Source: an uncultured Bacteroidales bacterium (GTDB taxonomy: Bacteria > Bacteroidota > Bacteroidia > Bacteroidales > UBA932). From it: DNA of 64,000 bases. Position numbers and translations under genes: made by a program. How positions within the stretch are numbered: the first letter of the stretch is position 1; each line of letters starts with the position of its first letter. A model generated the notes under the pieces. That model had not been told where the DNA came from. It ran no database searches and was given only the letters and a program-made list of their open reading frames with translations. This document shows, piece after piece, positions 1 to 64,000 of this stretch. The stretch lies in NCBI GenBank assembly GCA_944326255.1, contig CALVDG010000008.1, forward strand, positions 1 to 64,000, given 5' to 3'.

Positions 1-72
1 CCTTAAAGTTACGAAAAATATTCCAATTAACCTACTGATTTACAGCTAATTATAAATAAATTTAAACAGCTT

Positions 73-387
73 CTAAGCAAGAATCAGAGATGCTGAAAAG
101 GAGAGCAGAACATCTACAAGTATCTTCAGATATATTTTGTCTCTAATGCCGGATATCGGATAAGAAAACAATATCAGAACATTACATGTTGCAATAACCA
201 GCATAGGAACAAAATTACTCAACATTCCTACAAGCGTATCCTTGAAAGAATCGTATAACTCAAACTTGCCATACACAAGAGTATTGTAAAATATAACGAA
301 AAGCAGGCAATACACGGCCACTGCGATGAAGAACACGCATATCCGCTTGGGTGTCAACAATTCCTGGATTCTCACGTCTACCTGCAT
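73..387 (-). CDS. Small integral membrane protein, unknown function
   Basis: A 104-residue protein of which most is hydrophobic. Likely membrane segments lie at about residues 15-38, 52-75 and 85-104, so it is probably an inner-membrane protein with three passes. The layout resembles the N-terminal membrane part of Bacteroidales LytTR or histidine-kinase proteins, but no DNA-binding or kinase domain follows: the frame stops directly after the last segment, and the next bases read into another stop. It may be a remnant or a stand-alone protein. The ATG at 387 is preceded by a candidate -7 box (399-406, minus strand). Expression is plausible; function is unknown. Confidence 0.45.
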   Translation of the reverse strand: MQVDVRIQELLTPKRICVFFIAVAVYCLLFVIFYNTLVYGKFELYDSFKDTLVGMLSNFVPMLVIATCNVLILFSYPISGIRDKIYLKILVDVLLSFSASLILA

Positions 388-398
388 TTATTCCTCCA

Positions 399-448
399 CA
401 AATTTAGTCCTATTTTCCGTATTGCGCAATGATGCGGTTACAAATTTA
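399..448 (-). promoter_or_regulatory. Two candidate -7 boxes for the small membrane protein
   Basis: Read on the minus strand, TAAATTTG occurs at 399-406 and again at 441-448. Both match the Bacteroidetes -7 consensus TAnnTTTG. The first has ATTG 20 nt upstream, a partial -33 element, and lies 12 bp before the start codon. The second may be a distal promoter or chance in A/T-rich DNA. Confidence 0.4.
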
Positions 449-572
449 ACTCTCAGTCTCAGCCGGCACCGCACATTCAGACCGAACAGCCGCTTCCGTC
501 TCCCGAACGCAGCATTTCGCGGAATGAGTGTCATAATATTTTACTAAATTGCACTCAAAATTATAACACAGA

Positions 573-2246
573 ATGAGACACACCTTAATTAAATCAATAC
601 TTCTCTGTCTTCTTTTATCTTTTTTAGGCACACACTCTTTATCTGCGGATAAAAGGCACGACAGAATTGACGCCCTGACCGATTCGTGCAGGGCCTGTAT
701 CTCCGGGCAGAGATTCTACAGTTCCGTCAGATTCGCAAGAGAGCTGCTTGAGATCGCCGACAACCTGAAACCAGGAACAGCGCAGTTGACCGCACTCGCA
801 TATGCTGGACAAAGCTACATGGCCGCTGACATATACGACAGTGCCGGCATCATTCTCAACAAGGGTCTGGAGACATGGCACGACATTGAGAACAATCAGC
901 CCCGGGACAAAGACTGGATGCCCGTATATATCATACACAACAGCCTTGGTGTATACTACATAACTTACAGGATGGATTATAAAAAGGCCATTGAGATATT
1001 CACTTCAGGACTTGAGCTGATAGGCGAGCACTCACATGGAGATGAATTCGGTATCATGGGCTACAATCTTATGATGGCCTTTTTCATCAGACAGGATACC
1101 CTTGGTCTGAAATACGCACGTACTCTTTACAACGAAGGACGGAAGTCTCCGGAAAGCCAGCTTTATTTCATCGGGACATATGGACTGGCCAAAATGCTGT
1201 ATTTGAAAGGCAGCCTGGATGAGGCAGACTATTACCTACAGAAAGCGATGAACAGTCCTTACTGCAATATGGACATGGCAGGCCTGCACACTCTCCGCGC
1301 AAATATTCTGGCCGCCTCGGGGAAAAACGAGGATGCCATGGCAGAGTTCCAGGAGGCATTCAGACATCTCAACAATGATGTGCAGGCGACCAACACAAGC
1401 TACCTGTATCTTTCATACGGTGATTTTCTAAGCAGCAGGCACGAGTACAAACACGCTGTCAGGATATATAAGGAAGGCTTGTCAATTGCCGGAAAGAAAG
1501 GGAACAAAGTATTTACGCACAATCTGTACAAATCCGTTTCCTCCGCCTATGAAAAGCTCAATGACTATGATTCGTCTCTCCTGTTCTACAAAATGTACCA
1601 CTCGGTATCCGACAGTCTGTTCAACATCAAGGATGAACGCGCCATACGCGAACTGACCCTAATGTATGAGAACACAAAGCACGAAGCAGAGCTTCACGCC
1701 AGGACCAAATCTGTCCACTTAATGGCCATTCTGACTGTTTCCATATTGATAATAGCCATTATTCTGTGGAGAATGTACAGATATAAGGAACACATGTACA
1801 CCATTCTGGCAAAAAAGTACAGCGAGATTGTCAAACGTGACAATTACAGGGGAAAGGAAGAACAGAGCAACAGACTTTTCCGTGAGATAGAGACCCTTAT
1901 GCGCGAAAGGCACATCTACAGAGAAAGCAACCTAACAAGAGAAAAAGCCGCCTCCATGCTTGGCACCAACAGAACATACTTGTCACAATGCATCAACCGC
2001 AATACCGGGAAAAGTTTCAGTCAATATGTCAACGGATACAGAATCAAGAACGCCCTCACCCTGCTTTCTGATCCTGACGACACCACTCCCGTCAAAGCCG
2101 TGGCCATAGATTCCGGATTCTGCTCTTTCAGCACATTCAACACAGCTTTCAAGGAAGAGATAGGTATGCCGCCATCTGTTTACAGAGAAAAAATCCGCCA
2201 ATTGGCCAAAAACAGACTGAAAGAAGATTCTGAAACGGCAATTTGA
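573..2246 (+). CDS. Membrane-anchored TPR protein with C-terminal AraC-type HTH
   Basis: A 557-residue regulator. Order: N-terminal signal or anchor (about 1-24), a long helical TPR region (about 30-370), one membrane helix (about 385-403), a short coiled stretch, and an AraC-type double helix-turn-helix (about 440-545). The HTH includes AASMLGTNRTYLSQCIN and the second-helix segment GFCSFSTFNTAF followed by GMPPSVYR, which is typical of AraC domains. The TPRs should lie in the periplasm and the DNA-binding part in the cytoplasm, so it probably couples an envelope signal directly to transcription. It sits just upstream of a lipoprotein gene on the same strand, a plausible target. The ligand is unknown. 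Confidence 0.75.
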   Translation: MRHTLIKSILLCLLLSFLGTHSLSADKRHDRIDALTDSCRACISGQRFYSSVRFARELLEIADNLKPGTAQLTALAYAGQSYMAADIYDSAGIILNKGLETWHDIENNQPRDKDWMPVYIIHNSLGVYYITYRMDYKKAIEIFTSGLELIGEHSHGDEFGIMGYNLMMAFFIRQDTLGLKYARTLYNEGRKSPESQLYFIGTYGLAKMLYLKGSLDEADYYLQKAMNSPYCNMDMAGLHTLRANILAASGKNEDAMAEFQEAFRHLNNDVQATNTSYLYLSYGDFLSSRHEYKHAVRIYKEGLSIAGKKGNKVFTHNLYKSVSSAYEKLNDYDSSLLFYKMYHSVSDSLFNIKDERAIRELTLMYENTKHEAELHARTKSVHLMAILTVSILIIAIILWRMYRYKEHMYTILAKKYSEIVKRDNYRGKEEQSNRLFREIETLMRERHIYRESNLTREKAASMLGTNRTYLSQCINRNTGKSFSQYVNGYRIKNALTLLSDPDDTTPVKAVAIDSGFCSFSTFNTAFKEEIGMPPSVYREKIRQLAKNRLKEDSETAI

Positions 2247-2324
2247 CGAAACCGAAGCCGTTTGATTTGACTTGTATCATATTATTGTTCAATTTTGAGC
2301 AGGAATCACAAAATAACACCGATT

Positions 2325-4322
2325 ATGAGACAAGTTTTATTTTACAGATTATTGATGCCTGCAGCATTTATAGTGCTGACGCTGGCAGTTCCGTCCTGCG
2401 GATTTGACGACACAGAACTTAAAAACTCCTTAAGCGAGCTTGAACAGAGGATAGACATGCTTGAGGATTACAGCGAGCAGATCCGTTCAGATATAGAATC
2501 ATTGCAGGAAATAGTAAAAAAACTTCAAGAGTCAGTCACTGTTGACAGCGTTATTGAAGACGAGAACGGATACACTATTCATTTTTCAGACGGAACATCC
2601 ATAACAATACATGACGGACAAGACGGCATGACACCGCCTTCAATAACCGTGATACAAGAAAACGGCACTTACTGGTGGGGACTTCTTAACCCTGACGGTT
2701 CTGAGGAATTTATTCTGGACGGGAACGGTGATAAGATTCCTGTAACAGGTGAGTCTCCGAAGATCCGTATCAATGAGAATTCCGGGCATTGGGAAATCTC
2801 TACTGACGGAGGACAGACATGGAACGACACGGGCGTATCCGCCACGGGCAGCGGTTCAGACAATTTCTTCAAAAGCATAACGGAAGACGAGCTCTATGTC
2901 TACATAACTCTCCACTCGGGAACTACGATAAAATTACCAAAAACATCAGGAATGAAATGTATCTTTGATGTAAGCGGCACTGTCTGGTTCAGTGCAGGAG
3001 AGGCAAAGGAAATCGGATGCACACTCATCGGTCATGAAAGCGTTGTCATCACCAAACCGGACGGTTGGAAAGTTTCCTGGGAAAACGGGACACTGACCGT
3101 AACCGCTCCGCCAGCGGAAAACACATTCGCTGAGAAAGAAGGCAGAATAGACCTGAGCATGACATCTTCTAACGGCCAAAGCCTGCAGGCCGGCATTGAA
3201 GTCGCTGTCGGAACCGGTTTTGACATTGATATCGTTCAAGATGGTCTGAGCGCTACTGTGACCATCACTCCGTCCAATGAAAGCACGTATTATTTCTCAG
3301 ACATGATAAGGACAGCATCCATTTCCTCTTATGGAGCCGATTACGCCGAACAGGTAAACACATACGTAAAAGCCCTCATAGACATGTATATGTCAATGGG
3401 ACTCCCTGCCGGACAGATTCTGGAGATGATGTGCTGCATAGGAGTATACACGCACAATTATTCCAATCTTCTACCAGACACAGAATACATAGTCTACGCT
3501 GTTCCTGTTGACAGAGAATGCTCCATATCTGGAGACCCCGCATTCATGACGGCGATGTCCGCTCCAGCATCCGATCCATCCACAATAGAAGTGGATTTCA
3601 GCATATCCAACTTAACCTCCAGAAGCGTTACTGTAAACGCATTTCCCACCGATAAATCAACACGTTACTGGTGGAGCATAACAGAAGAGGGCACCACTGC
3701 TGACGAAATCCTGGAGCAGATGGACACAGATGCCCTTCTCTCTACCTCAAGTATCGGAGATGACTATTACAACTACACCGGTCTGTCTCCCTATACATCA
3801 TATGTTCCATACTATTTCGGAATTGACGAACAGGGACAAATAGCCTCGGATGTACGTTTCGGAGAGCCGTTCAGCACACCTGAGGCAACTGTTTCCGATG
3901 CTTACGTGGAGATCCGGTATGACAAATACTATGATGGAGACGACATTGCCGAAAACTTCCCGGACTACGCCAACGCAGCGGGAAAAGCTTTCGTCCGTCT
4001 CGTTGCCTATGAAAATGAATATGCTGAAGATTATCTCTACGCTGTCCTGGACGGAGATCTCACTGACGAGAGTGCATATTCAGATGAAGAAGCCATCCAG
4101 GATCTTCAATCCATAGGACACAACGCATTTATGTCCACCTACTATATGGAATGGAACAAAGAATACACCATCACGGCCGTTGCCATTGACAGTGACGGAA
4201 ATTACGGGAAGGTCTTCAGAAGTGCTGAAATATTCACAAAGGAGGGCGCATCTCCATTGAATGGTTTCACTCCTGTAAGCAGTATGAATATTCCACTAAA
4301 ATCAGTTGCTTTCCACCTGTAA
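2325..4322 (+). CDS. Large surface lipoprotein, DUF4988-type N-terminus
   Basis: A 665-residue predicted lipoprotein with signal peptide and lipobox AVPSC. The ATG at 2325 is preferred over the in-frame TTG at 2295 because it begins directly with the signal peptide. After the cysteine comes a coiled coil (about residues 20-55), then a region with repeated DG turns (HFSDGTSITIHDGQDG, TWNDTG) characteristic of the DUF4988/PL29-associated N-terminal module of Bacteroidales lipoproteins. Beta-rich, possibly Ig-like domains follow to the end, with spaced motifs such as NLLPDTEYIVYAVP and GLSPYTSYVPYYFG that suggest fibronectin-III-like repeats. It is probably a surface or periplasmic carbohydrate-handling or adhesion protein; no catalytic motif was recognised. 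Expression may depend on the regulator upstream. Confidence 0.65.
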   Translation: MRQVLFYRLLMPAAFIVLTLAVPSCGFDDTELKNSLSELEQRIDMLEDYSEQIRSDIESLQEIVKKLQESVTVDSVIEDENGYTIHFSDGTSITIHDGQDGMTPPSITVIQENGTYWWGLLNPDGSEEFILDGNGDKIPVTGESPKIRINENSGHWEISTDGGQTWNDTGVSATGSGSDNFFKSITEDELYVYITLHSGTTIKLPKTSGMKCIFDVSGTVWFSAGEAKEIGCTLIGHESVVITKPDGWKVSWENGTLTVTAPPAENTFAEKEGRIDLSMTSSNGQSLQAGIEVAVGTGFDIDIVQDGLSATVTITPSNESTYYFSDMIRTASISSYGADYAEQVNTYVKALIDMYMSMGLPAGQILEMMCCIGVYTHNYSNLLPDTEYIVYAVPVDRECSISGDPAFMTAMSAPASDPSTIEVDFSISNLTSRSVTVNAFPTDKSTRYWWSITEEGTTADEILEQMDTDALLSTSSIGDDYYNYTGLSPYTSYVPYYFGIDEQGQIASDVRFGEPFSTPEATVSDAYVEIRYDKYYDGDDIAENFPDYANAAGKAFVRLVAYENEYAEDYLYAVLDGDLTDESAYSDEEAIQDLQSIGHNAFMSTYYMEWNKEYTITAVAIDSDGNYGKVFRSAEIFTKEGASPLNGFTPVSSMNIPLKSVAFHL

Positions 4323-4324
4323 GC

Positions 4325-4364
4325 AAAAAGCGGGAGTCCTGAAAATTCAGGGCTTCCGCTTTTT
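4325..4364. terminator. Strong bidirectional terminator hairpin
   Basis: Arms 4325-4343 and 4346-4364 form a 19-bp stem whose only two non-Watson-Crick positions are G-U wobbles in RNA on one strand. The arms begin with AAAAA and end with TTTTT, so the hairpin carries a U-tract in both directions. It lies between the convergent lipoprotein gene and clpB, and should end both transcripts. Confidence 0.9.
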
Positions 4365-4374
4365 GAAATTTCTA

Positions 4375-6546
4375 CTACTGCTTCGAGGTGATGACTATCC
4401 GGTCGCCGGAGATGTCTACCACCACGGGGCGGTCCTTGGTGACGGAGCCTTCGATGAGGTCCTTGGCCAGCATATTGACCAGCTCGCGCTGAAGGATACG
4501 CTTGATGGGACGGGCACCGTAGGCCGGGTCATAACCTTTCTCGGACATATAGTCGATGAACTTCTGACTGAACTCTATCGATATGCCGTGCTCCTCCATC
4601 TTCTTCCTCAGGGCGTTCAGCTGGAGGTTCAGGATGCCGAGTATGACCTTGCGGGTCAGAGGCTCGAACATGATGATCTCGTCGATACGGTTGATGAACT
4701 CCGGACGCATGGTCTTCTTGAGGATCTCGATGACGGCCCGGCGGCATTCCTCCAGGACATCAGTCCTCGAAGCCTTGTCGTCGATGTGTTCGATTCGCTG
4801 CATGTACTCCTGTATCACCTCTGCTCCGACGTTGGAGGTCATAATCAGGATGGTGTTCTTGAAGTCCACCGTCCGGCCCTTGTTGTCGGTCAGACGGCCG
4901 TCGTCCAATACCTGAAGCAGGATGTTGAACACATCCGGATGGGCCTTTTCTATCTCGTCCAGCAGGATGACCGAGTAGGGCTTGCGACGCACGGCCTCGG
5001 TGAGCTGACCGCCCTCGTCATATCCGACGTATCCCGGGGGCGCACCGACCAGACGGGAGACGCTGTGCCTCTCCTGGTACTCGCTCATATCGATACGGGT
5101 CATCATGTTCTCGTCATTGAACAGGGCCTCGGCCAGGGCCTTGGCCAGCTCGGTCTTGCCCACACCGGTGGTACCGAGGAACATGAACGAGCCGATGGGC
5201 CTCTTCTCGTTCTGCAGTCCGGCACGACTTCTGCGCACGGCATCGGCCACAGCCCTTACGGCCTCATCCTGACCCACCACTCTCTTGTGCAGCATGTCCT
5301 CCATGTGCAGCAGCTTGGTCTTCTCGCTCTCAAGCATACGGGTCACCGGTATGCCGGTCCACTTCGACACTATCTCGGCTATATCCTCCGGCTCCACCGA
5401 CTCGTTGATAAGCGGGTCCGGGTTGGCCGCCTTCTGTGCCGTGAGCTCGTCTATCTCCTTCTGAGCCGAGGCTATCTTGCCGTACCGCAACTCGGCCACA
5501 CGGCCATAGTCACCGCTGCGCTCCGCCTCATCGGCCTGGAACCTGTACTGCTCTATGTCCGCACGCTTCTGGGAAATACGCGACAGCAGGTCCTTCTCCA
5601 CCTTCCATTTGCGGTTAAGGTCATCGAGCTGTTCCTTTGCCTCCTTGATTGAGGCCTGTATCTCGTCCAGCTTGGGCGAACGGCCCTCACGCTTGATGGC
5701 CTCCCTCTCGATTTCCAGCTGCCGTATCTTACGGTTCAGCTCGTCGATGGGGTCGGGCACCGAGTTCATCTCCAGACGGAGCTTCGACGCGGCCTCGTCT
5801 ATGAGGTCGATGGCCTTGTCCGGAAGGAAACGGTTCGTGATATACCTGTGCGACAGCTCTACCGCCGCGATGATGGCGTCATCGTCGATATGCACCTTGT
5901 GGTGGTTCTCGTATTTTTCCTTCAGACCACGGAGGATGGAAATAGACTCCGCGGGAGTAGGCTCGTCCACCATTACCATCTGGAAACGCCGCTCCAGGGC
6001 CTTGTCCTCCTCGAAGTACTTCCGGTACTCCTCGATGGTGGTGGAGCCGATGGCCCTCAGTTCTCCACGGGCAAGGGCCGGCTTCAGGATATTGGCCGCA
6101 TCCATCGCGCCTGACGAACGTCCGGCACCCACCAGAGTGTGGATCTCGTCGATGAACAGAATGATCTCGCCCTGACTTTCTATGACGGCGTTGACCACTC
6201 CCTTCAGCCTCTCCTCAAACTCGCCCTGATATTTCGCACCGGCCACGAGGGCACCCATGTCCAGTGAATAGATTTCCTTGGTCTTCAGGTTCTCCGGCAC
6301 GTCCTGACTGACTATCCTCTCGGCAATGCCCTCCGAGATAGCCGTCTTGCCGACACCCGGCTCTCCGACCAGAATAGGGTTGTTCTTCGTCCTACGGCTC
6401 AGAATCTGGAGCACCCTCCGGATCTCCTCATCCCTACCGATGACGGGGTCGAGCTTCCCTTCTCGGGCACGCTGGTTCAGATTGACCGCGTACCTTTCCA
6501 GGAATTCCTTGTTGTTATTGTTCTGCGGGTAATTCATATTATTCAT
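4375..6546 (-). CDS. clpB: ClpB-type disaggregase lacking the N-terminal domain
   Basis: A 723-residue AAA+ unfoldase of the ClpB/Hsp104 family, which rescues aggregated proteins with DnaK. NBD1 has Walker A GEPGVGKT (61-68) and Walker B ILFIDE (129-134). A coiled-coil middle domain (about 260-390) carries the DnaK-binding propeller. NBD2 has [16 protein letters not shown] and the pore loop GYVGYDEGG. Full-length ClpB is about 860 residues; here the roughly 145-residue Clp_N substrate-binding domain is replaced by a short Asn-rich leader ([15 protein letters not shown]), and only 113 bp separate the start from the divergent queE. So this is a natural N-less form rather than a mis-called start. 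Typical ClpB middle-domain sequence argues against ClpA or ClpC. Confidence 0.93.
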
Positions 6547-6622
6547 AACTTTTCTCCTTTGTTCATATAATCATTCAAAAAGCCTGCCGTTAAGATTTTA
6601 TGACATTATGACAGTTTTTTAT

Positions 6623-6630
6623 TACCTTTG
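6623..6630 (+). promoter_or_regulatory. Candidate -7 box upstream of queE
   Basis: TACCTTTG matches TAnnTTTG and lies 29 bp before the queE ATG. About 20 nt upstream there is only a weak TTTATG in place of the -33 TTTG. Confidence 0.45.
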
Positions 6631-6659
6631 TCTGCTTAAATCCATTTGCACCACCTGTT

Positions 6660-7295
6660 ATGAGCGATATCCACGGCATCCACAGCGCAGACGACGGTCT
6701 GCTCCTCCCCCTGGCTGAGTCTTTCTACTCGGTGCAGGGAGAAGGGTACAATACCGGCAGAGCCGCCTGGTTCATCCGTCTGGGAGGCTGCGACGTATAT
6801 TGTCCGTGGTGCGACTCGAAGGGCACATGGAATCCAGGCAGCCATCCTCTGAAGTCCGTACAGGAAATTATCGGGGAGATCGCCCTGTCTCCGGCAGTCA
6901 ATGTCATAATCACCGGCGGAGAGCCGCTCATGCACAATCTGGACGCTCTCTGCTCCGGATTGAAGGACAGAGGCTACAGCATATTTCTGGAGACCTCCGG
7001 CACGCATCCGCTCAGCGGACAGTTCGACTGGATCTGCCTCTCTCCCAAGAAACACTTTCCTCCAAGACCTGAAGTGCTGAAGGCTGCGGACGAGATAAAG
7101 GCGGTGATCAGCTCAGAGGAGGACTTCGCCTGGGCCGAGAGCTGCCGGGCGCAGACCAAGGACGGCTGCCTGCCGTTCCTGCAGGCCGAATGGAGCCGCC
7201 GGAACACCGTTATGCCGCTGATAATAGAGTATGTGAAGCACCACCCAGTCTGGAGGATATCGCTCCAGACCCACAAATACATGAATATACCTTAA
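6660..7295 (+). CDS. queE: 7-carboxy-7-deazaguanine synthase, radical SAM
   Basis: A 211-residue radical-SAM enzyme that converts 6-carboxy-tetrahydropterin to 7-carboxy-7-deazaguanine in queuosine and preQ0 synthesis. The [4Fe-4S] ligands are C44, C48 and C51 in GGCDVYCPWCDSK (CxxxCxxC), preceded by the substrate-loop sequence ESFYSVQGEG typical of QueE, and followed by the SAM motif TGGEPL (about 92-97). The length is normal for the family. No other queuosine gene is adjacent. The C-terminal LQTHKYMNIP ending is conserved among Bacteroidales homologues as I recall them. It is transcribed divergently from clpB and is followed 17 bp downstream by the C1 peptidase gene, so the two may share a transcript. 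Confidence 0.92.
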   Translation: MSDIHGIHSADDGLLLPLAESFYSVQGEGYNTGRAAWFIRLGGCDVYCPWCDSKGTWNPGSHPLKSVQEIIGEIALSPAVNVIITGGEPLMHNLDALCSGLKDRGYSIFLETSGTHPLSGQFDWICLSPKKHFPPRPEVLKAADEIKAVISSEEDFAWAESCRAQTKDGCLPFLQAEWSRRNTVMPLIIEYVKHHPVWRISLQTHKYMNIP

Positions 7296-7312
7296 TTAAT
7301 TCAATAATCATT

Positions 7313-8527
7313 ATGTCTGTTAAACAAATCATCACAGTACTGTGCATCGGATGCATGATCACCCCGGCACTCTCTGCCAAGAGCAAGAAAAGCAAAGAAG
7401 CTGAGCCGGAAGGATACAAGTTCACAACCGTCATCGAGAATCCCATCACCTCGATCAAGGACCAGGCCAGCTCAGGCACCTGCTGGTGCTTCTCGGCCCT
7501 GTCATTCTTCGAGTCAGAAATCCTGAAGAACGGCTATACCGACTCTCTTGACCTCTCGGAGATGTTCATCGTACACAACTCCTATCAGGAAAAGGGCGAG
7601 AAGTTCGTAAGGCTCCACGGAGTCCTCAACTTCGGCCAGGGCAGCTCTTTCGGCAACGTGCTCTACGGTCTCAAGCACTACGGCATCGTGCCCGAATGGG
7701 AGATGAAGGGCCTCAACTACGGCACTGACGAGCACCGCCACAACGAGCTTGACGGAGTGCTCAGGGCTTATCTCGATGTAATCGTAAAGAATCCCAACGG
7801 TACTCTCTCCACCGCCTGGAAAGACGGCTTCAAAGGTATCCTGGACGCATATTTAGGTGAGTGCCCCGAGACGTTCACAGTAAACGGCAAGGAGTACAAT
7901 CCCCACACCTACATGGAATCCCTCGGCATAGACCTCGACGACTACGTTGACCTCACATCCTGGACACACAGGCCGTTCTACGAGAACATGGTCATCGAAG
8001 TGCCCGACAACTGGCTCTGGGAGTCATCCATGAACGTTCCTCTTGACGATCTGATTGCTATCATCGACAACGCTCTTGAGAACGGCTACACCGTAGCATG
8101 GGCCTCTGACGTAAGCGAGAGAGGCTTCACCCGCGACGGACTCGGCATCGTGCCCGACTACGACAAGATGGAGGTAGAGCTGAAGGAGACCGGCACCGAC
8201 CAGGCCCGCTGGATCGGAAGTTCCAAGAACGACCTCTACAAGAAGGCTTTCGAGGCTCCCTGCCCCGAACTGGAGATTACCCAGGAGATGCGTCAGGAAG
8301 GCTACGACAACTATCAGACCACCGATGATCACGGTATGCAGATCTTCGGTATCGCCAAGGACCAGACCGGCAAGAAATACTACATGGTGAAGAACTCATG
8401 GGGCGATGCCGGAAAGTATGACGGCATCTGGTACGTATCCGAGGCTTTCGTAAGGTACAAGACCATGGACGTACTGGTCAACAAGAACGCCATCCCCGAG
8501 GAGATCAGAGCCAAGATGAACCTCTAA
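7313..8527 (+). CDS. Secreted C1B cysteine aminopeptidase (bleomycin-hydrolase family)
   Basis: A 404-residue papain-fold peptidase of family C1B (PepC/bleomycin hydrolase). The active-site cysteine is in DQASSGTCWCFSALSF near residue 55, the histidine in DDHGMQIFG and the asparagine in VKNSWGD near the C-terminus, in canonical order. The ATG at 7313 is chosen over upstream in-frame starts because it opens a signal peptide ending near ITPALSA, followed by a Lys-rich segment. Unlike cytoplasmic PepC, this form is therefore probably exported to the periplasm or outer surface, a common variant in Bacteroidales, and would trim N-terminal residues from peptides in an asaccharolytic diet. Confidence 0.9.
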   Translation: MSVKQIITVLCIGCMITPALSAKSKKSKEAEPEGYKFTTVIENPITSIKDQASSGTCWCFSALSFFESEILKNGYTDSLDLSEMFIVHNSYQEKGEKFVRLHGVLNFGQGSSFGNVLYGLKHYGIVPEWEMKGLNYGTDEHRHNELDGVLRAYLDVIVKNPNGTLSTAWKDGFKGILDAYLGECPETFTVNGKEYNPHTYMESLGIDLDDYVDLTSWTHRPFYENMVIEVPDNWLWESSMNVPLDDLIAIIDNALENGYTVAWASDVSERGFTRDGLGIVPDYDKMEVELKETGTDQARWIGSSKNDLYKKAFEAPCPELEITQEMRQEGYDNYQTTDDHGMQIFGIAKDQTGKKYYMVKNSWGDAGKYDGIWYVSEAFVRYKTMDVLVNKNAIPEEIRAKMNL

Positions 8528-8542
8528 GCATCTGCTTTGAGC

Positions 8543-9271
8543 ATGGGCATCAGGAAACACATACCGAATACCGTCACCTGCCTCAACCTCATATCCGGGG
8601 CGGTGGCGGTTATCATGGCCTTTCAGGACAGACTGGACGCGGCCCTTGGATTTGTAATCCTGGCCGCCGTGTTTGATTTTCTGGACGGCCTGACAGCCCG
8701 TGCCCTCAATGCTTACTCCGACATAGGAAAGGAGCTGGACTCCCTCTCGGACACCGTGAGTTTCGGACTGGCTCCTTCCCTTATACTTTACAACTATCTT
8801 AACGGCTTCACTGCCGGAATACATCCATATATCTGCTATTTTCCTCTTATACTCGCGGCATTCTCCGCCCTCAGGCTGGCCAAGTTCAATCTGGACACCC
8901 GCCAGAGCGAGAGCTTCCTCGGTCTGCCGGTACCGGCTTCCGGGCTCTGCGCCGCATCCCTGGCCGCCTTCGCCGCTCACTACGAGCAGACCGCCAATAC
9001 TTTCCTGGCCAACAATTTCGCCATCCCGGCCATCACTCTCATACTGTCTTTCCTGATGATCAGCGAGATTCCCATGTTCTCCCTGAAATTCAAATCCCTG
9101 AAATGGAAGGCCAATGCACAGCGGTACACATTCCTGTGCATAACAATACCCGCCGCAGCCGTTCTTCTTGTCCTGAAGATTCACTGGACGGGCATCGTAT
9201 TCTTCATCTTCGCGTTCTACATCATCTGGAACGCGGCAGCGGCATTATTCCGAAAACTGTCTGACAAGTAA
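8543..9271 (+). CDS. pssA: CDP-diacylglycerol--serine O-phosphatidyltransferase
   Basis: A 242-residue membrane enzyme joining CDP-diacylglycerol and serine to form phosphatidylserine, the precursor of phosphatidylethanolamine. It carries the CDP-alcohol phosphotransferase signature D-x2-D-G-x2-A-R-x8-G-x3-D-x3-D at about residues 46-68 (DFLDGLTAR ... GKELDSLSD). About seven to eight hydrophobic segments cover the chain. The ATG at 8543 is preferred over the TTG at 8537. It starts 15 bp after the peptidase stop, so the two may be cotranscribed. Its last 27 bp overlap the 3' end of the convergent phosphohexomutase gene. No psd decarboxylase is adjacent. Confidence 0.92.
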   Translation: MGIRKHIPNTVTCLNLISGAVAVIMAFQDRLDAALGFVILAAVFDFLDGLTARALNAYSDIGKELDSLSDTVSFGLAPSLILYNYLNGFTAGIHPYICYFPLILAAFSALRLAKFNLDTRQSESFLGLPVPASGLCAASLAAFAAHYEQTANTFLANNFAIPAITLILSFLMISEIPMFSLKFKSLKWKANAQRYTFLCITIPAAAVLLVLKIHWTGIVFFIFAFYIIWNAAAALFRKLSDK

Positions 9272-10900
9272 CTCTATCGTCCTGTCAGCACTGTCTCCCT
9301 TCGCTCCGAAATAGAACTTTATCTTCGGCTCCGTACCCGAGGGACGCACTGTCACCACTGAACCGTCCTCGGAGAAGAACCTGAGCACGTTGGACTTGGG
9401 CAGACCTGTCTTATCGGGCTCGGTATAGTCTATGACCTTCATGACAGGTGAGTCTCCCAGCCTGGTGGGGGGATTCTCACGGTAGTTCTTCATCATGGCC
9501 GCTATCTGCTGCGTACCGTCTATGCCTTTCTTGGTCAGCGACACCAGCTTCTCACGGTAGATACCGAACTCGGCGTATATCTTCTGCAGCAGGCCGTACA
9601 GTGTCAGGCCCTGATCCGCAGCCCAGGCGGCGCACTCGGCTACGAACGAACAGGTAATCACGGCATCCTTGTCCCTGACGAACTCGCCCACATTGAAGCC
9701 GTAGCTTTCCTCGCCTCCGCAGATGAAAGTCCTGCAGCCCTCGTTCTCGCGGACTATCTGGGCAATATACTTGAAGCCAGTAAGAACGTCGTACATCTGT
9801 ACTCCAAACTTGTCGGCGATGGCTGTCAGCAGCTCTGTGGTCACAATGGTCTTTACGCAATACGTATCCTTGTTAAGTTTACCAAGTTCTTTCCAGCGGG
9901 TCAGTATATAATAGGTAAGCACCGCCGCGGTCTGATTGCCGGTCAGCAGCACCATCTTACCCTTGTCGTCACGGACGGCCACACCCACGCGGTCAGCGTC
10001 AGGGTCGGTAGCCAGCACTATGTCGGCACCCTTGGCCTCAGCCAGCTCTACGGCCATCTTCAGGGCCGAAGGCTCCTCGGGATTGGGCGAGACGACCGTC
10101 GGGAAATTGCCGTCGCTTACCATCTGGTCCGCTACAGGGGACACCTCGGTGAAGCCTACCTGAGCCAAAGCCCTCGGAACGAGACGCACACCGGTACCGT
10201 GCAGAGGAGTATAGACGAGCTTGATATCCTTGTGACGTGCGATGGACTCAGGCGAGAGCATCAGCGACAGCACCGAATCCAGATACACCTTGTCGGTCTC
10301 CTCTCCCATCATCTGAATCCTTGAGGCACCCTCCTCCCCGAACCTGACCATAGAAGGATCCGCTATCTTATTAACCTCATCTATCACTGCGGTATCGTGA
10401 GGCGCAGTAAGCTGGGCACCGTCCTGCCAGTACGCCTTGTAGCCGTTGTACTCCTTGGGATTGTGCGAGGCCGTGATCATCACGCCTGCATGGCAGTGAT
10501 AGTGACGTATGGCGAAGCTGAGCTCAGGGGTAGGCCGGATATTGTCGAACAGATATACGAGGAAGCCGTTGTTGGCGAATACCTCGGCGGTAATCCTGGC
10601 GAAATCGCGGCTGTTGTTCCTTGAGTCATAGGAGACGGCCACCCTGATCTCCTCCCCGGGGAAAGCCTTGGCAATGTAATTGGCGAATCCCTGAGTGGCC
10701 ATACCCACAGTGTACTTGTTCATGCGGTTGGTTCCCACGCCCATTATACCGCGCAGTCCGCCCGTACCGAACTCCAGATTGCGGTAAAAGGCATCTTCCA
10801 GTTCTTTCTCGTCTCCGTGAAGGAGAGCATTGACCCCGGCCCTGGTCTCCTCGTCATAAGCCGGACCTGTCCACTGCATTGCGACTTCTCTGTAATTCAT
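9245..10900 (-). CDS. Phosphoglucomutase/phosphomannomutase
   Basis: A 551-residue alpha-D-phosphohexomutase interconverting hexose 1- and 6-phosphates. It has the phosphoserine loop TASHNPKEYNG (about 140-150), the metal loop DPDADRVG (about 300), the sugar-binding loop GGEESYGF and the phosphate-binding RPSGTEPKIKFY near the C-terminus. The length of about 550 places it with the PgcA/phosphopentomutase-type branch rather than the 450-residue ManB type. The stop codon overlaps pssA by 27 bp. The start lies 12 bp from the end of the upstream lipoprotein gene, so both probably form one transcript. Exact substrate preference cannot be read from sequence. Confidence 0.9.
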   Translation of the reverse strand: MNYREVAMQWTGPAYDEETRAGVNALLHGDEKELEDAFYRNLEFGTGGLRGIMGVGTNRMNKYTVGMATQGFANYIAKAFPGEEIRVAVSYDSRNNSRDFARITAEVFANNGFLVYLFDNIRPTPELSFAIRHYHCHAGVMITASHNPKEYNGYKAYWQDGAQLTAPHDTAVIDEVNKIADPSMVRFGEEGASRIQMMGEETDKVYLDSVLSLMLSPESIARHKDIKLVYTPLHGTGVRLVPRALAQVGFTEVSPVADQMVSDGNFPTVVSPNPEEPSALKMAVELAEAKGADIVLATDPDADRVGVAVRDDKGKMVLLTGNQTAAVLTYYILTRWKELGKLNKDTYCVKTIVTTELLTAIADKFGVQMYDVLTGFKYIAQIVRENEGCRTFICGGEESYGFNVGEFVRDKDAVITCSFVAECAAWAADQGLTLYGLLQKIYAEFGIYREKLVSLTKKGIDGTQQIAAMMKNYRENPPTRLGDSPVMKVIDYTEPDKTGLPKSNVLRFFSEDGSVVTVRPSGTEPKIKFYFGAKGDSADRTIELLVRQFSE

Positions 10901-10912
10901 ATCTTTTAAGGA

Positions 10913-11977
10913 TTAGTTGTACTTTCTGAGATCATAGTAAAATATCTGAAGATTCCCCTCGTCGGGCGAAATGGCGGAGACATACACCGTCCCCGGCTGT
11001 GAACCGCAGCTCAGTCTCGAGCCGACATACCTGACTCCCTCCAGGACATAACTTCCGACCAACCGTCCGTCCCAGTCCATCTGGAAAAGATACAGGTCGT
11101 GGTCGGTATTCGCCCCGTCTACATTATCCTCATACAGATCGTAATACCTGCCGTCGTAGATAAGATAGACATACTCTCGGTCGGAGCAGGCGGACAGATA
11201 TGTATTGGCTATATTTCCGGAAAACAGCAGCTGGCCTTCCGCCACCGCATAGTCCGTACTTTCATGACGCGGTCCGGTAATCCTACGGTTCACGGAAAGG
11301 TCCTTATTCAGGATAAATATCTCAGATTCCACACTGTTGGCGAAAACCACCCTTCCGCTCTCGGGATGCACGGCCACCGGCCCCTGCACCACTCCGGCCG
11401 TCATGATCTTCGATGCGTCGTACGGAGCCTTCCCGCCGTCGGTATAGAAAAACAGGGGTTCGCCGTTGTGTATGTCCAGGTCATCGTTCTCGAAATAAAA
11501 CGGGTTGAGGGCCAGCAGGCTGTCCCCGCACGAAACCAGGGACAAGGTAATGAAATCGTATTTTATCTCTCTGGCGATTCCGGCATCAGGAAGGTCTGCG
11601 CACGGAATCATGAACAGCCTGTTCTTCTGTATATCCACCACCTGCAGCGTATCTCCGAACATATTGAAAATCGGGACTAACACTTCCTGCGGACCGTTGC
11701 CGTAGTGCAGCAGTTTCCCGACCACATTCCCTTCCTTCAGGTCATACACTTCCGCCGCAAATTCCTGGGTCTCCATCTCGCACACCGCATACCGATCTCC
11801 ATACACAAGAGCTGAACCTGCGAAAAACAGTTCCGGCAGATCGTAAACCTTATCCGGAGCTATTGCCTGAGCTTCCGTCAGAACTTCGGGAGACAATTCT
11901 GTTTCCAGGGTACTGCTGTTTCCGCATCCTGACAGTAGAATTGCCGCCACGACAGCCGCGCAAATAATTCTTCTCAT
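10913..11977 (-). CDS. Beta-propeller lipoprotein, BF3164/TolB-like
   Basis: A 354-residue lipoprotein with lipobox LLSGC at residue 18. The body is beta-rich with six or so repeats, for example DTLQVVDIQKNRLFMI, SGRVVFANSVESEIFIL and REYVYLIYDGRYYD, in the style of Bacteroidales 6-bladed propeller lipoproteins (TolB-like/BF3164-like family). It probably sits on the periplasmic or outer face of the envelope. No catalytic residues were recognised, and the role is unknown. It is the first gene of a probable two-gene transcript with the phosphohexomutase, 12 bp apart. Confidence 0.7.
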   Translation of the reverse strand: MRRIICAAVVAAILLSGCGNSSTLETELSPEVLTEAQAIAPDKVYDLPELFFAGSALVYGDRYAVCEMETQEFAAEVYDLKEGNVVGKLLHYGNGPQEVLVPIFNMFGDTLQVVDIQKNRLFMIPCADLPDAGIAREIKYDFITLSLVSCGDSLLALNPFYFENDDLDIHNGEPLFFYTDGGKAPYDASKIMTAGVVQGPVAVHPESGRVVFANSVESEIFILNKDLSVNRRITGPRHESTDYAVAEGQLLFSGNIANTYLSACSDREYVYLIYDGRYYDLYEDNVDGANTDHDLYLFQMDWDGRLVGSYVLEGVRYVGSRLSCGSQPGTVYVSAISPDEGNLQIFYYDLRKYN

Positions 11978-12052
11978 AGTCTCATTTTCGATTTATCGTT
12001 GCAATTTACAAAATTTCCAGAACAAATCCACAAATAATTCCCCTCTTCGGCT

Positions 12053-12060
12053 TAATTTTG
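12053..12060 (+). promoter_or_regulatory. Candidate -7 box for the THUMP-like methyltransferase
   Basis: TAATTTTG lies 4 bp before the ATG at 12065, which would give an almost leaderless transcript. No clear -33 TTTG was found at the expected distance. Confidence 0.35.
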
Positions 12061-12064
12061 CAAT

Positions 12065-13273
12065 ATGGCATACCAGAAATTCACAGAATTTATCATTGCG
12101 CATGAGGCAGACAGTCCGGCGGAGCTGATGCTGCACCGGGAGAGGTGGCCGGACATTGACATGACGGAGGCGGTCAAGTGCATCCAGGGACGGGTAAAGG
12201 CCCGGAGCAAGCTGCCACTATGGTACGCCGAGCCCGGACTTCTCTATCCGCAGTCCCTGCCCCTGGAACAGTGCAGCTCGCAGGCCACCGCCCTCTACAA
12301 GCAGCGTTTCGTGAGCAGCGGGGACAGGGTGGCCGACCTCACCGGAGGCCTCGGCGTGGATTCGTGGAGCCTCTCGCAGGCAGCCGCATCCGTAGACTAC
12401 TTCGAGCGTTCGGAAGAACTCTGCGCCTGTGCCCGGCACAACTTCTCCGCACTCGGCAGGAGCAATATCACGGTCTGCCACGCAGAGACGACCCCGGAAA
12501 TGCTCGGCAACATCCCGTCCGACTCATATAGCCTCATCTACCTCGACCCGGCCCGCAGGGGCAAGAACGGCGGCAGGGTATATTCCCTCAGGGACTGCGA
12601 ACCGGACATCACCGCCCTATGCCCCGAGCTGCTGCGCATCGCCCCCCGCATCCTGCTCAAAGCCTCTCCCATGGCCGACATCCGTGTCCTGCTGTCGGAA
12701 CTGCCCGAGGCCGCAGAAGTGCGCATTGTCTCCCACAACAATGAATGCAAGGAGGTCCTGCTCCTGATGCAACGGGGTCATAGCGCCTCTCCGGAGGACA
12801 TTCCTATTACGGCAGTGGAAATCCTCGATGACAGTGCCTCGCAGACAGCAGTATTCCATTTCTCCCTCCGAGAAGAAACGGAGGCTGTTGCAGAACTTGC
12901 TGCCCCATCGGAAATCACCGGCTTCCTTTACGAGCCGTCCCCCGCCCTGCTCAAAAGCGGAGCATTCAAACTTCCTGCCGTCCGCTTCGGTCTGCGGAAA
13001 ATCTCCGCCTCCACCCACTTCTATGTCGGAAACTCTGTTTATAAGGATTTCCCTGGTAAGATACGCCGCATCGTGGAGGTACTGCCGTTCAACAAAGCCG
13101 CCATCCGCGATTTCCGGAAGAAATACCCGTCCTGCTCCGTCACCGCCCGCAACTTTCCGATGACCTCCGAGGAGTTGCGCCGCCGCCTCGGCACCTCTGA
13201 GAGCGACACCCTCCGCGTCCTGGCCACCACCGCCTCCGACAGCTCCCGCCTCCTCATCATCACCACAATTTAA
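12065..13273 (+). CDS. Class I SAM methyltransferase with THUMP-like C-terminus
   Basis: A 402-residue protein with a helical N-terminus (about 1-80), a Rossmann methyltransferase core with motif I VADLTGGLGVDSW (about 98-110) and the acidic/catalytic segment YLDPARRGKNGGR (about 160-172), then a C-terminal region ending in RNFPMTSEELRRRLG matching the THUMP-like domain of Bacteroidetes methyltransferases. The DPARR motif suggests an RNA base rather than a small molecule as substrate. It is probably an rRNA or tRNA methyltransferase; the target is unassigned. It is monocistronic, between a divergent lipoprotein gene and a convergent helicase gene. Confidence 0.82.
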   Translation: MAYQKFTEFIIAHEADSPAELMLHRERWPDIDMTEAVKCIQGRVKARSKLPLWYAEPGLLYPQSLPLEQCSSQATALYKQRFVSSGDRVADLTGGLGVDSWSLSQAAASVDYFERSEELCACARHNFSALGRSNITVCHAETTPEMLGNIPSDSYSLIYLDPARRGKNGGRVYSLRDCEPDITALCPELLRIAPRILLKASPMADIRVLLSELPEAAEVRIVSHNNECKEVLLLMQRGHSASPEDIPITAVEILDDSASQTAVFHFSLREETEAVAELAAPSEITGFLYEPSPALLKSGAFKLPAVRFGLRKISASTHFYVGNSVYKDFPGKIRRIVEVLPFNKAAIRDFRKKYPSCSVTARNFPMTSEELRRRLGTSESDTLRVLATTASDSSRLLIITTI

Positions 13274-13279
13274 TACTGC

Positions 13280-13317
13280 AAGGGTGTACGAAAAATCTGC
13301 ATACTCGGTACACCCTC
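13280..13317. repeat. 38-bp palindromic repeat, copy A1
   Basis: Left arm AGGGTGTAC (13281-13289) and right arm GTACACCCT (13308-13316) are perfect inverted repeats around an 18-nt loop. The same unit recurs at 13385, 23164 and 23269. It lies between convergent genes. Confidence 0.85.
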
Positions 13318-13384
13318 AAAAAGTGAAGAACCTCAAAACCCATAAGAATGCGCTGTAGGGGAGGTGTTGCAAAACGCCTGCATG

Positions 13385-13422
13385 GAGGGTGTACTGCATA
13401 ACGATAAAAACGGTACACTCTC
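13385..13422. repeat. 38-bp palindromic repeat, copy A2
   Basis: Arms GAGGGTGTAC (13385-13394) and GTACACTCTC (13413-13422) pair at 9 of 10 positions around an 18-nt loop. Its centre is 105 bp from that of copy A1. The remaining intergenic DNA (13318-13384, 13423-13479) shows no gene. Confidence 0.85.
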
Positions 13423-13479
13423 GCAGGGCAGCAGACAGCAGTAGCCGGGCGAACAGGATGGTGATTCCGGCTTTGACTG

Positions 13480-14886
13480 TTACTGAAAGAATCTCTTGTT
13501 GAAGTTGACCAGGTAGAGTTTGTCGGTGGCGCGGGTGAGGGCCGTGTAGAGCCACTTGAGGTCTTCGAGAGAGAGTGTGTCCTGCCAGAAAGCATTGTCC
13601 ACGAAGACGCACTTCCACTGGCCGCCCTGGGACTTGTGGCAGGTGATGGCAGTGGAGTACTTTATCTGCAGGGCATTGTAATACGGATCCTCGCGCACGG
13701 CGGCATTGCGCTTGCGCTTCTGGGAGATATTGTCGTAATCGGCATACACCCCTTCATACAGAAGCGTCTGCTTGTCAGCCGGAAGCGAGGCCGTCTCGGA
13801 TGCAAGTGTGTCCAGGATGACCTTGGCCGTAATCTCCACGTCGCCGTAATCCGGAAAGGCCAGCACCGCCTCGGCGAACTGCAGGCCATAACGCTCCTCG
13901 TAATGCGATATCCTGATCAGCTCGGCTATATCTCCGTTGGCTATAAAGTCCAGTTCCTCTATCTTGTCCAGAAACTGATAGCAGTTCTTGACCACCATCA
14001 GCCGGTCGCCTCTGGAAAGAGTCTCCTCGCGGGAAAGCACGGAGCCTCGGATACCCTGATTGTAGCGGTTGGCCCGCTTGTTGGAACGGCAGAGCACCAC
14101 CGTCTCCTCTATACCGTAACGGCTAATGGCGTCATCCAGCGCCTCTATCAAGTCCCCCCCGCCGATACTGTCCACATCGTCAAAGCCCCGGGTGACCAGA
14201 TGCGGATATTGCGTGCAGTCTCCTGCGACTATCGCCTGACGCACCTGAGTAGCATTGAAGAGTATTCCGGACGAGTCGGCCTGACGCACCACCTGGTCCA
14301 GCTCCGCATAATCCACATGGGCATACATACCGACATAATCGGGATCCAGAGCCGGACTGGTGTCCAGAGAGACCGGAGGCAACTGAGCCCTGTCCCCTAT
14401 CAGCACCAGCCTGTTGCCTTCGCCCTGCCGGATATAATCAATCAGGTCCTCCAGCAGATTGCCGCTGCCGAACATGGAGTTGTCCGACATCACGGTTATA
14501 AGCGAGGCCTCGTCCACGAAGTAGCATGTCCTCCTGTCCTTATTCAGGTCCAGGACAAACTTGCCGCCACCGGCATCCATCGATTTCTGCCTGTATATCT
14601 GCTTGTGTATCGTGGTGGCTTTCTCGCCGGTATAGCCTGACAGCACCTTGGCCGCCCTGCCTGTCGGAGCCATGAGACGGTAACGCATCCCGCATGACTT
14701 CATGGCCCGCACAACCGCACCGACAGCCTCGGTCTTGCCTGTACCGGCATAACCGTTTACTATCATTATCACCCCGTCACCGCAGACAAAGTCGGAGAAC
14801 ATCCCGAAAAGACGTCTCTGACAGTCAGTGGGTTCAAATGGAAAGTCATCCAGTATCCTCTGCAACAGAAACTCCCGCACGGCCAT
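13480..14886 (-). CDS. RecD2/Dda-like ATP-dependent DNA helicase
   Basis: A 468-residue superfamily 1B helicase. Walker A is GYAGTGKTEA (about 44-53), motif Ia MAPTGRAAKVLS, motif II in CYFVDEASLI, motif III IGDRAQLPP and motifs V/VI in ITCHKSQGGQWKCVFVD and WLYTALTRATDKLYLV, which is the UvrD-like C-terminal half. It lacks the long N-terminal HhH region of RecD2, so it is closer to the short Dda/Pif1-like AAA proteins common in Bacteroidetes. It probably acts in DNA repair or replication-fork processing with 5'-3' polarity, as in this family. The start lies 4 bp from the trkH stop, so it follows trkH in the same transcript. Confidence 0.88.
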   Translation of the reverse strand: MAVREFLLQRILDDFPFEPTDCQRRLFGMFSDFVCGDGVIMIVNGYAGTGKTEAVGAVVRAMKSCGMRYRLMAPTGRAAKVLSGYTGEKATTIHKQIYRQKSMDAGGGKFVLDLNKDRRTCYFVDEASLITVMSDNSMFGSGNLLEDLIDYIRQGEGNRLVLIGDRAQLPPVSLDTSPALDPDYVGMYAHVDYAELDQVVRQADSSGILFNATQVRQAIVAGDCTQYPHLVTRGFDDVDSIGGGDLIEALDDAISRYGIEETVVLCRSNKRANRYNQGIRGSVLSREETLSRGDRLMVVKNCYQFLDKIEELDFIANGDIAELIRISHYEERYGLQFAEAVLAFPDYGDVEITAKVILDTLASETASLPADKQTLLYEGVYADYDNISQKRKRNAAVREDPYYNALQIKYSTAITCHKSQGGQWKCVFVDNAFWQDTLSLEDLKWLYTALTRATDKLYLVNFNKRFFQ

Positions 14887-14890
14887 AGCA

Positions 14891-16336
14891 TCACACCTTC
14901 TTGAATATGAAGAACAGCATTAAAAGAGTGTATATCTCCAGACGGCCGAGCAGCATCTCCACCGTCATGACAAACTTTGCGAACGGGGTAAAATGAGAGA
15001 AATTGCCCAGAGAGCCGCATGAGCCGAACCCGGGGCCGACATTGCCCAGAGAAGTCATGGAGGCCGACAATGCCTCTTCAAATGTAGGGCCTGTCATACC
15101 TATCAGCATCGCTCCCAGTATAAAGAGAAACGTAAACGCCACGATGTACATGACAGCCGAGCGGATTATCGACGGATCTATGACATTGTCCCCGACCTTG
15201 ACCGGAATCACGGCATTGGGATGCAGCTGCTTGTATACATTGGACTTCAGCACCTTGTAGAATATCCATATCCTGTCCGCCTTGATACCGCCGCAGGTGG
15301 AGCCGCTGCAGCCGCCGTGATACATGGCGAACAGCAGCAGGAAGATGGACAGCAGCGGCCACACGGACGTATCCGCCGTTGCGAATCCGGTCGAGCTCAC
15401 GATGGACGAGAACTGGAAGAACGACAGACGCATGGCCTCCCCGTATGTCGCCGCATCCCCGCTTATCTTCAGGTCCAGGCCGATCAGAATGGACATAACC
15501 AGGCAGAAAGCCATGAAATACCTGAATACCGGGGACTTGAGCAGTGCCTTGGAACGCTTCACAAACAGCGCGTAGACCATTCCGAAATGCAGGGTGGAGA
15601 CATACATCGTAACTATGCACACAATCTCTATAGCCAGAGAATCATAGTGCATGATAGACAGATTCTTGGTACTGAAACCGCCTGTGGAGACTATGCTCAT
15701 CGCATGATTCACCGCATCGAAAAACGACATCCCGGCCAGCATCAGGGCTACAGTCGTAATCACCGTAATACCAACATAAGTAATGGCTATCACCTTGACC
15801 GTCTCCTTAGAGCGCAGACGGTAATTGTCCTTGGACAGGGACGATATCTCTATCCTGGATATCCTCATGCGGAACATACTCATCGACGGAAGCACCAGCA
15901 GCATGAAGACCATGACTCCCATACCGCCGATGAAATGCGTGGAAGACCGCCAGAAAAGCAGTCCCTTCGGAAGAATCTCTACATCCGTCAGCACAGTTCC
16001 TCCCGTCGTAGTATATCCGGACACTGACTCAAACCAGGCATTTGACAGCGTGAACTCTCCGCCCCAGAGCACATACGGAAGCATACCGAAGATGCAGCTC
16101 AGGAACCAGGAGAAAATCGTAATCGCGAAACCCTCACGGAGATTGACATTGTCCTGCCCCCTGACAAATATAAGGGGAAAACAGCCCACCATGGCCGTAA
16201 TCAGCGCACTCAGAAGCAAGGGGGAGAACGCTGAGTCAAATCCGTTCACAGCCGATACCGCGAGCGAGATGAACATAAAGATAGCGTTGAAGACCAAGGC
16301 TATACCGATATACCGCGCTACCAGTTTGATATTCAT
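14891..16336 (-). CDS. trkH: TrkH-family potassium uptake channel subunit
   Basis: A 481-residue polytopic membrane protein with the four pore-loop repeats of Trk/Ktr/HKT K+ transporters. Filter segments are SGYTTTGGTVL (about 106), IVSTGGFSTKN (about 218), VSSTGFATADT (about 314) and LGNVGPGFGS (about 433). SGSTCGGIKADR, between the third and fourth filters, is typical of TrkH. It needs a cytosolic TrkA partner, which is not encoded nearby. Its start overlaps the stop of the upstream sensor-like gene by 4 bp, implying translational coupling, and the helicase gene follows 4 bp downstream. Confidence 0.95.
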   Translation of the reverse strand: MNIKLVARYIGIALVFNAIFMFISLAVSAVNGFDSAFSPLLLSALITAMVGCFPLIFVRGQDNVNLREGFAITIFSWFLSCIFGMLPYVLWGGEFTLSNAWFESVSGYTTTGGTVLTDVEILPKGLLFWRSSTHFIGGMGVMVFMLLVLPSMSMFRMRISRIEISSLSKDNYRLRSKETVKVIAITYVGITVITTVALMLAGMSFFDAVNHAMSIVSTGGFSTKNLSIMHYDSLAIEIVCIVTMYVSTLHFGMVYALFVKRSKALLKSPVFRYFMAFCLVMSILIGLDLKISGDAATYGEAMRLSFFQFSSIVSSTGFATADTSVWPLLSIFLLLFAMYHGGCSGSTCGGIKADRIWIFYKVLKSNVYKQLHPNAVIPVKVGDNVIDPSIIRSAVMYIVAFTFLFILGAMLIGMTGPTFEEALSASMTSLGNVGPGFGSCGSLGNFSHFTPFAKFVMTVEMLLGRLEIYTLLMLFFIFKKV

Positions 16337-17130
16337 GACTTCCTGTTCTTGAAGGATTTGTTCTCGTCCACTATCTCCTTAATCTCCTCATTCATGGACT
16401 GTATCTGGTCTCCGCCGTAATCGAAAGTGACATTGTAACTCTTGCCCGACTGCCTGTAGTCCCTCAGTCCTCTCGACATTTTGACCACCGGCTTTATCAC
16501 ATAGAGGCTGAGCAGGTAGACGAAGAGGATTATGAGGATGATGCTGGCCGCGTTGGCCACCACTCCTGGCATGATGGAGCGGTAATAACTGTCCTGGAGG
16601 CTGTTGTAGTTGTCCGTCAGGATAGTCTGCGAGCTGTCCGACAGTCTCTGAAGATAGTTGCGGAACTTCTCGTACACTACCTGCAGGCGGTTGAAATACC
16701 AGTCAGTGCGCTCTTCCTGGGGACGCAGCCAGACCGACTCTATCTCGCGGGACACCTGCATATAGGCCGAATAGGCATAGCGGACCGAATCAGTCATCTG
16801 CCTCTCTTCCTTCGAGGTCATCACGGAATAGAGCCTGTCGATACTGGACTCGAACTCTTCCGTAGGGATAGTCTCCGGCTGGGCCAGAAGTCCGTCGTCA
16901 CCTATCTGTCGGAACAGGTCCGAATGATATCTGTCACAGGTATTGATCAGGTTCCTGGTCAGGTCCACCGTCATGATGCTGCTTGATATGAGGTTGGAGA
17001 TATAACGGCTCATACGGCCGAATTCAAAAAAGGCCATGACCCCCGAAAGCAGAAGCATCATCACGATGACCAGAGACGCCACATATATCTTGCTCCTGAT
17101 ACCCAGCTTGACTTTTCCGAACATTGACAT
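16333..17130 (-). CDS. Two-TM sensor-like protein with HAMP-like end, no output domain
   Basis: A 265-residue membrane protein: TM1 at about 16-36, a periplasmic helical region of about 150 residues (four-helix-bundle style), TM2 at about 191-213, then a HAMP-like segment (VIKPVVKMSRGLRDYRQ) and a short Lys-rich tail. Histidine kinases and chemoreceptors have this front end, but here the chain stops about 55 residues after TM2 without a kinase or signalling domain. The ATGA overlap with trkH suggests that it may modulate K+ uptake directly, for example by contacting TrkH; this is inference. Alternatively it is a truncated kinase. Confidence 0.7.
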   Translation of the reverse strand: MSMFGKVKLGIRSKIYVASLVIVMMLLLSGVMAFFEFGRMSRYISNLISSSIMTVDLTRNLINTCDRYHSDLFRQIGDDGLLAQPETIPTEEFESSIDRLYSVMTSKEERQMTDSVRYAYSAYMQVSREIESVWLRPQEERTDWYFNRLQVVYEKFRNYLQRLSDSSQTILTDNYNSLQDSYYRSIMPGVVANAASIILIILFVYLLSLYVIKPVVKMSRGLRDYRQSGKSYNVTFDYGGDQIQSMNEEIKEIVDENKSFKNRKS

Positions 17131-17153
17131 ACAGCAAATAACACTTTATCGGA

Positions 17154-17161
17154 CAAAGATA
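17154..17161 (-). promoter_or_regulatory. Candidate -7 box for the sensor-trkH-helicase operon
   Basis: On the minus strand TATCTTTG matches TAnnTTTG and lies 23 bp before the start at 17130. No -33 TTTG is visible at 19-20 nt. Confidence 0.5.
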
Positions 17162-17196
17162 GTCAATCTATTCAAATACGGATTGAGAAACTAAAA

Positions 17197-17230
17197 AAAG
17201 GAAAGAACAGAAGACTCCGTTCCTTCCTTT
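17197..17230 (-). terminator. Hairpin with T-tract on the minus strand
   Basis: Arms AAAGGAAAGAAC (17197-17208) and GTTCCTTCCTTT (17219-17230) pair at 11 of 12 positions. On the minus strand the hairpin is followed by a run of T, so it can end transcripts coming from the LuxR-type regulator gene, whose stop is about 265 bp upstream. Confidence 0.7.
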
Positions 17231-17495
17231 CAAACAGGTAAATCGCCGTATAGAACCCTAGATAATACAGCGTGGACAAACTGCACCTTTTCAATCTATC
17301 CGCGGCATATGGCCCCCAACTCTTATGAAACAACTTTTTTGCCGCACCTGTTCCTTACGAGGGACATATTCATTAATTCACATAGCAAAAATACGTCTTG
17401 ATTGCTTTTCCTCGAAGAAAATCATATATACATTATTTGTACAAACACAGCCATGACACATATCAATTGTTGTACAAAAGCCTTTTACAGGGCCT
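17231..17495. other. Gene-free stretch, possible long 3' UTR
   Basis: No coding frame with support. It separates the stop of the TPR/LuxR regulator from the terminator at 17197-17230, so minus-strand transcription probably runs through it as an unusually long 3' untranslated region. A small RNA is possible but no conserved structure was recognised. Confidence 0.35.
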
Positions 17496-19148
17496 CTAGT
17501 TGAACTTTGACAGAAATTCCTGCATCGAGACATTGTCTCCGTTTATACCCAGTTTCCTGCGCAGTCTCCCTCGTGCGGTATTGATACTCTGCACCGACTG
17601 GCGGGTGATATCGGATATCTCTTTCGTCGTAAGGCTCATATTGAGAAAGACGCAGAGCCTCCTCTCGTTAAGAGTGAGCGAAGGATATGCCTGTATCAGA
17701 TTACGGTAGAAATCCGAGTCAAACTTGGGGACGAACGACTTTATCTCCATCCACTCATCCCGCTTTTTCGTATCTTTCAGATCGCTGCATATACGGGCAA
17801 GCTGCTCCTTCTGTCCCGCATCCTCAATACCTGCTCCGAGTTTATTGAGATTCTCTATGGTGTCGTTCACCAGACAGTCCGTCTTATACTGCTGCATCTG
17901 CTTGAGGTCCTCTATCTCTTTCTTAGCCGCCAGTTCCTGTTCCCGGCGTTTTATATCATATTCGCGCCTCTTGTACATCATCACCGCAAAGACCGAGATC
18001 AGGGCAAGAAGCAGAATACTTATGGAGAGCCATAGCGTAAGAGTCCTCCTCCGCGAGATTTCCTCAGCCCTCTGCTCGCTGAGCAACCTGTCATTCTGGA
18101 CTTTGAAGAGTTCGATGACCGCACCTTCCCGGTCATACTGCCTGGAGGCCTGATAATACTCATACAGCGAATTGTAGGCATTCTCATAGTCTCCCTCTTC
18201 CGCATATATCTCCTGAAGCAGTTCCAGGCAGGCCTGCCGTCTCTCTCCGAACTCTCCCAGGCTGTACAGATCGACGGCCTTGCGCAGTGAGACAACCGCA
18301 GCGTCCATATTGCCCTGATTGTAGCTCAGGAGTCCCGAATAGTAATAATACTGCCCGTTCTCTCCCACATCAGTCAATATCGGCCTGGCCTTCTCCAGAT
18401 ATTCACGTGCCGTGTCATATGACTTGGCGCGGATGGACATAAGGCTCATGTTTATATACACCCTGGCCAGCATCGAGGTATTGCCGGACTCACGGCACAG
18501 TTCGGCACATTCCGTCAGAAGCCTGCGGGTCTGGAGTGAGTCCGACTGACTGTATATGTACACGGCGATATTGTTGAGAGCCAGCACCAACATGGATGTA
18601 TCCCTCATGGATTCGGCTCCTTTGACACACCTGCTGAAATATTCCTTGGACCTGTCATAATCCCGGCAGGCGTAGTATAACGCACCGAGAAGATTCACAC
18701 ATTCCAGATGTTCCTTACTCTCCCTGCCTTCCGAATACACATCCATCGCATTGTTGACATGTACGAAAGACTTGTGAAACGTACCTGTCCTGTAATACAG
18801 CTTGGCAAGCTCCAGTTCATTCCTGGCATAGTCCCGCCTGTGCTCCGGACTCTTGCCATATCCGGCAGAAGCCAGGCTACGCCATCTGAGTGCCTCGGAA
18901 TAACGGAAGGACTTGTCCAGATACTCCGCCAGGTCCTCCGCCATTGCGGCTGTCTGCACGTCCACCGAGGCAGAATCTATTCTGGACAGAATTACGGCCG
19001 CAGCATCCATCGCGTCGGGAATATCCCCTTTCTCCAAGGAGTTCTCGTACAGACCCAGCAATACCGAGTCCCGGCTCTCGGCTGAGACTTTCACCGTTCC
19101 GGACAGAAATGACAGGACCACAAGCAGACACAAACGCAGATATCTCAT
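17496..19148 (-). CDS. TPR protein with C-terminal LuxR-type HTH
   Basis: A 550-residue regulator. The ATG at 19148 gives a clean signal peptide (MRYLRLCLLVVLSFLSG), so it is preferred to the upstream in-frame start. TPRs fill about residues 35-340, a membrane helix lies at about 371-391, a coiled coil follows, and the C-terminus has a LuxR/GerE-type HTH (LTLNERRLCVFLNMSLTTKE, then QSVNTARGRLRRKLGI-like sequence). It is built like the AraC-type protein at 573-2246, but with a different DNA-binding domain. It probably senses an envelope signal and acts on DNA from the membrane. Target genes are unknown. Confidence 0.75.
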   Translation of the reverse strand: MRYLRLCLLVVLSFLSGTVKVSAESRDSVLLGLYENSLEKGDIPDAMDAAAVILSRIDSASVDVQTAAMAEDLAEYLDKSFRYSEALRWRSLASAGYGKSPEHRRDYARNELELAKLYYRTGTFHKSFVHVNNAMDVYSEGRESKEHLECVNLLGALYYACRDYDRSKEYFSRCVKGAESMRDTSMLVLALNNIAVYIYSQSDSLQTRRLLTECAELCRESGNTSMLARVYINMSLMSIRAKSYDTAREYLEKARPILTDVGENGQYYYYSGLLSYNQGNMDAAVVSLRKAVDLYSLGEFGERRQACLELLQEIYAEEGDYENAYNSLYEYYQASRQYDREGAVIELFKVQNDRLLSEQRAEEISRRRTLTLWLSISILLLALISVFAVMMYKRREYDIKRREQELAAKKEIEDLKQMQQYKTDCLVNDTIENLNKLGAGIEDAGQKEQLARICSDLKDTKKRDEWMEIKSFVPKFDSDFYRNLIQAYPSLTLNERRLCVFLNMSLTTKEISDITRQSVQSINTARGRLRRKLGINGDNVSMQEFLSKFN

Positions 19149-19170
19149 AAGACAAGTTCCTTTGTGCGGA

Positions 19171-19178
19171 CAAATGTA
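19171..19178 (-). promoter_or_regulatory. Candidate -7 box for the TPR/LuxR regulator
   Basis: TACATTTG on the minus strand, 22 bp before the start at 19148. It abuts the T-tract of the gap terminator. Confidence 0.5.
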
Positions 19179-19179
19179 C

Positions 19180-19207
19180 AAAAAAGCCACCAGAAAATCT
19201 GATGGCT
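19180..19207 (-). terminator. Terminator of the gap gene
   Basis: Arms AGCCACCAGA (19185-19194) and TCTGATGGCT (19198-19207) pair except for one position. On the minus strand the hairpin is followed by TTTTTT and lies 25 bp after the gap stop. Confidence 0.88.
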
Positions 19208-19232
19208 TGCGAATAAATACTTTATCTGCCGT

Positions 19233-20305
<1,073 letters not shown>

Positions 20306-20323
20306 CGGACAATATTTTACAAT

Positions 20324-21103
20324 ATGAGATCTACCAGAGAAATCCTTATCACAAACGACGACGGAATAGACGCTGAGGGCATCCACGTACTGGCCGGAAT
20401 CATGGCCGGATACGGCAATGTCACGGTCGTGGCGCCCCTGCATCCGCAGTCCGGAAAGTCCGCTGCCCTGTCCATGGACACCCCCCTGTACCTGAAGCAG
20501 GTCAAGGACGAGCCGGGCCTTCGTGAATACACATTCAACGGCACACCGGTGGACTGCGTCAAGATAGGCATCAACGAGTGCTTCCCAAAAGGCGAGCTTC
20601 CCGACATAGTCGTCTCGGGCATCAACCACGGAGCCAACTGCTCAGTAGCCTCCCTGTATTCCGGTACCCTCGGAGCCTGCATCGAAGGGACTGTCTATGA
20701 GATACCTTCGATAGGATTTTCCCTGTGTACACACAAGCCACATCCGGACTTCAGCCCGGTACTCCGGTACGCCGGCACCATCATCGAGAAGTTCCTGGAG
20801 TTTCCTCCGGACAAGGACACCTATCTCAATGTCAATTTCCCGGCCATCCCGGCGGACGAGATTCTCGGCATACGCATGGCCCGCAGAGGCCGTGGACGCT
20901 GGGTAGAGGAGTTCGACACCCATTACGATGAGAACGGAGGCAAGTATTTCATGATGGCCGGACACTTCGAGAATCATGAGAAAGAGGGCTCGGACGGAGA
21001 CCACTGGCTGGTATACCATAAATACATCACTGTCGTTCCGCACCGCGTGGATACCACGGACTATGCGGAGATGGAGCGGCTGGGCCGGGCCTGGAATCTG
21101 TAA
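20324..21103 (+). CDS. surE: 5'/3'-nucleotidase SurE
   Basis: A 259-residue metal-dependent nucleoside monophosphate phosphatase. The N-terminal ILITNDDGIDAEGI carries the metal-binding Asp pair, and SGINHGANCSVASLYSGT carries the conserved Asn and the fold-defining loop. The ATG at 20324 is chosen over a TTG at 20303 that lies inside the -7 box. It is the first gene of a tight run with lpxB (3-bp gap) and dapF (2-bp gap), an order seen in other Bacteroidetes. Confidence 0.95.
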   Translation: MRSTREILITNDDGIDAEGIHVLAGIMAGYGNVTVVAPLHPQSGKSAALSMDTPLYLKQVKDEPGLREYTFNGTPVDCVKIGINECFPKGELPDIVVSGINHGANCSVASLYSGTLGACIEGTVYEIPSIGFSLCTHKPHPDFSPVLRYAGTIIEKFLEFPPDKDTYLNVNFPAIPADEILGIRMARRGRGRWVEEFDTHYDENGGKYFMMAGHFENHEKEGSDGDHWLVYHKYITVVPHRVDTTDYAEMERLGRAWNL

Positions 21104-21106
21104 GCC

Positions 21107-22252
21107 ATGAGATACTACATCATAGCCGGCGAGGCATCAGGCGACCTGCATGGGGCCAACCTGATGAAAGGCCTGCTGCGGCACGACCCGTCCTGCGGGA
21201 TAAGGTTCTGGGGCGGAGGGAAAATGGCGGCCGTCGGCGGCACTCTGGTCAAGGACTACCGGGACAATGCCGTCATGGGCTTCGTGGAGGTGCTCAGCCA
21301 CCTTGGCAGCATCCTGCGCAATCTCCGCTTCTGCAAGGAGGACATCCTGCAGTACAGGCCGGACGCGGTGATTCTGATTGATTATCCGGGATTCAATCTC
21401 AAGATAGCCCGCTTCGCCCATGAAAGAGGATTCAAGGTCTTCTACTACATCCCTCCGAAGGTATGGGCCCGGGGAGAGTCCAGGATCCAGCTGCTGAAAA
21501 GGTACGTGGACAAAGTCTTCATCATCTTCCCGTTCGAAGTGGGATATTTCAAGGCAAAAGGCGTGGATGCCGTCTACAACGGCAATCCGCTGGTGGACAA
21601 CATCGGCAGCACTCCGTCAGTACACATGTCGCGGGAAGACTTCCTCCGCTCCCACTCCCTGACGGACGACGGACGGCCGCTGCTGGCATTTCTGGCCGGC
21701 AGCCGCAGGATGGAAGTGGACTACCTGATGCCCAGAATAGTCCGCACAGCCGCCATACTGAAGGAAAGGACGGGCGGCAGGTTCCGCTTCCTGCTGGCGG
21801 CAGCCCCGTCCATAGATCCGGAATACTACGGCAAATACATAGGAGACAGCGGCATCGAGATCATACAGAACGACACCTACGGAGTCCTGAGCCATTCCGA
21901 AGCGGCCGTAATCTCCTCCGGGACGGCAAGCCTGGAGGCCGCGATTATCGGCACGCCCCAGGTAGTCTGCTACGGGATGAATCCCATAACTTACTTTCTG
22001 GCCAGGCTGGTGGTCAGGCTGGACACCATCTCGCTGGCCAACATGATTCTAGGCAGGCATATTTTCAAGGAACTGCTGCAGGGCGACTGCACTCCGGAGC
22101 ATATCGCGGACGAGGTGCTCCGCATGACGGATGACAGGGCATACCGCAGCCGCATGATAAAGGACTACGACGACATGCGGGCTATGCTCGGGGAAAGAGG
22201 CTCCGCCGAACGCACCGCAGCCGATATCGAACAGCTCATAAAAGGACTCTGA
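21107..22252 (+). CDS. lpxB: Lipid-A-disaccharide synthase
   Basis: A 381-residue glycosyltransferase (GT19) joining UDP-2,3-diacylglucosamine and lipid X to form the lipid A disaccharide. The N-terminus IAGEASGDLHGANLM is diagnostic, followed by DYPGFNLKIARFAHERG and PPKVWARGESR. The C-terminal half has the nucleotide-binding segment SSGTASLEAAIIGTPQVVCY. The length is standard. It acts at the inner face of the cytoplasmic membrane. It sits 3 bp after surE and 2 bp before dapF, so expression is coupled. Confidence 0.96.
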   Translation: MRYYIIAGEASGDLHGANLMKGLLRHDPSCGIRFWGGGKMAAVGGTLVKDYRDNAVMGFVEVLSHLGSILRNLRFCKEDILQYRPDAVILIDYPGFNLKIARFAHERGFKVFYYIPPKVWARGESRIQLLKRYVDKVFIIFPFEVGYFKAKGVDAVYNGNPLVDNIGSTPSVHMSREDFLRSHSLTDDGRPLLAFLAGSRRMEVDYLMPRIVRTAAILKERTGGRFRFLLAAAPSIDPEYYGKYIGDSGIEIIQNDTYGVLSHSEAAVISSGTASLEAAIIGTPQVVCYGMNPITYFLARLVVRLDTISLANMILGRHIFKELLQGDCTPEHIADEVLRMTDDRAYRSRMIKDYDDMRAMLGERGSAERTAADIEQLIKGL

Positions 22253-22254
22253 CC

Positions 22255-23085
22255 ATGGACTTCTACAAATATCAGGCGGCCGGCAACGACTTCGTGCTCG
22301 TAACTTCCCTGGAAAGCAGGGCGGATATTTCCACAGATGAGGTAATCAGACTTTGCGACCGGCGTTACGGCATCGGAGCCGACGGACTCATCATCCTGGA
22401 AGGCAGCAGGGACTATGACTTCGCCATGAGGTTCTTCAACAATGACGGCTCGGGCGGCATGATGTGCGGCAACGGAGGCCGCTGCATAGTGGATCTGGCC
22501 GGGCGTACCGGCATACCGGCTTCGGGAAAGGACGGCAGCTGGGTATTCGAAGCCCCGGACGGCATTCACCGCGGCAGGATTGTCACCTCCGAGGGCAATA
22601 AGAGCATCGTCTGTCTGAGCATGAACGACATCACTTCCGTCGAGCCCGTAGAGCTGCCGGAGACGGAGGGTAAGTACAGCAAGGCATGGCGGATGAACAC
22701 CGGCACAGACCATCTGGTAATGTTCAAGAATGACCTGAACAGTCTGGATGTCCTGAAAGAGGGCCGCAGATGGAGGTTCGACAGCCGGTTCGCGCCCAAA
22801 GGCGTCAATGTCAACTTCGTACAATATTACGGCCATGAGGAGGCTCTGAGAGTACGTACATACGAAAAGGGAGTGGAATACGAGACGCTGTCCTGCGGCA
22901 CCGGCATCATAGCCTCGGCCGTCGCGGCATGGATGAAAGGCGACCGCCGGGGAAAATACACGCTCCGGTCAACCTCGGACACCTTCACGGTGTCGTTCAG
23001 CCACCGCTGCGGAATCTTTCAGGATGTAACCATCGAAGGACCCGCCGAACAGACATTCCGCTGTACCCCGTCCACACCCAACTGA
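22255..23085 (+). CDS. dapF: Diaminopimelate epimerase
   Basis: A 276-residue PLP-independent epimerase turning LL- into meso-diaminopimelate for lysine and peptidoglycan. The two catalytic cysteines are in MCGNGGRCIVD (about 73-83) and LSCGTGIIASA (about 218). The N-terminal KYQAAGNDFV is typical of the family. It is the last gene of surE-lpxB-dapF. The gene ends before a repeat-bearing intergenic region and no separate terminator hairpin was identified, although the palindromes at 23164 and 23269 could serve. Confidence 0.95.
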   Translation: MDFYKYQAAGNDFVLVTSLESRADISTDEVIRLCDRRYGIGADGLIILEGSRDYDFAMRFFNNDGSGGMMCGNGGRCIVDLAGRTGIPASGKDGSWVFEAPDGIHRGRIVTSEGNKSIVCLSMNDITSVEPVELPETEGKYSKAWRMNTGTDHLVMFKNDLNSLDVLKEGRRWRFDSRFAPKGVNVNFVQYYGHEEALRVRTYEKGVEYETLSCGTGIIASAVAAWMKGDRRGKYTLRSTSDTFTVSFSHRCGIFQDVTIEGPAEQTFRCTPSTPN

Positions 23086-23163
23086 CCTTCCGCAGCTTCT
23101 CCCGTCCACATCAAACAGACTTGCCTCAGCATACCGTCCGACATCCCACCCCCGCCCGCCCGC

Positions 23164-23201
23164 GAGAGTGTACCATTTTCCCGCAGATTCGGTACACCCT
23201 C
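23164..23201. repeat. 38-bp palindromic repeat, copy B1
   Basis: Arms GAGAGTGTAC (23164-23173) and GTACACCCTC (23192-23201) pair at 9 of 10 positions around an 18-nt loop ending in CAGATTCG. Confidence 0.88.
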
Positions 23202-23268
23202 CTTGGACATCCACAGACCATCCACGCCATAACAGCTTCCAGAGCCACATTCCCGAAAAACCGCCCAC

Positions 23269-23306
23269 GAGAGTGTACCCTTTTTCCACAGATTCGGTAC
23301 ACTCTC
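23269..23306. repeat. 38-bp palindromic repeat, copy B2
   Basis: Arms GAGAGTGTAC (23269-23278) and GTACACTCTC (23297-23306) are perfect inverted repeats. The 18-nt loop, ending ACAGATTCG, differs from that of B1 at only a few positions. The centres of B1 and B2 are 105 bp apart. Confidence 0.9.
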
Positions 23307-23423
23307 CGACCGGCGTTGAGAGAACAAGGCAACTGAGACGGACGGCGAGAGAGTTTACTGAACTTAAATGGCTGAATCAAGAATCGCGAATCGCCAGCCG
23401 AATACGGCACGGTATTTCGCCTG

Positions 23424-24128
23424 CTATGATAAACGGACTCCCCGGGGACCGAAAATCTTAGTGCCTACACGAACCATATTGCTCCCCATCTCCACCGCGA
23501 TATGATAGTCGTGCGTCATCCCGAACGACTTCAGGTCAAACTGTCCCAGGAAAGGATAATCAAGAGCCTTGATGCTGTCGAACACTGAGTTCAGATGAGC
23601 GAACTCCCTGCGGATAAGTTCCTCGTCCTCCGTGAGGGAGGCCATGCCCATGACCCCGCGGATGCGGACCTGAGAGGGATATTTCTCATTGTCCCCGGAC
23701 TGACGGGCCTGCTCTATCCCTGCAAGGAAATCCATCACCTCCTCATCGGAGAAGCCCTGCTTGCTCTCCTCCGAGGCTATGTGCATCTCCAGCAGCACAT
23801 CCACGCTATAGCCGTTCTGGCGGCACCAGCGTTCAATCTCGAAGAAGAGCTTGGGGGTATCCACCGAATGAATCAGCCTGACATACGGCACGGTCATCTT
23901 TATCTTGTTGCTCTGCAGATGACCGATGAAATGCCACTCTATGTCCTTGGGCAGGGAGAGGGCCTTCTCCTTGAGTTCCTGGGGACGGCTCTCGCCGAAG
24001 ACCCGCTGGCCCGCTTCATAGGCCTCGAGAATCTCCTCTCCCGACTTGAATTTGGACACTGCCACGAGTTCAACCCCGGAGGGCAGTTCCTGCCTCAGCG
24101 ACAGGATATTCTCACTTATGTGTCCCAT
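23424..24128 (-). CDS. YggS-family PLP homeostasis protein
   Basis: A 234-residue TIM-barrel protein binding pyridoxal phosphate without known enzymatic turnover. The PLP lysine is in VAVSKFKSGEEI (about residue 26). FGESRPQE, EWHFIGHLQSNK, RGVMGMAS and a C-terminal MGSNMVRVGTKIFG are the usual conserved stretches. It probably buffers PLP and influences amino-acid balance. It is followed by the repeat-bearing region and preceded 20 bp upstream by yidC, so it is the last gene of the run DUF349-yidC-yggS. Confidence 0.93.
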   Translation of the reverse strand: MGHISENILSLRQELPSGVELVAVSKFKSGEEILEAYEAGQRVFGESRPQELKEKALSLPKDIEWHFIGHLQSNKIKMTVPYVRLIHSVDTPKLFFEIERWCRQNGYSVDVLLEMHIASEESKQGFSDEEVMDFLAGIEQARQSGDNEKYPSQVRIRGVMGMASLTEDEELIRREFAHLNSVFDSIKALDYPFLGQFDLKSFGMTHDYHIAVEMGSNMVRVGTKIFGPRGVRLS

Positions 24129-24148
24129 TATATTTCCTCCTTACAATA

Positions 24149-26044
24149 TTACCTGCGTCTTTGCTGCTGTCTCTGCTGTTCGCGGATAGCCTCCTGCTGA
24201 GCCTTCTGGATGGCCTCGAGACGCTGCTGGAACTTGGATTTGGGCTTGGCCGCACCTTTTACGGAAGCGGCGCGCACCCTGGCCATGATCTTCTCCTCAT
24301 CCACGAAGAAACGGCGGATGATCCAGGTCTGAAGCATCATTATGAGGTTGGAGAGCAGATAGTAGTATGTCAGACCGCTAGAGAGGTTGTTGCAGATGAA
24401 CAGCATGAATATGGGCATGAAGTAGAGGGTCATGTTGCGCATACTCTTCATCTGGGGATTGTTGTCCGCGCTGCTGCCCTGGGTCATCCTGGCCGAGAAG
24501 TACATACTCAGGGCGCAGAGGATGGCGAAAAGACTGACGTGGTCACCGTACAGCGGTATGTTGAATCCGAAATCGAGGATCGAGTCGTAGGTACTCAGGT
24601 CGTCCGCCCACAGGAAGCCTTTCTGACGGAGCTCGAAAGAAGCCGGGAAGAAGCGGAACATCGCGAAGAGCACCGGGAACTGGAGCAGCATGGGGAGACA
24701 GCCTCCGAACATGCTCACACCGGCCTTGCGGTACAGGTCCATGGTCTCCTGCTGTTTCTTCAGGGCATCCTCCTGACGGGGATACTTGGCGTTGATCTTG
24801 TCCAGCTCGGGCCTGAGGACATTCATCTTGGCCGAGGACATATAGGACTTGAGAGTCAGCGGCGAGATGACCAGCTTGATAAGCAGGGTCAGCAGCAGGA
24901 TGATGATACCGTAGTTGCTGATGAAGCGGCCGAAGAGGTCAAATACGGGGATGATGACACCCCTGTTGATCCATCTTACGAGCCAGCCTCCGAGGGGTAC
25001 TATCTTCTCAAAATCGTAATCGTAGCTCTTGAGGGTACGGAAATGGTTGGGACCGTAGTAGAACTCAAAGGGCACGGTGACATCGGCACCTGGGTCGTAC
25101 TGCACGAGAGCCAGCGCCGAGCAGTTCATCAGGCGGCGGTCCGGATCGGTCTCAGGATAGAAATTCAGCGAGAGGTTGCCCGACTCGAAGTTATCCTTTG
25201 CCCTGAGTATGGCCGAGAAGTACTGCTGCTGGAAGGCCAGCCACTCGATACGGGTGGTCACTTCCTTATGCTGACCGCCGGAACGGGCTCCGCGCATCAT
25301 GCCCAGATTCTCCACCTTCTTCACCTTTCCGGGATACTTGTAATCAACGGTGGAGTACATCTGCTCGTTCTTGTACCCCCTCTCCAGACGGGGCACATCC
25401 ATGTTCCAGGCTATCTCGAACTGGGATGCGTTGCGGGGAATATGGGCGTCCATATTGACCATGTGTACGTCAAAGTCCACCATATAACTGTCCGCAGGCA
25501 GATAATAACTGTGCTCTATGTACGAGTCCTCGGCGAAATACAGCCTCATGACGAGGGTGGAGTCCGTGCTGACCACCTTCTCGTAGGTAAGGTCACCGGT
25601 GTTGATATACTGGCTGGTGTACAGCTGCAGACCGAAATCGCTGTATCCGTCCTTCATCAGATACAGGTCAGTGCTGTCACTGGTGTAGTAATCCTTGATC
25701 AGCACGTTCTCGGCCTGACCGCCCTTAGTCGTATACCTGATCTTCAGTTTATTGTTTTCCAGATAGTAGAACTCCTCACCGCCGTTGTAAGCCGCCTCGA
25801 TGAAAGGATTGGCATACGTGCTCCGGTATGTCTGCTGACCATCCTGGTCCGCAACGGGAGCCCCAGTGCTGTCGGTCTGCGCCTGAGCCATCTGCTCCGC
25901 GTACTCAAATGCCTTTGCGGCAGCTATCGAGTCCTGTACTCTCTTAACCTCGGCCTGCTCCCTGGCCATCCTTGCATTGAAAACCGAAAAGCCTATAAGC
26001 AGGAGTCCTATCAGCGTGATGCCGATAACAGTATTCTTGTTCAT
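24149..26044 (-). CDS. yidC: Membrane protein insertase YidC
   Basis: A 631-residue YidC/Oxa1 insertase with the Gram-negative layout: N-terminal anchor (about 6-24), a large periplasmic beta-rich domain (about 60-340), then the conserved membrane core with PLTLKSYMSSAKM, KAGVSMFGGCLPMLLQFPVLFAM-type sequence and a Lys/Arg/Gln-rich C-terminal tail likely to contact the ribosome. It inserts and folds inner-membrane proteins with or without SecYEG. The start lies 3 bp from the stop of the DUF349 gene, so the two are cotranscribed. Confidence 0.95.
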   Translation of the reverse strand: MNKNTVIGITLIGLLLIGFSVFNARMAREQAEVKRVQDSIAAAKAFEYAEQMAQAQTDSTGAPVADQDGQQTYRSTYANPFIEAAYNGGEEFYYLENNKLKIRYTTKGGQAENVLIKDYYTSDSTDLYLMKDGYSDFGLQLYTSQYINTGDLTYEKVVSTDSTLVMRLYFAEDSYIEHSYYLPADSYMVDFDVHMVNMDAHIPRNASQFEIAWNMDVPRLERGYKNEQMYSTVDYKYPGKVKKVENLGMMRGARSGGQHKEVTTRIEWLAFQQQYFSAILRAKDNFESGNLSLNFYPETDPDRRLMNCSALALVQYDPGADVTVPFEFYYGPNHFRTLKSYDYDFEKIVPLGGWLVRWINRGVIIPVFDLFGRFISNYGIIILLLTLLIKLVISPLTLKSYMSSAKMNVLRPELDKINAKYPRQEDALKKQQETMDLYRKAGVSMFGGCLPMLLQFPVLFAMFRFFPASFELRQKGFLWADDLSTYDSILDFGFNIPLYGDHVSLFAILCALSMYFSARMTQGSSADNNPQMKSMRNMTLYFMPIFMLFICNNLSSGLTYYYLLSNLIMMLQTWIIRRFFVDEEKIMARVRAASVKGAAKPKSKFQQRLEAIQKAQQEAIREQQRQQQRRR

Positions 26045-26047
26045 GCC

Positions 26048-28111
26048 TTATTCCTGAGCGTCCAGATTGTGTATTTTCTCTTCAAGTTCAGCAAGTTCAC
26101 TCTTTGCAGCGTCAATCTTCTTCTGGAATTCCCTTACCAGCGACTCGGCCTTCTTGGAACTTGCGAAGAATCCGATATTGTTCTCGTATGTGGCTATCTC
26201 GCTTTCCAGCTTGCGGAACTTCTGCAGCAGACGCTCCCTTTCCTGACGGGCCGGACTCACCTCCATCCTGCCGCGGGACCTCTGCGCACGGCCTCTACCT
26301 CCTGCAACTCTGAAATCAGGGAACTTGTCGGACATGGCCGCACGGTACTGCTCCGCAATCCTCTCCTTCTCCTTGAAAGGCACGAAGCCTACCGCATTCC
26401 ATCTCTCGGAAAATTCCCTGGCCGCCTTATTGTCAGCATTGATGTCGCCTGTGGACACATAAGCGCCTATTTCCTCTATGATCGCCTGCTTTGCCCTCAG
26501 ATTGTCCACATACTGAGGATCCACACCGCCGTAATTCTTCTCCTTGTTGTCGAAGAAATGATCGCAGGCTGCACGGAACCTTGCCCAGATCTGGTCGGAC
26601 TTCTTGCGGGATACAGGGCCCACCTCCTTCCACTGTTTCTGAAGCGAGATCAGATAGTCGGTAGTCTTCTTCCAGTCAGTACTGTCCTGCACTGCCTCAG
26701 CCTGCTCGCAGAGAGCGATCTTCTTCTCCATATTGCCGCTCATCTGCTCCTTGAACTCCGCATAGAATTCTCTCTTGCGGTTATAGAACTTATCGCAGGC
26801 AGCCCTGAAACGGTCGTATATCTTCTGATTGTCCTTCTTGGAGGCGAAACCGATCTTCCTCCACTCCTTCTGTATCTCCTCGAACTCCTTGGTCACTGAA
26901 TTCCAGCCGTTGGAATCCTTGATATCCTTGTCAGCCAGAGCCTCTGCCTTCTCGCAGAGAACGGTCTTGGCCGCCAGGTTCTCCTTCTGCTGCACCTTCA
27001 GCCCCTCGAAGTAAGCCTGGTGCATCTTGTTGATACGGGAAGTGGCGGCGCGGAATCTCTCCCATATCTCCTCACGGAACTCCTTGGCCACAGGGCCGCA
27101 CTCCTTCCACTCCTCATGCAGTTTCTGAAGCAGGTTGAACGCCTCGACTACATTCGGATTGTTCTCCAGAGCCTCTGCACGCTCGCAAAGCTCGGTCTTC
27201 AACTCCAGATTCTTCTTGAAATCCAGATCGCGGAGCTCATTGTTTATCTTGACCAGGTCGTAGAAATTCTCGACATTGTGCTGATAGGTGTCGTACACGT
27301 CCTTGATTCTGGCCTGGGGCACGGGACCTATCTCACGCCACCTTGTCTGGAGGGCCCTGAATTCGGGGAATATCTTATTGATGTCCTCCGTGCTCTCCAG
27401 CAGCTTCTTCAGTTCCTCTATGACTTCCAGCTTCTTCTCCAGATTGAGCTGTTTCTCGCGCTCCAGATTCTGGAAATACACGGCGCGACGGGCTTTATAA
27501 TTGGCGTACAGGTCTTTGAACGCACGTTCTATCTCTACGAAAGGATTGACTGACACCTCCTCGTCTTCTTTTGCAGGAGCGGCTTCCGGCTCTCCGGCAG
27601 CCTCTTCGGGCTCGGAAGCAGCCTCCGGTGCGGGCTCCGCATCAGTCTCGCTCTCCGGCATCTCCACATAGTCGGCCGAACCGGGAAGTGCATGATATCC
27701 CGAAGCGATCTTCTCCTCTTTCAGAACTTTATAGAAAGTGGCCTTGATATACTCAGCCTGCCTGTTCAACTCCATGATGTCCCCGTTCTCCACGAGATTG
27801 CGGAATGTCTCCACTATCTCTTTCAGGCTCTTTGAGGACAGTTTCTTAAGTTCCTCATCACTGATGACCGCTCCGCGCATCTCCTCAACGGCAGTCTCCG
27901 CCTCTGCCTCAGCAGCCACGGGAGTCTCAGCCGCCACGGAAGCAGCGGCATCCGCAATCTCTCCGGCAGCCTCGACAGATGCACCGGCAGCCGTGGTCTC
28001 CTCCGCGGCAGGAGCATTCTCGGTAGGGTTAACATTCAGTGTTTCAGAATTCTCTACGGAATTTTCAGCAGTACTCTTCTCTACAGAAGGATTCAAGGTC
28101 TCGTCAATCAT
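26048..28111 (-). CDS. DUF349 repeat protein
   Basis: A 687-residue acidic, highly helical protein. The N-terminal third is Glu/Ala-rich and low complexity. From about residue 190 there are repeated segments of about 70 residues with the pattern W-K-x-I/V-G-x-[AV]-x2-K ... I-x-x-R-F-R-A-A-x-D-x-F-F, for example [26 protein letters not shown] and [13 protein letters not shown], which are DUF349 repeats (at least five). The ATG at 28111 gives the expected N-terminus; upstream in-frame codons run into trmD's promoter. The function of DUF349 proteins is unsettled. It is upstream of yidC in the same transcript. Confidence 0.85.
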
Positions 28112-28135
28112 ATTCAATATATTAAAATCAACTCG

Positions 28136-28182
28136 CAAATATACATTATTTTTTAAAAGAACCGCTGTTTTAAGTAAATTTG
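28136..28182. promoter_or_regulatory. Divergent promoters of the DUF349 operon and trmD
   Basis: TATATTTG on the minus strand (28136-28143) is 24 bp before the DUF349 start. TAAATTTG on the plus strand (28175-28182) is 8 bp before trmD and has TTTT 20 nt upstream in place of the -33 TTTG. Confidence 0.6.
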
Positions 28183-28190
28183 CAGCCGTT

Positions 28191-28883
28191 ATGAGGATAG
28201 ACATTATCAGCGCAGTGCCGGACCTGCTCGAAAGTCCGCTCAACCACTCCATCATCAGACGGGCCAGGGAAAAGGGTCTGGTGGAGATACATATCGTCAA
28301 CCTGCACGACTATGGCAAAGGTAATTACAAGCAGATCGACGACTACGGATTCGGCGGTGACGCGGGGATGGTCATCAAGCCGGAGCCTCTGTACAGGGCC
28401 ATCACCGACCTGACCTCCCAGCGCGACTACGACCAGGTCATCTACACCTCTCCCGACGGCGAGACACTCGACCAGAGCATGTGCAACAGCCTGTCCACCT
28501 GCGACAACATCATCATCCTCTGCGGCCACTACAAGGGAATCGACCACCGCATAAGGGAGCATCTCATCACCAAGGAAATCTCCATAGGCAGCTATGTGCT
28601 CAGCGGAGGGGAGCTGGCCGCCTGCGTCATCTGCGACTCGATCATCCGCCTCATCCCCGGAGCCCTGACAGACGAGACCTCGGCCCTGTCCGACTCCTTC
28701 CAGGACGGGCTGCTGGCCCCGCCCATCTACACCCGCCCGGCCGACTTCATGGGCTGGAAAGTGCCCGAAGTGCTCCTGTCCGGCAACCCCAGGCTCATCC
28801 GCCAGTGGCAGGAAGAGCAGGCCCTGGAGCGCACCCGCCTCCTCCGTCCCGACCTCCTCGCCGGTGCCGACCAGACCGACTGA
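28191..28883 (+). CDS. trmD: tRNA (guanine-N1)-methyltransferase TrmD
   Basis: A 230-residue SPOUT-fold enzyme methylating G37 of tRNAs with G at position 36, which prevents +1 frameshifting. Typical stretches are [24 protein letters not shown], the trefoil-knot SAM site [12 protein letters not shown] and [15 protein letters not shown], and the C-terminal [19 protein letters not shown]. The ATG at 28191 gives the canonical N-terminus [13 protein letters not shown]; longer in-frame extensions upstream lie antisense to the DUF349 gene and are not expected. It is monocistronic, without the rpsP-rimM-rplS neighbours found in many other bacteria. Confidence 0.96.
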
Positions 28884-28930
28884 TGCACTGATTCATCTTC
28901 ATTGATTCTTCCACACTACCGGGGGCATCA

Positions 28931-29944
28931 CTACTTTAGCCGGAGTCTGCCCTCCTCCTTTCTATCCGTAAGGAACCGGAATGTGGCGATTGTGCGGTCA
29001 AATACCCGAAGAGAGGCCGTAAGCTCCCGGTAACTCGTCACCGGAATGTCCTCGACCGACAGCGGACAGAAGGCGACTATACAGTTTTTGTTCCCTGCCT
29101 CCAGCAACTGACAGTAGAACCGGCGGAGCACCTTATCCCCGGAACCGATCTCCATGCTAAATATCGGAAGGTCCTTTATATCGCATCTCACCTCCATCTC
29201 AAAGCACACAAGAGCCGGATTGACCTCCACCTCATCGCATAATTTATCGTAATGTATGTCCGAATGGAATCCGGTGTAATGACGATAATCGACCGACTTG
29301 TCGAAATACAGATACCGGCCGACCGGCTTCCTGACCTTCAGATAGGCCGAATAAGGGACGAACATCTCCTCTACAGGCACCGCAGGACGGATGAACTCAA
29401 ACCTGGCCCACTCACGGCAGTACAAGGGAAGTCCGCCGCATTCAAATGTGCCGATACAGTAGACGGTATTCGCCTCCAGCATATCGCAGCTGACAGGAAG
29501 GGTCAGCGTCAGAGTGTCCTCAATCTGCCCCACAGGCATGGAATATTCCACCTCGGTCATACTGACGATCTTACCGAGAATTTCCTCCTCTGCCTTCCGG
29601 CAATCCTCGCCGTAGTAGTCCAGTATCTTCCGATACGACTGGCCGTCCACCTTTATGGACGACGAGACCTGGCCCTTGGCGAACTCCCATTGATTATACC
29701 TGTTCATCACCTCCATAAAGGCCCGGCAGTCCTCGTCCTTGATGATTGCCAGTCTTATCCTGACGGTCCTGGCCTCATCCGGATTTCCGATGCTGTGTAC
29801 TTCCTGCTGCAGGGTTATGCCTTTGACGTCCTCATCCCACAAAAAACTCTTGTACTTCATATCCAGCACAGGCTCATGCCCGTCCTTACAGACATCAATC
29901 AAAGATGAAAAATAGTTGAAAAAATACTTGCGTTCGTTCTCCAT
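28931..29944 (-). CDS. Uncharacterised 337-residue protein
   Basis: No family recognised. It has no signal peptide or membrane segment, so it is probably cytoplasmic. The composition is mixed alpha/beta with many aromatic residues, including YHYxxxYYGEDCRK-like and FHSDIHYDKL segments. The middle (about 115-190) is beta-rich. No nucleotide-binding or catalytic signature was found. It is monocistronic with its own candidate promoter (TATATTTG at 29974-29981). Codon use resembles that of the neighbouring housekeeping genes. Confidence 0.6.
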   Translation of the reverse strand: MENERKYFFNYFSSLIDVCKDGHEPVLDMKYKSFLWDEDVKGITLQQEVHSIGNPDEARTVRIRLAIIKDEDCRAFMEVMNRYNQWEFAKGQVSSSIKVDGQSYRKILDYYGEDCRKAEEEILGKIVSMTEVEYSMPVGQIEDTLTLTLPVSCDMLEANTVYCIGTFECGGLPLYCREWARFEFIRPAVPVEEMFVPYSAYLKVRKPVGRYLYFDKSVDYRHYTGFHSDIHYDKLCDEVEVNPALVCFEMEVRCDIKDLPIFSMEIGSGDKVLRRFYCQLLEAGNKNCIVAFCPLSVEDIPVTSYRELTASLRVFDRTIATFRFLTDRKEEGRLRLK

Positions 29945-29973
29945 CGTCAGTTTCTGTTTATATCGATATTCTG

Positions 29974-30160
29974 CAAATATACAGATTTAATGATTATCAT
30001 TGTCCGCAAGCCTGCCCCTTTACCTTAAATCCGGATACATTGCCGGCCCCCTGGAGTACTTTTACTATGGACGGCATCGGACCCGCCGCGCCCCTGCCAC
30101 AACGGCAGCAAATCCCACAAAACACTGCCATTGCGGCAACAGAATTTTTCCGTATTTTTG
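29974..30160. promoter_or_regulatory. Divergent promoters between the 337-residue protein and the hydrolase
   Basis: The minus-strand -7 box TATATTTG (29974-29981) is 29 bp before the 29944 start. The plus-strand -7 box TATTTTTG (30153-30160) has ATTG 19 nt upstream and lies 46 bp before the 30207 start. The 170 bp between them are C-rich with no gene seen. Confidence 0.5.
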
Positions 30161-30206
30161 TCTGCAGATAAAGCATCTTAAATTCAACCACCGCTAACCC
30201 ATCATC

Positions 30207-31088
30207 ATGAAAACGATATCCCGACTCCTATCCACGGCCCTCATCCTGCTCGTCAGCCTCACAGCAGCCCGCGCCATCAACCCGCAGAAAGAATACACCT
30301 ACACACCGAAAGACTTTGGCATCGAGTACGTCGAGGACTCGGTGGTGACCTCGGACGGGTACAGGATCAATATCTGGAATCTGCCCGGCACCGGGGAAAA
30401 TGAAAGGTCCGTGCTGATAGCCTGCGCCGACGCCGGCAATATGGGACAATGGCTGGGAATCGGGGCGACGCTCTGCTTCCTGGGCTACGACGTATGGATG
30501 TTCGACTGGCGCGGTTTCGGAGGAAGCCAGGACTTCGCGACGGACCGGGACATGCTCTACCACAGCGAGTATCTGCGGGATTTCGGGGCAGTCCTGGAAC
30601 ATGTCGCCGTCCTCCGGGACAGGCCGGTGGACGTGCTGGCATTCTCCATGGGCACCATAATGGTCGGAGAGCACCTGCGGCAATACCCCGGCAGGAAGTC
30701 GCTCATCCGGAGCTGCGTCATGGACGGGTTCATCTCCGATCCGGCGGAGAGCGTCAGGATTCTGAACGGGGGCAATAAAAGTGACAGCGGCAGCACCGGC
30801 AACGGCAGCGATAACGGCAAAGCAGCCAATTCCGGCAGTGACGGAAAATCCGTGCAACTGCCGGCAACTCCCCTCCTCTCCCCCGGCTTCCGTCCTCAGG
30901 ACATCTCCGTCCCCATGCTGCTGATCCACGCCACGGAAGACACCGTCAGCCCCCGCCGCCTGCTCGAGCCCCTGACCGCCTCCCCGCTCGTCACCCTCCG
31001 GGAATTCGACTGCAAGCACCTCCAGGCCGCATTCACCCATACCGAAGAATACTTCACCGCGCTGGATACATTTCTCAAGACGCACTGA
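30207..31088 (+). CDS. Exported alpha/beta hydrolase with low-complexity insert
   Basis: A 293-residue hydrolase with signal peptide (about 1-23, ending AARA). The nucleophile serine is in LAFSMGTIMVG (about 148), following FDWRGFGGSQ typical of lipase/esterase folds. The acid is likely in HATEDTVSP and the histidine in DCKHLQAAF. Between the lid region and the last strand there is a Gly/Ser/Asn-rich stretch (about residues 189-212) of low complexity, which looks like a linker or an expanded repeat. Substrate unknown: esterase, lipase or peptidase. The gene is isolated, followed by a terminal-inverted-repeat element. Confidence 0.78.
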   Translation: MKTISRLLSTALILLVSLTAARAINPQKEYTYTPKDFGIEYVEDSVVTSDGYRINIWNLPGTGENERSVLIACADAGNMGQWLGIGATLCFLGYDVWMFDWRGFGGSQDFATDRDMLYHSEYLRDFGAVLEHVAVLRDRPVDVLAFSMGTIMVGEHLRQYPGRKSLIRSCVMDGFISDPAESVRILNGGNKSDSGSTGNGSDNGKAANSGSDGKSVQLPATPLLSPGFRPQDISVPMLLIHATEDTVSPRRLLEPLTASPLVTLREFDCKHLQAAFTHTEEYFTALDTFLKTH

Positions 31089-31169
31089 TCCGGCCACAGC
31101 TTATTCGCACAGCACATCCTTCACAGTCTCCACCCTTTAAACTGAAACTGACTCACCTCAGTAAAATTC

Positions 31170-31345
31170 CACGTTGCTTTTTAGTTACAATGCTATCTTC
31201 TGACATTCAGATATTTGCCGCCATAGACATTTTTAAGTGCAGCATTTTCTGCCCAAAACGAGTGATTTTAGCCGCATTTGAAATTCTGTGATTTTGCCAA
31301 CATCTTAATTTTTAGCCACATCCGTTACAACTAAAAAGCAACGTG
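31170..31345. mobile_element. 176-bp MITE-like element, copy 1
   Basis: Bounded by perfect 17-bp inverted repeats CACGTTGCTTTTTAGTT (31170-31186) and its complement (31329-31345). The interior is non-coding and A/T-rich. It shares with the copy at 36546-36722 a central stretch beginning GACATTTT(T)AAGTG at nearly the same offset (56 against 58 bp). It lies between the convergent hydrolase and protease genes. No convincing target-site duplication was seen. Confidence 0.8.
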
Positions 31346-31374
31346 AAGATTGGCCTGCATTGCCTGCTATCGAG

Positions 31375-32742
31375 CTAATACGGTATCCCGTTCAGATACA
31401 TTTCCTCCAAGTTCAGTATCACCGTCCTGAATTGCTCCAGAAGGTCCAGCCCCAAAGTACCGTCCTCTTCTCCTCCCAGGTACTGAGGACTTTCCTCACC
31501 GCCTGTATGCAAGCCGACTCCTGTATCCACTGTCACCGAATCGAGGACAGCCTCACCGTTTCCTATGCGAAACTCTTTATACGGCAGACGGTAAGCGCGG
31601 GTACTGTTGACACCGCCCACACCGGCAACCCTCAGGGAATCCGGTGTTCCAGCAGCCATAACCTCTTCCTTGTGCTGCAGGTACCAATGCGGAAGAAGTG
31701 TTGTCCCGTATCCACCTGTATCAAAATGCAGATACAGAGGCCGCCCGTCTCCGTCTGCAGCAGCCACGTGCAGGCCCTCACTGTCCGTCCTCAGCATATT
31801 GCTCTCTCCCAGCGGATTTGAAGAAGGCACGGCCGGAATGATGAACTGGCGGTGCTCAAAATCCAGCTGTACTTCCCGCATACGGAGCATGAGAGGCAGA
31901 CCGATGACCGGAGGCAGCAGCACACCAGTACTGTCCACTTCCGCATTACCCGTCCGGATGTCTACGATAAGGAACGGGACATTGGCCCACACCATGTCAC
32001 CAATACGCAGCGTATCCGCCATTGCAAGATGTCCATGCTGCATACCGACCCCCGCCATCGGTATGACTGCATCCAGAAGACGCAAGCCGCTTGCGTATGC
32101 CTGTCTGGAGGATATGATATTGACACCGGCACCGGTATCGAATACCAGAGAACTTTTCCTCCCGTTGATGCGCCCGTCCATTGCTATAAAATGCCCTTCG
32201 GACGCTTTATCCCTGACCGTATGCATCGCATTATCAATCTTCATCGAAACGCGGTAAGTGCCTGCGGGATGCAGAGGCCGGCAGACAGGGCCGTTTTCGG
32301 CAAAAACGCGGTACTGCCGCTCCATGATACTCAGCCCTGCGGTCTGCGTACTGTCCGCACCCATTGCTTCCAGCTGGCCGCACAGGCTCTGCATCAGCTC
32401 TGCCGCTTCAGCATAGCGGTCGGTACGCGCCAGGTTCAGTCCCATCAGCACCGCCATGCTTAAAGTATTGTCGCCCAACTCCTCCTGATGATTGTTCAGC
32501 AGATCTCCCAGCACGGTGCACGCCGAGTCAGGGCGGTTGAAATAATGGTGCGTCATTGCCACAGCCATCTTATACAAAATAGGGTTGACGGAATCCGCCG
32601 GAGTAACATTCAGCTCGTGTGCCAGGTCGAACCAACGGCCTTCGTTCATGCACGTCCCGATACGCCCGTCAGCATTCTGCGCCTGAGATGCCAGCATTGC
32701 TGCCGTGCTCAGAAGAAGGATAGTGAGAAGTCTTTTTGCCAT
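31375..32742 (-). CDS. Exported retropepsin-like aspartic protease with two DTG motifs
   Basis: A 455-residue protein with signal peptide MAKRLLTILLLSTAAMLASQ. An N-terminal helical, TPR-like region (about 25-150) precedes two retropepsin-type units. The first has SLVFDTGAGVNIIS (about 207) and the second LYLHFDTGGYGTTLL (about 343). The typical Bacteroidetes aspartyl protease has one DTG domain and dimerises; two in one chain suggest a built-in pseudodimer, as in pepsins. The ATG at 32742 is chosen for the signal peptide; the longer in-frame extension covers the promoter repeats. Substrate unknown. Confidence 0.8.
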   Translation of the reverse strand: MAKRLLTILLLSTAAMLASQAQNADGRIGTCMNEGRWFDLAHELNVTPADSVNPILYKMAVAMTHHYFNRPDSACTVLGDLLNNHQEELGDNTLSMAVLMGLNLARTDRYAEAAELMQSLCGQLEAMGADSTQTAGLSIMERQYRVFAENGPVCRPLHPAGTYRVSMKIDNAMHTVRDKASEGHFIAMDGRINGRKSSLVFDTGAGVNIISSRQAYASGLRLLDAVIPMAGVGMQHGHLAMADTLRIGDMVWANVPFLIVDIRTGNAEVDSTGVLLPPVIGLPLMLRMREVQLDFEHRQFIIPAVPSSNPLGESNMLRTDSEGLHVAAADGDGRPLYLHFDTGGYGTTLLPHWYLQHKEEVMAAGTPDSLRVAGVGGVNSTRAYRLPYKEFRIGNGEAVLDSVTVDTGVGLHTGGEESPQYLGGEEDGTLGLDLLEQFRTVILNLEEMYLNGIPY

Positions 32743-32752
32743 GATTATGGAT

Positions 32753-32787
32753 ACTTTTACCGCAAAAGTAAAACTTTTACCGCAAAA
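32753..32787 (-). promoter_or_regulatory. Direct-repeat promoter of the aspartic protease
   Basis: ACTTTTACCGCAAAA occurs twice, at 32753-32767 and 32773-32787, exactly 20 bp apart. The minus-strand -7 box TACTTTTG (32763-32770) overlaps the first copy. Two turns of spacing suggests a dimeric regulator binding the same DNA face. Confidence 0.6.
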
Positions 32788-32885
32788 ATGTACGCGTTCA
32801 AAAACGGCGAGGGTCCGCACCGCATATACGGATTGCGCTCTATGACAGCAAAAAGACTTAACATCAAGAAAATTTCAGATTATTT

Positions 32886-32930
32886 ATTGTTTTTCGATAA
32901 AATCACTATATTTGCATATCGATTAACAAT
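32886..32930 (+). promoter_or_regulatory. Operator/promoter of the DUF2975-HTH pair
   Basis: ATTGTTTTTCGATA (32886-32899) and TATCGATTAACAAT (32917-32930) form an inverted repeat matching at 12 of 14 positions. The -7 box TATATTTG (32907-32914) lies at its centre, 33 bp before the ATG. A dimer bound here would cover the promoter, as expected for autorepression by the small HTH protein. Confidence 0.7.
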
Positions 32931-32946
32931 AAAAATTCACCGAATT

Positions 32947-33462
32947 ATGAAAAGAAACACTAAAAATCTACTGATTGCCGTAACAGTGATAGTCGGCATC
33001 ATCTGCATTGTAAATGCCGTATGGCTTATCGTGCAAAGCGGAAGCGTAGCCGAATGGTTTACAGACTACAGGAATATTGTCTACGGAGACGGCGCAGCTG
33101 AGAACGGCAGCAAAATCGTATGGCGCGACGACGTCCTCGGCTGGCAGTACTTTATATTTTATGGACGCATGCTCTTCGGCATCGCTTTCGACGCTCTGCT
33201 GCTCCTGTTCATGATCAAGTCCATTCTTGCCCTCAAATCAGGAGCATTTTTCCTTAAATCAAACACTTACATACTGATATCAGCCGCAGTATGCAACCTA
33301 CTGTACAATTTCTGCAATGAGAATATAGGTATTTTGGTCCATCCCTCGTCGTACAGACATATCACTGACTCCATGCTTCTGACTCCGCTGATACTCTTCG
33401 CATTCGCCCTTATCTACGGCCTTGCGGTCAGAATCAGCGAAGAAAACAGACTCACCATCTAA
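32947..33462 (+). CDS. DUF2975-type membrane protein
   Basis: A 171-residue protein with about four membrane segments (approximately 8-29, 74-96, 105-125 and 145-162), matching the DUF2975 pattern of a small polytopic protein encoded next to a YozG-like HTH regulator. The ATG at 32947 is used; the long in-frame upstream extension overlaps the promoter and the protease gene on the other strand. The pair probably forms a membrane-coupled regulatory switch; the signal is unknown. The HTH gene follows 10 bp downstream. Confidence 0.8.
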   Translation: MKRNTKNLLIAVTVIVGIICIVNAVWLIVQSGSVAEWFTDYRNIVYGDGAAENGSKIVWRDDVLGWQYFIFYGRMLFGIAFDALLLLFMIKSILALKSGAFFLKSNTYILISAAVCNLLYNFCNENIGILVHPSSYRHITDSMLLTPLILFAFALIYGLAVRISEENRLTI

Positions 33463-33472
33463 ACTAACAGCC

Positions 33473-33685
33473 ATGGCAATAATCGTAAACATAGACATAA
33501 TGCTCGCCCGCCGCAAGATGTCCTCCGGCGAGCTGGCCGCAAAAGTCGGCATCACCCCCGCAAACCTCTCGATACTCAAGACCGGCAAGGCCCGCGCCAT
33601 CCGCTTCACCACCCTCGAGGCCCTCTGCCGTGCCCTCGACTGCCAGCCCGGCGACATCCTCGAATACCGCTCAGACAGCCATTAG
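33473..33685 (+). CDS. Cro/CI-type HTH regulator (YozG-like)
   Basis: A 70-residue DNA-binding protein with a complete Cro/CI helix-turn-helix: LAAKVGITPANLSILKTGKA, then RFTTLEALCRALDCQPGDILEY. The C-terminal segment is the YozG-like hallmark. It follows a DUF2975 gene by 10 bp, the usual pairing. It probably represses its own promoter through the inverted repeat at 32886-32930. The ATG at 33473 is preferred over in-frame codons inside the upstream gene. The stop overlaps the convergent ABC gene by 4 bp. Confidence 0.88.
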   Translation: MAIIVNIDIMLARRKMSSGELAAKVGITPANLSILKTGKARAIRFTTLEALCRALDCQPGDILEYRSDSH

Positions 33686-34419
33686 CGACAGTAGCCGTAC
33701 CGCACCAAGTCGCTGCGGTCCCGGACCTGATGGACATAGCCGTCGGAGAGCAGGAGGACTTCGTCGGAGACTTCGAGGAGGGCGTTGTAGTTGTGGTCGG
33801 AGAGGATGATACCTTTGGAGGACTTCTGACGGCGGATGAGGTCCTGTATCCGTTCCACCGCCACCGGGGCGAGGAAGGAAAACGGCTCGTCGAGGATGCA
33901 GAACGGAGACGGGGAGCACAGCACCAGCCATATCCCGGCGATGCGCACTTCTCCAAAGGACAGTTCCCGCACCTGGGCATCCTGATACTGTGCGAATTTG
34001 GGGAAAGCCTCTGTAAGTTCTCCGTAGTCCATTGAGTAATATTCGAAAATCCGGCGCAGGGTCATCTTAGGCGGCAGGAAGTTGCCTTGAGGCAGGTACT
34101 TGAGACAGCGGGCCACGGAGCTGTTCCGGAAGAGGCCTCCGGTCACGGACCACGGCAGCCATGAAGCGCTGCCGCCTTGCAAGGCATCCGAGACGGTTTC
34201 GTCGTCCACCCGCACAAAGCAGTTCTGAGCCTTCAACTGCCCCATCACCGCACGGAACATCGAGGACTTGCCGCTCCCGTTGCGGCCCAGCAGCCCCGTA
34301 ACCCTGCCGGTCTGAGACCGCAGCCAGGCTCCGTTCAGGACATTCTGCCGTCCGAAAGAGAGGGTTATGCTGTCGGCGAGCAGCGTATGCACTTTATGTG
34401 TCTCAGTACTGCAGGGCAT
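33682..34419 (-). CDS. ABC transporter ATP-binding protein
   Basis: A 245-residue ATPase with Walker A LGRNGSGKSS (44-53), a Q-loop QGN at about 111, a signature reading LSFGEVRIAG (canonical LSGGE/LSFGE), Walker B FCILDEPFSF and the switch histidine in LSDHNYNAL. It has the short form used by ABC-2 type exporters. The upstream gene (34403-34771) encodes a small membrane protein overlapping by 17 bp; it is too short for a permease, so the transport partner is uncertain. It may be a stand-alone or immunity-type ATPase. Confidence 0.85.
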   Translation of the reverse strand: MPCSTETHKVHTLLADSITLSFGRQNVLNGAWLRSQTGRVTGLLGRNGSGKSSMFRAVMGQLKAQNCFVRVDDETVSDALQGGSASWLPWSVTGGLFRNSSVARCLKYLPQGNFLPPKMTLRRIFEYYSMDYGELTEAFPKFAQYQDAQVRELSFGEVRIAGIWLVLCSPSPFCILDEPFSFLAPVAVERIQDLIRRQKSSKGIILSDHNYNALLEVSDEVLLLSDGYVHQVRDRSDLVRYGYCR

Positions 34420-34771
34420 TTTTAATCAAGATTATGACGGTCAGTCCCACAGCATATACCGCAAGGTCGAGAATCACAGCCGCAGCCGTCATCCGGTGCG
34501 GATAGAGTCCGAGATTGATATAGAAAAACTCCCGGTCGCCCCGGCCGCGGTCCAACATTCTAAGCAGCAACAGTATCCCGGTCAGGAACAGCTTCATCAG
34601 CGACAGCATCCCGGCCATCGCTGCGAGTCCGGCCCTATCTGCGTCCATTACCGCCAGAGCAATGAACGCAGACAAGCTGCATATCCCCGATACTATCAGA
34701 AAATTTCTGACGTAAATAGCCGTCAGACTCGCTTTCTGCTTAATGCTCAATCCCGGCTGCATTGAATTCAT
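34403..34771 (-). CDS. Small membrane protein beside ABC ATPase
   Basis: A 122-residue protein with about three to four membrane helices (approximately 18-40, 48-70 and 95-117). No family recognised. The start at 34771 or the in-frame ATG at 34762 overlaps the preceding gene by 32 or 23 bp. It overlaps the ATPase gene downstream by 17 bp, so these are probably translated from one message. It may help anchor the ATPase at the membrane; that is a guess. Confidence 0.6.
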   Translation of the reverse strand: MNSMQPGLSIKQKASLTAIYVRNFLIVSGICSLSAFIALAVMDADRAGLAAMAGMLSLMKLFLTGILLLLRMLDRGRGDREFFYINLGLYPHRMTAAAVILDLAVYAVGLTVIILIKNALQY

Positions 34772-34967
34772 CTTTCAGAAAATCGAAGACATATACGGGA
34801 CTCTGATAATATAGACCGGTATCCGGGTCCTCTATCTTAGAAAATGTATTGGATTTATACAGTTTATCAATAGCTTCCTTATCTGAAAGATTATACTCTT
34901 CCATTATCATCGGGACCAGATCCTCGCATAACGTCTCTATCAGAAATTGTCTTTCGTCAGATGTCAT
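34740..34967 (-). CDS. Small protein of the DUF3990 cassette
   Basis: A 75-residue acidic helical protein with no membrane segment. The pattern NLSDKEAIDKLYKSNTFSKI followed by DPDTGLYYQSPVYVFDFL matches small proteins I recall directly after DUF3990 genes in Bacteroides. Its ATG overlaps the DUF3990 stop by 4 bp (34964-34967), which implies translational coupling and fixes the start. It may act as an antidote or partner of the ADP-ribosyltransferase-like protein; untested. Confidence 0.65.
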   Translation of the reverse strand: MTSDERQFLIETLCEDLVPMIMEEYNLSDKEAIDKLYKSNTFSKIEDPDTGLYYQSPVYVFDFLKDEFNAAGIEH

Positions 34968-35434
34968 AATTTTTTCAATAATTTGACAGCCTGCTCCGTT
35001 CCGAAAAAATACTGAACTGTCGGCGTTGTGAATTTTAAGTTCTCTATAAACTTGTCAAACGTTATAAAACCTCGTGACAACAACCTTATCTGAACACCGA
35101 CAGCATCATTGGCAATCGGGCCTATTACGATATCATAAGGATGACTCTGTCTATCTGTATAATTCCTTCTATTATCCAGAACAAACCTTGCCCACTCCTC
35201 TGTGCAGCCATCAAAACGCTTTATTGCCAGATTACAGGTCCTGCTTTCATCAAACTCAAAACGGGTCACACACGGCACACCGGCACCCTCTCTCCTTACG
35301 ACATTCTCAGCCATCCGCACTGCCTGTCTATAGTCCGCACTCAGGTAGAATCCTCTGCCAAAGTCTTTTCCATGCCTGCCTTTTGCCAGAAGAATTTCAC
35401 CAATCTCTATATTTGAGCCATGATACAGTATCAT
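34964..35434 (-). CDS. DUF3990 ADP-ribosyltransferase-like protein
   Basis: A 156-residue protein of the DUF3990 family, which has an ADP-ribosyltransferase fold. Visible landmarks in order are LYHGSN at the N-terminus (H at position 5), DFGRGFYLSADYRQA (about 24-38) and QYFFGTEQAVKLL at the C-terminus, giving the H-Y-E/Q-like arrangement. It probably transfers ADP-ribose from NAD+ to an unknown target and could be a toxin or a phage-defence effector. The ATG at 35434, rather than 35461, makes a 4-bp ATGA overlap with the DUF3791 gene upstream. It lies between two small partner genes in one operon. Confidence 0.82.
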   Translation of the reverse strand: MILYHGSNIEIGEILLAKGRHGKDFGRGFYLSADYRQAVRMAENVVRREGAGVPCVTRFEFDESRTCNLAIKRFDGCTEEWARFVLDNRRNYTDRQSHPYDIVIGPIANDAVGVQIRLLSRGFITFDKFIENLKFTTPTVQYFFGTEQAVKLLKKL

Positions 35435-35655
35435 ACGAGCGGACCTCCATTCCGCCGACATATTTTCTGCATATCCTCTACTGCATCATCTATAGAGAAC
35501 GTATGCTCGATATCGTAGTAATCGTATATCAGTTCCAACCCTTTATATTGAGACAGATAGTTGTATGCAAAAGCATTGCTTATGGAGAACCTCTCAGCGA
35601 AAGCTCCTATACATGCTATATAAAATGCTATCCTATTCTTCTCCTCTCTGCTCAT
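35431..35655 (-). CDS. DUF3791 protein, partner of DUF3990
   Basis: A 74-residue helical protein with the DUF3791 pattern: NRIAFYIACIGAFAERFSIS, then YLSQYKGLELIYDYYDIEH ending in DDAVEDM. Members are routinely encoded just before DUF3990 proteins. It is the first gene of the three-gene cassette and is coupled to DUF3990 by an ATGA overlap. Likely a neutralising or adaptor component; the mechanism is unknown. Confidence 0.8.
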   Translation of the reverse strand: MSREEKNRIAFYIACIGAFAERFSISNAFAYNYLSQYKGLELIYDYYDIEHTFSIDDAVEDMQKICRRNGGPLV

Positions 35656-35702
35656 AATTAAAGGGATTTGCTACAAATTTAATATATTTTGCCGACACTC
35701 CT

Positions 35703-35894
35703 TCAATCCAGCTGAAAAAGCTCATTGACAGTCTTCCCGAAATAAGCCGAAAGTTTCAGTGCCAGCTCGGTGGAGGGAATGAACTTTCCGTTCTCGATGG
35801 CGTAAATGGTCTGGCGGGAGACTCCGACGGCCTCGGCCAACTGCTGCTGCGATATGCGCAGGACGGCTCTTTCAACGCGGATGTTATTCTTCAT
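35703..35894 (-). CDS. Small XRE-family HTH regulator
   Basis: A 63-residue Cro/CI-type protein: MKNNIRVERAVLRISQQQLA leads into EAVGVSRQTIYAIENGKFIP, then LKLSAYFGKTVNELFQL, the usual layout of YozG/PBSX-like short repressors. Its start overlaps the upstream membrane protein by 11 bp. It probably represses the operon through the GTAAA/TTTAC palindromes at 36364-36402. Confidence 0.9.
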   Translation of the reverse strand: MKNNIRVERAVLRISQQQLAEAVGVSRQTIYAIENGKFIPSTELALKLSAYFGKTVNELFQLD

Positions 35895-36348
35895 GGCGGC
35901 TCCTCCATCTATAGACCCACAGACTCGCTTTGAAAATAACGATGTAAAGGAAGAACATCGGGATGATTGACAGATAATTATCCACTAAGCTGAACTTCCA
36001 CCACAGATCGTCACCTATCTGCGAAGGGAGATACATCTGGCCTACATTGCTCACACAGAACCAGATTATGGACAGCACAAATGCCACGCAAGCCGCAGCA
36101 GCCAGCGACCTTCCCCGCAGCGACTTAATGAATTCGTCCTCCTGCCTCTCCTCCGAAAATGCTATCAGCAGCAGTGAAAGAGCGGTCACGACATAAACAG
36201 CCGCGACAAATAGTTTCGTAACAGCCTCGCTCATCGTCATGTAAAGTCCTACACCAACAATTAGACAAGTCACCATTAAGGCAACAGCCAGGAGTATCCA
36301 TCCTGCCGTCTGCCATTTGTAGGAAAGAAGATAATGTTTAGTTTTCAT
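35884..36348 (-). CDS. Membrane protein paired with XRE regulator
   Basis: A 154-residue protein with about four membrane segments (approximately 14-36, 41-63, 83-103 and 123-145). It belongs to the class of small membrane proteins encoded just ahead of a short XRE regulator in Firmicutes and Bacteroidetes. It may control the regulator or respond to membrane stress. The first gene of a two-gene operon with a textbook promoter and operator upstream. Confidence 0.75.
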   Translation of the reverse strand: MKTKHYLLSYKWQTAGWILLAVALMVTCLIVGVGLYMTMSEAVTKLFVAAVYVVTALSLLLIAFSEERQEDEFIKSLRGRSLAAAACVAFVLSIIWFCVSNVGQMYLPSQIGDDLWWKFSLVDNYLSIIPMFFLYIVIFKASLWVYRWRSRHEE

Positions 36349-36363
36349 ATCTGTTTTATTTAT

Positions 36364-36411
36364 GTAAATTTTACTTGTGCAAATGTAAAGTATATTTTAC
36401 ATACATGCAAA
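36364..36411 (-). promoter_or_regulatory. Promoter with two palindromic operators
   Basis: On the minus strand: -33 TTTG (36408-36411), 20-nt spacer, -7 TACATTTG (36380-36387), an exact match to the Bacteroidetes consensus. ATGTAAAGTATATTTTACAT (36383-36402, 7-bp perfect arms) fills the spacer and GTAAATTTTAC (36364-36374) lies just downstream of the -7 box. Both share GTAAA/TTTAC half-sites, as expected for binding of the operon's own XRE protein. Confidence 0.8.
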
Positions 36412-36545
36412 TTATTTTTGAGGAAAATGCAAAATGCTCAGCAACGAAATCCAGAAGGTGACGGGTCACACCACTTTTGTCGGCACCCACTCGAAAGAAA
36501 AAATTGACTATCCGCAAATATACCCCTACGGCCCTCACTTTACTT
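36412..36545. other. Gene-free stretch before the second element copy
   Basis: No supported coding frame. A TATATTTG-like box on the minus strand (36515-36522) is probably fortuitous. Confidence 0.4.
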
Positions 36546-36722
36546 CACGATGCTTTTTAGTTGAAGTGCATATGCTTGAATATAAACACCTTATCTATCT
36601 GGTGACATTTTAAGTGGGGCGAATTACGCTCAGAATGAGCCCTTTTACCGTCATTTAACTTTTTGCGAAAAATACAAAATCCAGTCAATCAGGCGGTTGT
36701 AATACAACTAAAAAGCAACGTG
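36546..36722. mobile_element. 177-bp MITE-like element, copy 2
   Basis: Bounded by CACGATGCTTTTTAGTT (36546-36562) and AACTAAAAAGCAACGTG (36706-36722), inverted repeats matching at 16 of 17 positions and nearly identical to those of copy 1 (31170-31345). The interior is diverged but co-linear, with the shared block from GACATTTTAAGTG at 36604. No coding capacity. Confidence 0.8.
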
Positions 36723-36949
36723 AGGATGCCGGGAGGATTGGACCAGAAGAGCGGAATGATATGGAGGGCAGCAATATGCTCCGGCGCTTCAAGAACATCC
36801 ATCCGACCCGGACTTGCCTTAGGCGGATGAGGTCAGCCACGGAGCGGCAATCTGGGACTGGGGGTATCTTTGCGGATATTCATAAAACAAACGTGAATAC
36901 GATATAACTATATTGCTTTACTGCAAAACGTCACTGCTGAAGGGCTGCG
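36723..36949. other. Gene-free stretch
   Basis: 227 bp between the element and the alcohol dehydrogenase stop. No supported coding frame, repeat or terminator was recognised. Confidence 0.4.
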
Positions 36950-37987
36950 CTATGGCTCAACGGCAATCTTGATGACTCTGTCGGCGTGCGAGGCGAAGAG
37001 GCGATAGGCCTCCTCGATGCGGCTGAGGGGAAAGCGGTGGGTGATGAGCGGTGTGGCGTCGAGACGGCCGTCGGCGATGAGGCGGAGGATTTCCGCGCAG
37101 TCGCAGCCGTCCACGCCGCCGGTCTTGAACGTCAGGTTCTTGCCGTACATGTCGGGCAGAGGCAGCACCTGAGGGCGGTCGTACATGGCGACTACGGTCA
37201 CGACGGCATTGGGACGGGCACATTCCCAGGCCATGCGGAAGGTCTCCTCCGTACCGGCCACTTCCAGAACGGCATCGGCTCCTCCGTGGGCGCTGTGCTC
37301 CAGAACGGTCTGACGGCAGTGCTCCGGGTCGGTCACCACCACCTCTGGATAATGCTCCCGGACGAAACGCCTGCGCTCCGGGGATTTCTCACAGACAATG
37401 ATGCGGCGGGGCCTGCGGAGCATCACGCACAGCAGGGTGCATATACCGGTAGGTCCGGTGCCGATGATCAGGACAGTATCCTCCTCAGGAACAATCTCAG
37501 AAATGCGGGCAGCCCAGAACCCGGTAGCCAGCAGATCTCCGGTAAACAGCGCCTGAGCATCGCTCACACCGTCCGGAATGCGGGTCAGTCCCTGGTCGGC
37601 GTACGGCACCCGGACATATTCCGCCTGACCGCCGTCAATACGGCAGCCGAGGGCCCAGCCTCCGAGCGGGTCACTGCAGTTGTTCACATAGCCGTGACGG
37701 CAGAAGAAGCACGAGCCACAGAACGTCTCCACATTGACCGCCACCCGGTCTCCCGGCCGGACCGAGCCCACGGCAGAGCCGACGGCCTCCACCACCCCTA
37801 CCATCTCGTGTCCGAGAGTAATCCCAGGCACGGCCCGGGGCACGCTACCGTGCAGAATATGCAGGTCACTCGTGCAGATGCTCCCGAGGGTCACCCGCAC
37901 CAGGGCATCGCGCGGCCCCTGCAGCTGCGGCTCCGGCTTGTCGAGCAGGGCCGCCTTTCCTTGTCCCAAATACGTATAAGCCTTCAT
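36950..37987 (-). CDS. Zinc-dependent alcohol/polyol dehydrogenase
   Basis: A 345-residue medium-chain dehydrogenase. The catalytic zinc ligands are C38 (ICTSDLH) and the GHEMVG histidine-glutamate (about 60). The structural zinc site is CGSCFFCRHGYVNNC (about 91-105), with the C-x2-C-x2-C-x7-C spacing. The NAD-binding turn is IIGTGPTGICTL (about 170-181). It probably oxidises a secondary alcohol or sugar alcohol with NAD+ or NADP+; the substrate cannot be read from sequence. It is monocistronic and divergent from an alpha/beta hydrolase. Confidence 0.9.
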   Translation of the reverse strand: MKAYTYLGQGKAALLDKPEPQLQGPRDALVRVTLGSICTSDLHILHGSVPRAVPGITLGHEMVGVVEAVGSAVGSVRPGDRVAVNVETFCGSCFFCRHGYVNNCSDPLGGWALGCRIDGGQAEYVRVPYADQGLTRIPDGVSDAQALFTGDLLATGFWAARISEIVPEEDTVLIIGTGPTGICTLLCVMLRRPRRIIVCEKSPERRRFVREHYPEVVVTDPEHCRQTVLEHSAHGGADAVLEVAGTEETFRMAWECARPNAVVTVVAMYDRPQVLPLPDMYGKNLTFKTGGVDGCDCAEILRLIADGRLDATPLITHRFPLSRIEEAYRLFASHADRVIKIAVEP

Positions 37988-38064
37988 TTTCTTATATTCC
38001 GTTTAAAATGTAAATATAACCATTTTTAAGAAAATGTTCCGGAATATCCTCATTTGTTGGTAAT

Positions 38065-39060
38065 ATGGCGATTGAAGATGCAGATGGCATACTTTTGGAG
38101 ATACCGGATATCATGACATATTCAAAACAGGCCACTTTCAGAAAAGAGAAGATCGCCTCTCCGTCGGACGGACTGGCACTCAGCATCATAATCTGCGAAC
38201 CGATGACCGCGCCAAAAGGCATCGTGCAGATAGTACACGGAATGTGCGAACATAAGGAGCGGTACATCCCGTTCATGGAATTTCTGGCAGCCAACGGATT
38301 CGCAAGCGTCATCCACGACCACCGGGGACACGGGGAATCGGTACGGTCCGCCGAAGACCTCGGATACTTCTACGAGGGAGGCTTCACAGCCATGGTCGAT
38401 GACATCAAGGCCGTCATGGAACGGATGCGGATGGAACATCCCGACTTGCCGCTGATACTTCTCGGACACAGCATGGGGTCAATGGCCGTGCGCTCATTTG
38501 CAAAGCGTTACGATAATCTGCTCTCCGGCCTTATCGTCTGCGGAAGTCCGAGCCGCAACAACGGAGCACCGGTCGGCAGGCTGATTGCGCGGCTTTACGC
38601 CCTCCTTGCCGGGAAGAAATGCCGGCCCCGGCTCATACAGCGTCTGGCATTCGGCTCATTCAACCGCCGTTTCCGCCATGAGGGCTCACCCAACGCCTGG
38701 GTCTGCTCCGATCCCGAGATTGTACTGAACTACGACCAGGACCCGCTGTGCAATTTCCAGTTCACCGCCGACGGCTTCATCAACCTGTTCTCACTGATGC
38801 AGGATGCCTACAGCACCTCGGGATGGCATCCGAGCAGGCCGGACATGCCGGTGCTCTTCATCTCCGGAGAGGACGACCCGTGCCTGCTGGACAGACGCAG
38901 ATTCGACGAGGCCGTCAGGACCATGCGCCGCGCCGGCTACACCGACGTACAGTCCCGGCTCTACCCCTCCATGCGCCACGAGATCCTCAACGAGACCGGC
39001 AAGGAGACCGTCTGGCATGACATCCTCACCTTCTGCTCCCGGATTGCCACCAGAGAATAG
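38065..39060 (+). CDS. Monoacylglycerol-lipase-like alpha/beta hydrolase
   Basis: A 331-residue cytoplasmic serine hydrolase (hydrolase_4/serine aminopeptidase S33 type). It has HDHRGHGESV (about 88-97), the nucleophile elbow LLGHSMGSMA (about 132-141), acid in ISGEDDPCL (about 271) and histidine in SMRHEILNE (about 310). No signal peptide is present. The in-frame ATG at 38113 would give a start closer to many homologues, so the first 16 residues are uncertain. It probably cleaves monoacylglycerols or related esters. A perfect hairpin follows at 39082-39112. Confidence 0.82.
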   Translation: MAIEDADGILLEIPDIMTYSKQATFRKEKIASPSDGLALSIIICEPMTAPKGIVQIVHGMCEHKERYIPFMEFLAANGFASVIHDHRGHGESVRSAEDLGYFYEGGFTAMVDDIKAVMERMRMEHPDLPLILLGHSMGSMAVRSFAKRYDNLLSGLIVCGSPSRNNGAPVGRLIARLYALLAGKKCRPRLIQRLAFGSFNRRFRHEGSPNAWVCSDPEIVLNYDQDPLCNFQFTADGFINLFSLMQDAYSTSGWHPSRPDMPVLFISGEDDPCLLDRRRFDEAVRTMRRAGYTDVQSRLYPSMRHEILNETGKETVWHDILTFCSRIATRE

Positions 39061-39081
39061 AAACGGCATAAATTGACGTGA

Positions 39082-39112
39082 GCCCCGAAAGTCAGACAAA
39101 AACTTTCGGGGC
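39082..39112. terminator. Hairpin after the hydrolase gene
   Basis: Perfect 11-bp arms GCCCCGAAAGT (39082-39092) and ACTTTCGGGGC (39102-39112) with a 9-nt loop. The T-tract is weak, so it may be a rho-independent terminator or only an RNA-stabilising stem, between convergent reading frames. Confidence 0.7.
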
Positions 39113-39155
39113 CCGTGTCATTTGATCTTTTCTACATTATAGACCGGGAATTATT

Positions 39156-39476
39156 TCAGCGCACTGTGAAATTTTCTACTGCTTTCTGCTTCACAGCCTT
39201 CGACTGACTGGAGAAATCATAGTTGTCAGCTGTTATGGTTCCGGACCATGTCCCGTCCCAGGTATGCCCGAGGTCATCCAAGAAACTGAATGTAAGCTGA
39301 TATGTCCCGTCTCCGTTATTGACGATAACCAGATCGCCTTCCGTTGCTGGCGCAAACTGATTGACATATCCCTCTTCATTATACCCCGACATAAACAATG
39401 TTCCTCCAAGAGTTGTACCGTTTACCGTCCTTTCAGGAACATATAAGGCTGTTGTCATGCTGCTATTTCCGCACAC
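39156..39476 (-). pseudogene. Remnant of a lipoprotein C-terminal domain
   Basis: The frame encodes about 106 residues without signal peptide and starting at a GTG. The segment DLVIVNNGDGTYQLTFSFLD followed by DLGHTWDGTWSG matches the repeated C-terminal domain of Bacteroidales lipoproteins (NNGDGTYT...VDD.GH.ITG). The frame meets a stop four codons upstream, and the preceding DNA shows no signal peptide in any frame. Most probably this is the 3' remnant of a decayed lipoprotein gene; a short functional protein is less likely. Confidence 0.55.
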
Positions 39477-39727
39477 TTTCTTCGCTCACATTTCCAAGGT
39501 GGTACGGAAGGGTGCGGCAATGGCAAGCAGAGAAGCACCTCACAGATACAACATACAGTATATGTGACAGTTGTGATTACAACAAGAATCTTTAGTCGGT
39601 ATCTTAGGTCGCGGCAGAAGCACCAGCGTTCTACAAACAACTGATTATTGGCCAGTTACAATACAGCACTGTTCCCGTAGTTACCATTCGGTCAGGGACG
39701 CCGCACACTTTGCAGATGGTCGCATTT

Positions 39728-39826
39728 CCCCTGACGCCTGCGGCGGGGCAAAGCGGCCACGAACCGTCTCTCTCCCGGGGGATTTGCTCCCTGCGGTCGC
39801 ACATCCCCTGCCGCCTGCGGCGGGCA
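39728..39826. repeat. Two GC-rich direct repeats
   Basis: CCCCTGACGCCTGCGGCGGG (from 39728) recurs as CCCCTGCCGCCTGCGGCGGG (from 39805), with one difference in 20 bases. No gene is seen in 39477-39835 apart from these. Confidence 0.55.
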
Positions 39827-39835
39827 TTGCAAAAG

Positions 39836-39869
39836 GAAACAAAAAAGCCGCTAGAGCAAGCTCTGCGGC
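39836..39869 (-). terminator. Terminator of tRNA-Ser
   Basis: On the minus strand a stem pairs GCCGCAGAGC (39869-39860) with GCTCTAGCGGC (39857-39847) around a 2-nt gap with one bulge, followed by TTTTTT. It lies about 18 bp after the tRNA 3' end. Confidence 0.9.
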
Positions 39870-39886
39870 ATCTTCGTTCCCTTTTG

Positions 39887-39974
39887 CGGAGAGAGGGGGA
39901 TTCGAACCCCCGGAACCCACAAGGAGTTCAACAGTTTTCGAGACTGCCCCGTTCGACCACTCCGGCATCTCTCC
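39887..39974 (-). tRNA. tRNA-Ser (anticodon CGA)
   Basis: An 88-nt tRNA with long variable arm, as in all tRNA-Ser. The acceptor stem GGAGAGA/TCTCTCC closes with discriminator G. The anticodon loop CTCGAAA reads CGA, decoding UCG. The T-arm contains GGTTCGAATCC-type sequence. CCA is not encoded. Confidence 0.95.
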
Positions 39975-39988
39975 TTCAATTCTGGCTG

Positions 39989-40020
39989 CAAATATACGCA
40001 GAAGCCGAGAGCAATGCAAA
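39989..40020 (-). promoter_or_regulatory. Promoter of tRNA-Ser
   Basis: On the minus strand: -33 TTTG (40017-40020), 20-nt spacer, -7 TATATTTG (39989-39996), an exact consensus match. It lies 15 bp before the tRNA 5' end. Confidence 0.88.
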
Positions 40021-40116
40021 TGAATTTATTCAATTTGCACTGCCGAGGCGCACAGTATATGCGGCGAAGCCGAATATTCGCAGAAACTGAGAGCAATGCA
40101 AATGAATTTTTCCAAT
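39991..40116. repeat. 44-bp direct repeat covering the tRNA promoter
   Basis: 39991-40034 and 40073-40116 are 44-bp direct repeats with 39 identities, offset by 82 bp. The first copy spans the tRNA-Ser -33 box and most of the -7 box. In the second copy the -33 TTTG (40099-40102, minus strand) is kept, but the -7 box is degraded. The element reads like a duplicated promoter. Confidence 0.7.
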
Positions 40117-40239
40117 CCTATCAAAACTTTCATCCGGGATTTTGCAATGTGGAAATAATGACTCATATTTGCAGGAAGAAGAGGCACCGTAACGTCCCGC
40201 GGCAGCCCGACAGCACTGTAACATTTAATCTTTGGTTTT
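40117..40239. other. Intergenic region upstream of an ABC transporter
   Basis: No gene seen. AATCTTTG (from 40227) is an imperfect -7 box a few bp before the ATG. Confidence 0.35.
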
Positions 40240-41211
40240 ATGATACGGATAGATGAACTTACATTCAGCTACGGGGGACGTCGCGTATATGACGGTCTGT
40301 GTACGCGCTTTGAGAAAGGTACTGTATACGGTCTCCTGGGCAAGAACGGAGCAGGCAAGACGACGCTGCTCCGCCTGATGGCCGGACTGATGGAGTGCGG
40401 CGGAGGAAAGATTGAGGTCAACGGCTGCGAGCCCTATAGACGGAAGCCGGAGTTTCTGGACAGACTGTATTTCGTTCCGGAGAGCATGAATGCCCCGGAC
40501 ATACCTGTGAGCGATTATGCGGCAGGGTACGGGAGGTTCTATTCGGGCTATGACGGAGAGGCTCTGCTGAAATATCTGGAAGAATTCGAGGTGGATCCGC
40601 ACGGGAGATTGAGCAGGCTCTCATTCGGACAGCGCAAAAAGGCACTCATAGCCTTTGCTCTGTCCCTCAACGCGGAAGTACTGCTTCTGGACGAGCCGGG
40701 CAACGGGCTGGACATTCCGTCCAAGCTGTGTCTGAGACGTATGCTGTCCCGGTATGCAGGTCCGGACAGGACGGTAATCCTGTCCACGCATCAGGTGCGG
40801 GACATAGAGGATGTCGTGGACCACGTCGCGGTGATAGATGAGGGACGGCTGATGCTCAACGCTTCCGTAAGCGATATCGAAAGTACGGTGACATTCGTGC
40901 AGTCCGACCGCATCATGACGGACGCACTGTTCAGCGAGAAGGTCTCGGACGGCTATGTCAATATCATGAAGCGCGGATACAGCGTCAATGGATATCCCGA
41001 TCCGGAACGAGCCGGCGGCCGGCAGGAAAGCGCGGCTCATGAAGAAACCGGAACAGCCTCGGGCAATACAGGTAAGGCACAGTCGCGGGGCGTTGGAAAA
41101 CTGGACATGGAAGTGCTGTTCGACGCCTGCACGATAGGCGGCAGGAGCTTCGTACAATACTTGACGGAAGTATCCGGCAGGAGCCGGGAGGAGGTGAGTT
41201 ATGTGCTGTAA
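40240..41211 (+). CDS. ABC-2 type transporter ATP-binding protein
   Basis: A 323-residue ATPase with Walker A LLGKNGAGKTTL (about 31-42), a Q-loop-like FVPESMN, signature RLSFGQRKKAL, Walker B LLLDEPGNGLD and the switch histidine in STHQVRD. The C-terminal third is a variable regulatory region (about 205-320) including a Gly/Ala/Glu-rich low-complexity stretch (about 254-284). GntR-type regulators commonly precede this family in Bacteroidales; none is present here. The permease follows with an 11-bp overlap. Substrate unknown. Confidence 0.88.
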   Translation: MIRIDELTFSYGGRRVYDGLCTRFEKGTVYGLLGKNGAGKTTLLRLMAGLMECGGGKIEVNGCEPYRRKPEFLDRLYFVPESMNAPDIPVSDYAAGYGRFYSGYDGEALLKYLEEFEVDPHGRLSRLSFGQRKKALIAFALSLNAEVLLLDEPGNGLDIPSKLCLRRMLSRYAGPDRTVILSTHQVRDIEDVVDHVAVIDEGRLMLNASVSDIESTVTFVQSDRIMTDALFSEKVSDGYVNIMKRGYSVNGYPDPERAGGRQESAAHEETGTASGNTGKAQSRGVGKLDMEVLFDACTIGGRSFVQYLTEVSGRSREEVSYVL

Positions 41212-41893
41212 ATCAGGGAATATGCAAAGGCTCGGAAGACTGACGCTGCTGGATCTGAGGTACGGGGCCGAAAAGGTATGGCCTGCCGGTGCGGTGATGA
41301 CCGGACTGTATATAGCCTACTGGGTGATAATGCTGCTTACCGGCCAGGCTGTCACGCCCGGGGACAGGATACCGGTGCTGTACATAGCGGCACAGTTCTT
41401 CGCGTTCTGCGTCCCGGCGGCAGTGTACGGATATGTCAACAATCCATCCGACGGCATAGGCTATGCGATGCTGCCCGTCCGGGTCTGGGTAAAATTCGCG
41501 GCCATGATGCTGGTCTCAGTCATCGTCATTCCGCTTACATTCTATATCGGAGTCTATGTTCTGGACTGTCTGCTGACAGCGGTCGGCGGCGGCAGAGGTT
41601 TCTCAGGAATGGTATGGAGCACGGAGAGCGGCATAAGCCCCGGAGGCTTCTGGTATGACTTCGGAAAAATCTGCCTGTACCAGTCGGTATTCGTCCTGGG
41701 CAATCTGGTGCTCAGAAAGCATAAGGTAGCCCTGACCGTACTGGCTATGCTGTTCCTGCACGGCCTGTGCATCGGAGTGCTTCACATAGACGAGACAGGC
41801 GGAGCGATTCCGGCCATACTGTACTCGTATGTGCTGCCGGTCCTGATATGGAGCCTGTCCTATCAATGTCTGAGGCGGCTGCAGTACCGATAA
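41201..41893 (+). CDS. ABC transporter permease-like membrane protein
   Basis: A 230-residue protein with about six membrane helices, the third to fourth separated by a short extracellular loop with GGGRGFSGM. It is encoded directly after, and overlapping, the ATPase gene, so it is probably its permease. The ATG at 41201 overlaps by 11 bp; the ATG at 41222 would remove the overlap. No substrate motif was recognised. The gene ends 30 bp before the convergent fimbrillin-like gene. Confidence 0.72.
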   Translation: MCCKSGNMQRLGRLTLLDLRYGAEKVWPAGAVMTGLYIAYWVIMLLTGQAVTPGDRIPVLYIAAQFFAFCVPAAVYGYVNNPSDGIGYAMLPVRVWVKFAAMMLVSVIVIPLTFYIGVYVLDCLLTAVGGGRGFSGMVWSTESGISPGGFWYDFGKICLYQSVFVLGNLVLRKHKVALTVLAMLFLHGLCIGVLHIDETGGAIPAILYSYVLPVLIWSLSYQCLRRLQYR

Positions 41894-41923
41894 TGCGGTT
41901 CAGAGCGGCCAGCCGGACCGTGC

Positions 41924-44182
41924 TCAATAGATGTACTCCACATCGGACTTCTTGAAACGCAGGATACGGGTGTCCTTGGTACCGGCTCCGTTCTTGTTGA
42001 GATAGAACACATCCATGCTGCCGGCCATATACCACCCCTCCCCTGCCGGAGAATGTACTCCGAAGAGGATGTTGTTGTAATGATTGGAATGCTGGATACC
42101 GGCATCGTTCCACTGGGCTCCGGGACCGTACCAGACCACCGGCTCGTATTCCGGATAGTCAGGAGAGGACATGGCTACATAATACAGGCCGGATATGGTC
42201 TGCGTACCTACAGTCACATTGTCCTTGCGTTTCTGCTCCCGGCGGATGACATCGTGTCCCTCCCAGGGTGTCCGGAGGCGGTGCGTACCGTTCCACATCA
42301 GCCAGACATAGTCCGTAGCATCGAACACCCGGTTGAAATCCTCCATCGACGGCAGCTCGTAACCGTCCGGAGAAAGGGCATCCGCGGGGAGTTTGTTGAT
42401 ATGCTCGGCCACGCTCGTGCTGAAGCCGTCCATCACCAGCACTCCGTCGTGGTCCACCACCCTCATACCCTGTCCGCTGCCGCCCTGATAAGCCCACTGC
42501 CACAGGCCCCGGTACTCTTCGGCACTGCATGATGTCAGATAGTCAAACACGCTCAGACCTGCAGCCGCTGCCGGATCCTCCGACGAGAGTATCTGGTCCT
42601 CAAAACTGCGGGAATCGCCCATAGCATTGTACTTGCACCACCACACTCCGTGAAGCCATGTGACCGGCAGGCCGTAATTGCGGCGGGTGAACGTATATTC
42701 CTCTGTCAGAGCCCCGTCAGAGATAACGATTACTGCGGACTGGCGGCGTCCGTCCGCCGTAGGATCATTGGGCCGCCAGCCGCCCAGCACCCGCCAGCGG
42801 TTGTCTCCGAGACTCTCCAACTTCGCCCAAGGGTCCTCTCCGGGCGGAAAATCAAGAGCTATGCTGCTGCCGTCCGGAATAGTCAGCACTCCGAGCTCAT
42901 TGTCCACATAACGGCCGAAGTCGTAGGCATAATCTCCTGTGCTGAAATCCATTTCTCCCTCCAGCAGGACTGGATTGGGCGAAAGTCTCAAAGCTATACG
43001 ATCATCGGGATACACCTGCTTCAATCCCTTACGGCGGAACTGAAGCGCGGTTTCAGAGCCGTTGACTCCCGGAGCATACAGGGCCTTGCTTATCCGGAAG
43101 CGGTTCATATCCTCCACTCCAGCATACGGCAGAGGCTCCACCTCCAGCAAGAGTCCTTCAGCCGAGACCAGTTCCAGTTCCTCGTCGCTGTCCACTTTTA
43201 TGACAAAATCCGATGCAAAATGAGGCAGAACCAGCGTCCTGCCTCCATCCACTGCCTCAACCCCGGAGGGCAGGCCACTGCCGGAGATGTCCACGGCAAT
43301 GGCCCTGCTTCTATCCGGCGTCAACTCGGTGTCGCCGCCGGAGTTCCAGTCCTCGAAGGTAATATCCAGCGTCACGTCTATATTGTCCTTACGGACTGTA
43401 AGAGTATAGACCGTGTTGCGGAGCACGTCACCCGAAAGGGTCTTGGTCAGAGTGTACGGTCTGCCGTCCAGCATGGCCTCCACCTCCACTTCTATACCGT
43501 CATTGTCCTGTTCGTAAAGATACATTACGGCAGGAGTATCAGATGTAAGAGGCTCGTCAAAAGTCACTTGAGCCACATCCCTGGTCACATCCGCAGGAGA
43601 ATATTCTCCCTCCACCGGGAAAATATAGGCGGACTGGGCCACATTGCGGAATGTCACGCTGGTCACGGACGCATCACCCGCCGTCCTGAGCTGCAGGTCA
43701 AAACGGGCCACTCCGCGGCGCAGACTTACCGGAATCTCTGTCTGGGAAGAGCCCATGCCGTCCAGGCCGACGCTTCCGCTGAAGAAATGCGCCGGACCGC
43801 CACGGTTGGTCGCCAGCCCCAGCCGCAGCCATTCTTCCTCGGTGATATCCGCCGACTGCAGGGCCGTAAGGTCCACCAGGCCGCCGGTGTTGGCCAGCAC
43901 ATACATATTGCCGGAATGCCCGGTCACCTTTATCTCGTAAGTGCTGCCCGACACGGGAATGTTCTCATATACGGCCGTCATACGCCCGCCCTCGAATATA
44001 CAGGCCTGAAGGTCGCCGACAGTATTCTCCCCGTCCAGAAGCAGACCGGAGCCGTCATACCCGGACACGGTCGCCCTTACGGTTCTCTCTCCTCCGGGCA
44101 TCGGAGAAGGTCTTTCCTCTACGTTACATGCGGATGCCAGCACAAGCGACATCACAAACACAGTTGTCAAAGTCTTTTTCAT
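41924..44182 (-). CDS. Fimbrillin-like lipoprotein
   Basis: A 752-residue lipoprotein with lipobox ASAC near residue 19. The N-terminal half follows the fimbrillin (FimB/Mfa2-like) pattern: VSLRRGVARFDLQL, ALKTLSGDVLRN-like and NTVYTLTVRKDNIDVTLDI, typical of Mfa-type subunits. The C-terminal half has the motifs VLGGWRPNDPTADGR, YGLPVTWLHGVWWCKYNAMG and YGPGAQWND ending in VEYIY, shared with its neighbour at 44222. That half resembles the C-terminal modules of surface proteins and possibly binds a ligand. It is the last gene of a three-gene lipoprotein operon. Confidence 0.75.
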   Translation of the reverse strand: MKKTLTTVFVMSLVLASACNVEERPSPMPGGERTVRATVSGYDGSGLLLDGENTVGDLQACIFEGGRMTAVYENIPVSGSTYEIKVTGHSGNMYVLANTGGLVDLTALQSADITEEEWLRLGLATNRGGPAHFFSGSVGLDGMGSSQTEIPVSLRRGVARFDLQLRTAGDASVTSVTFRNVAQSAYIFPVEGEYSPADVTRDVAQVTFDEPLTSDTPAVMYLYEQDNDGIEVEVEAMLDGRPYTLTKTLSGDVLRNTVYTLTVRKDNIDVTLDITFEDWNSGGDTELTPDRSRAIAVDISGSGLPSGVEAVDGGRTLVLPHFASDFVIKVDSDEELELVSAEGLLLEVEPLPYAGVEDMNRFRISKALYAPGVNGSETALQFRRKGLKQVYPDDRIALRLSPNPVLLEGEMDFSTGDYAYDFGRYVDNELGVLTIPDGSSIALDFPPGEDPWAKLESLGDNRWRVLGGWRPNDPTADGRRQSAVIVISDGALTEEYTFTRRNYGLPVTWLHGVWWCKYNAMGDSRSFEDQILSSEDPAAAAGLSVFDYLTSCSAEEYRGLWQWAYQGGSGQGMRVVDHDGVLVMDGFSTSVAEHINKLPADALSPDGYELPSMEDFNRVFDATDYVWLMWNGTHRLRTPWEGHDVIRREQKRKDNVTVGTQTISGLYYVAMSSPDYPEYEPVVWYGPGAQWNDAGIQHSNHYNNILFGVHSPAGEGWYMAGSMDVFYLNKNGAGTKDTRILRFKKSDVEYIY

Positions 44183-44221
44183 TTTTTAAATTTTTAAAAG
44201 TTTATAAAAAACGGTTATGAT

Positions 44222-46402
44222 TTAATAAATGTATTCCACAGGTGTCTTGACGCACCTTATCGTGCGGGTCTTGGTATTGTTGTGGGCCACGTATTTCAGC
44301 CAGTTCTGACCGGGACGGTCCGAAGAGGCGTAGCCTTCAAGCCCCCAGCTGCGGCCCGCCGCCCCGTGAGTGGCCAGCAGGATGTTCATACGGGCCACAT
44401 TGCCTGCAGTAGTGTTCCACTGATGTCCGGGACCATACAGCACCCATGTGCCTCCGTCACTGCTGAACTCATAGAAGGCCACTGTTCCATAGTCGTGTCC
44501 GAGAAATTCCGCCTGCCTTTCCGCGATGGTGACAGTTATCTGCTTGCCGACCCGGTTGGTGAAAGTACGGGTGCCGGTGCCGCCCAAGTTGTAGTCGTCG
44601 CTGGCGGCCAGGAAGGCAAAGTCCTCATAGGACGGTATCCGATAGCCGTCAGGGGCCATGACCGCAGGATCCAGCAGACCGAAATCCCCTCCCGAGGATT
44701 TCATGCCCTCGTAATAGTAGAGACTTCCGTCGTGACTGAGCCGGAGTCCGTCCGGATTGCCGGCCTGATACTGGTCCCCCATAAGCCCGAGCAGACTGTC
44801 GCCAGGCAGGGCAAGCAGCATGTCCATAAGTGCATCTGCTGCCACGGGTATCTCCGCGCAGGTTATCTGGTCCTCGAAGCTGCGGGCATTGCCCCGGAGA
44901 TTGAAGAGCGTCCACCATGTATCGCCGATCCTGGCCACCGGCAGCCCCCAGTTGAGCCGCCTCACAGGATAAGCCTCCCGCGCACCGCCTTCCTCATCCG
45001 AGATGACCAGCAGGCCCTCCTGCATACGGCCGTCCGCCGTCGGATCATTGGGACGCCATCCGCCCAATATCCGGTATATACGGACACCATCCCATTCCCG
45101 CATGAGATCTGCTCTCATCCAGGCATCCTCTTCTCCCTCAAACTCCACGCTCACCGTCTTACCGGCAGGCACCGTCACCGTGCCCAGCTTCCCGTCCACA
45201 TACCGGCCGAAATCACAGATTCCGTCACCGTCCAAGGCCAGCATACCGCCGAGTCTTACAGGACTGGCCTCGAATACAACCACTATACGGCCTGTCTGCA
45301 CGCCGTCCTGACGGACATTGACATAGACCCTCTCAGTCACGCTGCCCGGCATACGGAAGTCTCCGGTCACACGGAGTCCGCCATCGGCATATTCCACTGC
45401 CCCTTCCGTAGTAGTGCCCTCGACAGACACCTCCGAACCCGGAGCGGCGGACAGAGCCAGAAAAGACACACTTCCGGTATACGCCACGAAGACACTGTCC
45501 CCTCTGTCATTGACCCTCACGCCGCCGTCGAATACGGAATTGCACGTATCCACCACCGCTGCCGGAACATGCTCCGAACCCGAAGACGGTCCCTGAGCCC
45601 AACTCTCGCTGAGCACCGTTGCAGAAAGCCCCGCCCCGTTGCCGGTCACGCTGACAGTATAGGTATTGTTCCGCTCCAGCACCTGAGGCAGACTCACCCT
45701 CAGCCGGTGCAGCCCGCCGTCCAGCCTGGCTGTCACCCCCACCACCGCTCCCTGACCGGACTGCTCGGGTACATAGGCCGCCACATCACTGCCGCCGCGC
45801 AGAGGAGCATCGGCGTAATCCCGGACAATCCTCATCTGCGCGGCTGTCTTCGGCACGGCGATATCCGCCTGAGGCATCACATACCCCTCCCCATACAGTC
45901 CGTTTATCTCCACGGACAGCACCTCCACCCCGGCCTCCAAGACAGCCACGTCTATCCGGGCCACACTCCGGCGCATACTCACCGGAAGCATCCGGGGAGT
46001 GTCTTCATTGAGGAGCACCACACCTGTCATCAGCAGACCGCGCCCGGTCATTTCCTCAACTGTCGCCGTAAGAGCCAGGAATTCATCCTCGCGCACTGCT
46101 TCGGGAAGCAGGGCTGTCATAGCCTCCAAGGCCGAGGAATTGGCCAGCAGGTACAGTCTGCCCGGTATCTTTTCCAATGACACACCGTAAGCATCCTGCC
46201 CCTGAAGCGGCTCCGCCTCCACGACTTCCCGGAGCAGTCCGTCCTCAAACCTGAAAGCGGTCACGTCGTGTACTTCCGTTGCCGGCACATCCATCCTGAC
46301 TGCCAGGGTTTCAGGCCGCCCTGTCCGCACAGCCTCGTCCACCGGAGAGCATCCGTGGAGCAATATGGCCGCCGTTACTGTTGCACTGATATACTTTCTC
46401 AT
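44222..46402 (-). CDS. Fimbrillin-like lipoprotein, paralogue
   Basis: A 726-residue lipoprotein with lipobox LLHGC. The ATG at 46402 is chosen because it begins the signal peptide; an in-frame start at 46444 would place 14 extra residues before it. Like its neighbour, it has MRRSVARIDVAV (fimbrillin-like) in the first half, ILGGWRPNDPTADGRMQ, YGPGHQWNT and VEYIY in the second half. The two are tandem paralogues, about 39 bp apart. Its start lies 2 bp from the stop of the metalloprotease gene, so it is probably translated from the same message. Surface-exposed pilus-tip or adhesin role is plausible. Confidence 0.75.
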   Translation of the reverse strand: MRKYISATVTAAILLHGCSPVDEAVRTGRPETLAVRMDVPATEVHDVTAFRFEDGLLREVVEAEPLQGQDAYGVSLEKIPGRLYLLANSSALEAMTALLPEAVREDEFLALTATVEEMTGRGLLMTGVVLLNEDTPRMLPVSMRRSVARIDVAVLEAGVEVLSVEINGLYGEGYVMPQADIAVPKTAAQMRIVRDYADAPLRGGSDVAAYVPEQSGQGAVVGVTARLDGGLHRLRVSLPQVLERNNTYTVSVTGNGAGLSATVLSESWAQGPSSGSEHVPAAVVDTCNSVFDGGVRVNDRGDSVFVAYTGSVSFLALSAAPGSEVSVEGTTTEGAVEYADGGLRVTGDFRMPGSVTERVYVNVRQDGVQTGRIVVVFEASPVRLGGMLALDGDGICDFGRYVDGKLGTVTVPAGKTVSVEFEGEEDAWMRADLMREWDGVRIYRILGGWRPNDPTADGRMQEGLLVISDEEGGAREAYPVRRLNWGLPVARIGDTWWTLFNLRGNARSFEDQITCAEIPVAADALMDMLLALPGDSLLGLMGDQYQAGNPDGLRLSHDGSLYYYEGMKSSGGDFGLLDPAVMAPDGYRIPSYEDFAFLAASDDYNLGGTGTRTFTNRVGKQITVTIAERQAEFLGHDYGTVAFYEFSSDGGTWVLYGPGHQWNTTAGNVARMNILLATHGAAGRSWGLEGYASSDRPGQNWLKYVAHNNTKTRTIRCVKTPVEYIY

Positions 46403-46404
46403 CG

Positions 46405-48264
46405 CTATTGATATATGCTCGGATTTGCCTTGCTGTTGAGCCAATGTGGAGACTCAACCGGCATCTCCGAAAGGTGATTGATATAAAAATTGTTCATAAG
46501 TTCCTGAGCCCACGGCCCGTAGGTAAAGGAACTGCTGTGACTGTAACCCATCACATGCCCGAGCTCGTGAAACATGACCTCACAGGCATAAGCGGAGGTG
46601 TAATGTTCCAGCCAGCCGGCCTGCCATGCCCCGAAGGTACTGCCGCCTCCGAGTCCTACTACTCCATTGCCGGGATAGACCAGCCCGACATTGATGGTGC
46701 GCTGCTGCCTCATCTGGGCCAGCACAGTCTCCACCGGCACCTTGTCGTCCACACCGCCGTTGCCATAGAGCCGGTCCTGATTGGCCCGGAGTATCTCCTC
46801 ATGCTCCGGCATGTCTATCATATAGGTAAAATTGAGGAAGAAAGCCACGGCCTCCCGGCAATGCACCGGTCTTATGCCCATCCAGTTACCCTGAGGCTTG
46901 CCGTCCGCCTGGGTCGGGTCGCCGCCGAAGAGGTCGAAGCGTATGTTCCAGCCGTGCTCGATCCTGCTCAGCTTGTCCCAGTACGGATCGCCGGATACTA
47001 TCCTGAAATCCGCATCGGACAGCTGGGCCGCCGTCAACTGAGGCAGCTCCACTATCCTGCCCGATTCGGTGCGGTATACACCGGGGGCGGACAGGGCCGG
47101 AATCTCTCCGTAGAAATCCGCAAAGGCCGGGATGCTGTCAAAATAAGCCAGGTCCACATACTCGTTCCCGACAGACGGTATACGGGCGCGTATCAGCACA
47201 GCTTCCAACGGTTTCGGCGAATAGAAGCGTACACTCAGCAGTTCATCGCCGGTCACCGAGACCTGAAGCGGCCTGGCCGTGTTGAAGTTGCGCAGGGTCT
47301 TGTCCGTATAGATACTGTACGGCTCGTCATCCTGAAGGATAAGGCCGTGTCCGCCCGCCGCATACGCCTTGTCGGTGATGAACATCGTTCCGCTGCCGTC
47401 ATCCGGGTGTTCAGGGTCCACCGACACGGATGTTATATGGTTGGTCCTGACGGCCTCCACTGTAAAGCCGTATTCTCTTCGGACAGTCTCCCCGACATAT
47501 GTGCGCGAGACCGTCTCCACCTGTCCTGCAGAGCCTCCACCTTCCACTGTGGGCACCATGAAATAGCTCCGGCCGGCCATCAGGTCCAGCGTCACCGCCC
47601 GGCCGGCCGTAGTTCCTGCAAAAGTTCCGTCCACAGTCAGGCCGGTATAGAACGCGGGAGACTCCAGAACCGCCACAGCAGAAAGCAATGCCCATTCAGT
47701 ATACTGATTGCGGAAATTGAGAGTCATGTCCAACCGGCCGATTATCCTTTCCTGCGTGATGGTCTCCGGCAAGTCGGACACCATCACCACTCCGTCAGGG
47801 CTGTTCTGAGGCCAGACAGAAAAGGCCGTAGAGGAATAGAAATACTCCGACCCGACGACCCCGCCCTCCGGGAAACTTATCCACACATCGGATACACTGC
47901 CGGCATGAGCGAAACTCACCCCGTCCCCGTCCGCGTCTCCTCTAACCCCGGCGATCATAAGACGGTAGTCCCCGGGCCGGATTCCCTCTATATATACAGA
48001 GGCATCGCGTTTCTCATAGTACGCCTTGATATTGCCGACCACAGTACCGGCATCATCCGCCACCAAGAGTTCCACCCTGTCGTAGTCAGCCGTCGCGGCC
48101 GCCTTGGTGCGGGTAGTGCCGTCTCCGAACTCATAATACCGCAGGCCCACAGCGAGCCTGTCTCCGCACGGCTCTTCCGACGGACGGGGCCGTTCTTCCA
48201 CAGAACACGACATCAGCAGTGTCACAAGAGCCGGAATAATTAGTATATTCGCATAACTTTTCAT
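46405..48264 (-). CDS. Metzincin-like zinc metalloprotease lipoprotein
   Basis: A 619-residue lipoprotein with lipobox LMSC. The C-terminal part carries the zinc site FHELGHVMGYSHSS (HExxHxxGxxH, about 572-582), typical of metzincins. It resembles the Bacteroides BF0631-type metalloproteinase lipoproteins. The N-terminal half contains fimbrillin-like, beta-rich sequence (for example RLDMTLNFRNQYTEW), so the protein joins a pilus-like or adhesive front to a protease. The ATG at 48264 starts the signal peptide. It is the first gene of the three-lipoprotein operon and has a promoter with a Crp/Fnr-like palindrome. It may process surface proteins, including the paralogues downstream. Confidence 0.82.
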   Translation of the reverse strand: MKSYANILIIPALVTLLMSCSVEERPRPSEEPCGDRLAVGLRYYEFGDGTTRTKAAATADYDRVELLVADDAGTVVGNIKAYYEKRDASVYIEGIRPGDYRLMIAGVRGDADGDGVSFAHAGSVSDVWISFPEGGVVGSEYFYSSTAFSVWPQNSPDGVVMVSDLPETITQERIIGRLDMTLNFRNQYTEWALLSAVAVLESPAFYTGLTVDGTFAGTTAGRAVTLDLMAGRSYFMVPTVEGGGSAGQVETVSRTYVGETVRREYGFTVEAVRTNHITSVSVDPEHPDDGSGTMFITDKAYAAGGHGLILQDDEPYSIYTDKTLRNFNTARPLQVSVTGDELLSVRFYSPKPLEAVLIRARIPSVGNEYVDLAYFDSIPAFADFYGEIPALSAPGVYRTESGRIVELPQLTAAQLSDADFRIVSGDPYWDKLSRIEHGWNIRFDLFGGDPTQADGKPQGNWMGIRPVHCREAVAFFLNFTYMIDMPEHEEILRANQDRLYGNGGVDDKVPVETVLAQMRQQRTINVGLVYPGNGVVGLGGGSTFGAWQAGWLEHYTSAYACEVMFHELGHVMGYSHSSSFTYGPWAQELMNNFYINHLSEMPVESPHWLNSKANPSIYQ

Positions 48265-48272
48265 AACGGGTG

Positions 48273-48280
48273 CAAAAATA
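48273..48280 (-). promoter_or_regulatory. -7 box of the lipoprotein operon
   Basis: TATTTTTG on the minus strand, 8 bp before the start at 48264. No -33 TTTG is present at the expected place, which is where the palindrome at 48303-48316 begins; this fits an activator-dependent promoter. Confidence 0.6.
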
Positions 48281-48302
48281 TTCCGGCCCGCAGCCATTTT
48301 CC

Positions 48303-48316
48303 GTAACATATGTTAC
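48303..48316. promoter_or_regulatory. Perfect 14-bp palindrome, likely Crp/Fnr-type operator
   Basis: GTAACATATGTTAC is a perfect palindrome centred between the two divergent starts, 39 bp from the lipoprotein start and 30 bp from the regulator start. The layout resembles a dimer site of the adjacent Crp/Fnr-family protein. Confidence 0.7.
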
Positions 48317-48345
48317 ACCCGCCGTGAAGCTGACTGAAACTTGAC

Positions 48346-48960
48346 ATGGATTGCGACATTTACAGCCTCCCACTCTTTTCCGGAGGAGATAAAGAACTAA
48401 TAAACAACATCCTGCAGGAGAATCCCGCAAGACACAGACTTTATGCCAAAGGAGACATCATCGCCCTTCAGGGCTATGTCTGCAAGCAGCTTTACCTGCT
48501 GTGCAGCGGCAGTGCATACGCCAGGATGGTCAGCGAGGAAGGCAAGGAATTCACTCTGGACACCCTGAGCGCACCGGAAGTGCTTGCATCGGCATTCCTG
48601 TTCAGCACCGAGGGCATTTTCCCCGTCACCATCATCGCGGCCTCGGACTGCAGCATCCGGCTCATAAGCCGGGAAGCCATGCTGCGCATCCTGAAAGCCG
48701 ACCAGAGAGTGATGCAGAACTACCTGAGAGTCATTTCCGACCACAGTATGTTCTTGAGCAACCGGCTGGTGGAATTTGCCCTGCAGACCCTCTCTTCCCG
48801 CATCGTAAGCTATATTGAGAGCAACGGGCCCATCACCAACCTGCAGGAGACCGCCTTCATCCTCGGCGTAGCCCGTCCGTCCCTCTCCAGAGCCGTCTCC
48901 CAGCTCGTCGCACAGGGCACCCTCGTCAAGACCGCCCAGGGCTACGCCCTCTCCGCCTGA
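48346..48960 (+). CDS. Crp/Fnr-family transcription regulator
   Basis: A 204-residue regulator. The N-terminal cyclic-nucleotide-binding fold (about 20-110) has KGDIIALQGYVCKQLYLLCS. The effector helix is about 113-140. The C-terminal HTH (about 155-204) contains NLQETAFILGVARPSLSRAV. Cysteines are present in the N-terminal domain (VCKQLYLLC), but the cysteine cluster of Fnr is absent, so oxygen sensing by Fe-S is not implied. It is divergent from the lipoprotein operon and probably controls it and itself through the palindrome at 48303-48316. Confidence 0.88.
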   Translation: MDCDIYSLPLFSGGDKELINNILQENPARHRLYAKGDIIALQGYVCKQLYLLCSGSAYARMVSEEGKEFTLDTLSAPEVLASAFLFSTEGIFPVTIIAASDCSIRLISREAMLRILKADQRVMQNYLRVISDHSMFLSNRLVEFALQTLSSRIVSYIESNGPITNLQETAFILGVARPSLSRAVSQLVAQGTLVKTAQGYALSA

Positions 48961-49058
48961 CCGCAAGACAAAGCGTTCCACAAAGCCGGACACTATAAAT
49001 AAAACAAAAAAACATACTGCAATGACAGGAGACAAGTATGGTATCTCAAAAAAATCCG

Positions 49059-49066
49059 TAATTTTG
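49059..49066 (+). promoter_or_regulatory. Candidate -7 box of the channel/SIR2-TIR/STAND operon
   Basis: TAATTTTG matches TAnnTTTG and lies 29 bp before the ATG at 49096. No clear -33 TTTG at 19-20 nt. Confidence 0.45.
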
Positions 49067-49095
49067 CGCACATACTGTTTATTACCCTGAACTAT

Positions 49096-51228
49096 ATGAA
49101 AATAATCATTGACATAATCGGAGTCATCGGCATACTTTACTGGCTGCTGACCTTATTTGTATTGATCAGAAGGCCCATTCTGAGAGACCGCTGCATCATC
49201 AACGGATTCACCAAATACGTACTTCTGCTGGTAGTCCTGACCCCTTTCGCCATGGAGTTTATCGTCTCCAACTGCTGCGGCATGGTATCTCCAAGAGAAC
49301 TGGTTTACACCCCGGACCTGTATAAAGCTCCGGACAATCAGCTTTCCGATACCATCAGAGCCAGACAGGAGGATCCATCCTGGCTATGGGGCATTTATTA
49401 TCTGATGATCGATCCCGGCAACCAGCATATGACGACATCGCAACCAGGCAGGGCCGTGGGTGTAATCATGGCTATCCTGGGCGTTTTCCTGCTGAACGGC
49501 CTGCTTGTATCCACTTTGATGAGTTGGTTTGACCGCAGAAAGGAGAGATGGCTGAAAGGCGAGATCCGATACCGGAATCTGAAAGGCCATACCGTCATAA
49601 TAGGAAGCGGCCCAACCGTATCGGGAATAGTCAGGCAGATAACAGACAGAAAGGGATATGTACTGATCATGACTTCCTGCGACGTCGAGACTTTCAGAAG
49701 GGAACTGTTCTCTGTTCTCCCTGAGTCCGAGCATAAGAAAATAATACTGTATTACGGAGACAGCAGCTCTGAAAAAGATATCCGCAGCCTCCGCATAGAT
49801 GCTTCTGTGGAAGTCTACGTGATAGGAGAGATTTCAGATCAGGATGATACAGGTGCCTGCGCAGACATATCCAACATGAGATGCCTCCAATTAATCGCCT
49901 CATGCTGTTCCGGGATGGAAGGACGCATCACATGCCGCGCCATGTTTGAATCTCAGACTACGCACTCTGTTTTTCAGTTTTCAGACATAAGTGACACTCT
50001 TAAGGCGCACATTGACTTCAAGCCGTTCAACTTCTATGAGCAATGGGCCCGCAACGTACTGGTCAACTGGCCAGGCAAACTGTCATCACGCAGGTACCTG
50101 CCTCTGGAAGGAGAGAACGGCATATCGGCTGACAGTCGAGACCAGGTCATACTGTTTATCGCCGGCATGACCCGCATGGGCCTTGCGATGGCCGTGGAAG
50201 CCGCTCATCTGGCTCATTATCCCAACTTTGCAACAAAAGGGATAAAAACCCGGATCTCATTCATAGACATAAACGCCGAACAGGAGGCCCGGTCTTTCAT
50301 TTCCAGATTCAACGGACTGTTCCGCAATTCATCATGGCGCATCACAGATGCCGGATCATACGACAGCGGCCAATGGCACATTCCGGAAGGTGCCGGCTGG
50401 CTTGGCGATGATGTCACGGATGTGGAATGGGAATTCATCAAAGGCGACATTGACGACCCGGCCATACGCAACCTGCTCTCAGCGTCAGCCGGCCGCACCG
50501 AGACAAGGATGACAGTGGCTGTATGTTCCGACAATCCGGACAAAGCCGCTGCATCAACATTATATCTTCCGGACGAAGTGCTCCATAAAGCCGTCCAGAT
50601 ACTGGTTTACCAGAGAAAAGGCGCATCGGTAATAGACAGCATCTCCAAAGACTGCGCGGGCAACACTGTCTACCGAAGCGTTCATCCGTTCGGAATGGCT
50701 GCTGAATGTTATGACAAAGCTGTCATTCAGGCCTCGGAAGACATAGCACTGAGACTTTCCCAAGCATATGCGGAAACATGTACGGCACTTGGCCACAACC
50801 GTTCCAGCACCGGCCACGACAACACATCCGGCAAACAGTACAAAGGGAAATCCGCTGCCGCAAAATGGTGGTCCAATATATACAACGCAGATACAGTATG
50901 GTCAAAACTGCGTTCAATAAATTATAAGGGTGGAAAAATATCCGACAATGACGACATACTTGCCAGAACCGAGCACAGCAGATGGAATATGGAACAGCTG
51001 CTGATGAGATTCCGTCCACTGACTCTGGAGGAGCAGAAGGAACTGCTGAACGGCAATCTGGACAAGGAGGCTCTGAAAGGAGAACGGATGGCTCATTCCA
51101 ACATATGCTCATGGGAAAGGTTGAAAGAAATCGATCCGGATGCCATACTATATGACAAAGCCATGATAGAGGCTCTGCCGGAAGTATATGAATACACATT
51201 GACTGCACATGGGAAGGATAGCAAATAA
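49096..51228 (+). CDS. CASTOR/POLLUX-like channel with RCK-type domains and C-terminal RyR domain
   Basis: A 710-residue membrane protein. TM1 is about 4-24, TM2 about 41-57, then a pore-loop-like segment WLWGIYYLMIDPGNQ (97-110) and TM3 about 118-142. The DPGNQ sequence recalls the D-x-GNH filter of plant CASTOR/POLLUX channels (recalled, not computed). Two Rossmann/RCK-like domains follow: HTVIIGSGPTVSG (165-177) and VILFIAGMTRMGLAMA (351-366) with acidic RISFIDIN. The C-terminus (about 620-700) is a RyR domain: ILARTEHSRWNMEQLLM, HSNICSWERL and YDKAMIEALPEVY. A nucleotide-gated channel is plausible. First gene of a three-gene operon, overlapping the next by 20 bp. A/T-richer codon choice (more ATA and AGA) than the housekeeping neighbours hints at transfer. 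Confidence 0.82.
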   Translation: MKIIIDIIGVIGILYWLLTLFVLIRRPILRDRCIINGFTKYVLLLVVLTPFAMEFIVSNCCGMVSPRELVYTPDLYKAPDNQLSDTIRARQEDPSWLWGIYYLMIDPGNQHMTTSQPGRAVGVIMAILGVFLLNGLLVSTLMSWFDRRKERWLKGEIRYRNLKGHTVIIGSGPTVSGIVRQITDRKGYVLIMTSCDVETFRRELFSVLPESEHKKIILYYGDSSSEKDIRSLRIDASVEVYVIGEISDQDDTGACADISNMRCLQLIASCCSGMEGRITCRAMFESQTTHSVFQFSDISDTLKAHIDFKPFNFYEQWARNVLVNWPGKLSSRRYLPLEGENGISADSRDQVILFIAGMTRMGLAMAVEAAHLAHYPNFATKGIKTRISFIDINAEQEARSFISRFNGLFRNSSWRITDAGSYDSGQWHIPEGAGWLGDDVTDVEWEFIKGDIDDPAIRNLLSASAGRTETRMTVAVCSDNPDKAAASTLYLPDEVLHKAVQILVYQRKGASVIDSISKDCAGNTVYRSVHPFGMAAECYDKAVIQASEDIALRLSQAYAETCTALGHNRSSTGHDNTSGKQYKGKSAAAKWWSNIYNADTVWSKLRSINYKGGKISDNDDILARTEHSRWNMEQLLMRFRPLTLEEQKELLNGNLDKEALKGERMAHSNICSWERLKEIDPDAILYDKAMIEALPEVYEYTLTAHGKDSK

Positions 51229-52504
51229 CCATCAGGACACCCGGGATCTGGCGCTTACGGATCTATGCTGTGACATATATCAGGGGGATTATGTTCTTGT
51301 AATCGGAGGCGACGTGATACTAAAGCCCGAATACGCCGGTGGCAACTCCCAGAACTACATCATTCAGGACTATATCAACAACGAGTGTCTTAACAGCAAC
51401 AGAAAGTATCTGGAGCGGAGCTCCCAGGAGCATAAAATAAGAATAAGGGACATTCTCAGAAACGAGTGGAGATACGACAGGGAGGAACTTTCAGAAGACC
51501 TCATCTCCCTGTTGTCCACAAAATGCTTCCGAATTGTAATCACTACTGCGTTTGACGGTTATCTGGAGACTTTAATGCGCAGCATATATGGAGATTCACT
51601 CCGGGTAATGAATATTTACGACACAAAGGACATCAAGTCCTTCTGTCATACCTCAGAATACAATGCAATACCTCCGACCCTATATTATGCTTTCGGAAAA
51701 GCCGACTCAGGCTACGACTATGTGCTTTCAGAAAACGATGCGATAAAAGCCATATCCAGATGGCTGGGCAACTATGCTCCCACGGATATGATAGATTATC
51801 TCAAAGGAAAGAAGATACTGGCCATAGGCTGCAAGTTCGACGACTGGTATTTCCGGTTCTTCTGGTACTGCCTGAGACAGGACTTCGAGCATCTTTCAGG
51901 AGATGTCGCAATATCTCTCCAGACAGACAAGTCCGAGTCAGACCGGCATCTCGCTGAATATCTCGCCAAAATCAATGTCGGAGACAAGGGTAACTCCCAA
52001 CGGTTCATACATGAGCTCAGCCTCCAGCTTCACGATCCGGAGAACAATGTATACAGCAAATACCGCAACAGACTTATGACCGGCGGTGTTTTCATCTCAT
52101 ATGCCTCGGAGGACTTTCCCATTGTCTGTCAGATTTATTCCATACTGAACCGTTCCGGCATTAGAGTATGGTTTGATGACAAGGAGCTCAACGGAGGAGA
52201 CCGATATGACATACGGATATCCAACGCCATCAGTGAATGCCGTATCTTCATACCTGTCCTCAGTGCTCAGACCAAGTATGACATCGACAACAAAAGACAG
52301 CGTTACTACAAAGATGTAGAGTGGAAAGCAATAGAAGACAATAAGACATGTGCGATACTGCCTCTTACCTTAAGCGGTTTCGACATCAGGTATGACAGAG
52401 ACTTTGTCCCTGAGATATTCCTTGAAGAGACCTCAGTAAACTGGACAAAAGACGGAGGAGAAGGTATACTGAACGCCATAAACAGATTAATGAGGCAGTC
52501 ATGA
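51209..52504 (+). CDS. SIR2-like/TIR fusion protein
   Basis: A 431-residue cytoplasmic protein. The N-terminal SIR2-like part (about 20-285) shows YVLVIGGDVI (28-37), ITTAFDGYLETL (111-122), LYYAFGKADS (158-167) and ILAIGCKFDDWYFR (203-216). Active SIR2 domains have TTN and HG at the second and third places; here these are TTA and FG, so NADase activity of this half is doubtful. The C-terminal TIR domain (about 291-430) has FISYASED (295-302) and DVEWKAIE (369-376), keeping the catalytic-position glutamate E376 and the W-x3-E spacing. It probably cleaves NAD+ or makes a cADPR-like messenger when clustered. The start overlaps the channel gene; the stop overlaps the STAND gene by ATGA. Confidence 0.85.
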   Translation: MGRIANNHQDTRDLALTDLCCDIYQGDYVLVIGGDVILKPEYAGGNSQNYIIQDYINNECLNSNRKYLERSSQEHKIRIRDILRNEWRYDREELSEDLISLLSTKCFRIVITTAFDGYLETLMRSIYGDSLRVMNIYDTKDIKSFCHTSEYNAIPPTLYYAFGKADSGYDYVLSENDAIKAISRWLGNYAPTDMIDYLKGKKILAIGCKFDDWYFRFFWYCLRQDFEHLSGDVAISLQTDKSESDRHLAEYLAKINVGDKGNSQRFIHELSLQLHDPENNVYSKYRNRLMTGGVFISYASEDFPIVCQIYSILNRSGIRVWFDDKELNGGDRYDIRISNAISECRIFIPVLSAQTKYDIDNKRQRYYKDVEWKAIEDNKTCAILPLTLSGFDIRYDRDFVPEIFLEETSVNWTKDGGEGILNAINRLMRQS

Positions 52505-55500
52505 TACAGAATCCATGGAAAGGACTGGCTCCGTACAGAGAGCCGAAAGACACCGATGAGAGCTCATATCTGTTCTGCGGAAGGGACAAGGCTGCACGGG
52601 AACTGACCTCGCTGATTAAAAGCAGTCTGTTCGTCACATTATACGGCAGGACGGGTGTCGGAAAGACCTCCCTTCTGGAAGCCGGCGTATTTCCCATGCT
52701 CAGACCTGCCGGATACATTCCCGTGCCCGTCCGCCTAAGTATGGACGGAGCTGACGGCAGGATGACATCCTTCGCCGGTTGTATTACTGACGCTGTCGAA
52801 CGTACGGTAAACGACATACGGCTCACAGCCGCCCCCGTGCATACAGACACATCGGACAAGGATTATCTGTGGGAATATTTTGCGACCAGGCATTTCTACG
52901 AGGGAGACCGCGAAGTGTTTCCAGTAATAGTCATAGACCAGTTTGAGGAAAATTTCTCCGTAGATAAGGAGGGGACATGGAGACTGATGGAACAGCTTCA
53001 TTCCCTTATGGATGACAATAAGATATACCCTGACAATTACCATAATGAGACCATATTCAGGATTGTTCTGTCCATCAGAGAAGATGACCTCTACCGTCTT
53101 GAGGACTGCATTGACCAATTAAATCTTAATGATTTCAAATTCAACCGTTACCGTCTGACCCAACTTTCCGATGACGAGGCAAGGGAAATAATAGTCATCC
53201 CCGGAGCCGGTATCCTGCCGGTCAATGAAAACGACAGGGAAACAGTTGTCAGGGCCATAATAAAAGTAGTCAAGGACGGGAACGACGGAAACATAAACAC
53301 CCTGATACTGTCCCTGGTATGCAGTGTACTCTACGACAGAATCAAGGAAAAGGACAGCGATATCATAACCCTTGACGATGTCCATAATCTGGGCACCAAC
53401 CCTCTGAAAGACTTTTACCTGTCCATCGCTGCAGGATTCCACAAGTACCGGTCATATATTGAGGACAGACTTGTTGATGCGGACGGAAGACGCAACTCTG
53501 TTCACCGGGAGGAGATGAGCCGTAACTTCCCATACTGGGAATCCCTGCTTACAGGCAGTAAACGGATACTCCAATGCTCCAACGACAAAGTAGAGCTTAT
53601 TCACGACATGCTCGCCAGAGCGATATATGATGTCAGGCTGCAAAGGGACAATAAGAGAAAAAGCCGTATTGCCCGCATAAGCATACTGATGTTTCTCGCC
53701 GCAGCCTTTGTCTTCGCTGTTTTCAGTACCGTATACGACATCAGCGGAAAAGACCATACCAGGCTCCAGGCTTTCCCCAGAGAAGGTATCGTCACGGACT
53801 CCGGTTTTTTCAGCGACAACCGCACGGAAAAGCTTGTCTGGGAGGGCACAGGTGCTTTGGAAATATCCCATTGTCCGTCGCTCAGACATATTGTCATATC
53901 CAATCCTGCGACATACATTCATATCAATGACTGTCCGAATCTGACTACTATTGAATTTCCATGCGAATCGGTATCTTCCCTGAACATAAGTAACTGCCCG
54001 AATATAAGGAATCTCAATATTCCCGAACAGATCAGCAGTATAAACACATACGGCACTACACGTATAAACAGCATCATACCTCCGGACAGTCACAGATATG
54101 AATGGCTGGACGGCATACTCTGGGACATACAGCGTAAGAAAGTGGTATTCATATCCGATGACAGGAATATAAGCAACGGTATCTGCTTCCCATATGAGAT
54201 GAGAGACCGTCCCTACTACATCTACAGCGCCAGTGACACCCTGCGCAACACCGGCATATGGATAGATAATCTGCTCTTCACCCGGGATTCTTCCAGAATC
54301 ATATCTTCCATAAATCCCCTTGGCCCTGTCCTTGATCTCAACAAGTATCCGGGCCTCACCTATATTGAGAGCAATGCTTTCCATAAAGGCAACGGCATCC
54401 GCAAGCTGATCCTGAAAAAAGGGCTGAGCCTGTTCTCGTCCAGATCCTTTGACAGCCTCAGCGAACTGGACACTATTGAAGCTCCGGAGAATACCGCTTT
54501 GTTTGACATTGTATCCAAAAGAAAAATAACATATGTAACGGACGGGAATGACACATACAACAACACCTGCGGAATCATCAGAAGGAACGGGGAACCGGTA
54601 TGGATATCGTCCGAATATCCGGACGATGTCTATACAGAAGGATCGCTGCAGGACCTCAATGGTCTGACGATACTCTCTCCCGGATTTTACTGCCGGGCCG
54701 TAAATTTCAACGGAAATATAACCGTTACACTGAACGGAGGAATCACTGACCCTGAGATTGCCGGGAAGATATCCGCTCTTACTTCCGTTTTTGACATAAT
54801 CAACTACCGCGGCAATTCATTTTTCAAAACCACTCAGGGCAGTTCATACGCTTCCGTACTGAGTCCTTCATCCCGTACCCTGCATATTCCCCCGGACATT
54901 CATATTCTGGATTGTTCCGGAATCTCTCCGCAAACAAACGACATCATCATTGAAAGTACAGAATTTGACAGATTTCTCAATCTGCCCGACTCTTTAAGGC
55001 GAAGAATATCCATATACGTTCCGTTCGGACATCAGAACTCATTCCTCAACAGAGAGGAATTCAAACAATTCCGGTCAATAAACAAGACGGATTTATGCTC
55101 CACTCTTTATTACAATGTCACTTATTTAGTATATCGGGCATACCACACTTTACATGAAAGGCCAGGATTGACCGTCATGCTTACAGCAGGCCTTCTGATT
55201 ATATGCATACTGTTCTATATCCTGAACACGACACGTTATATAAGGAGATTCCAAGACAGAAAAGTCCTTATTATAAGGAGCTGTGTTTCCAGCCTGATAA
55301 TGACCCTGATCACTTTATTCAGTTGGATTGTGGCTTTCTGGCTCATAAGGTATGCCTTCAACACTGAGACCTACTGGGTATGTGTCACAGGAGCGTCCAT
55401 CTTCGCAATATCAGTACTGTTCTCCTTATATTACAGTACTCTTATGGAATTCAAGAAGCTTAAGGCCGGCAGTATTATGCTCTCATGCCTGAAAAACATC

Positions 55501-56400
55501 CGTCATGCTACTGCCGGAATCATCATCAGAATGCTGTCTGCCGTCAAGGATTTCTGCAGAGTTCACAAGTCTCTGCTCCGCATTTTCTCAGCGGTACTGG
55601 TGGCTGTCACTGCCATCATATGCATATACCTTATAAGTTACAGCAGGTCTGAGCGCAGATTACTCGCGGAAGTTCAAGCACTTGCGTCAAGCAGAAATAC
55701 TGCCGGAAAAGAAAAGGCCCTGGCAATGCTGACTGAGTATCTGGATAAAGACAGCAGCATAATCAAGACATCTTCCTCCAAAGCCTTTGACATACTGCTG
55801 GACTTGGCAAGAGAACTTCAGTATGATTATATAACCGGCATTCCCGCAGCAGACTGTAAAGATGACGATATAGTCTATTCGCGTGACAGTTCTATATATG
55901 CAGAGATATCCGAAAACGGTGTCATAACGCTATGGGGAGCAGAATCAGAACAGTTCGGACAAAAGATAGAATTTCACAAAACAGCTACGGATATCGACAT
56001 AAGTCAGGACGGCACAATGATTACAGCCGCATGTGGAGATATTCTTACTGATTATGACATTGCAGTTTACAATATCAGAAGCAAGATGTCCTACTCCATC
56101 TACTGCGGATTTCCGATAGAAGATATATGTTTCAGCCCTGACAACAGATATATCGCCACAGGTTGCTCCGACAGATATGTAAGGATATGGGATTTATCAC
56201 TCAGCCCAGTGGAATGCACCCGTAAACTGAAGACAGACAGCTACAACGACATACGCAGGATATATTTCAGCGATAACGGAAAACTGCTGTATGTATGCCT
56301 TAACAACGGGACTATGGACATCTGGAGTCTCGATGACCGTCCTGACAGCCAATTTATATTGGAAGCCTGCCGCAGTCATCTGGACAGACGGAACCGCTAG
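52501..56400 (+). CDS. Membrane-anchored STAND NTPase with LRR and WD40-like repeats
   Basis: A 1299-residue protein. An nSTAND1-like NTPase (about 1-380) opens with NPWKGLAPYREP and FCGRDKAARELTSL, Walker A LYGRTGVGKTSL (47-58) and Walker B VIVIDQFEE (142-150), ending in a winged-helix-like LIHDMLARAIYDV (366-378). TM1 is about 391-411. Leucine-rich, BspA-like repeats (about 435-700) include LEISHCPSLRHIVI, HINDCPNLTTIEF and LNISNCPNIRNLNI. Four more TM segments lie at about 890-1050, and WD40-like repeats follow (about 1110-1299: NGVITLWG, DRYVRIWDLS, MDIWSLDD). This is an NLR-like sensor with ligand-sensing repeats on a membrane scaffold. It is coupled to the SIR2-TIR gene by an ATGA overlap. 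It ends 4 bp inside the convergent ABC-F gene. Confidence 0.85.
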   Translation: MIQNPWKGLAPYREPKDTDESSYLFCGRDKAARELTSLIKSSLFVTLYGRTGVGKTSLLEAGVFPMLRPAGYIPVPVRLSMDGADGRMTSFAGCITDAVERTVNDIRLTAAPVHTDTSDKDYLWEYFATRHFYEGDREVFPVIVIDQFEENFSVDKEGTWRLMEQLHSLMDDNKIYPDNYHNETIFRIVLSIREDDLYRLEDCIDQLNLNDFKFNRYRLTQLSDDEAREIIVIPGAGILPVNENDRETVVRAIIKVVKDGNDGNINTLILSLVCSVLYDRIKEKDSDIITLDDVHNLGTNPLKDFYLSIAAGFHKYRSYIEDRLVDADGRRNSVHREEMSRNFPYWESLLTGSKRILQCSNDKVELIHDMLARAIYDVRLQRDNKRKSRIARISILMFLAAAFVFAVFSTVYDISGKDHTRLQAFPREGIVTDSGFFSDNRTEKLVWEGTGALEISHCPSLRHIVISNPATYIHINDCPNLTTIEFPCESVSSLNISNCPNIRNLNIPEQISSINTYGTTRINSIIPPDSHRYEWLDGILWDIQRKKVVFISDDRNISNGICFPYEMRDRPYYIYSASDTLRNTGIWIDNLLFTRDSSRIISSINPLGPVLDLNKYPGLTYIESNAFHKGNGIRKLILKKGLSLFSSRSFDSLSELDTIEAPENTALFDIVSKRKITYVTDGNDTYNNTCGIIRRNGEPVWISSEYPDDVYTEGSLQDLNGLTILSPGFYCRAVNFNGNITVTLNGGITDPEIAGKISALTSVFDIINYRGNSFFKTTQGSSYASVLSPSSRTLHIPPDIHILDCSGISPQTNDIIIESTEFDRFLNLPDSLRRRISIYVPFGHQNSFLNREEFKQFRSINKTDLCSTLYYNVTYLVYRAYHTLHERPGLTVMLTAGLLIICILFYILNTTRYIRRFQDRKVLIIRSCVSSLIMTLITLFSWIVAFWLIRYAFNTETYWVCVTGASIFAISVLFSLYYSTLMEFKKLKAGSIMLSCLKNIRHATAGIIIRMLSAVKDFCRVHKSLLRIFSAVLVAVTAIICIYLISYSRSERRLLAEVQALASSRNTAGKEKALAMLTEYLDKDSSIIKTSSSKAFDILLDLARELQYDYITGIPAADCKDDDIVYSRDSSIYAEISENGVITLWGAESEQFGQKIEFHKTATDIDISQDGTMITAACGDILTDYDIAVYNIRSKMSYSIYCGFPIEDICFSPDNRYIATGCSDRYVRIWDLSLSPVECTRKLKTDSYNDIRRIYFSDNGKLLYVCLNNGTMDIWSLDDRPDSQFILEACRSHLDRRNR

Positions 56401-58187
56401 CCTATCTCGTCGAGTTCAAGCCATCGGAGCTCCTTCTCGTCGAGCAGACGGGTGACCTCGCCGATACGGATTGAATCGGCGGTAAGCTGGTCGGAGGACA
56501 GAGTTCCGGAAGAAAGACGCTCCTCAATAGCCTTTTTCTCTTCTCCCAGCGCGGCCAGATCTTTCTCCAGCTGCTCCTTTTCCATCTTTTCCTTGTAGGA
56601 GAGCCGCCGTTTTCTCTCACCCTTGTCCACTGGTGCGGCAGGTGAGGATTCCCTGCGGGCTTCCCGTGAGGCGGCCCGGTGCTCCTCCTCCCTGTCCTTC
56701 AGATACTGACGGTAGCCGGAATAGCTGCCCACGAAATCCTTGACCCGGCCGCCGCCCTCGAAGATAAAGAGGTGGTCGGCCAGCTTGTCCACGAAGAAAC
56801 GGTCATGGGATACTATCAGCAGCGAGCCGGTAAAGCCGGCCAGATATTCCTCCAGGACATTGAGGGTCATCAGGTCTAGGTCGTTGGTAGGCTCGTCGAG
56901 TATAAGAAAATTGGGACTGCGCATCAACACTGTCAGCAGATACAGCCGACGCCGTTCGCCTCCGCTCAGCCTGCCGACCCTGTTGCGGTGCATCGAGGGA
57001 GGAAACATGAAGTAGTTCAGGAAAGTCATGGCGGAGACCTTCTCCCCCTTGCCTATCGTCACCACATCAGCTATCTCGGACACAGTGTCGATGACTGTCT
57101 TCTCATTGTCAAACTTGATGCCTTCCTGGCGGTAATATCCTATACGCAGTGTCTCTCCACGGTCTATGATACCCGAAGAAGGTTCCAAAGCTCCGGAGAG
57201 CAGATCGAGGAAAGTGCTCTTGCCCACTCCATTGGGACCGACTATCGCTATTTTCTCCCCTGGAGCGAAGTTGTAGGTAAAGTCCTCCACTATCGGCACA
57301 TCTCCCCAGCTGTAGCACAGTCCCTTGCAGTTGATAATCTTCTTGCCCAGACGGGCCATGCCTGCCCGGATCTCCATCTGACGGTCATCCCGGCGCTGTT
57401 CCGCCCTATCCTTCAGGTCGTAAAACGCATCCTTGCGGTACTTTGCCTTGGTTCCACGGGCACAGGGCATACGGCGCATCCAGTCCAGCTCCGTACGCAG
57501 CAGATTGCGTGCCCGGTCGGTGGCGGCGTTGAAGTTCTCGATGCGTTCCTGCCGCTTCTGCAGGAAATACTCGTAATTGCCGTTGTAGCGGTACATCTGT
57601 CCGCCGTCCAGCTCCAGAATCTGATTGCATACCCTGTCCAGAAAATACCGGTCGTGGGTCACCATGAGCAGGGTACAGCGCGAACGGGTCAGATAGTCTT
57701 CCAGGAACTCAATACTATCCACGTCCAGATGGTTGGTCGGCTCGTCCAGCACCAGAAAGTCCGGCTTGCGGATAAGGGCGGCTGCTATGGCCGTGCGCTT
57801 GGACTCGCCTCCGCTGAGCGTACCGGCCTTGCGGGAAGGGTCGTCAAGATGCAGCTGCGAGAGGATGGCCGCAACCTCATAGTCCTGCACGTCATGAGCC
57901 TTGTCACCGGCTCCTTCCAGTACGATATCCGCAATGGTCCTGTCAGGGGCATAATGCTGGTCCTGCTCCAGGAATGCGACAGTGATATCCTTTAGAAAAC
58001 GCACCTCTCCCTCGCCATCCGAAGAATCCTTGCCGGCGATAATGCTCAGCAGGGATGTCTTGCCGGTACCGTTGGGAGCCACCAGGGCTATCTTGTCCCC
58101 CTCGTCTATGTGAAACGATATATGGTCAAACAGCACTCTCGGGCCGTAAGACTTGGAGACATTGACTACTTCCAGATAACTGCTCAT
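56397..58187 (-). CDS. ABC-F ATPase (Uup-type)
   Basis: A 596-residue duplicated ABC ATPase without membrane domain. First cassette: Walker A VAPNGTGKTSL, signature TLSGGESKR and LVLDEPTNHLD. Second cassette: VGPNGVGKSTF, RLSGGERRR and LILDEPTNDLD. The linker carries the ABC-F helix (about 235-290). A C-terminal charged coiled coil (about 530-596), with ERKRRLSYKEKMEKEQLEKD, marks the Uup/Elf1-like subgroup. It probably acts on ribosomes or on DNA repair intermediates, as proposed for Uup. The ATG at 58187 is chosen over the in-frame start inside rfbB. Last gene of the rfb operon, 2 bp after rfbB. Confidence 0.9.
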   Translation of the reverse strand: MSSYLEVVNVSKSYGPRVLFDHISFHIDEGDKIALVAPNGTGKTSLLSIIAGKDSSDGEGEVRFLKDITVAFLEQDQHYAPDRTIADIVLEGAGDKAHDVQDYEVAAILSQLHLDDPSRKAGTLSGGESKRTAIAAALIRKPDFLVLDEPTNHLDVDSIEFLEDYLTRSRCTLLMVTHDRYFLDRVCNQILELDGGQMYRYNGNYEYFLQKRQERIENFNAATDRARNLLRTELDWMRRMPCARGTKAKYRKDAFYDLKDRAEQRRDDRQMEIRAGMARLGKKIINCKGLCYSWGDVPIVEDFTYNFAPGEKIAIVGPNGVGKSTFLDLLSGALEPSSGIIDRGETLRIGYYRQEGIKFDNEKTVIDTVSEIADVVTIGKGEKVSAMTFLNYFMFPPSMHRNRVGRLSGGERRRLYLLTVLMRSPNFLILDEPTNDLDLMTLNVLEEYLAGFTGSLLIVSHDRFFVDKLADHLFIFEGGGRVKDFVGSYSGYRQYLKDREEEHRAASREARRESSPAAPVDKGERKRRLSYKEKMEKEQLEKDLAALGEEKKAIEERLSSGTLSSDQLTADSIRIGEVTRLLDEKELRWLELDEIG

Positions 58188-58189
58188 CT

Positions 58190-59302
58190 CTAACGGTTGC
58201 CGTACATATCCTCGTAATACTTCTCGTAAGCTCCCGAGGTGATGTTGTCCATCCACTCCTGGTTGTCAAGATACCATCTGACAGTCTTGTCTATGCCCTC
58301 CTCAAACTGAAGGCTGGGAGACCAGCCAAGCTCACGGTGCAGCTTCGTCGCATCTATCGCATAACGCAGGTCATGGCCGGCACGGTCGGTGACAAATGTT
58401 ATGAGACCGTCCGAATAACCTTCCGGATTACCGAGGATGCGGTCCGTGGTCTTGATGATGACCTTGATAAGGTCGATGTTCTTCCACTCGTTGAAGCCAC
58501 CGATATTGTAGGTGTCGGCTACCTTCCCCTCATGAAATATCAAGTCGATGGCCCTGGCGTGATCCTCCACGTAGAGCCAGTCACGGACATTCTCCCCCCT
58601 GCCGTACACGGGCAGAGGCTTGCGGTGACGGATATTGTTGATGAACAGGGGTATCAACTTCTCGGGAAACTGATAGGGACCGTAGTTGTTGGAACAGTTG
58701 GTCACTATCACAGGCATTCCGTAGGTGTCATGGAACGCCCTTACGAAATGGTCCGAGGAGGCCTTGGACGCACTGTACGGGCTGTGGGGGCTGTAACGGG
58801 TAGTCTCACGGAAAAATTCGTCTCCGTAGACCATGTGCGCGCTTATGTCCGAAGGTACGCCCTCGGGACGGGTCAGTTCCAGCGCTCCGTACACCTCGTC
58901 GGTAGAGATGTGGTAGAACAGCTTGCCGTCCCAGTCACCGTTCCAGCAGTGCTTGGCGGCCTGAAGCATGGACAGCGTACCGAGCACATTGGTTCTGGCG
59001 AAAGTGAACGGGTCCTTGATGGAGCGGTCCACATGGCTCTCAGCCGCCAGATGGATGACTCCATCTATCCCGTACTTCTGAAAAATACCGCAGACTGTCT
59101 CGAAGTCGCAGATGTCGGCCTTGACGAACTCGTAATTAGGGGCATTCTCAATGTCCTTGAGATTGGCCAGGTTACCGGCATAGGTCAGCTTGTCCAGATT
59201 CACTATGCGGTACTCCGGGTACTTGCTTACAAAAAGGCGGACCACATGGCTGCCTATGAAGCCCGCTCCGCCGGTTATCAATATATTGCGCTTATAATTC
59301 AT
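58190..59302 (-). CDS. rfbB: dTDP-glucose 4,6-dehydratase
   Basis: A 370-residue short-chain dehydrogenase-type enzyme making dTDP-4-keto-6-deoxyglucose. It has the NAD motif TGGAGFIGSH (about 10-19), STDEVYG and the active-site YSASKASSDH (Tyr and Lys, about 175). The N-terminus begins MNYKRNILITGGAG. Third gene in the order rfbA-rfbC-rfbB, with a 4-bp overlap with rfbC. It serves O-antigen or surface polysaccharide rhamnose synthesis. Confidence 0.95.
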   Translation of the reverse strand: MNYKRNILITGGAGFIGSHVVRLFVSKYPEYRIVNLDKLTYAGNLANLKDIENAPNYEFVKADICDFETVCGIFQKYGIDGVIHLAAESHVDRSIKDPFTFARTNVLGTLSMLQAAKHCWNGDWDGKLFYHISTDEVYGALELTRPEGVPSDISAHMVYGDEFFRETTRYSPHSPYSASKASSDHFVRAFHDTYGMPVIVTNCSNNYGPYQFPEKLIPLFINNIRHRKPLPVYGRGENVRDWLYVEDHARAIDLIFHEGKVADTYNIGGFNEWKNIDLIKVIIKTTDRILGNPEGYSDGLITFVTDRAGHDLRYAIDATKLHRELGWSPSLQFEEGIDKTVRWYLDNQEWMDNITSGAYEKYYEDMYGNR

Positions 59303-59874
59303 ATCCTGTATAAATCCTCATTGTAGTCAAACAATTCCGAAGCATCCTTCAACAGCGGATGCCGGGTATCCTTTTCCGACAGTATCACATCCTGCGGTCT
59401 CACTTTCCAGTCTATGTCCAGTTCTGGATCATTCCATACCACGGCCCCCTCGCTCTGAGGAGCATAAAAATTGTCGCACTTGTACTGGAACAATGCTGTC
59501 TGACTCAGTACACAAAAACCGTGCGCGAATCCTCTGGGAATGAAAAACTGACGGTGATTGTCTCCCGACAGCTCGACTGCCACGTGTCTGCCGAATGTCG
59601 GAGAACCGCGGCGGATATCCACGGCCACGTCCAGGACTGTTCCCTGCACTACCCTCACCAGTTTGCTCTGGGCAAACGGCAGCTTCTGAAAATGCAGCCC
59701 CCGCAGCACTCCGTATGAGGAATACGACTCATTGTCCTGCACAAACTTGACCGGACGTACTTTCTGCTCAAACTCCTTCTGATTGAATGATTCGAAGAAA
59801 TAGCCCCTGGCATCCTTGAACAGACGGGGTTCGATAATGACCACCCCTTCTATAGCTGTCTTTATTACTTCCAT
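59299..59874 (-). CDS. rfbC: dTDP-4-dehydrorhamnose 3,5-epimerase
   Basis: A 191-residue cupin epimerase acting on dTDP-4-keto-6-deoxyglucose. Typical stretches are RGYFFESFNQKEF, VLRGLHFQKLPFAQSKLVRV (catalytic His in LRGLHFQ), FFIPRGFAHGF and YKCDNFYAPQSEGAVVWND. The ATG at 59874 is preferred because the longer frame upstream lies inside rfbA. It is 4 bp from rfbA and overlaps rfbB by 4 bp. Confidence 0.95.
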   Translation of the reverse strand: MEVIKTAIEGVVIIEPRLFKDARGYFFESFNQKEFEQKVRPVKFVQDNESYSSYGVLRGLHFQKLPFAQSKLVRVVQGTVLDVAVDIRRGSPTFGRHVAVELSGDNHRQFFIPRGFAHGFCVLSQTALFQYKCDNFYAPQSEGAVVWNDPELDIDWKVRPQDVILSEKDTRHPLLKDASELFDYNEDLYRI

Positions 59875-59878
59875 AACC

Positions 59879-60775
59879 TTATCCTGCCTGCTGTTTCTCC
59901 GCATCCGCCGCAAGCTGAAGCAGATACTGTCCATACTGATTCTTAAGCATCGGGGCCGCAAGCTGTCTCATCCTGTCCGGGGTTATCCATCCCTGTTCAA
60001 GAGCGATACCCTCCAGACAGGCAATCTTCAGTCCCTGCCTCTTCTCTATCACTTCGATAAATGTGGAAGCCTCCGCAAGCGAATCGTGAGTTCCGGTATC
60101 CAGCCATGCGAATCCACGGCCCAGTGTCTCCAGCTTCAAGCGTCCGCGGTTCAGGAACTCCTGATTGACTGACGTAATCTCCAGTTCACCTCTCGCCGAG
60201 GGTCTGACTCCGGCAGCGACCTCCACCACCTCGTTCGGATAGAAATACAGACCTGTGACCGCATAGTTGGACTTGGGACAGGCCGGCTTCTCCTCTATAC
60301 TGAGCACATTGCCGTCAGAGTCCATCTCCGCCACACCATACCGTTCCGGGTCCGCCACCCAATAGCCGAAGACCGTCGCAACTCTGTTTTTCTCAGCCCT
60401 TTCCACAGCCCTTGTCAGCATCCCTGTGAAATGGCTGCCGTAAAATATATTGTCTCCCAGTATCAGACATGCCGCATCGCCTCCGACAAACTCCCTGCCT
60501 ATGATGAATGCCTGGGCCAGTCCGTCCGGCGATGGCTGCTCCGCATACTCGAAACGCACCCCTATATCCGAACCGTCTCCAAGCAGACGGCGGAACCCTG
60601 GCAGGTCCTGCGGTGTGGATATTATCATTATCTCCCGGATACCGGCGAGCATGAGCACCGATATGGGATAATACACCATCGGCTTGTCATATATGGGCAG
60701 CAATTGCTTGCTGACACCCTTCGTAATGGGATAAAGTCTGGTACCGGAACCTCCGGCAAGTACTATTCCTTTCAT
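59879..60775 (-). CDS. rfbA: Glucose-1-phosphate thymidylyltransferase
   Basis: A 298-residue nucleotidyltransferase making dTDP-glucose from dTTP and glucose 1-phosphate, the first step of dTDP-rhamnose synthesis. The signature [19 protein letters not shown] (8-26) includes the dTTP-binding Arg and Lys. LGDNIFYG and [19 protein letters not shown] are also conserved, with [12 protein letters not shown] near the C-terminus. The start is 10 bp from the AsmA-like stop, so it shares that transcript. No rfbD (final reductase) lies in the window. Confidence 0.96.
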
Positions 60776-60785
60776 TTCTATCTAT

Positions 60786-63700
60786 TTAATTATTAGCTTC
60801 AGTGGTTGTGTCTTCCTTATGGCGGAGAGGAATCTTCTCCCATTGTATCGAATCCCCGTCAAACCGGACATGGTGGTGCCTGCGGACAGAATCCCGGCGA
60901 TGGTTCCAGTCGATGCGTGTACGGGCCGCCGCCCTGTCTCCCCAACGGTTACGCTCGCTTGCACTTCTGAAACGGCGGGTAATCTCATCACTGAGATTGA
61001 GCCGGAGGGAATCTATCCTGCGGGTTTCCACCGGGGTTACGGCATTCTTGTATTTCGCCCGGCCTATGCCGAAACGCATATCGTCCAGCGTCCCGCGTAT
61101 ATTCAGTCCGGCCTTGAACGGCAGAGGAGACTTGAGTATCGATATGTGGTAGTCGAAGCTCATGTCCAGATTCTGCACGCCTCCGACAGCTGCCTTGTAG
61201 CGGTCTATCTCCACCAGGAACGGATAGATGTTCACCGCACCGTCCTCCACGGTTATATTGACCGAGATACTGTCGATGAGATTCTCCTCCTTGTTCTTGA
61301 ACATCAGTTTCTTGGATATCTCCGCAAATGTCTCGCCATCCATCAGCACCAGGGAGTCGCCACGGATGTACATTGCCGAACGGAGAGATGGTATCATGAT
61401 ATTCAGGGTAGAGTCAAGGACACCCTCTGCAGCCACATCCACCTGTACTTTCCCCTTGAATGACTGAAGCATCGGCACCAGAGAATCCACAGATGGCGTA
61501 GCGTCCACCAGAGATGCAATGTCTATATCCTGCACCTTTATGTCAAATCCGGCATATCCGAACTTCGACGAGGCGGCCTTGTATATCAGCGACGCTTTCA
61601 GGCTGGCACTGTCAAAAGCGTTGAGGCTAAGATTCTCCAGATACACATGGCTGTCCCTTACCTCAGCCCTGCCGTCTATGTTCCGGAAGACATATTTCCC
61701 GAAGCGCATCCTGTCTATATCCGTAGTCAGTTCAAAATCGACATTACGGGGAACCTCAAAGAGCCGCATGGAGGCAGATGACAAGGTATCGGCCTCTATC
61801 TCCTTCTCGGAGGCTTCCGGCGATGCAAATGCCCTCATCAGCTGATTGAGATTGAGATTTCTGGAACTTATATCCAGATTGGCCCGCAGCATGTGACCAC
61901 GCCTCAGAGCACCGTACAGATCATGCACTGTACCGGAAAGCACCACATTGGAACGGCCTACCCTTATAGCGGCTTTCTTCAAAGTTATCTGTCTGTCTCC
62001 GAAATTGATCACCGTCCTGTTGAAACGCACGGGAAGGGCACACTGCGGCACTTCCGCCACCAGACGGTTGAACCTCACCGAACCGGAAGGCAGCCAGAGA
62101 GAGTCCCGCACCTTGTCAGCACTGACCTTAATCACTCCTTTCTTCATACCCCCGGTGATATCTCCGGCCTTGGCGAATATCGAGTCCGTCTCCACCTTAA
62201 CTGTCAGCCTAGGAAGTTCCGGATTTTTCTTCTGCGGCTTTACGGACGCGGCAAGTTCTCCCTTAAGACAGAATACCCCCAGAGAATCTCCCATTCCGCC
62301 ACGCAGACGGCTGAACTCCACAGATACGTCCGGACGCCAGAGCGAATCTCTGACCTTGTCCGCACTGAGTTTGACGGTACCCTTACTGAATCCTCCTCTT
62401 ATATCTCCGTATTTGAAAAACAGCGTATCCGTCTCCACCTCCAGCGAGGCTCTGGGACGCTCAGGAACATCCGGCTGAGGGCCGAGCGAGGCGGCTGCCT
62501 CTCCACGGCCGCAGAACACTTTCAGCGAATCTCCCACAGCCGCGCCTACCCTGTTCATACGGAAATCCGCCTTTATCCGGAATACCTGAGTCGTATCCCT
62601 TGGACGGGTCGAGATGACCTTTAACTGCAGGCTGTCCGCCACGGCATTAGCCCAGGGACTCTTCAGATGCAGTTCAGACACGTCTCCGCTCAGTCCCAGA
62701 GCCTTGCCTCCGAAAAACTTCAGGTCTATGTCACCCACGGCATCCAGGCCTCTGGCCGTATCCTTGACCGACACTCTGTCCATATCCAGCTTGCCGGCTG
62801 CGAATATCCGTCCGAAATCCTGGTTCTTAACCGTAGACAGCCGCGTGCGCACCTTCAGATCCGCGTCAATCACTCCGGAAAGTTCTATGCCTTCCTGCAA
62901 AGGAAAAGTCTTGGCTATGCTGCTCAGATCTATCCCTGCCTTCATATTCAGGGCTATCAAAGGATCCTCGAAAAGTTCCGTCACCTTAGCGTCAGCCAGC
63001 ACGTCTATGTCATTGCCGCGCAACTTGAATATCTTCAGGTCCAGATAGGACTCCTGTTCCCTTGCCAGATCCACGAATGCATCAAAATCAGCCGTCAGAC
63101 TGTCAATGCCATACGGCAGCCCCTCATAGTGAGCCGATGCATCATCTATCTTCAGACACAGGCTTACCGCCGGCAGCAGACCGTTGCCATAGGAGCCCCT
63201 CACTGTCCCTTCCAGCATGACTGCTCCGTCCGCCGTCAGATCCTGATGCCTTACCACCGACTCCGGAATCAGATTGAGAGCCTTCTCGACAGACGGAGCC
63301 ACCGCCCCGAACGCCAGCTCCACGTCCACCGCCCTGCGGGCAGAGTCTCTCCGCAACATACCGTTAAGAGACAGACTGATATCATTGATTCCCAGATCCG
63401 CATTGCGCAGCACCACCTTCATGCTGTCGGCATTGAAACCGACATCAGTGTTCAGGGACAACGCCGTCCGCCTCACCAGGACATTCCTCTGCTGCATGAA
63501 GAACAGATTGCCGCACGAGAGTTCCACAGAAGCCGCGGCACCCCGCACTCCCGCTCCGAGTCTTACACGGCTGTTCACATCCCTCACCATCGCGTAGACA
63601 TCCGTCGAGCGGTCATTGAATATAATATCTGCATTCCTTATCCTCAATGAACGCAGCACTACGGACTTAGGCTTAAATCCGCCGGACGGGGCGCTGTCCT

Positions 63701-64000
63701 CAGCCGTGACCGTATCCCCGGCAGCCGGCATTACGTTCCAGTTGGCATTGCCGGAAGAGTCTCTCCACGCATATACCCTGGCACTGTCCAGCAGCACCCG
63801 GCCTATCACTATGCGGTTGTCCTTGAGCAGAGGTATCGGGTTGAACGCCACAAGGCAGCGTGCGAACCGCAGCAGGGAATCCCTGTACGGACGGGATGAG
63901 GACATACTGTCGGCCCCGGTCATATGCCTGACCAGCTCGCCGTCATCTATCTTAAGCGTGAAACGCGGAAAGGTCGAGAAAAACGTCACGTCCACCTTGC
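60786..64000 (-). CDS. AsmA-family envelope protein, 5' end beyond window
   Basis: The open frame covers at least 1071 codons and continues past the window edge, so the N-terminus is missing. It is beta-rich with long stretches of alternating hydrophobic residues, typical of the AsmA-like bridge proteins (AsmA/TamB/YhdP type). Visible features are FSTFPRFTLKIDDGELV near the start, a duplicated unit (SVEFSRLRGGMGDSLGVFCL compared with RMNRVGAAVGDSLKVFCGRG), and the C-terminal AsmA-like RGTLDDMRFGIGRAKYKNAV. Such proteins probably move phospholipids between the membranes. First visible gene of the rfbA-rfbC-rfbB-ABC-F transcript. Confidence 0.8.
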   Translation of the reverse strand, partial: KVDVTFFSTFPRFTLKIDDGELVRHMTGADSMSSSRPYRDSLLRFARCLVAFNPIPLLKDNRIVIGRVLLDSARVYAWRDSSGNANWNVMPAAGDTVTAEDSAPSGGFKPKSVVLRSLRIRNADIIFNDRSTDVYAMVRDVNSRVRLGAGVRGAAASVELSCGNLFFMQQRNVLVRRTALSLNTDVGFNADSMKVVLRNADLGINDISLSLNGMLRRDSARRAVDVELAFGAVAPSVEKALNLIPESVVRHQDLTADGAVMLEGTVRGSYGNGLLPAVSLCLKIDDASAHYEGLPYGIDSLTADFDAFVDLAREQESYLDLKIFKLRGNDIDVLADAKVTELFEDPLIALNMKAGIDLSSIAKTFPLQEGIELSGVIDADLKVRTRLSTVKNQDFGRIFAAGKLDMDRVSVKDTARGLDAVGDIDLKFFGGKALGLSGDVSELHLKSPWANAVADSLQLKVISTRPRDTTQVFRIKADFRMNRVGAAVGDSLKVFCGRGEAAASLGPQPDVPERPRASLEVETDTLFFKYGDIRGGFSKGTVKLSADKVRDSLWRPDVSVEFSRLRGGMGDSLGVFCLKGELAASVKPQKKNPELPRLTVKVETDSIFAKAGDITGGMKKGVIKVSADKVRDSLWLPSGSVRFNRLVAEVPQCALPVRFNRTVINFGDRQITLKKAAIRVGRSNVVLSGTVHDLYGALRRGHMLRANLDISSRNLNLNQLMRAFASPEASEKEIEADTLSSASMRLFEVPRNVDFELTTDIDRMRFGKYVFRNIDGRAEVRDSHVYLENLSLNAFDSASLKASLIYKAASSKFGYAGFDIKVQDIDIASLVDATPSVDSLVPMLQSFKGKVQVDVAAEGVLDSTLNIMIPSLRSAMYIRGDSLVLMDGETFAEISKKLMFKNKEENLIDSISVNITVEDGAVNIYPFLVEIDRYKAAVGGVQNLDMSFDYHISILKSPLPFKAGLNIRGTLDDMRFGIGRAKYKNAVTPVETRRIDSLRLNLSDEITRRFRSASERNRWGDRAAARTRIDWNHRRDSVRRHHHVRFDGDSIQWEKIPLRHKEDTTTEANN

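What the first reader, a model, noticed from the sequence alone, without database searches (positions are those of the whole stretch)
49096..56400. Three-gene operon: RyR-domain ion channel, SIR2-like/TIR fusion and LRR/WD40 STAND protein
The genes overlap in order (20 bp, then ATGA). Seen: a three-TM protein with pore-loop-like DPGNQ, two RCK-type domains and a C-terminal RyR domain; a SIR2-like/TIR fusion; and a 1299-residue STAND NTPase with LRR and WD40-like repeats. TIR, SIR2 and STAND proteins are known from bacterial immune systems (Thoeris, Avs, pAgo-associated). I do not recall this three-part set as a described system. Inferred model: the STAND protein senses an invader, the TIR domain makes a NAD+-derived messenger, and the RyR domain opens the channel, depolarising the cell.
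Basis: partly seen in the sequence, partly recalled or inferred. Interest (0 to 1): 0.92.

Follow-up and report, generated by a model that had tools for sequence, protein, structure and literature searches.

The report
TIR-signal operon with RyR-like ion channel
A mobile three-gene bacterial operon pairs a membrane-anchored sensor and a TIR enzyme, of the kind that turns NAD+ into cyclic ADP-ribose alarm signals, with a calcium-channel-like protein carrying a ryanodine-receptor-like domain, so it looks like a phage-defence circuit that opens an ion channel, echoing animal cADPR/ryanodine-receptor signalling.

Summary
The three genes are real and translationally coupled. The channel is a CASTOR/DMI1-type RCK-gated channel. 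Its divergent C-terminal domain keeps, in 26 of 26 homologues, the four ligand residues that RyR-domain proteins use to hold 2'/3'cADPR. The middle protein has an intact TIR with its catalytic Glu, but its SIR2 domain has lost both catalytic residues. The third is a membrane-anchored nSTAND1 NTPase with LRR and WD40 parts. The set is not unique to this genome: the three genes sit together in four other Bacteroidales lineages and partly in three more. On the channel tree the link to SIR2L-TIR arose about six times, and most other channels sit beside a true PF02026 RyR gene. The operon is low-GC and inserted at a site that is empty in two sister genomes and holds a Wadjet-like system in a third. 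Best reading: STAND senses attack, TIR makes an ADPR-type signal, the RyR-like domain gates a probably Ca2+-permeable channel. The parts are computed; the signalling chain and any phage defence are inferred. One 2025 preprint on TIR systems could not be read and could already contain it.

The parts
49059..49066 (+). TAATTTTG, candidate Bacteroidetes -7 element (TAnnTTTG) about 30 bases before the operon's ATG
   Evidence: seen; partly conserved in G047 (GTATTTTTGC); assignment is inference from the known Bacteroidetes promoter consensus
49096..51228 (+). gene 1: CASTOR/DMI1-like RCK-gated channel with C-terminal RyR-like domain (710 aa)
   Evidence: ORF; profile hits to CASTOR 8e-5 and DMI1 1.7e-4; model pLDDT 85.9, pTM 0.82; gating ring Z 19.6 to DMI1, 17.9 to CASTOR, 18.5 to GsuK
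49411..49425 (+). pore-loop filter DPGNQ (residues 106-110)
   Evidence: D106 is D in 21 and N in 5 of 26 homologues; CASTOR's Ca2+-selective filter is AD265S(A)GNHA and D265N kills it (PMC6697748)
49582..50730 (+). two RCK-type domains (about residues 163-545)
   Evidence: Slo-like_RCK in 20 of 26 and TrkA_N in 6 of 26 homologues
50950..51186 (+). RyR-like ligand domain (about residues 619-697), with H627, W630, H667, D687
   Evidence: all four residues identical in 26 of 26 channels and aligned with the canonical RyR proteins by hhalign, Prob 66-81%; PF02026 in 8 of 26
51209..52504 (+). gene 2: SIR2-like/TIR fusion (431 aa)
   Evidence: model pLDDT 76.7; SIR2 part Z about 17 to KomC, ThsA, DSR2; TIR part Z about 14 to SARM1, AbTir, RUN1
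51233..52039 (+). SIR2-like domain, predicted catalytically dead (A114 in place of Asn, F162 in place of His)
   Evidence: alignment of eight homologues; register with SPARSA N142 and KomC; N142A and H186A abolish NADase in SPARSA (PMC10781750)
52076..52501 (+). TIR domain, predicted catalytic Glu E371 at 52319-52321
   Evidence: TIR_2 8.6e-14; E371 invariant in eight homologues; AbTIR/BtTIR/TIR-1/SARM1 profile hits 1.7e-12 to 7e-7
52501..56400 (+). gene 3: membrane-anchored nSTAND1 NTPase with LRR_5, four further TM segments and WD40 (1299 aa)
   Evidence: Walker A and TM segments at 393, 890, 931, 958, 1028
52513..53658 (+). nSTAND1 NTPase domain (residues 5-386)
   Evidence: PF20703 1e-21
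53677..53733 (+). first TM segment (residues 393-411); its position just after the NTPase is shared by the partner STANDs
   Evidence: TM at about 390-480 in nearly every SIR2L-TIR-linked STAND
53869..55167 (+). BspA-type LRR region, predicted extracytoplasmic (about residues 457-889)
   Evidence: LRR_5 1e-7; topology inferred from hydropathy and charge
55870..56334 (+). WD40 part (about residues 1124-1278)

Best explanation
This is a horizontally acquired abortive-type immune operon that works like a Thoeris system with a new effector. The membrane-anchored STAND protein detects an attack, probably partly through its extracytoplasmic LRR/WD40 parts, and oligomerises. It activates the SIR2L-TIR protein, in which the dead SIR2 domain serves as scaffold or ligand pocket and the TIR converts NAD+ into an ADP-ribose-type messenger. 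The RyR-like domains on the tetrameric channel's gating ring bind the messenger and open a CASTOR-like cation pore, probably Ca2+-permeable, which disrupts ion balance and stops the infected cell. Computed here: the gene set, its recurrence, its mobility, the domain folds, the intact TIR Glu, the dead SIR2 site and the conserved RyR ligand residues. Inferred: sensing, messenger identity, gating, ion selectivity and protection from phage.
For: Coupled genes. The three genes are contiguous in G047/L055 at 62/84/64% identity and adjacent in L086, L114 and L134; L069, L073 and L117 hold parts. The SIR2L-TIR link is scattered on the channel tree, 7 changes, at least 6 forced. SIR2L-TIR is followed by a STAND in 10 of 12 order-wide hits. 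PF02026 RyR: 15 of 18 channel genomes, 14 within about 3 kb, and in 49 of 78 loci; fused to the channel in two. 14 of 27 TIRs of channel genomes lie within 25 kb of the channel. RyR residues 26/26, same residues as in RyDEP, which binds 2'/3'cADPR (PMC13232231). CASTOR-like ring and filter. GC 47.1 against 53.7%; empty sites and a Wadjet-like occupant at the same site. Purifying selection, pN far below pS.
Against: No functional data. The window channel gives no Pfam RyR hit and a PDB profile search with its C-terminal domain finds no RyR. Eight of the 12 SIR2L-TIR homologues found order-wide, six of them followed by a STAND, have no RyR gene within about 9 kb, so the pair also works with other partners. 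Only 22 of 78 channel loci have a TIR within four genes. The RyR ligand of host proteins is unknown, and the residues could also make the domain a hydrolase.
Confidence: 0.6

Rival explanations
1. TIR as direct NAD+ depleter: STAND activates the TIR, which simply destroys NAD+ and stops the cell; the channel is a secondary regulator whose RCK/RyR-like ring reads NAD+ or ADPR level.
For: Many bacterial TIRs deplete NAD+ (established knowledge); GsuK, one of the nearest folds, was solved bound to ADP and NAD; six of the 12 SIR2L-TIR homologues found order-wide have a STAND but no RyR gene in reach.
Against: Repeated, independent linkage of RyR-domain channels to TIR genes and the conserved RyR ligand residues are not needed in this model.
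Confidence: 0.2
2. Signalling unit for envelope stress, ion homeostasis or kin recognition rather than phage defence; the STAND's extracytoplasmic LRR/WD40 parts read a surface cue.
For: Predicted extracytoplasmic sensor region; the channel family is common in gut Bacteroidales and often present without any TIR.
Against: Patchy distribution, low GC, empty sites and a Wadjet-like system at the same insertion site are the pattern of defence genes.
Confidence: 0.15
3. Chance neighbours: an old ion channel next to a separate STAND/SIR2L-TIR pair.
For: The SIR2L-TIR/STAND pair and the channel each occur without the other.
Against: Coding overlaps of 20 and 4 bases, kept in G047 (17 and 4 bases); three-gene adjacency in five lineages; at least six independent joins on the channel tree.
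Confidence: 0.05

Closest known systems
Thoeris (TIR signal producer plus ADPR-sensing effector)
   Same: TIR with intact catalytic Glu coupled to a gene whose product carries an ADPR-type ligand domain; mobile, patchy.
   Different: Effector here is an RCK-gated ion channel with a RyR-like domain, not a SIR2-SLOG or TM-macro ThsA; a STAND protein is a third, dedicated component; the TIR is fused to a dead SIR2 domain.
RyDEP / PF02026 RyR-domain proteins (PMC13232231)
   Same: The same His, Trp, His, Asp ligand residues; spacing +3, +25, +42 is identical in the small RyR neighbours.
   Different: RyDEP is a phage counter-defence enzyme or sponge; here the RyR-like domain is host-encoded and part of an ion channel, with a 15-residue longer middle segment.
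CASTOR/POLLUX/DMI1 plant channels (PMC6697748) and GsuK
   Same: Two RCK domains forming a CASTOR-like ring by fold, and a D-x-G-N filter in place of TVGYG.
   Different: Extra RyR-like domain; about 10% sequence identity; bacterial, in immune-type operons.
Avs / other STAND immune NTPases
   Same: STAND NTPase with a repeat sensor region next to NADase-type domains; SIR2-STAND fusions (Avs5) are among the fold hits.
   Different: nSTAND1 subfamily, membrane-anchored, TIR on a separate protein.
ThsA, DSR2, KomC, SPARSA SIR2 NADases
   Same: SIR2 fold of protein 2 (Z about 16-17).
   Different: Both catalytic residues lost in all eight homologues aligned.

Membership tests
Thoeris | TIR-domain protein with catalytic Glu | tested here: met
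Thoeris | ThsA-type effector (SIR2-SLOG or TM-macro) as the second gene | tested here: not met
   the effector candidate is an RCK channel; no SLOG or macro in Pfam scans
Thoeris | TIR makes a (cyclic) ADPR signal that activates the effector | not testable with these tools
   needs biochemistry
RyR domain PF02026 (channel C-terminus) | score above Pfam cut-off | tested here: not met
   no hit for the window protein at E<=1; 8 of 26 homologues hit, best 3e-5
RyR domain PF02026 (channel C-terminus) | His/Trp/His/Asp ligand residues of RyDEP | tested here: met
   26 of 26 identical; aligned by hhalign at Prob 66-81%
RyR domain PF02026 (small neighbour proteins, not in the window) | score above Pfam cut-off | tested here: met
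   1e-31 to 1e-36; aligned with all four RyR repeats of animal RyRs
CASTOR/POLLUX channels | tandem RCK gating ring | tested here: met
   Z 17.9-19.6 over 302-320 residues; profile E 8e-5
CASTOR/POLLUX channels | Pfam Castor_Poll_mid or another curated family hit | tested here: not met
   no such hit
CASTOR/POLLUX channels | Ca2+-selective conductance | not testable with these tools
   filter similarity only
SIR2 NADase | catalytic Asn and His | tested here: not met
   A/T/S/V and F at these positions
nSTAND1 NTPase | PF20703 and Walker A | tested here: met
   1e-21; GRTGVGKT
known defence systems in PADLOC-DB 2.0.0 | full-length system match | tested here: not met
   only partial TIR hits and a weak mad8 hit; none for the channel

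The most novel reading that the evidence does not exclude
A bacterial cADPR-type/ryanodine-receptor circuit: STAND-triggered TIR makes a cyclic ADPR isomer that opens a Ca2+-permeable CASTOR-like channel through a RyR-like ligand domain, with small RyR proteins as built-in signal sponges or off-switches in most relatives. It would be a new effector class of TIR immunity and a likely bacterial counterpart of the animal cADPR-RyR Ca2+ pathway.
Probability: 0.4. Interest if true: 0.93.

Novelty: new variant of a known kind. Interest (0 to 1): 0.8.

Why it matters
Phage RyR-domain proteins were reported in May 2026 to bind or cleave 2'/3'cADPR (PMC13232231), and those authors left open whether RyR channels respond to such signals. 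Here host-encoded RyR-like and true RyR domains sit on, or beside, ion channels in operons with TIR enzymes. That makes a direct test possible: does a cyclic ADPR isomer gate a RyR-domain channel? If so, ion-channel effectors join TIR immunity, the long argument over cADPR action on ryanodine receptors gains a simple bacterial model, and phage RyDEP-type proteins gain an obvious possible origin.

Tried and rejected
SIR2 as a second active NADase: rejected, catalytic Asn and His are lost in all homologues aligned. Pfam RyR on the window channel: no hit. RyR by PDB profile search with the channel C-terminus: nothing. A 16-sequence channel alignment was too diverse for the collection scan. Own-genome search for a separate RyR gene: none found (genome about 90% complete, and no control genome rang). 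The upstream CRP-like gene (48346-48960) was considered as a regulator and left out: it is next to ABC-F in genomes without the operon. Partner genes of SIR2L-TIR/STAND pairs that lack RyR showed no common alternative effector. Papers: no match for a RyR/TIR/STAND set; Yirmiya et al. 2025 (bioRxiv 10.64898/2025.12.03.692087) and Burroughs et al. 2015 (NAR) are not held.
Full report
Observation. Pfam finds TIR_2 and SIR2_2 in protein 2 and nSTAND1, LRR_5 and WD40 in protein 3, and nothing in protein 1 even at E=1. PADLOC has no system for them.

Protein 1, the channel. A profile of 26 homologues matches CASTOR (8e-5), DMI1, BK and GsuK among solved structures. The AlphaFold model (pLDDT 85.9, pTM 0.82) matches the DMI1 ring at Z 19.6 (302 residues, 3.4 A), GsuK at 18.5 (363 residues, 6.9 A) and CASTOR at 17.9 (320 residues, 3.6 A). 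Slo-like_RCK is found in 20 of 26 homologues. The filter is DPGNQ; D106 is D in 21 and N in 5 of 26. Plant CASTOR is a Ca2+-selective channel with the filter AD265S(A)GNHA, and D265N abolishes current (PMC6697748). A Ca2+-permeable pore is therefore the first guess, by inference.

The RyR-like domain. In the single window protein the RyR call fails by Pfam. At family level PF02026 is the top match of the C-terminal domains (8 of 26, best 3e-5), and profile-profile comparison with the neighbouring canonical RyR proteins gives Prob 81% or 66%, according to how columns are chosen. That alignment puts H627, W630, H667 and D687 on the RyR ligand residues, and all four are identical in 26 of 26 channels. 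In RyDEP the same residues (H75, W78, H100, D117) hold the cyclic ADPR signal (PMC13232231). In the small RyR neighbours the spacing +3, +25, +42 is that of RyDEP exactly. Two relatives carry a canonical PF02026 domain fused to the channel, at the C-terminus in L104 and the N-terminus in L095. I take the domain as a divergent RyR-like domain, likely but not proven.

Protein 2. The model shows a SIR2 fold (Z about 17 to KomC, ThsA, DSR2) and a TIR fold (Z about 14 to SARM1, RUN1, AbTir). E371 of the TIR is invariant in eight homologues; its assignment as the catalytic Glu is by motif and invariance. The SIR2 Asn aligned with SPARSA N142 is Ala here and Thr, Ser or Val in relatives, and the position of the catalytic His is Phe in all eight aligned rows. 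A deposited KomBC mutant chain also reads TTAYD where the wild-type chain reads TTNYD. N142A or H186A abolishes NADase in SPARSA (PMC10781750). So the SIR2 part should be a dead scaffold or ligand pocket.

Protein 3. nSTAND1 with Walker A is followed by a TM segment, a BspA-type LRR region, four more TM segments and WD40. A TM segment right after the NTPase occurs in nearly all STANDs next to SIR2L-TIR genes. Hydropathy and flanking charge put the LRR region outside the cytoplasm, which would fit sensing of an envelope event; this is an inference. L086 and L134 STANDs share nSTAND1, LRR_5 and WD40.

Co-occurrence. Channel homologues are in 23 of 200 genomes of the family (five of these hits cover only the RyR-like tail); SIR2L-TIR in 5 and this STAND in 3. 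The three genes are contiguous in G047/L055, and adjacent in L086 (with a small RyR between), L114 and L134 (small RyR after the STAND); L069, L073 and L117 hold the SIR2L-TIR near a channel. G099 has a SIR2L-TIR/STAND pair about 11 kb from its channel, next to a RyR-like truncated channel relative. On a tree of 77 channels, the eight SIR2L-TIR-linked ones are scattered: 7 changes, at least 6 forced by well-supported branches. Repeated joining argues for function. Independently, in the order-wide search 10 of 12 SIR2L-TIR homologues are followed by a STAND gene; four of the 12 loci also have a RyR or channel gene, eight do not. So the pair is a module that can take other partners.

RyR and TIR linkage. 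Canonical RyR genes occur in 23 of 200 family genomes, but in 15 of the 18 genomes with a more than tail-length channel match, 14 of them within about 3 kb. In 78 distinct channel loci, 49 have a small RyR within four genes and 22 a TIR; against genes farther out in the same loci the enrichment is 7.6-fold (p 9e-9) and 3-fold (p 0.0035). SIR2L and nSTAND1 alone are too few to be significant there (p 0.06). Of 27 TIR matches in 18 channel genomes, I count 14 within 25 kb of the channel, where about 0.5 are expected from genome sizes (my arithmetic). The window genome and G047 are among the three channel genomes without a canonical RyR gene, and both carry the TIR/STAND pair instead.

Mobility. 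GC is 47.1% in the operon and 53.7% in the rest of the window, with sharp edges. In G132 and G088 the CRP-like gene and the ABC-F gene are neighbours with nothing between. In G168 the same site holds about 9 kb with JetB-, JetC- and JetD-like genes and a helicase, a Wadjet-like system. In G047 the three-gene operon lies on the same side of ABC-F. Between G000 and G047 the genes are under purifying selection (pN 0.09-0.25, pS above 0.7, saturated); the first 150 residues of the channel are 88-96% identical where the RCK region is mostly 34-56%.

Mechanism. The simplest reading joins known parts: STAND oligomerises on a trigger, activates the TIR, the TIR makes an ADPR-type signal, the RyR-like domain on the gating ring binds it and opens the pore. 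The small RyR proteins of relatives could be built-in sponges or signal-cleaving off-switches, since RyDEP homologues do both (PMC13232231). Each step after the domain calls is inference. I give 0.6 to this mechanism in outline and 0.4 to the strict cyclic-ADPR/Ca2+ version.

Known or new. TIR signalling to an effector is known (Thoeris). The effector class, a RyR-like-domain CASTOR-type channel, with a STAND/SIR2L-TIR generator, is not in any paper I could search. Two relevant papers could not be read; the 2025 TIR survey may already list such systems. I therefore call it a new variant of a known kind.

Noticed in passing
L166:4505-13498 (G168): The sister genome's insertion site next to ABC-F holds JetB/C/D-like (Wadjet-type) genes and an MkoA-like helicase: a small defence hotspot shared with the window's operon.
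   Followed up: partly
L104:1654-4035 and L095:9617-12124: Canonical PF02026 RyR domain (E 1.8e-37 and 1.2e-33) fused to the channel, at the C-terminus and at the N-terminus.
   Followed up: partly
most channel loci, e.g. L107:12072-12380, L096:9511-9810, L106:8673-8957: Stand-alone 95-105 aa RyR proteins, closely similar to animal RyR repeats, beside the channel gene; possible signal sponges or hydrolases.
   Followed up: partly
G042:C16:16003-39007 (partly L037): Island with a RyR channel, two RyR genes and six TIR matches within about 23 kb.
   Followed up: no
window 49096-49545 against L025: The first 150 residues of the channel are 88-96% identical to G047's while the RCK part is mostly 34-56%: a mosaic, or a strongly constrained pore.
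   Followed up: no
L149, L151, L152, L155, L159, L160: SIR2L-TIR plus STAND pairs with no RyR gene nearby: same generator module with unknown other effectors.
   Followed up: partly
window 41924-48309 (- strand): Three tandem long lipoprotein-like genes (752, 740, 634 aa), two of them related to each other (about 28% identity), between a Ser-tRNA region and the CRP-like gene; the cluster is absent next to ABC-F in G047.
   Followed up: no
L028:11694-15892 (G023): Next to a RyR channel: a 1000-aa PPDK_N-domain protein and an EcoRII-type restriction enzyme.
   Followed up: no

Follow-up and report, generated by a model that had tools for sequence, protein, structure and literature searches.

The effectors of known TIR systems include enzymes and macro-domain proteins among others, and in animals the axis formed by cyclic ADP-ribose (cADPR) and the ryanodine receptor has long been debated. 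A direct contact between cADPR isomers and a RyR domain has been described for the phage protein RyDEP, which binds these isomers via H75, W78, H100 and D117, residues conserved in animal RyR, and hydrolyses 2'/3'cADPR using H75 and D117. Among eight phage homologues that were assayed, binding of 2'/3'cADPR was seen for six and hydrolysis for none (PMC13232231, text available in part). In the animal receptor, Repeat12, a pair of RyR domains, binds adenine nucleotides and closes on them like a clamshell (PMC12627627, available in part). Two channels are also relevant here. CASTOR passes Ca2+ through a predicted filter A-D265-S/A-G-N-H-A, in which D265 is needed and the D265N change abolishes current (PMC6697748, available in part), and both ADP and NAD+ open GsuK (PMC3510474, available in part).

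In the literature searched, a scope without the most relevant preprint (Yirmiya et al.), no description was found of a RyR-tailed RCK channel beside a TIR gene. The available part of PMC7159879 does not mention RyR or ryanodine, that of PMC9503650 contains neither term, and in that of PMC8195603 the word "ryanodine" occurs twice. Such an arrangement is described here for a locus of a Bacteroidales bacterium from the gut.

A three-gene cassette in a variable site

The window, by which we mean the whole stretch of DNA that was analysed (64,000 nucleotides), contains a 710-aa open frame that is a real ORF and is followed by two further genes on the same strand (Table 1). The start of the SIR2-like/TIR gene overlaps the end of the channel gene by 20 bp, and the start of the STAND gene overlaps the end of the TIR gene by 4 bp. 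The sequence-only reading of this DNA had recognised the channel and the adjoining TIR gene, and the latter is borne out by its PF13676 match (8.6e-14); the STAND gene, the second RyR protein of the relatives and the variable, defence-like site had been overlooked.

Table 1. Features of the channel locus, in window coordinates
Feature	Position	Strand	Basis
Accessory cassette: channel, SIR2/TIR and STAND genes	48954..56390	+	Absent from congener G017
RyR-tailed RCK channel, 710 aa	49096..51228	+	ORF, alignment, AlphaFold2 model, structure matches
Predicted membrane helix TM0 (aa 2-25) and outer pore helix (aa 39-60)	49099..49275	+	AlphaFold2 model, Kyte-Doolittle peaks
Predicted pore helix (aa 96-105) and filter D106-P-G-N-Q110	49381..49425	+	AlphaFold2 model, filter columns, alignment to GsuK filter region
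Predicted inner pore helix (aa 116-153)	49441..49554	+	AlphaFold2 model
RCK1 (aa 166-322)	49591..50061	+	AlphaFold2 model; CASTOR/DMI1 profile match; Slo-like_RCK in relatives
RCK2 (aa 350-540)	50143..50715	+	AlphaFold2 model, structure matches
Divergent RyR-like domain (aa 619-708) with H627, W630, H667, D687	50950..51219	+	Pocket columns, profile comparison, fold matches
SIR2-like and TIR protein, 431 aa	51209..52504	+	PF13289 5.8e-6 (aa 109-256), PF13676 8.6e-14 (aa 294-389)
TIR domain, candidate catalytic Glu371	52088..52375	+	Pfam match, alignment; motif assignment tentative
nSTAND1 NTPase with membrane segments, LRR_5 and WD40 region, 1299 aa	52501..56400	+	PF20703 1e-21, LRR_5, WD40

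The cassette is 7.4 kb long and is absent from a congener (G017, locus L080). There, the left flank is 99.1% identical to the window up to 48953, and on the right the match to the window begins again at 56391 (90%), so that 48954-56390 is missing cleanly and the gene order CRP-(cassette)-ABC-F of the window becomes CRP-ABC-F. Two other congeners (G018 and G014, loci L074 and L079) carry another cassette beside the same ABC-F gene; the gene set of G014 is same-sized, and the G018 cassette, the one scanned, gave weak matches to Wadjet JetB/JetC and a strong match to an MkoA-like helicase. The site is thus variable, exchangeable and defence-like. The Crp/Fnr gene at 48346-48960 was considered as a part of the system and rejected, having no homologue in the other loci and being kept in the cassette-less G017. 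Between the window and its closest relative (L001), the pore is 95-100% identical, compared with 60% for RCK1, 49% for RCK2 and 65% for the RyR region, and the STAND proteins share 72-86% over their first 500 residues and 37-62% beyond. A defence system fits these observations because the cassette is accessory and exchanged, with fast-changing cytosolic and sensor regions.

The TIR proteins of the window and L001 share 84% identity. A glutamate, E371 in the window protein, stands beside a tryptophan in the window, L001 and L008, and this glutamate-tryptophan motif, which we take to mark the catalytic residue of TIR domains, makes E371 a tentative candidate for that role. SIR2 enzymes have an asparagine and a histidine at the positions where the SIR2-like part reads TTAFD and FGKADSG, and because of these replacements that part is probably inactive. 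In the STAND protein, the LRR_5 region is flanked by hydrophobic segments (aa 388-415 and, on the other side, within 887-1050); since such segments are similarly ordered in four STAND proteins (window, L001, L005, L008), the STAND protein is probably a membrane protein, perhaps one that senses at the envelope. TIR and nSTAND1 genes also adjoin the channel in L005 and L008.

Pore and gating ring of the channel

Searched alone, the channel protein gave nothing useful from Pfam, PADLOC, NCBIfam or PDB: it matched no Pfam family at E<=1, no PDB sequence and, at E<=1, none of the PADLOC models, by which it is not recognised as a known ThsA-type effector. Relatives were therefore collected and a family alignment was built. 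Seventeen loci came first, and 11 of 59 related genomes gave matches; the short loci L018-L031 were exchanged for L054-L063. The alignment (A1) holds 25 channels, L009 being left out as too partial. A search for channel relatives on plasmids found none.

The AlphaFold2 model of the channel (pLDDT 84.8, pTM 0.82) places helices 2-25 and 39-60, a pore helix (96-105), an inner helix (116-153), RCK1, RCK2 and a helical tail in this order. The segment WLWGIYYLMIDPGNQ had been assigned to the interval between the second and third membrane helices, and this agrees with the model, where the pore helix lies between helices 39-60 and 116-153. Its placement in a pore loop is also supported by the family profile, which aligns the filter stretch to the filter region of the K+ channel GsuK. 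Against the PDB, the same profile matched CASTOR (2.1e-6), DMI1 (6.9e-6), GsuK (1.3e-4) and an RyR1 chimera (0.0012), and Pfam Slo-like_RCK matches 18 of the 25 family members. The best structure match among those listed was the DMI1 gating ring (Z 19.2, 302 residues, 3.4 A), and the listed matches also include GsuK (Z 18.3, 362 residues, 6.6 A) and CASTOR (Z 18.0, 324 residues, 3.6 A). The RCK-like Rossmann domains expected after the pore are accordingly present as two units, and the protein is an RCK-gated channel of the GsuK/CASTOR type.

The filter of the window channel reads M-I-D106-P-G-N-Q-H and is of a non-K+ type, and a K+ channel of the TVGYG kind was rejected for want of such a filter. 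The D-x-G-N pattern is present in 17 of the 25 A1 rows; in L008 it has been lost, although the TIR-STAND set there is the same as that of the window. By analogy with CASTOR, Ca2+ selectivity of the window channel would be a reasonable guess and no more. The likeness to CASTOR/POLLUX proposed earlier stands for the RCK ring and, more tentatively, for the CASTOR-like filter. Full membership was rejected, given three membrane helices predicted by the model and hydropathy versus four in CASTOR, and a protein that on its own has no Pfam match. In one subclade of the family (L012, L013, L015 and L016), G-A/Q-T/S-N-Y-P stands in place of D-x-G-N, which suggests a different ion preference. For the RCK glycine loop, the nucleotide motif used for comparison is G-x-G-x-x-G; the family consensus in A1 is G-x-x-x-M-V-x-G-L instead.

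A divergent RyR-like domain at the C-terminus

Since the window protein alone has no Pfam match, the assignment of its tail to the RyR domains is made through the family, of which 9 of 25 members match PF02026 at E<=1 (best 2.1e-6). An alignment of the tails (A2, comprising 23 of the 25 A1 rows, with L025 and L027 left out) was compared by hhalign with one of 17 standalone RyR proteins of about 100 aa (A3, longer RyR proteins being left out). The two matched at 91% (E 1.1e-6), compared with 1.2% for reversed A2 and at most 0.3% for 20 column shuffles. When folded alone (pLDDT 85.0), the C-terminus had RyR domains as its ten best rows in both the Foldseek and the VIA lists; the scores were weak, with a best Foldseek E of 2.8, and VIA gave Z 6.5 over 77 residues at 3.9 A, with unrelated rows at Z 3.1 or below. 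Altogether, profile and fold comparisons agree with the RyR tail named in the sequence-only reading and indicate a RyR-like domain that is divergent and weak by sequence.

The four ligand-contacting residues of RyDEP, H75, W78, H100 and D117, correspond to H627, W630, H667 and D687 of the window channel, so that all four are kept, including both residues of the RyDEP catalytic dyad. All 25 A1 rows keep W630, H667 and D687, and 23 of them keep H627. The standalone proteins of A3 have a spacing identical to that of RyDEP (+3, +25, +42; H37, W40, position 62 and D79), with asparagine at position 62 in 3 of 17 rows. The distance between H627 and H667 in the window tail is 40 residues, versus 25 in RyDEP.

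Association of the RyR tail with TIR genes

Among 26 Bacteroidales loci of the channel family (L054, which is the same place as L001, and L063, a 368-aa partial protein without the pore, are left out of these counts), a TIR gene lies within 7 kb in 11. From the per-genome TIR counts, 0.46 would be expected if TIR genes were scattered, an assumption that overstates the significance. In seven loci the nearest TIR gene is within 3 kb on the same strand, and in L005 and L057 it is on the opposite strand. The other 15 loci have no TIR gene in the available DNA, some of their contigs being short. In two genomes (G000 and G012), the one TIR_2 match of the whole genome is that of the channel operon.

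More distant channels were sought with the channel profile in 395 Bacteroidota genomes and by a RyR search of 395 (a RyR match in G154 was left out). Five RyR-tailed RCK channels were found outside the Bacteroidales family (L082, L083, L084, L116 and L118), and in all five a TIR gene belongs to the same operon-like run. In L082 it lies 5 bp upstream of the channel gene and in L116 24 bp upstream; in L083 the two genes overlap; in L084 it is again upstream, with two other genes intervening; and in L118 it follows the channel gene directly and contains an in-frame stop codon. By comparison, none of 16 CASTOR-like channels from the profile search that lack a RyR tail has a TIR gene on its contig, and 9 of the 16 genomes have no TIR_2 match anywhere. 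The Fisher value for 5/5 versus 0/16 is 4.9e-5, and its true weight is lower because the five channels form one clade from four genera and are not independent events. Two genomes (G071 and G092) carry both kinds of channel, with a TIR gene beside the RyR-tailed one only. The two kinds are split by a fully supported branch (100/100) in a midpoint-rooted tree with long branches. A search with ThsB_TIR (PF08937) yielded no further channel-adjacent TIR gene. The RyR tail and the TIR gene thus go together in distant channels too, whose pores are different.

Additional RyR proteins

Of the 26 distinct Bacteroidales loci, 22 also encode a RyR protein apart from the channel and no more than 7 kb away from it; for 17 of them the distance is at most 500 bp. 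Such a protein is missing from the window, L001, L006 and L009, the last of which is a short locus. A hidden second RyR protein in the window or in genome G000 was rejected: nothing convincing was found among the window ORFs, and the A3 profile gave nothing at E<=1 in G000, an assembly about 90% complete, so that a copy in the missing part may have escaped the search. Two of the far channels (L082 and L083) have two RyR stretches in one tail, the first of them weak, and the animal Repeat12 is likewise a pair. It appears, then, that RyR domains occur as pairs, and the window channel, with one per subunit, would have to pair them across subunits.

RyR domains were also met in other settings. In 20 genomes of genus g100 (L115, L117, L119, L120 and most of L085-L114), AAA-type proteins of mostly about 880-940 residues end in a tandem RyR; in the four of these genomes that were opened, neither a TIR gene nor a channel was found nearby. 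Twelve viral contigs (L121-L132) encode RyR proteins 52-67% identical to a bacterial standalone RyR, which are candidate RyDEP-like anti-TIR proteins, and A1 patterns detected no channel relatives in viral contigs. One short contig from a viral database, found via its RyR (L130:4001-7740), has a standalone RyR gene with a TIR gene directly after it and, where the contig ends, a channel-like ORF on the opposite strand. Near the channel/RyR genes of L002 and L057, both of which lack a close TIR gene, an M48 peptidase with a zinc ribbon (L002:2444-3322 and L057:6594-7469) and a small zinc-ribbon protein (L002:3609-4124 and L057:7774-8289) recur.

Proposed function and alternative explanations

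We read the three genes as a Thoeris-like TIR signalling system with an ion channel as its effector, and assign this reading a probability of roughly 0.6. The membrane-anchored STAND protein would detect an intruder and switch on the SIR2-like/TIR enzyme, which would use NAD+ to make a messenger of the ADP-ribose type that is probably one of the cyclic ADPR isomers. Binding of the messenger to the C-terminal RyR domain would move the RCK gating ring and open the pore to cations, perhaps Ca2+, whose flow would stop or kill the infected cell. As judged from the proteins encoded, the channel is probably opened by a TIR-made signal. Counting against this mechanism are the 15 of 26 loci with no TIR gene in the available DNA, the restriction of D-x-G-N to 17 of 25 rows and its loss in L008, the lack of a separate RyR protein in the window, the weak sequence signal of the RyR tail, the AAA-type RyR proteins with neither TIR gene nor channel nearby in the four genomes opened, the stop codon in the TIR frame of L118 and the single clade formed by the five far channels. 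A more specific version is offered tentatively, as a possibility on the doubtful side: a bacterial TIR protein would signal through a cyclic ADP-ribose isomer to the RyR domain of a Ca2+ channel, with RyR domains paired in a clamshell (as a tandem in cis, or fused plus separate) and possibly a built-in hydrolase timer, a logic equal to that of the animal cADPR/ryanodine-receptor axis.

Instead of, or besides, sensing the messenger, the RyR domain might remove it by hydrolysis or as a sponge, shutting the system off or protecting the host. RyDEP, with its H75 and D117 hydrolysing 2'/3'cADPR and six of eight phage homologues binding it, is a precedent (PMC13232231, available in part), and standalone RyR genes adjoining the channel would suit a regulator. 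Because the window tail keeps both dyad residues, slow hydrolysis and gating could coexist. Fusion to a gating ring, however, is the usual position of a sensor, and the tandem RyR tails of the far channels resemble the nucleotide-binding clamshell of animal RyR, so that messenger removal appears unlikely to us. We rate as quite improbable that the RCK domains themselves are gated, by NAD+/ADP as in GsuK or by ions, while the TIR protein depletes NAD+ and the RyR tail only assembles subunits. GsuK is a top structural match and does respond to ADP and NAD+, but the family glycine loop is not of the G-x-G-x-x-G form, and both the link between RyR tail and TIR gene and the conserved pocket would go unexplained.

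TIR and channel genes could also be neighbours by chance or because defence islands are densely packed, with no link in function, and the variable, defence-like site and the nearest TIR genes of L005 and L057, which lie on the other strand, would be in keeping with this. Against such an effect stand the overlapping genes of the window, the conservation of the set in L001, L005 and L008, the contrast of 5/5 with 0/16 in far channels, and the 11 of 26 Bacteroidales loci versus an expected 0.46 (an expectation that overstates significance); we consider chance clustering very improbable.

If the interpretation as a TIR system with a channel effector is true, TIR systems would gain an electrical or Ca2+ arm in the form of an ion channel that senses through a RyR domain. 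Such a channel would also offer a simple, purifiable model for the sensing of cyclic ADPR by RyR domains, which for animal RyR is raised as an open question in the available part of PMC13232231. The RyR proteins of phages would then have evolved against, or from, such systems, for which the 12 viral contigs encoding RyR proteins are relevant.

Comparison with known systems

The channel resembles CASTOR, POLLUX and DMI1 in the CASTOR-type fold of its RCK gating ring, by profile and by structure, and is partly like CASTOR in its non-TVGYG filter with D-x-G-N (I-D-P-G-N-Q-H in the window and A-D-S/A-G-N-H-A in CASTOR, with D-x-G-N in 17 of 25 rows). It differs from these channels in its three predicted membrane segments, compared with four, in its C-terminal RyR-like domain and in its place in a bacterial operon with TIR and STAND genes. 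With the nucleotide-gated GsuK it shares a 2-TM pore and two RCK units in one chain, but GsuK is a K+ channel with another filter and without a RyR tail. The tail is like phage RyDEP, PF02026 and the animal Repeat12 in its four ligand-contacting residues and helical fold; unlike RyDEP and Repeat12, it is fused to an RCK channel, with one divergent repeat per subunit and longer loops. As in Thoeris, a TIR protein is accompanied by a partner with a domain of a family able to bind cyclic ADPR isomers. The effectors of Thoeris are SIR2-SLOG ThsA or macro-domain ThsA, according to sources available in part, whereas here the corresponding partner is a RyR-tailed channel, and the window system adds to the two a probable membrane protein of the STAND type.
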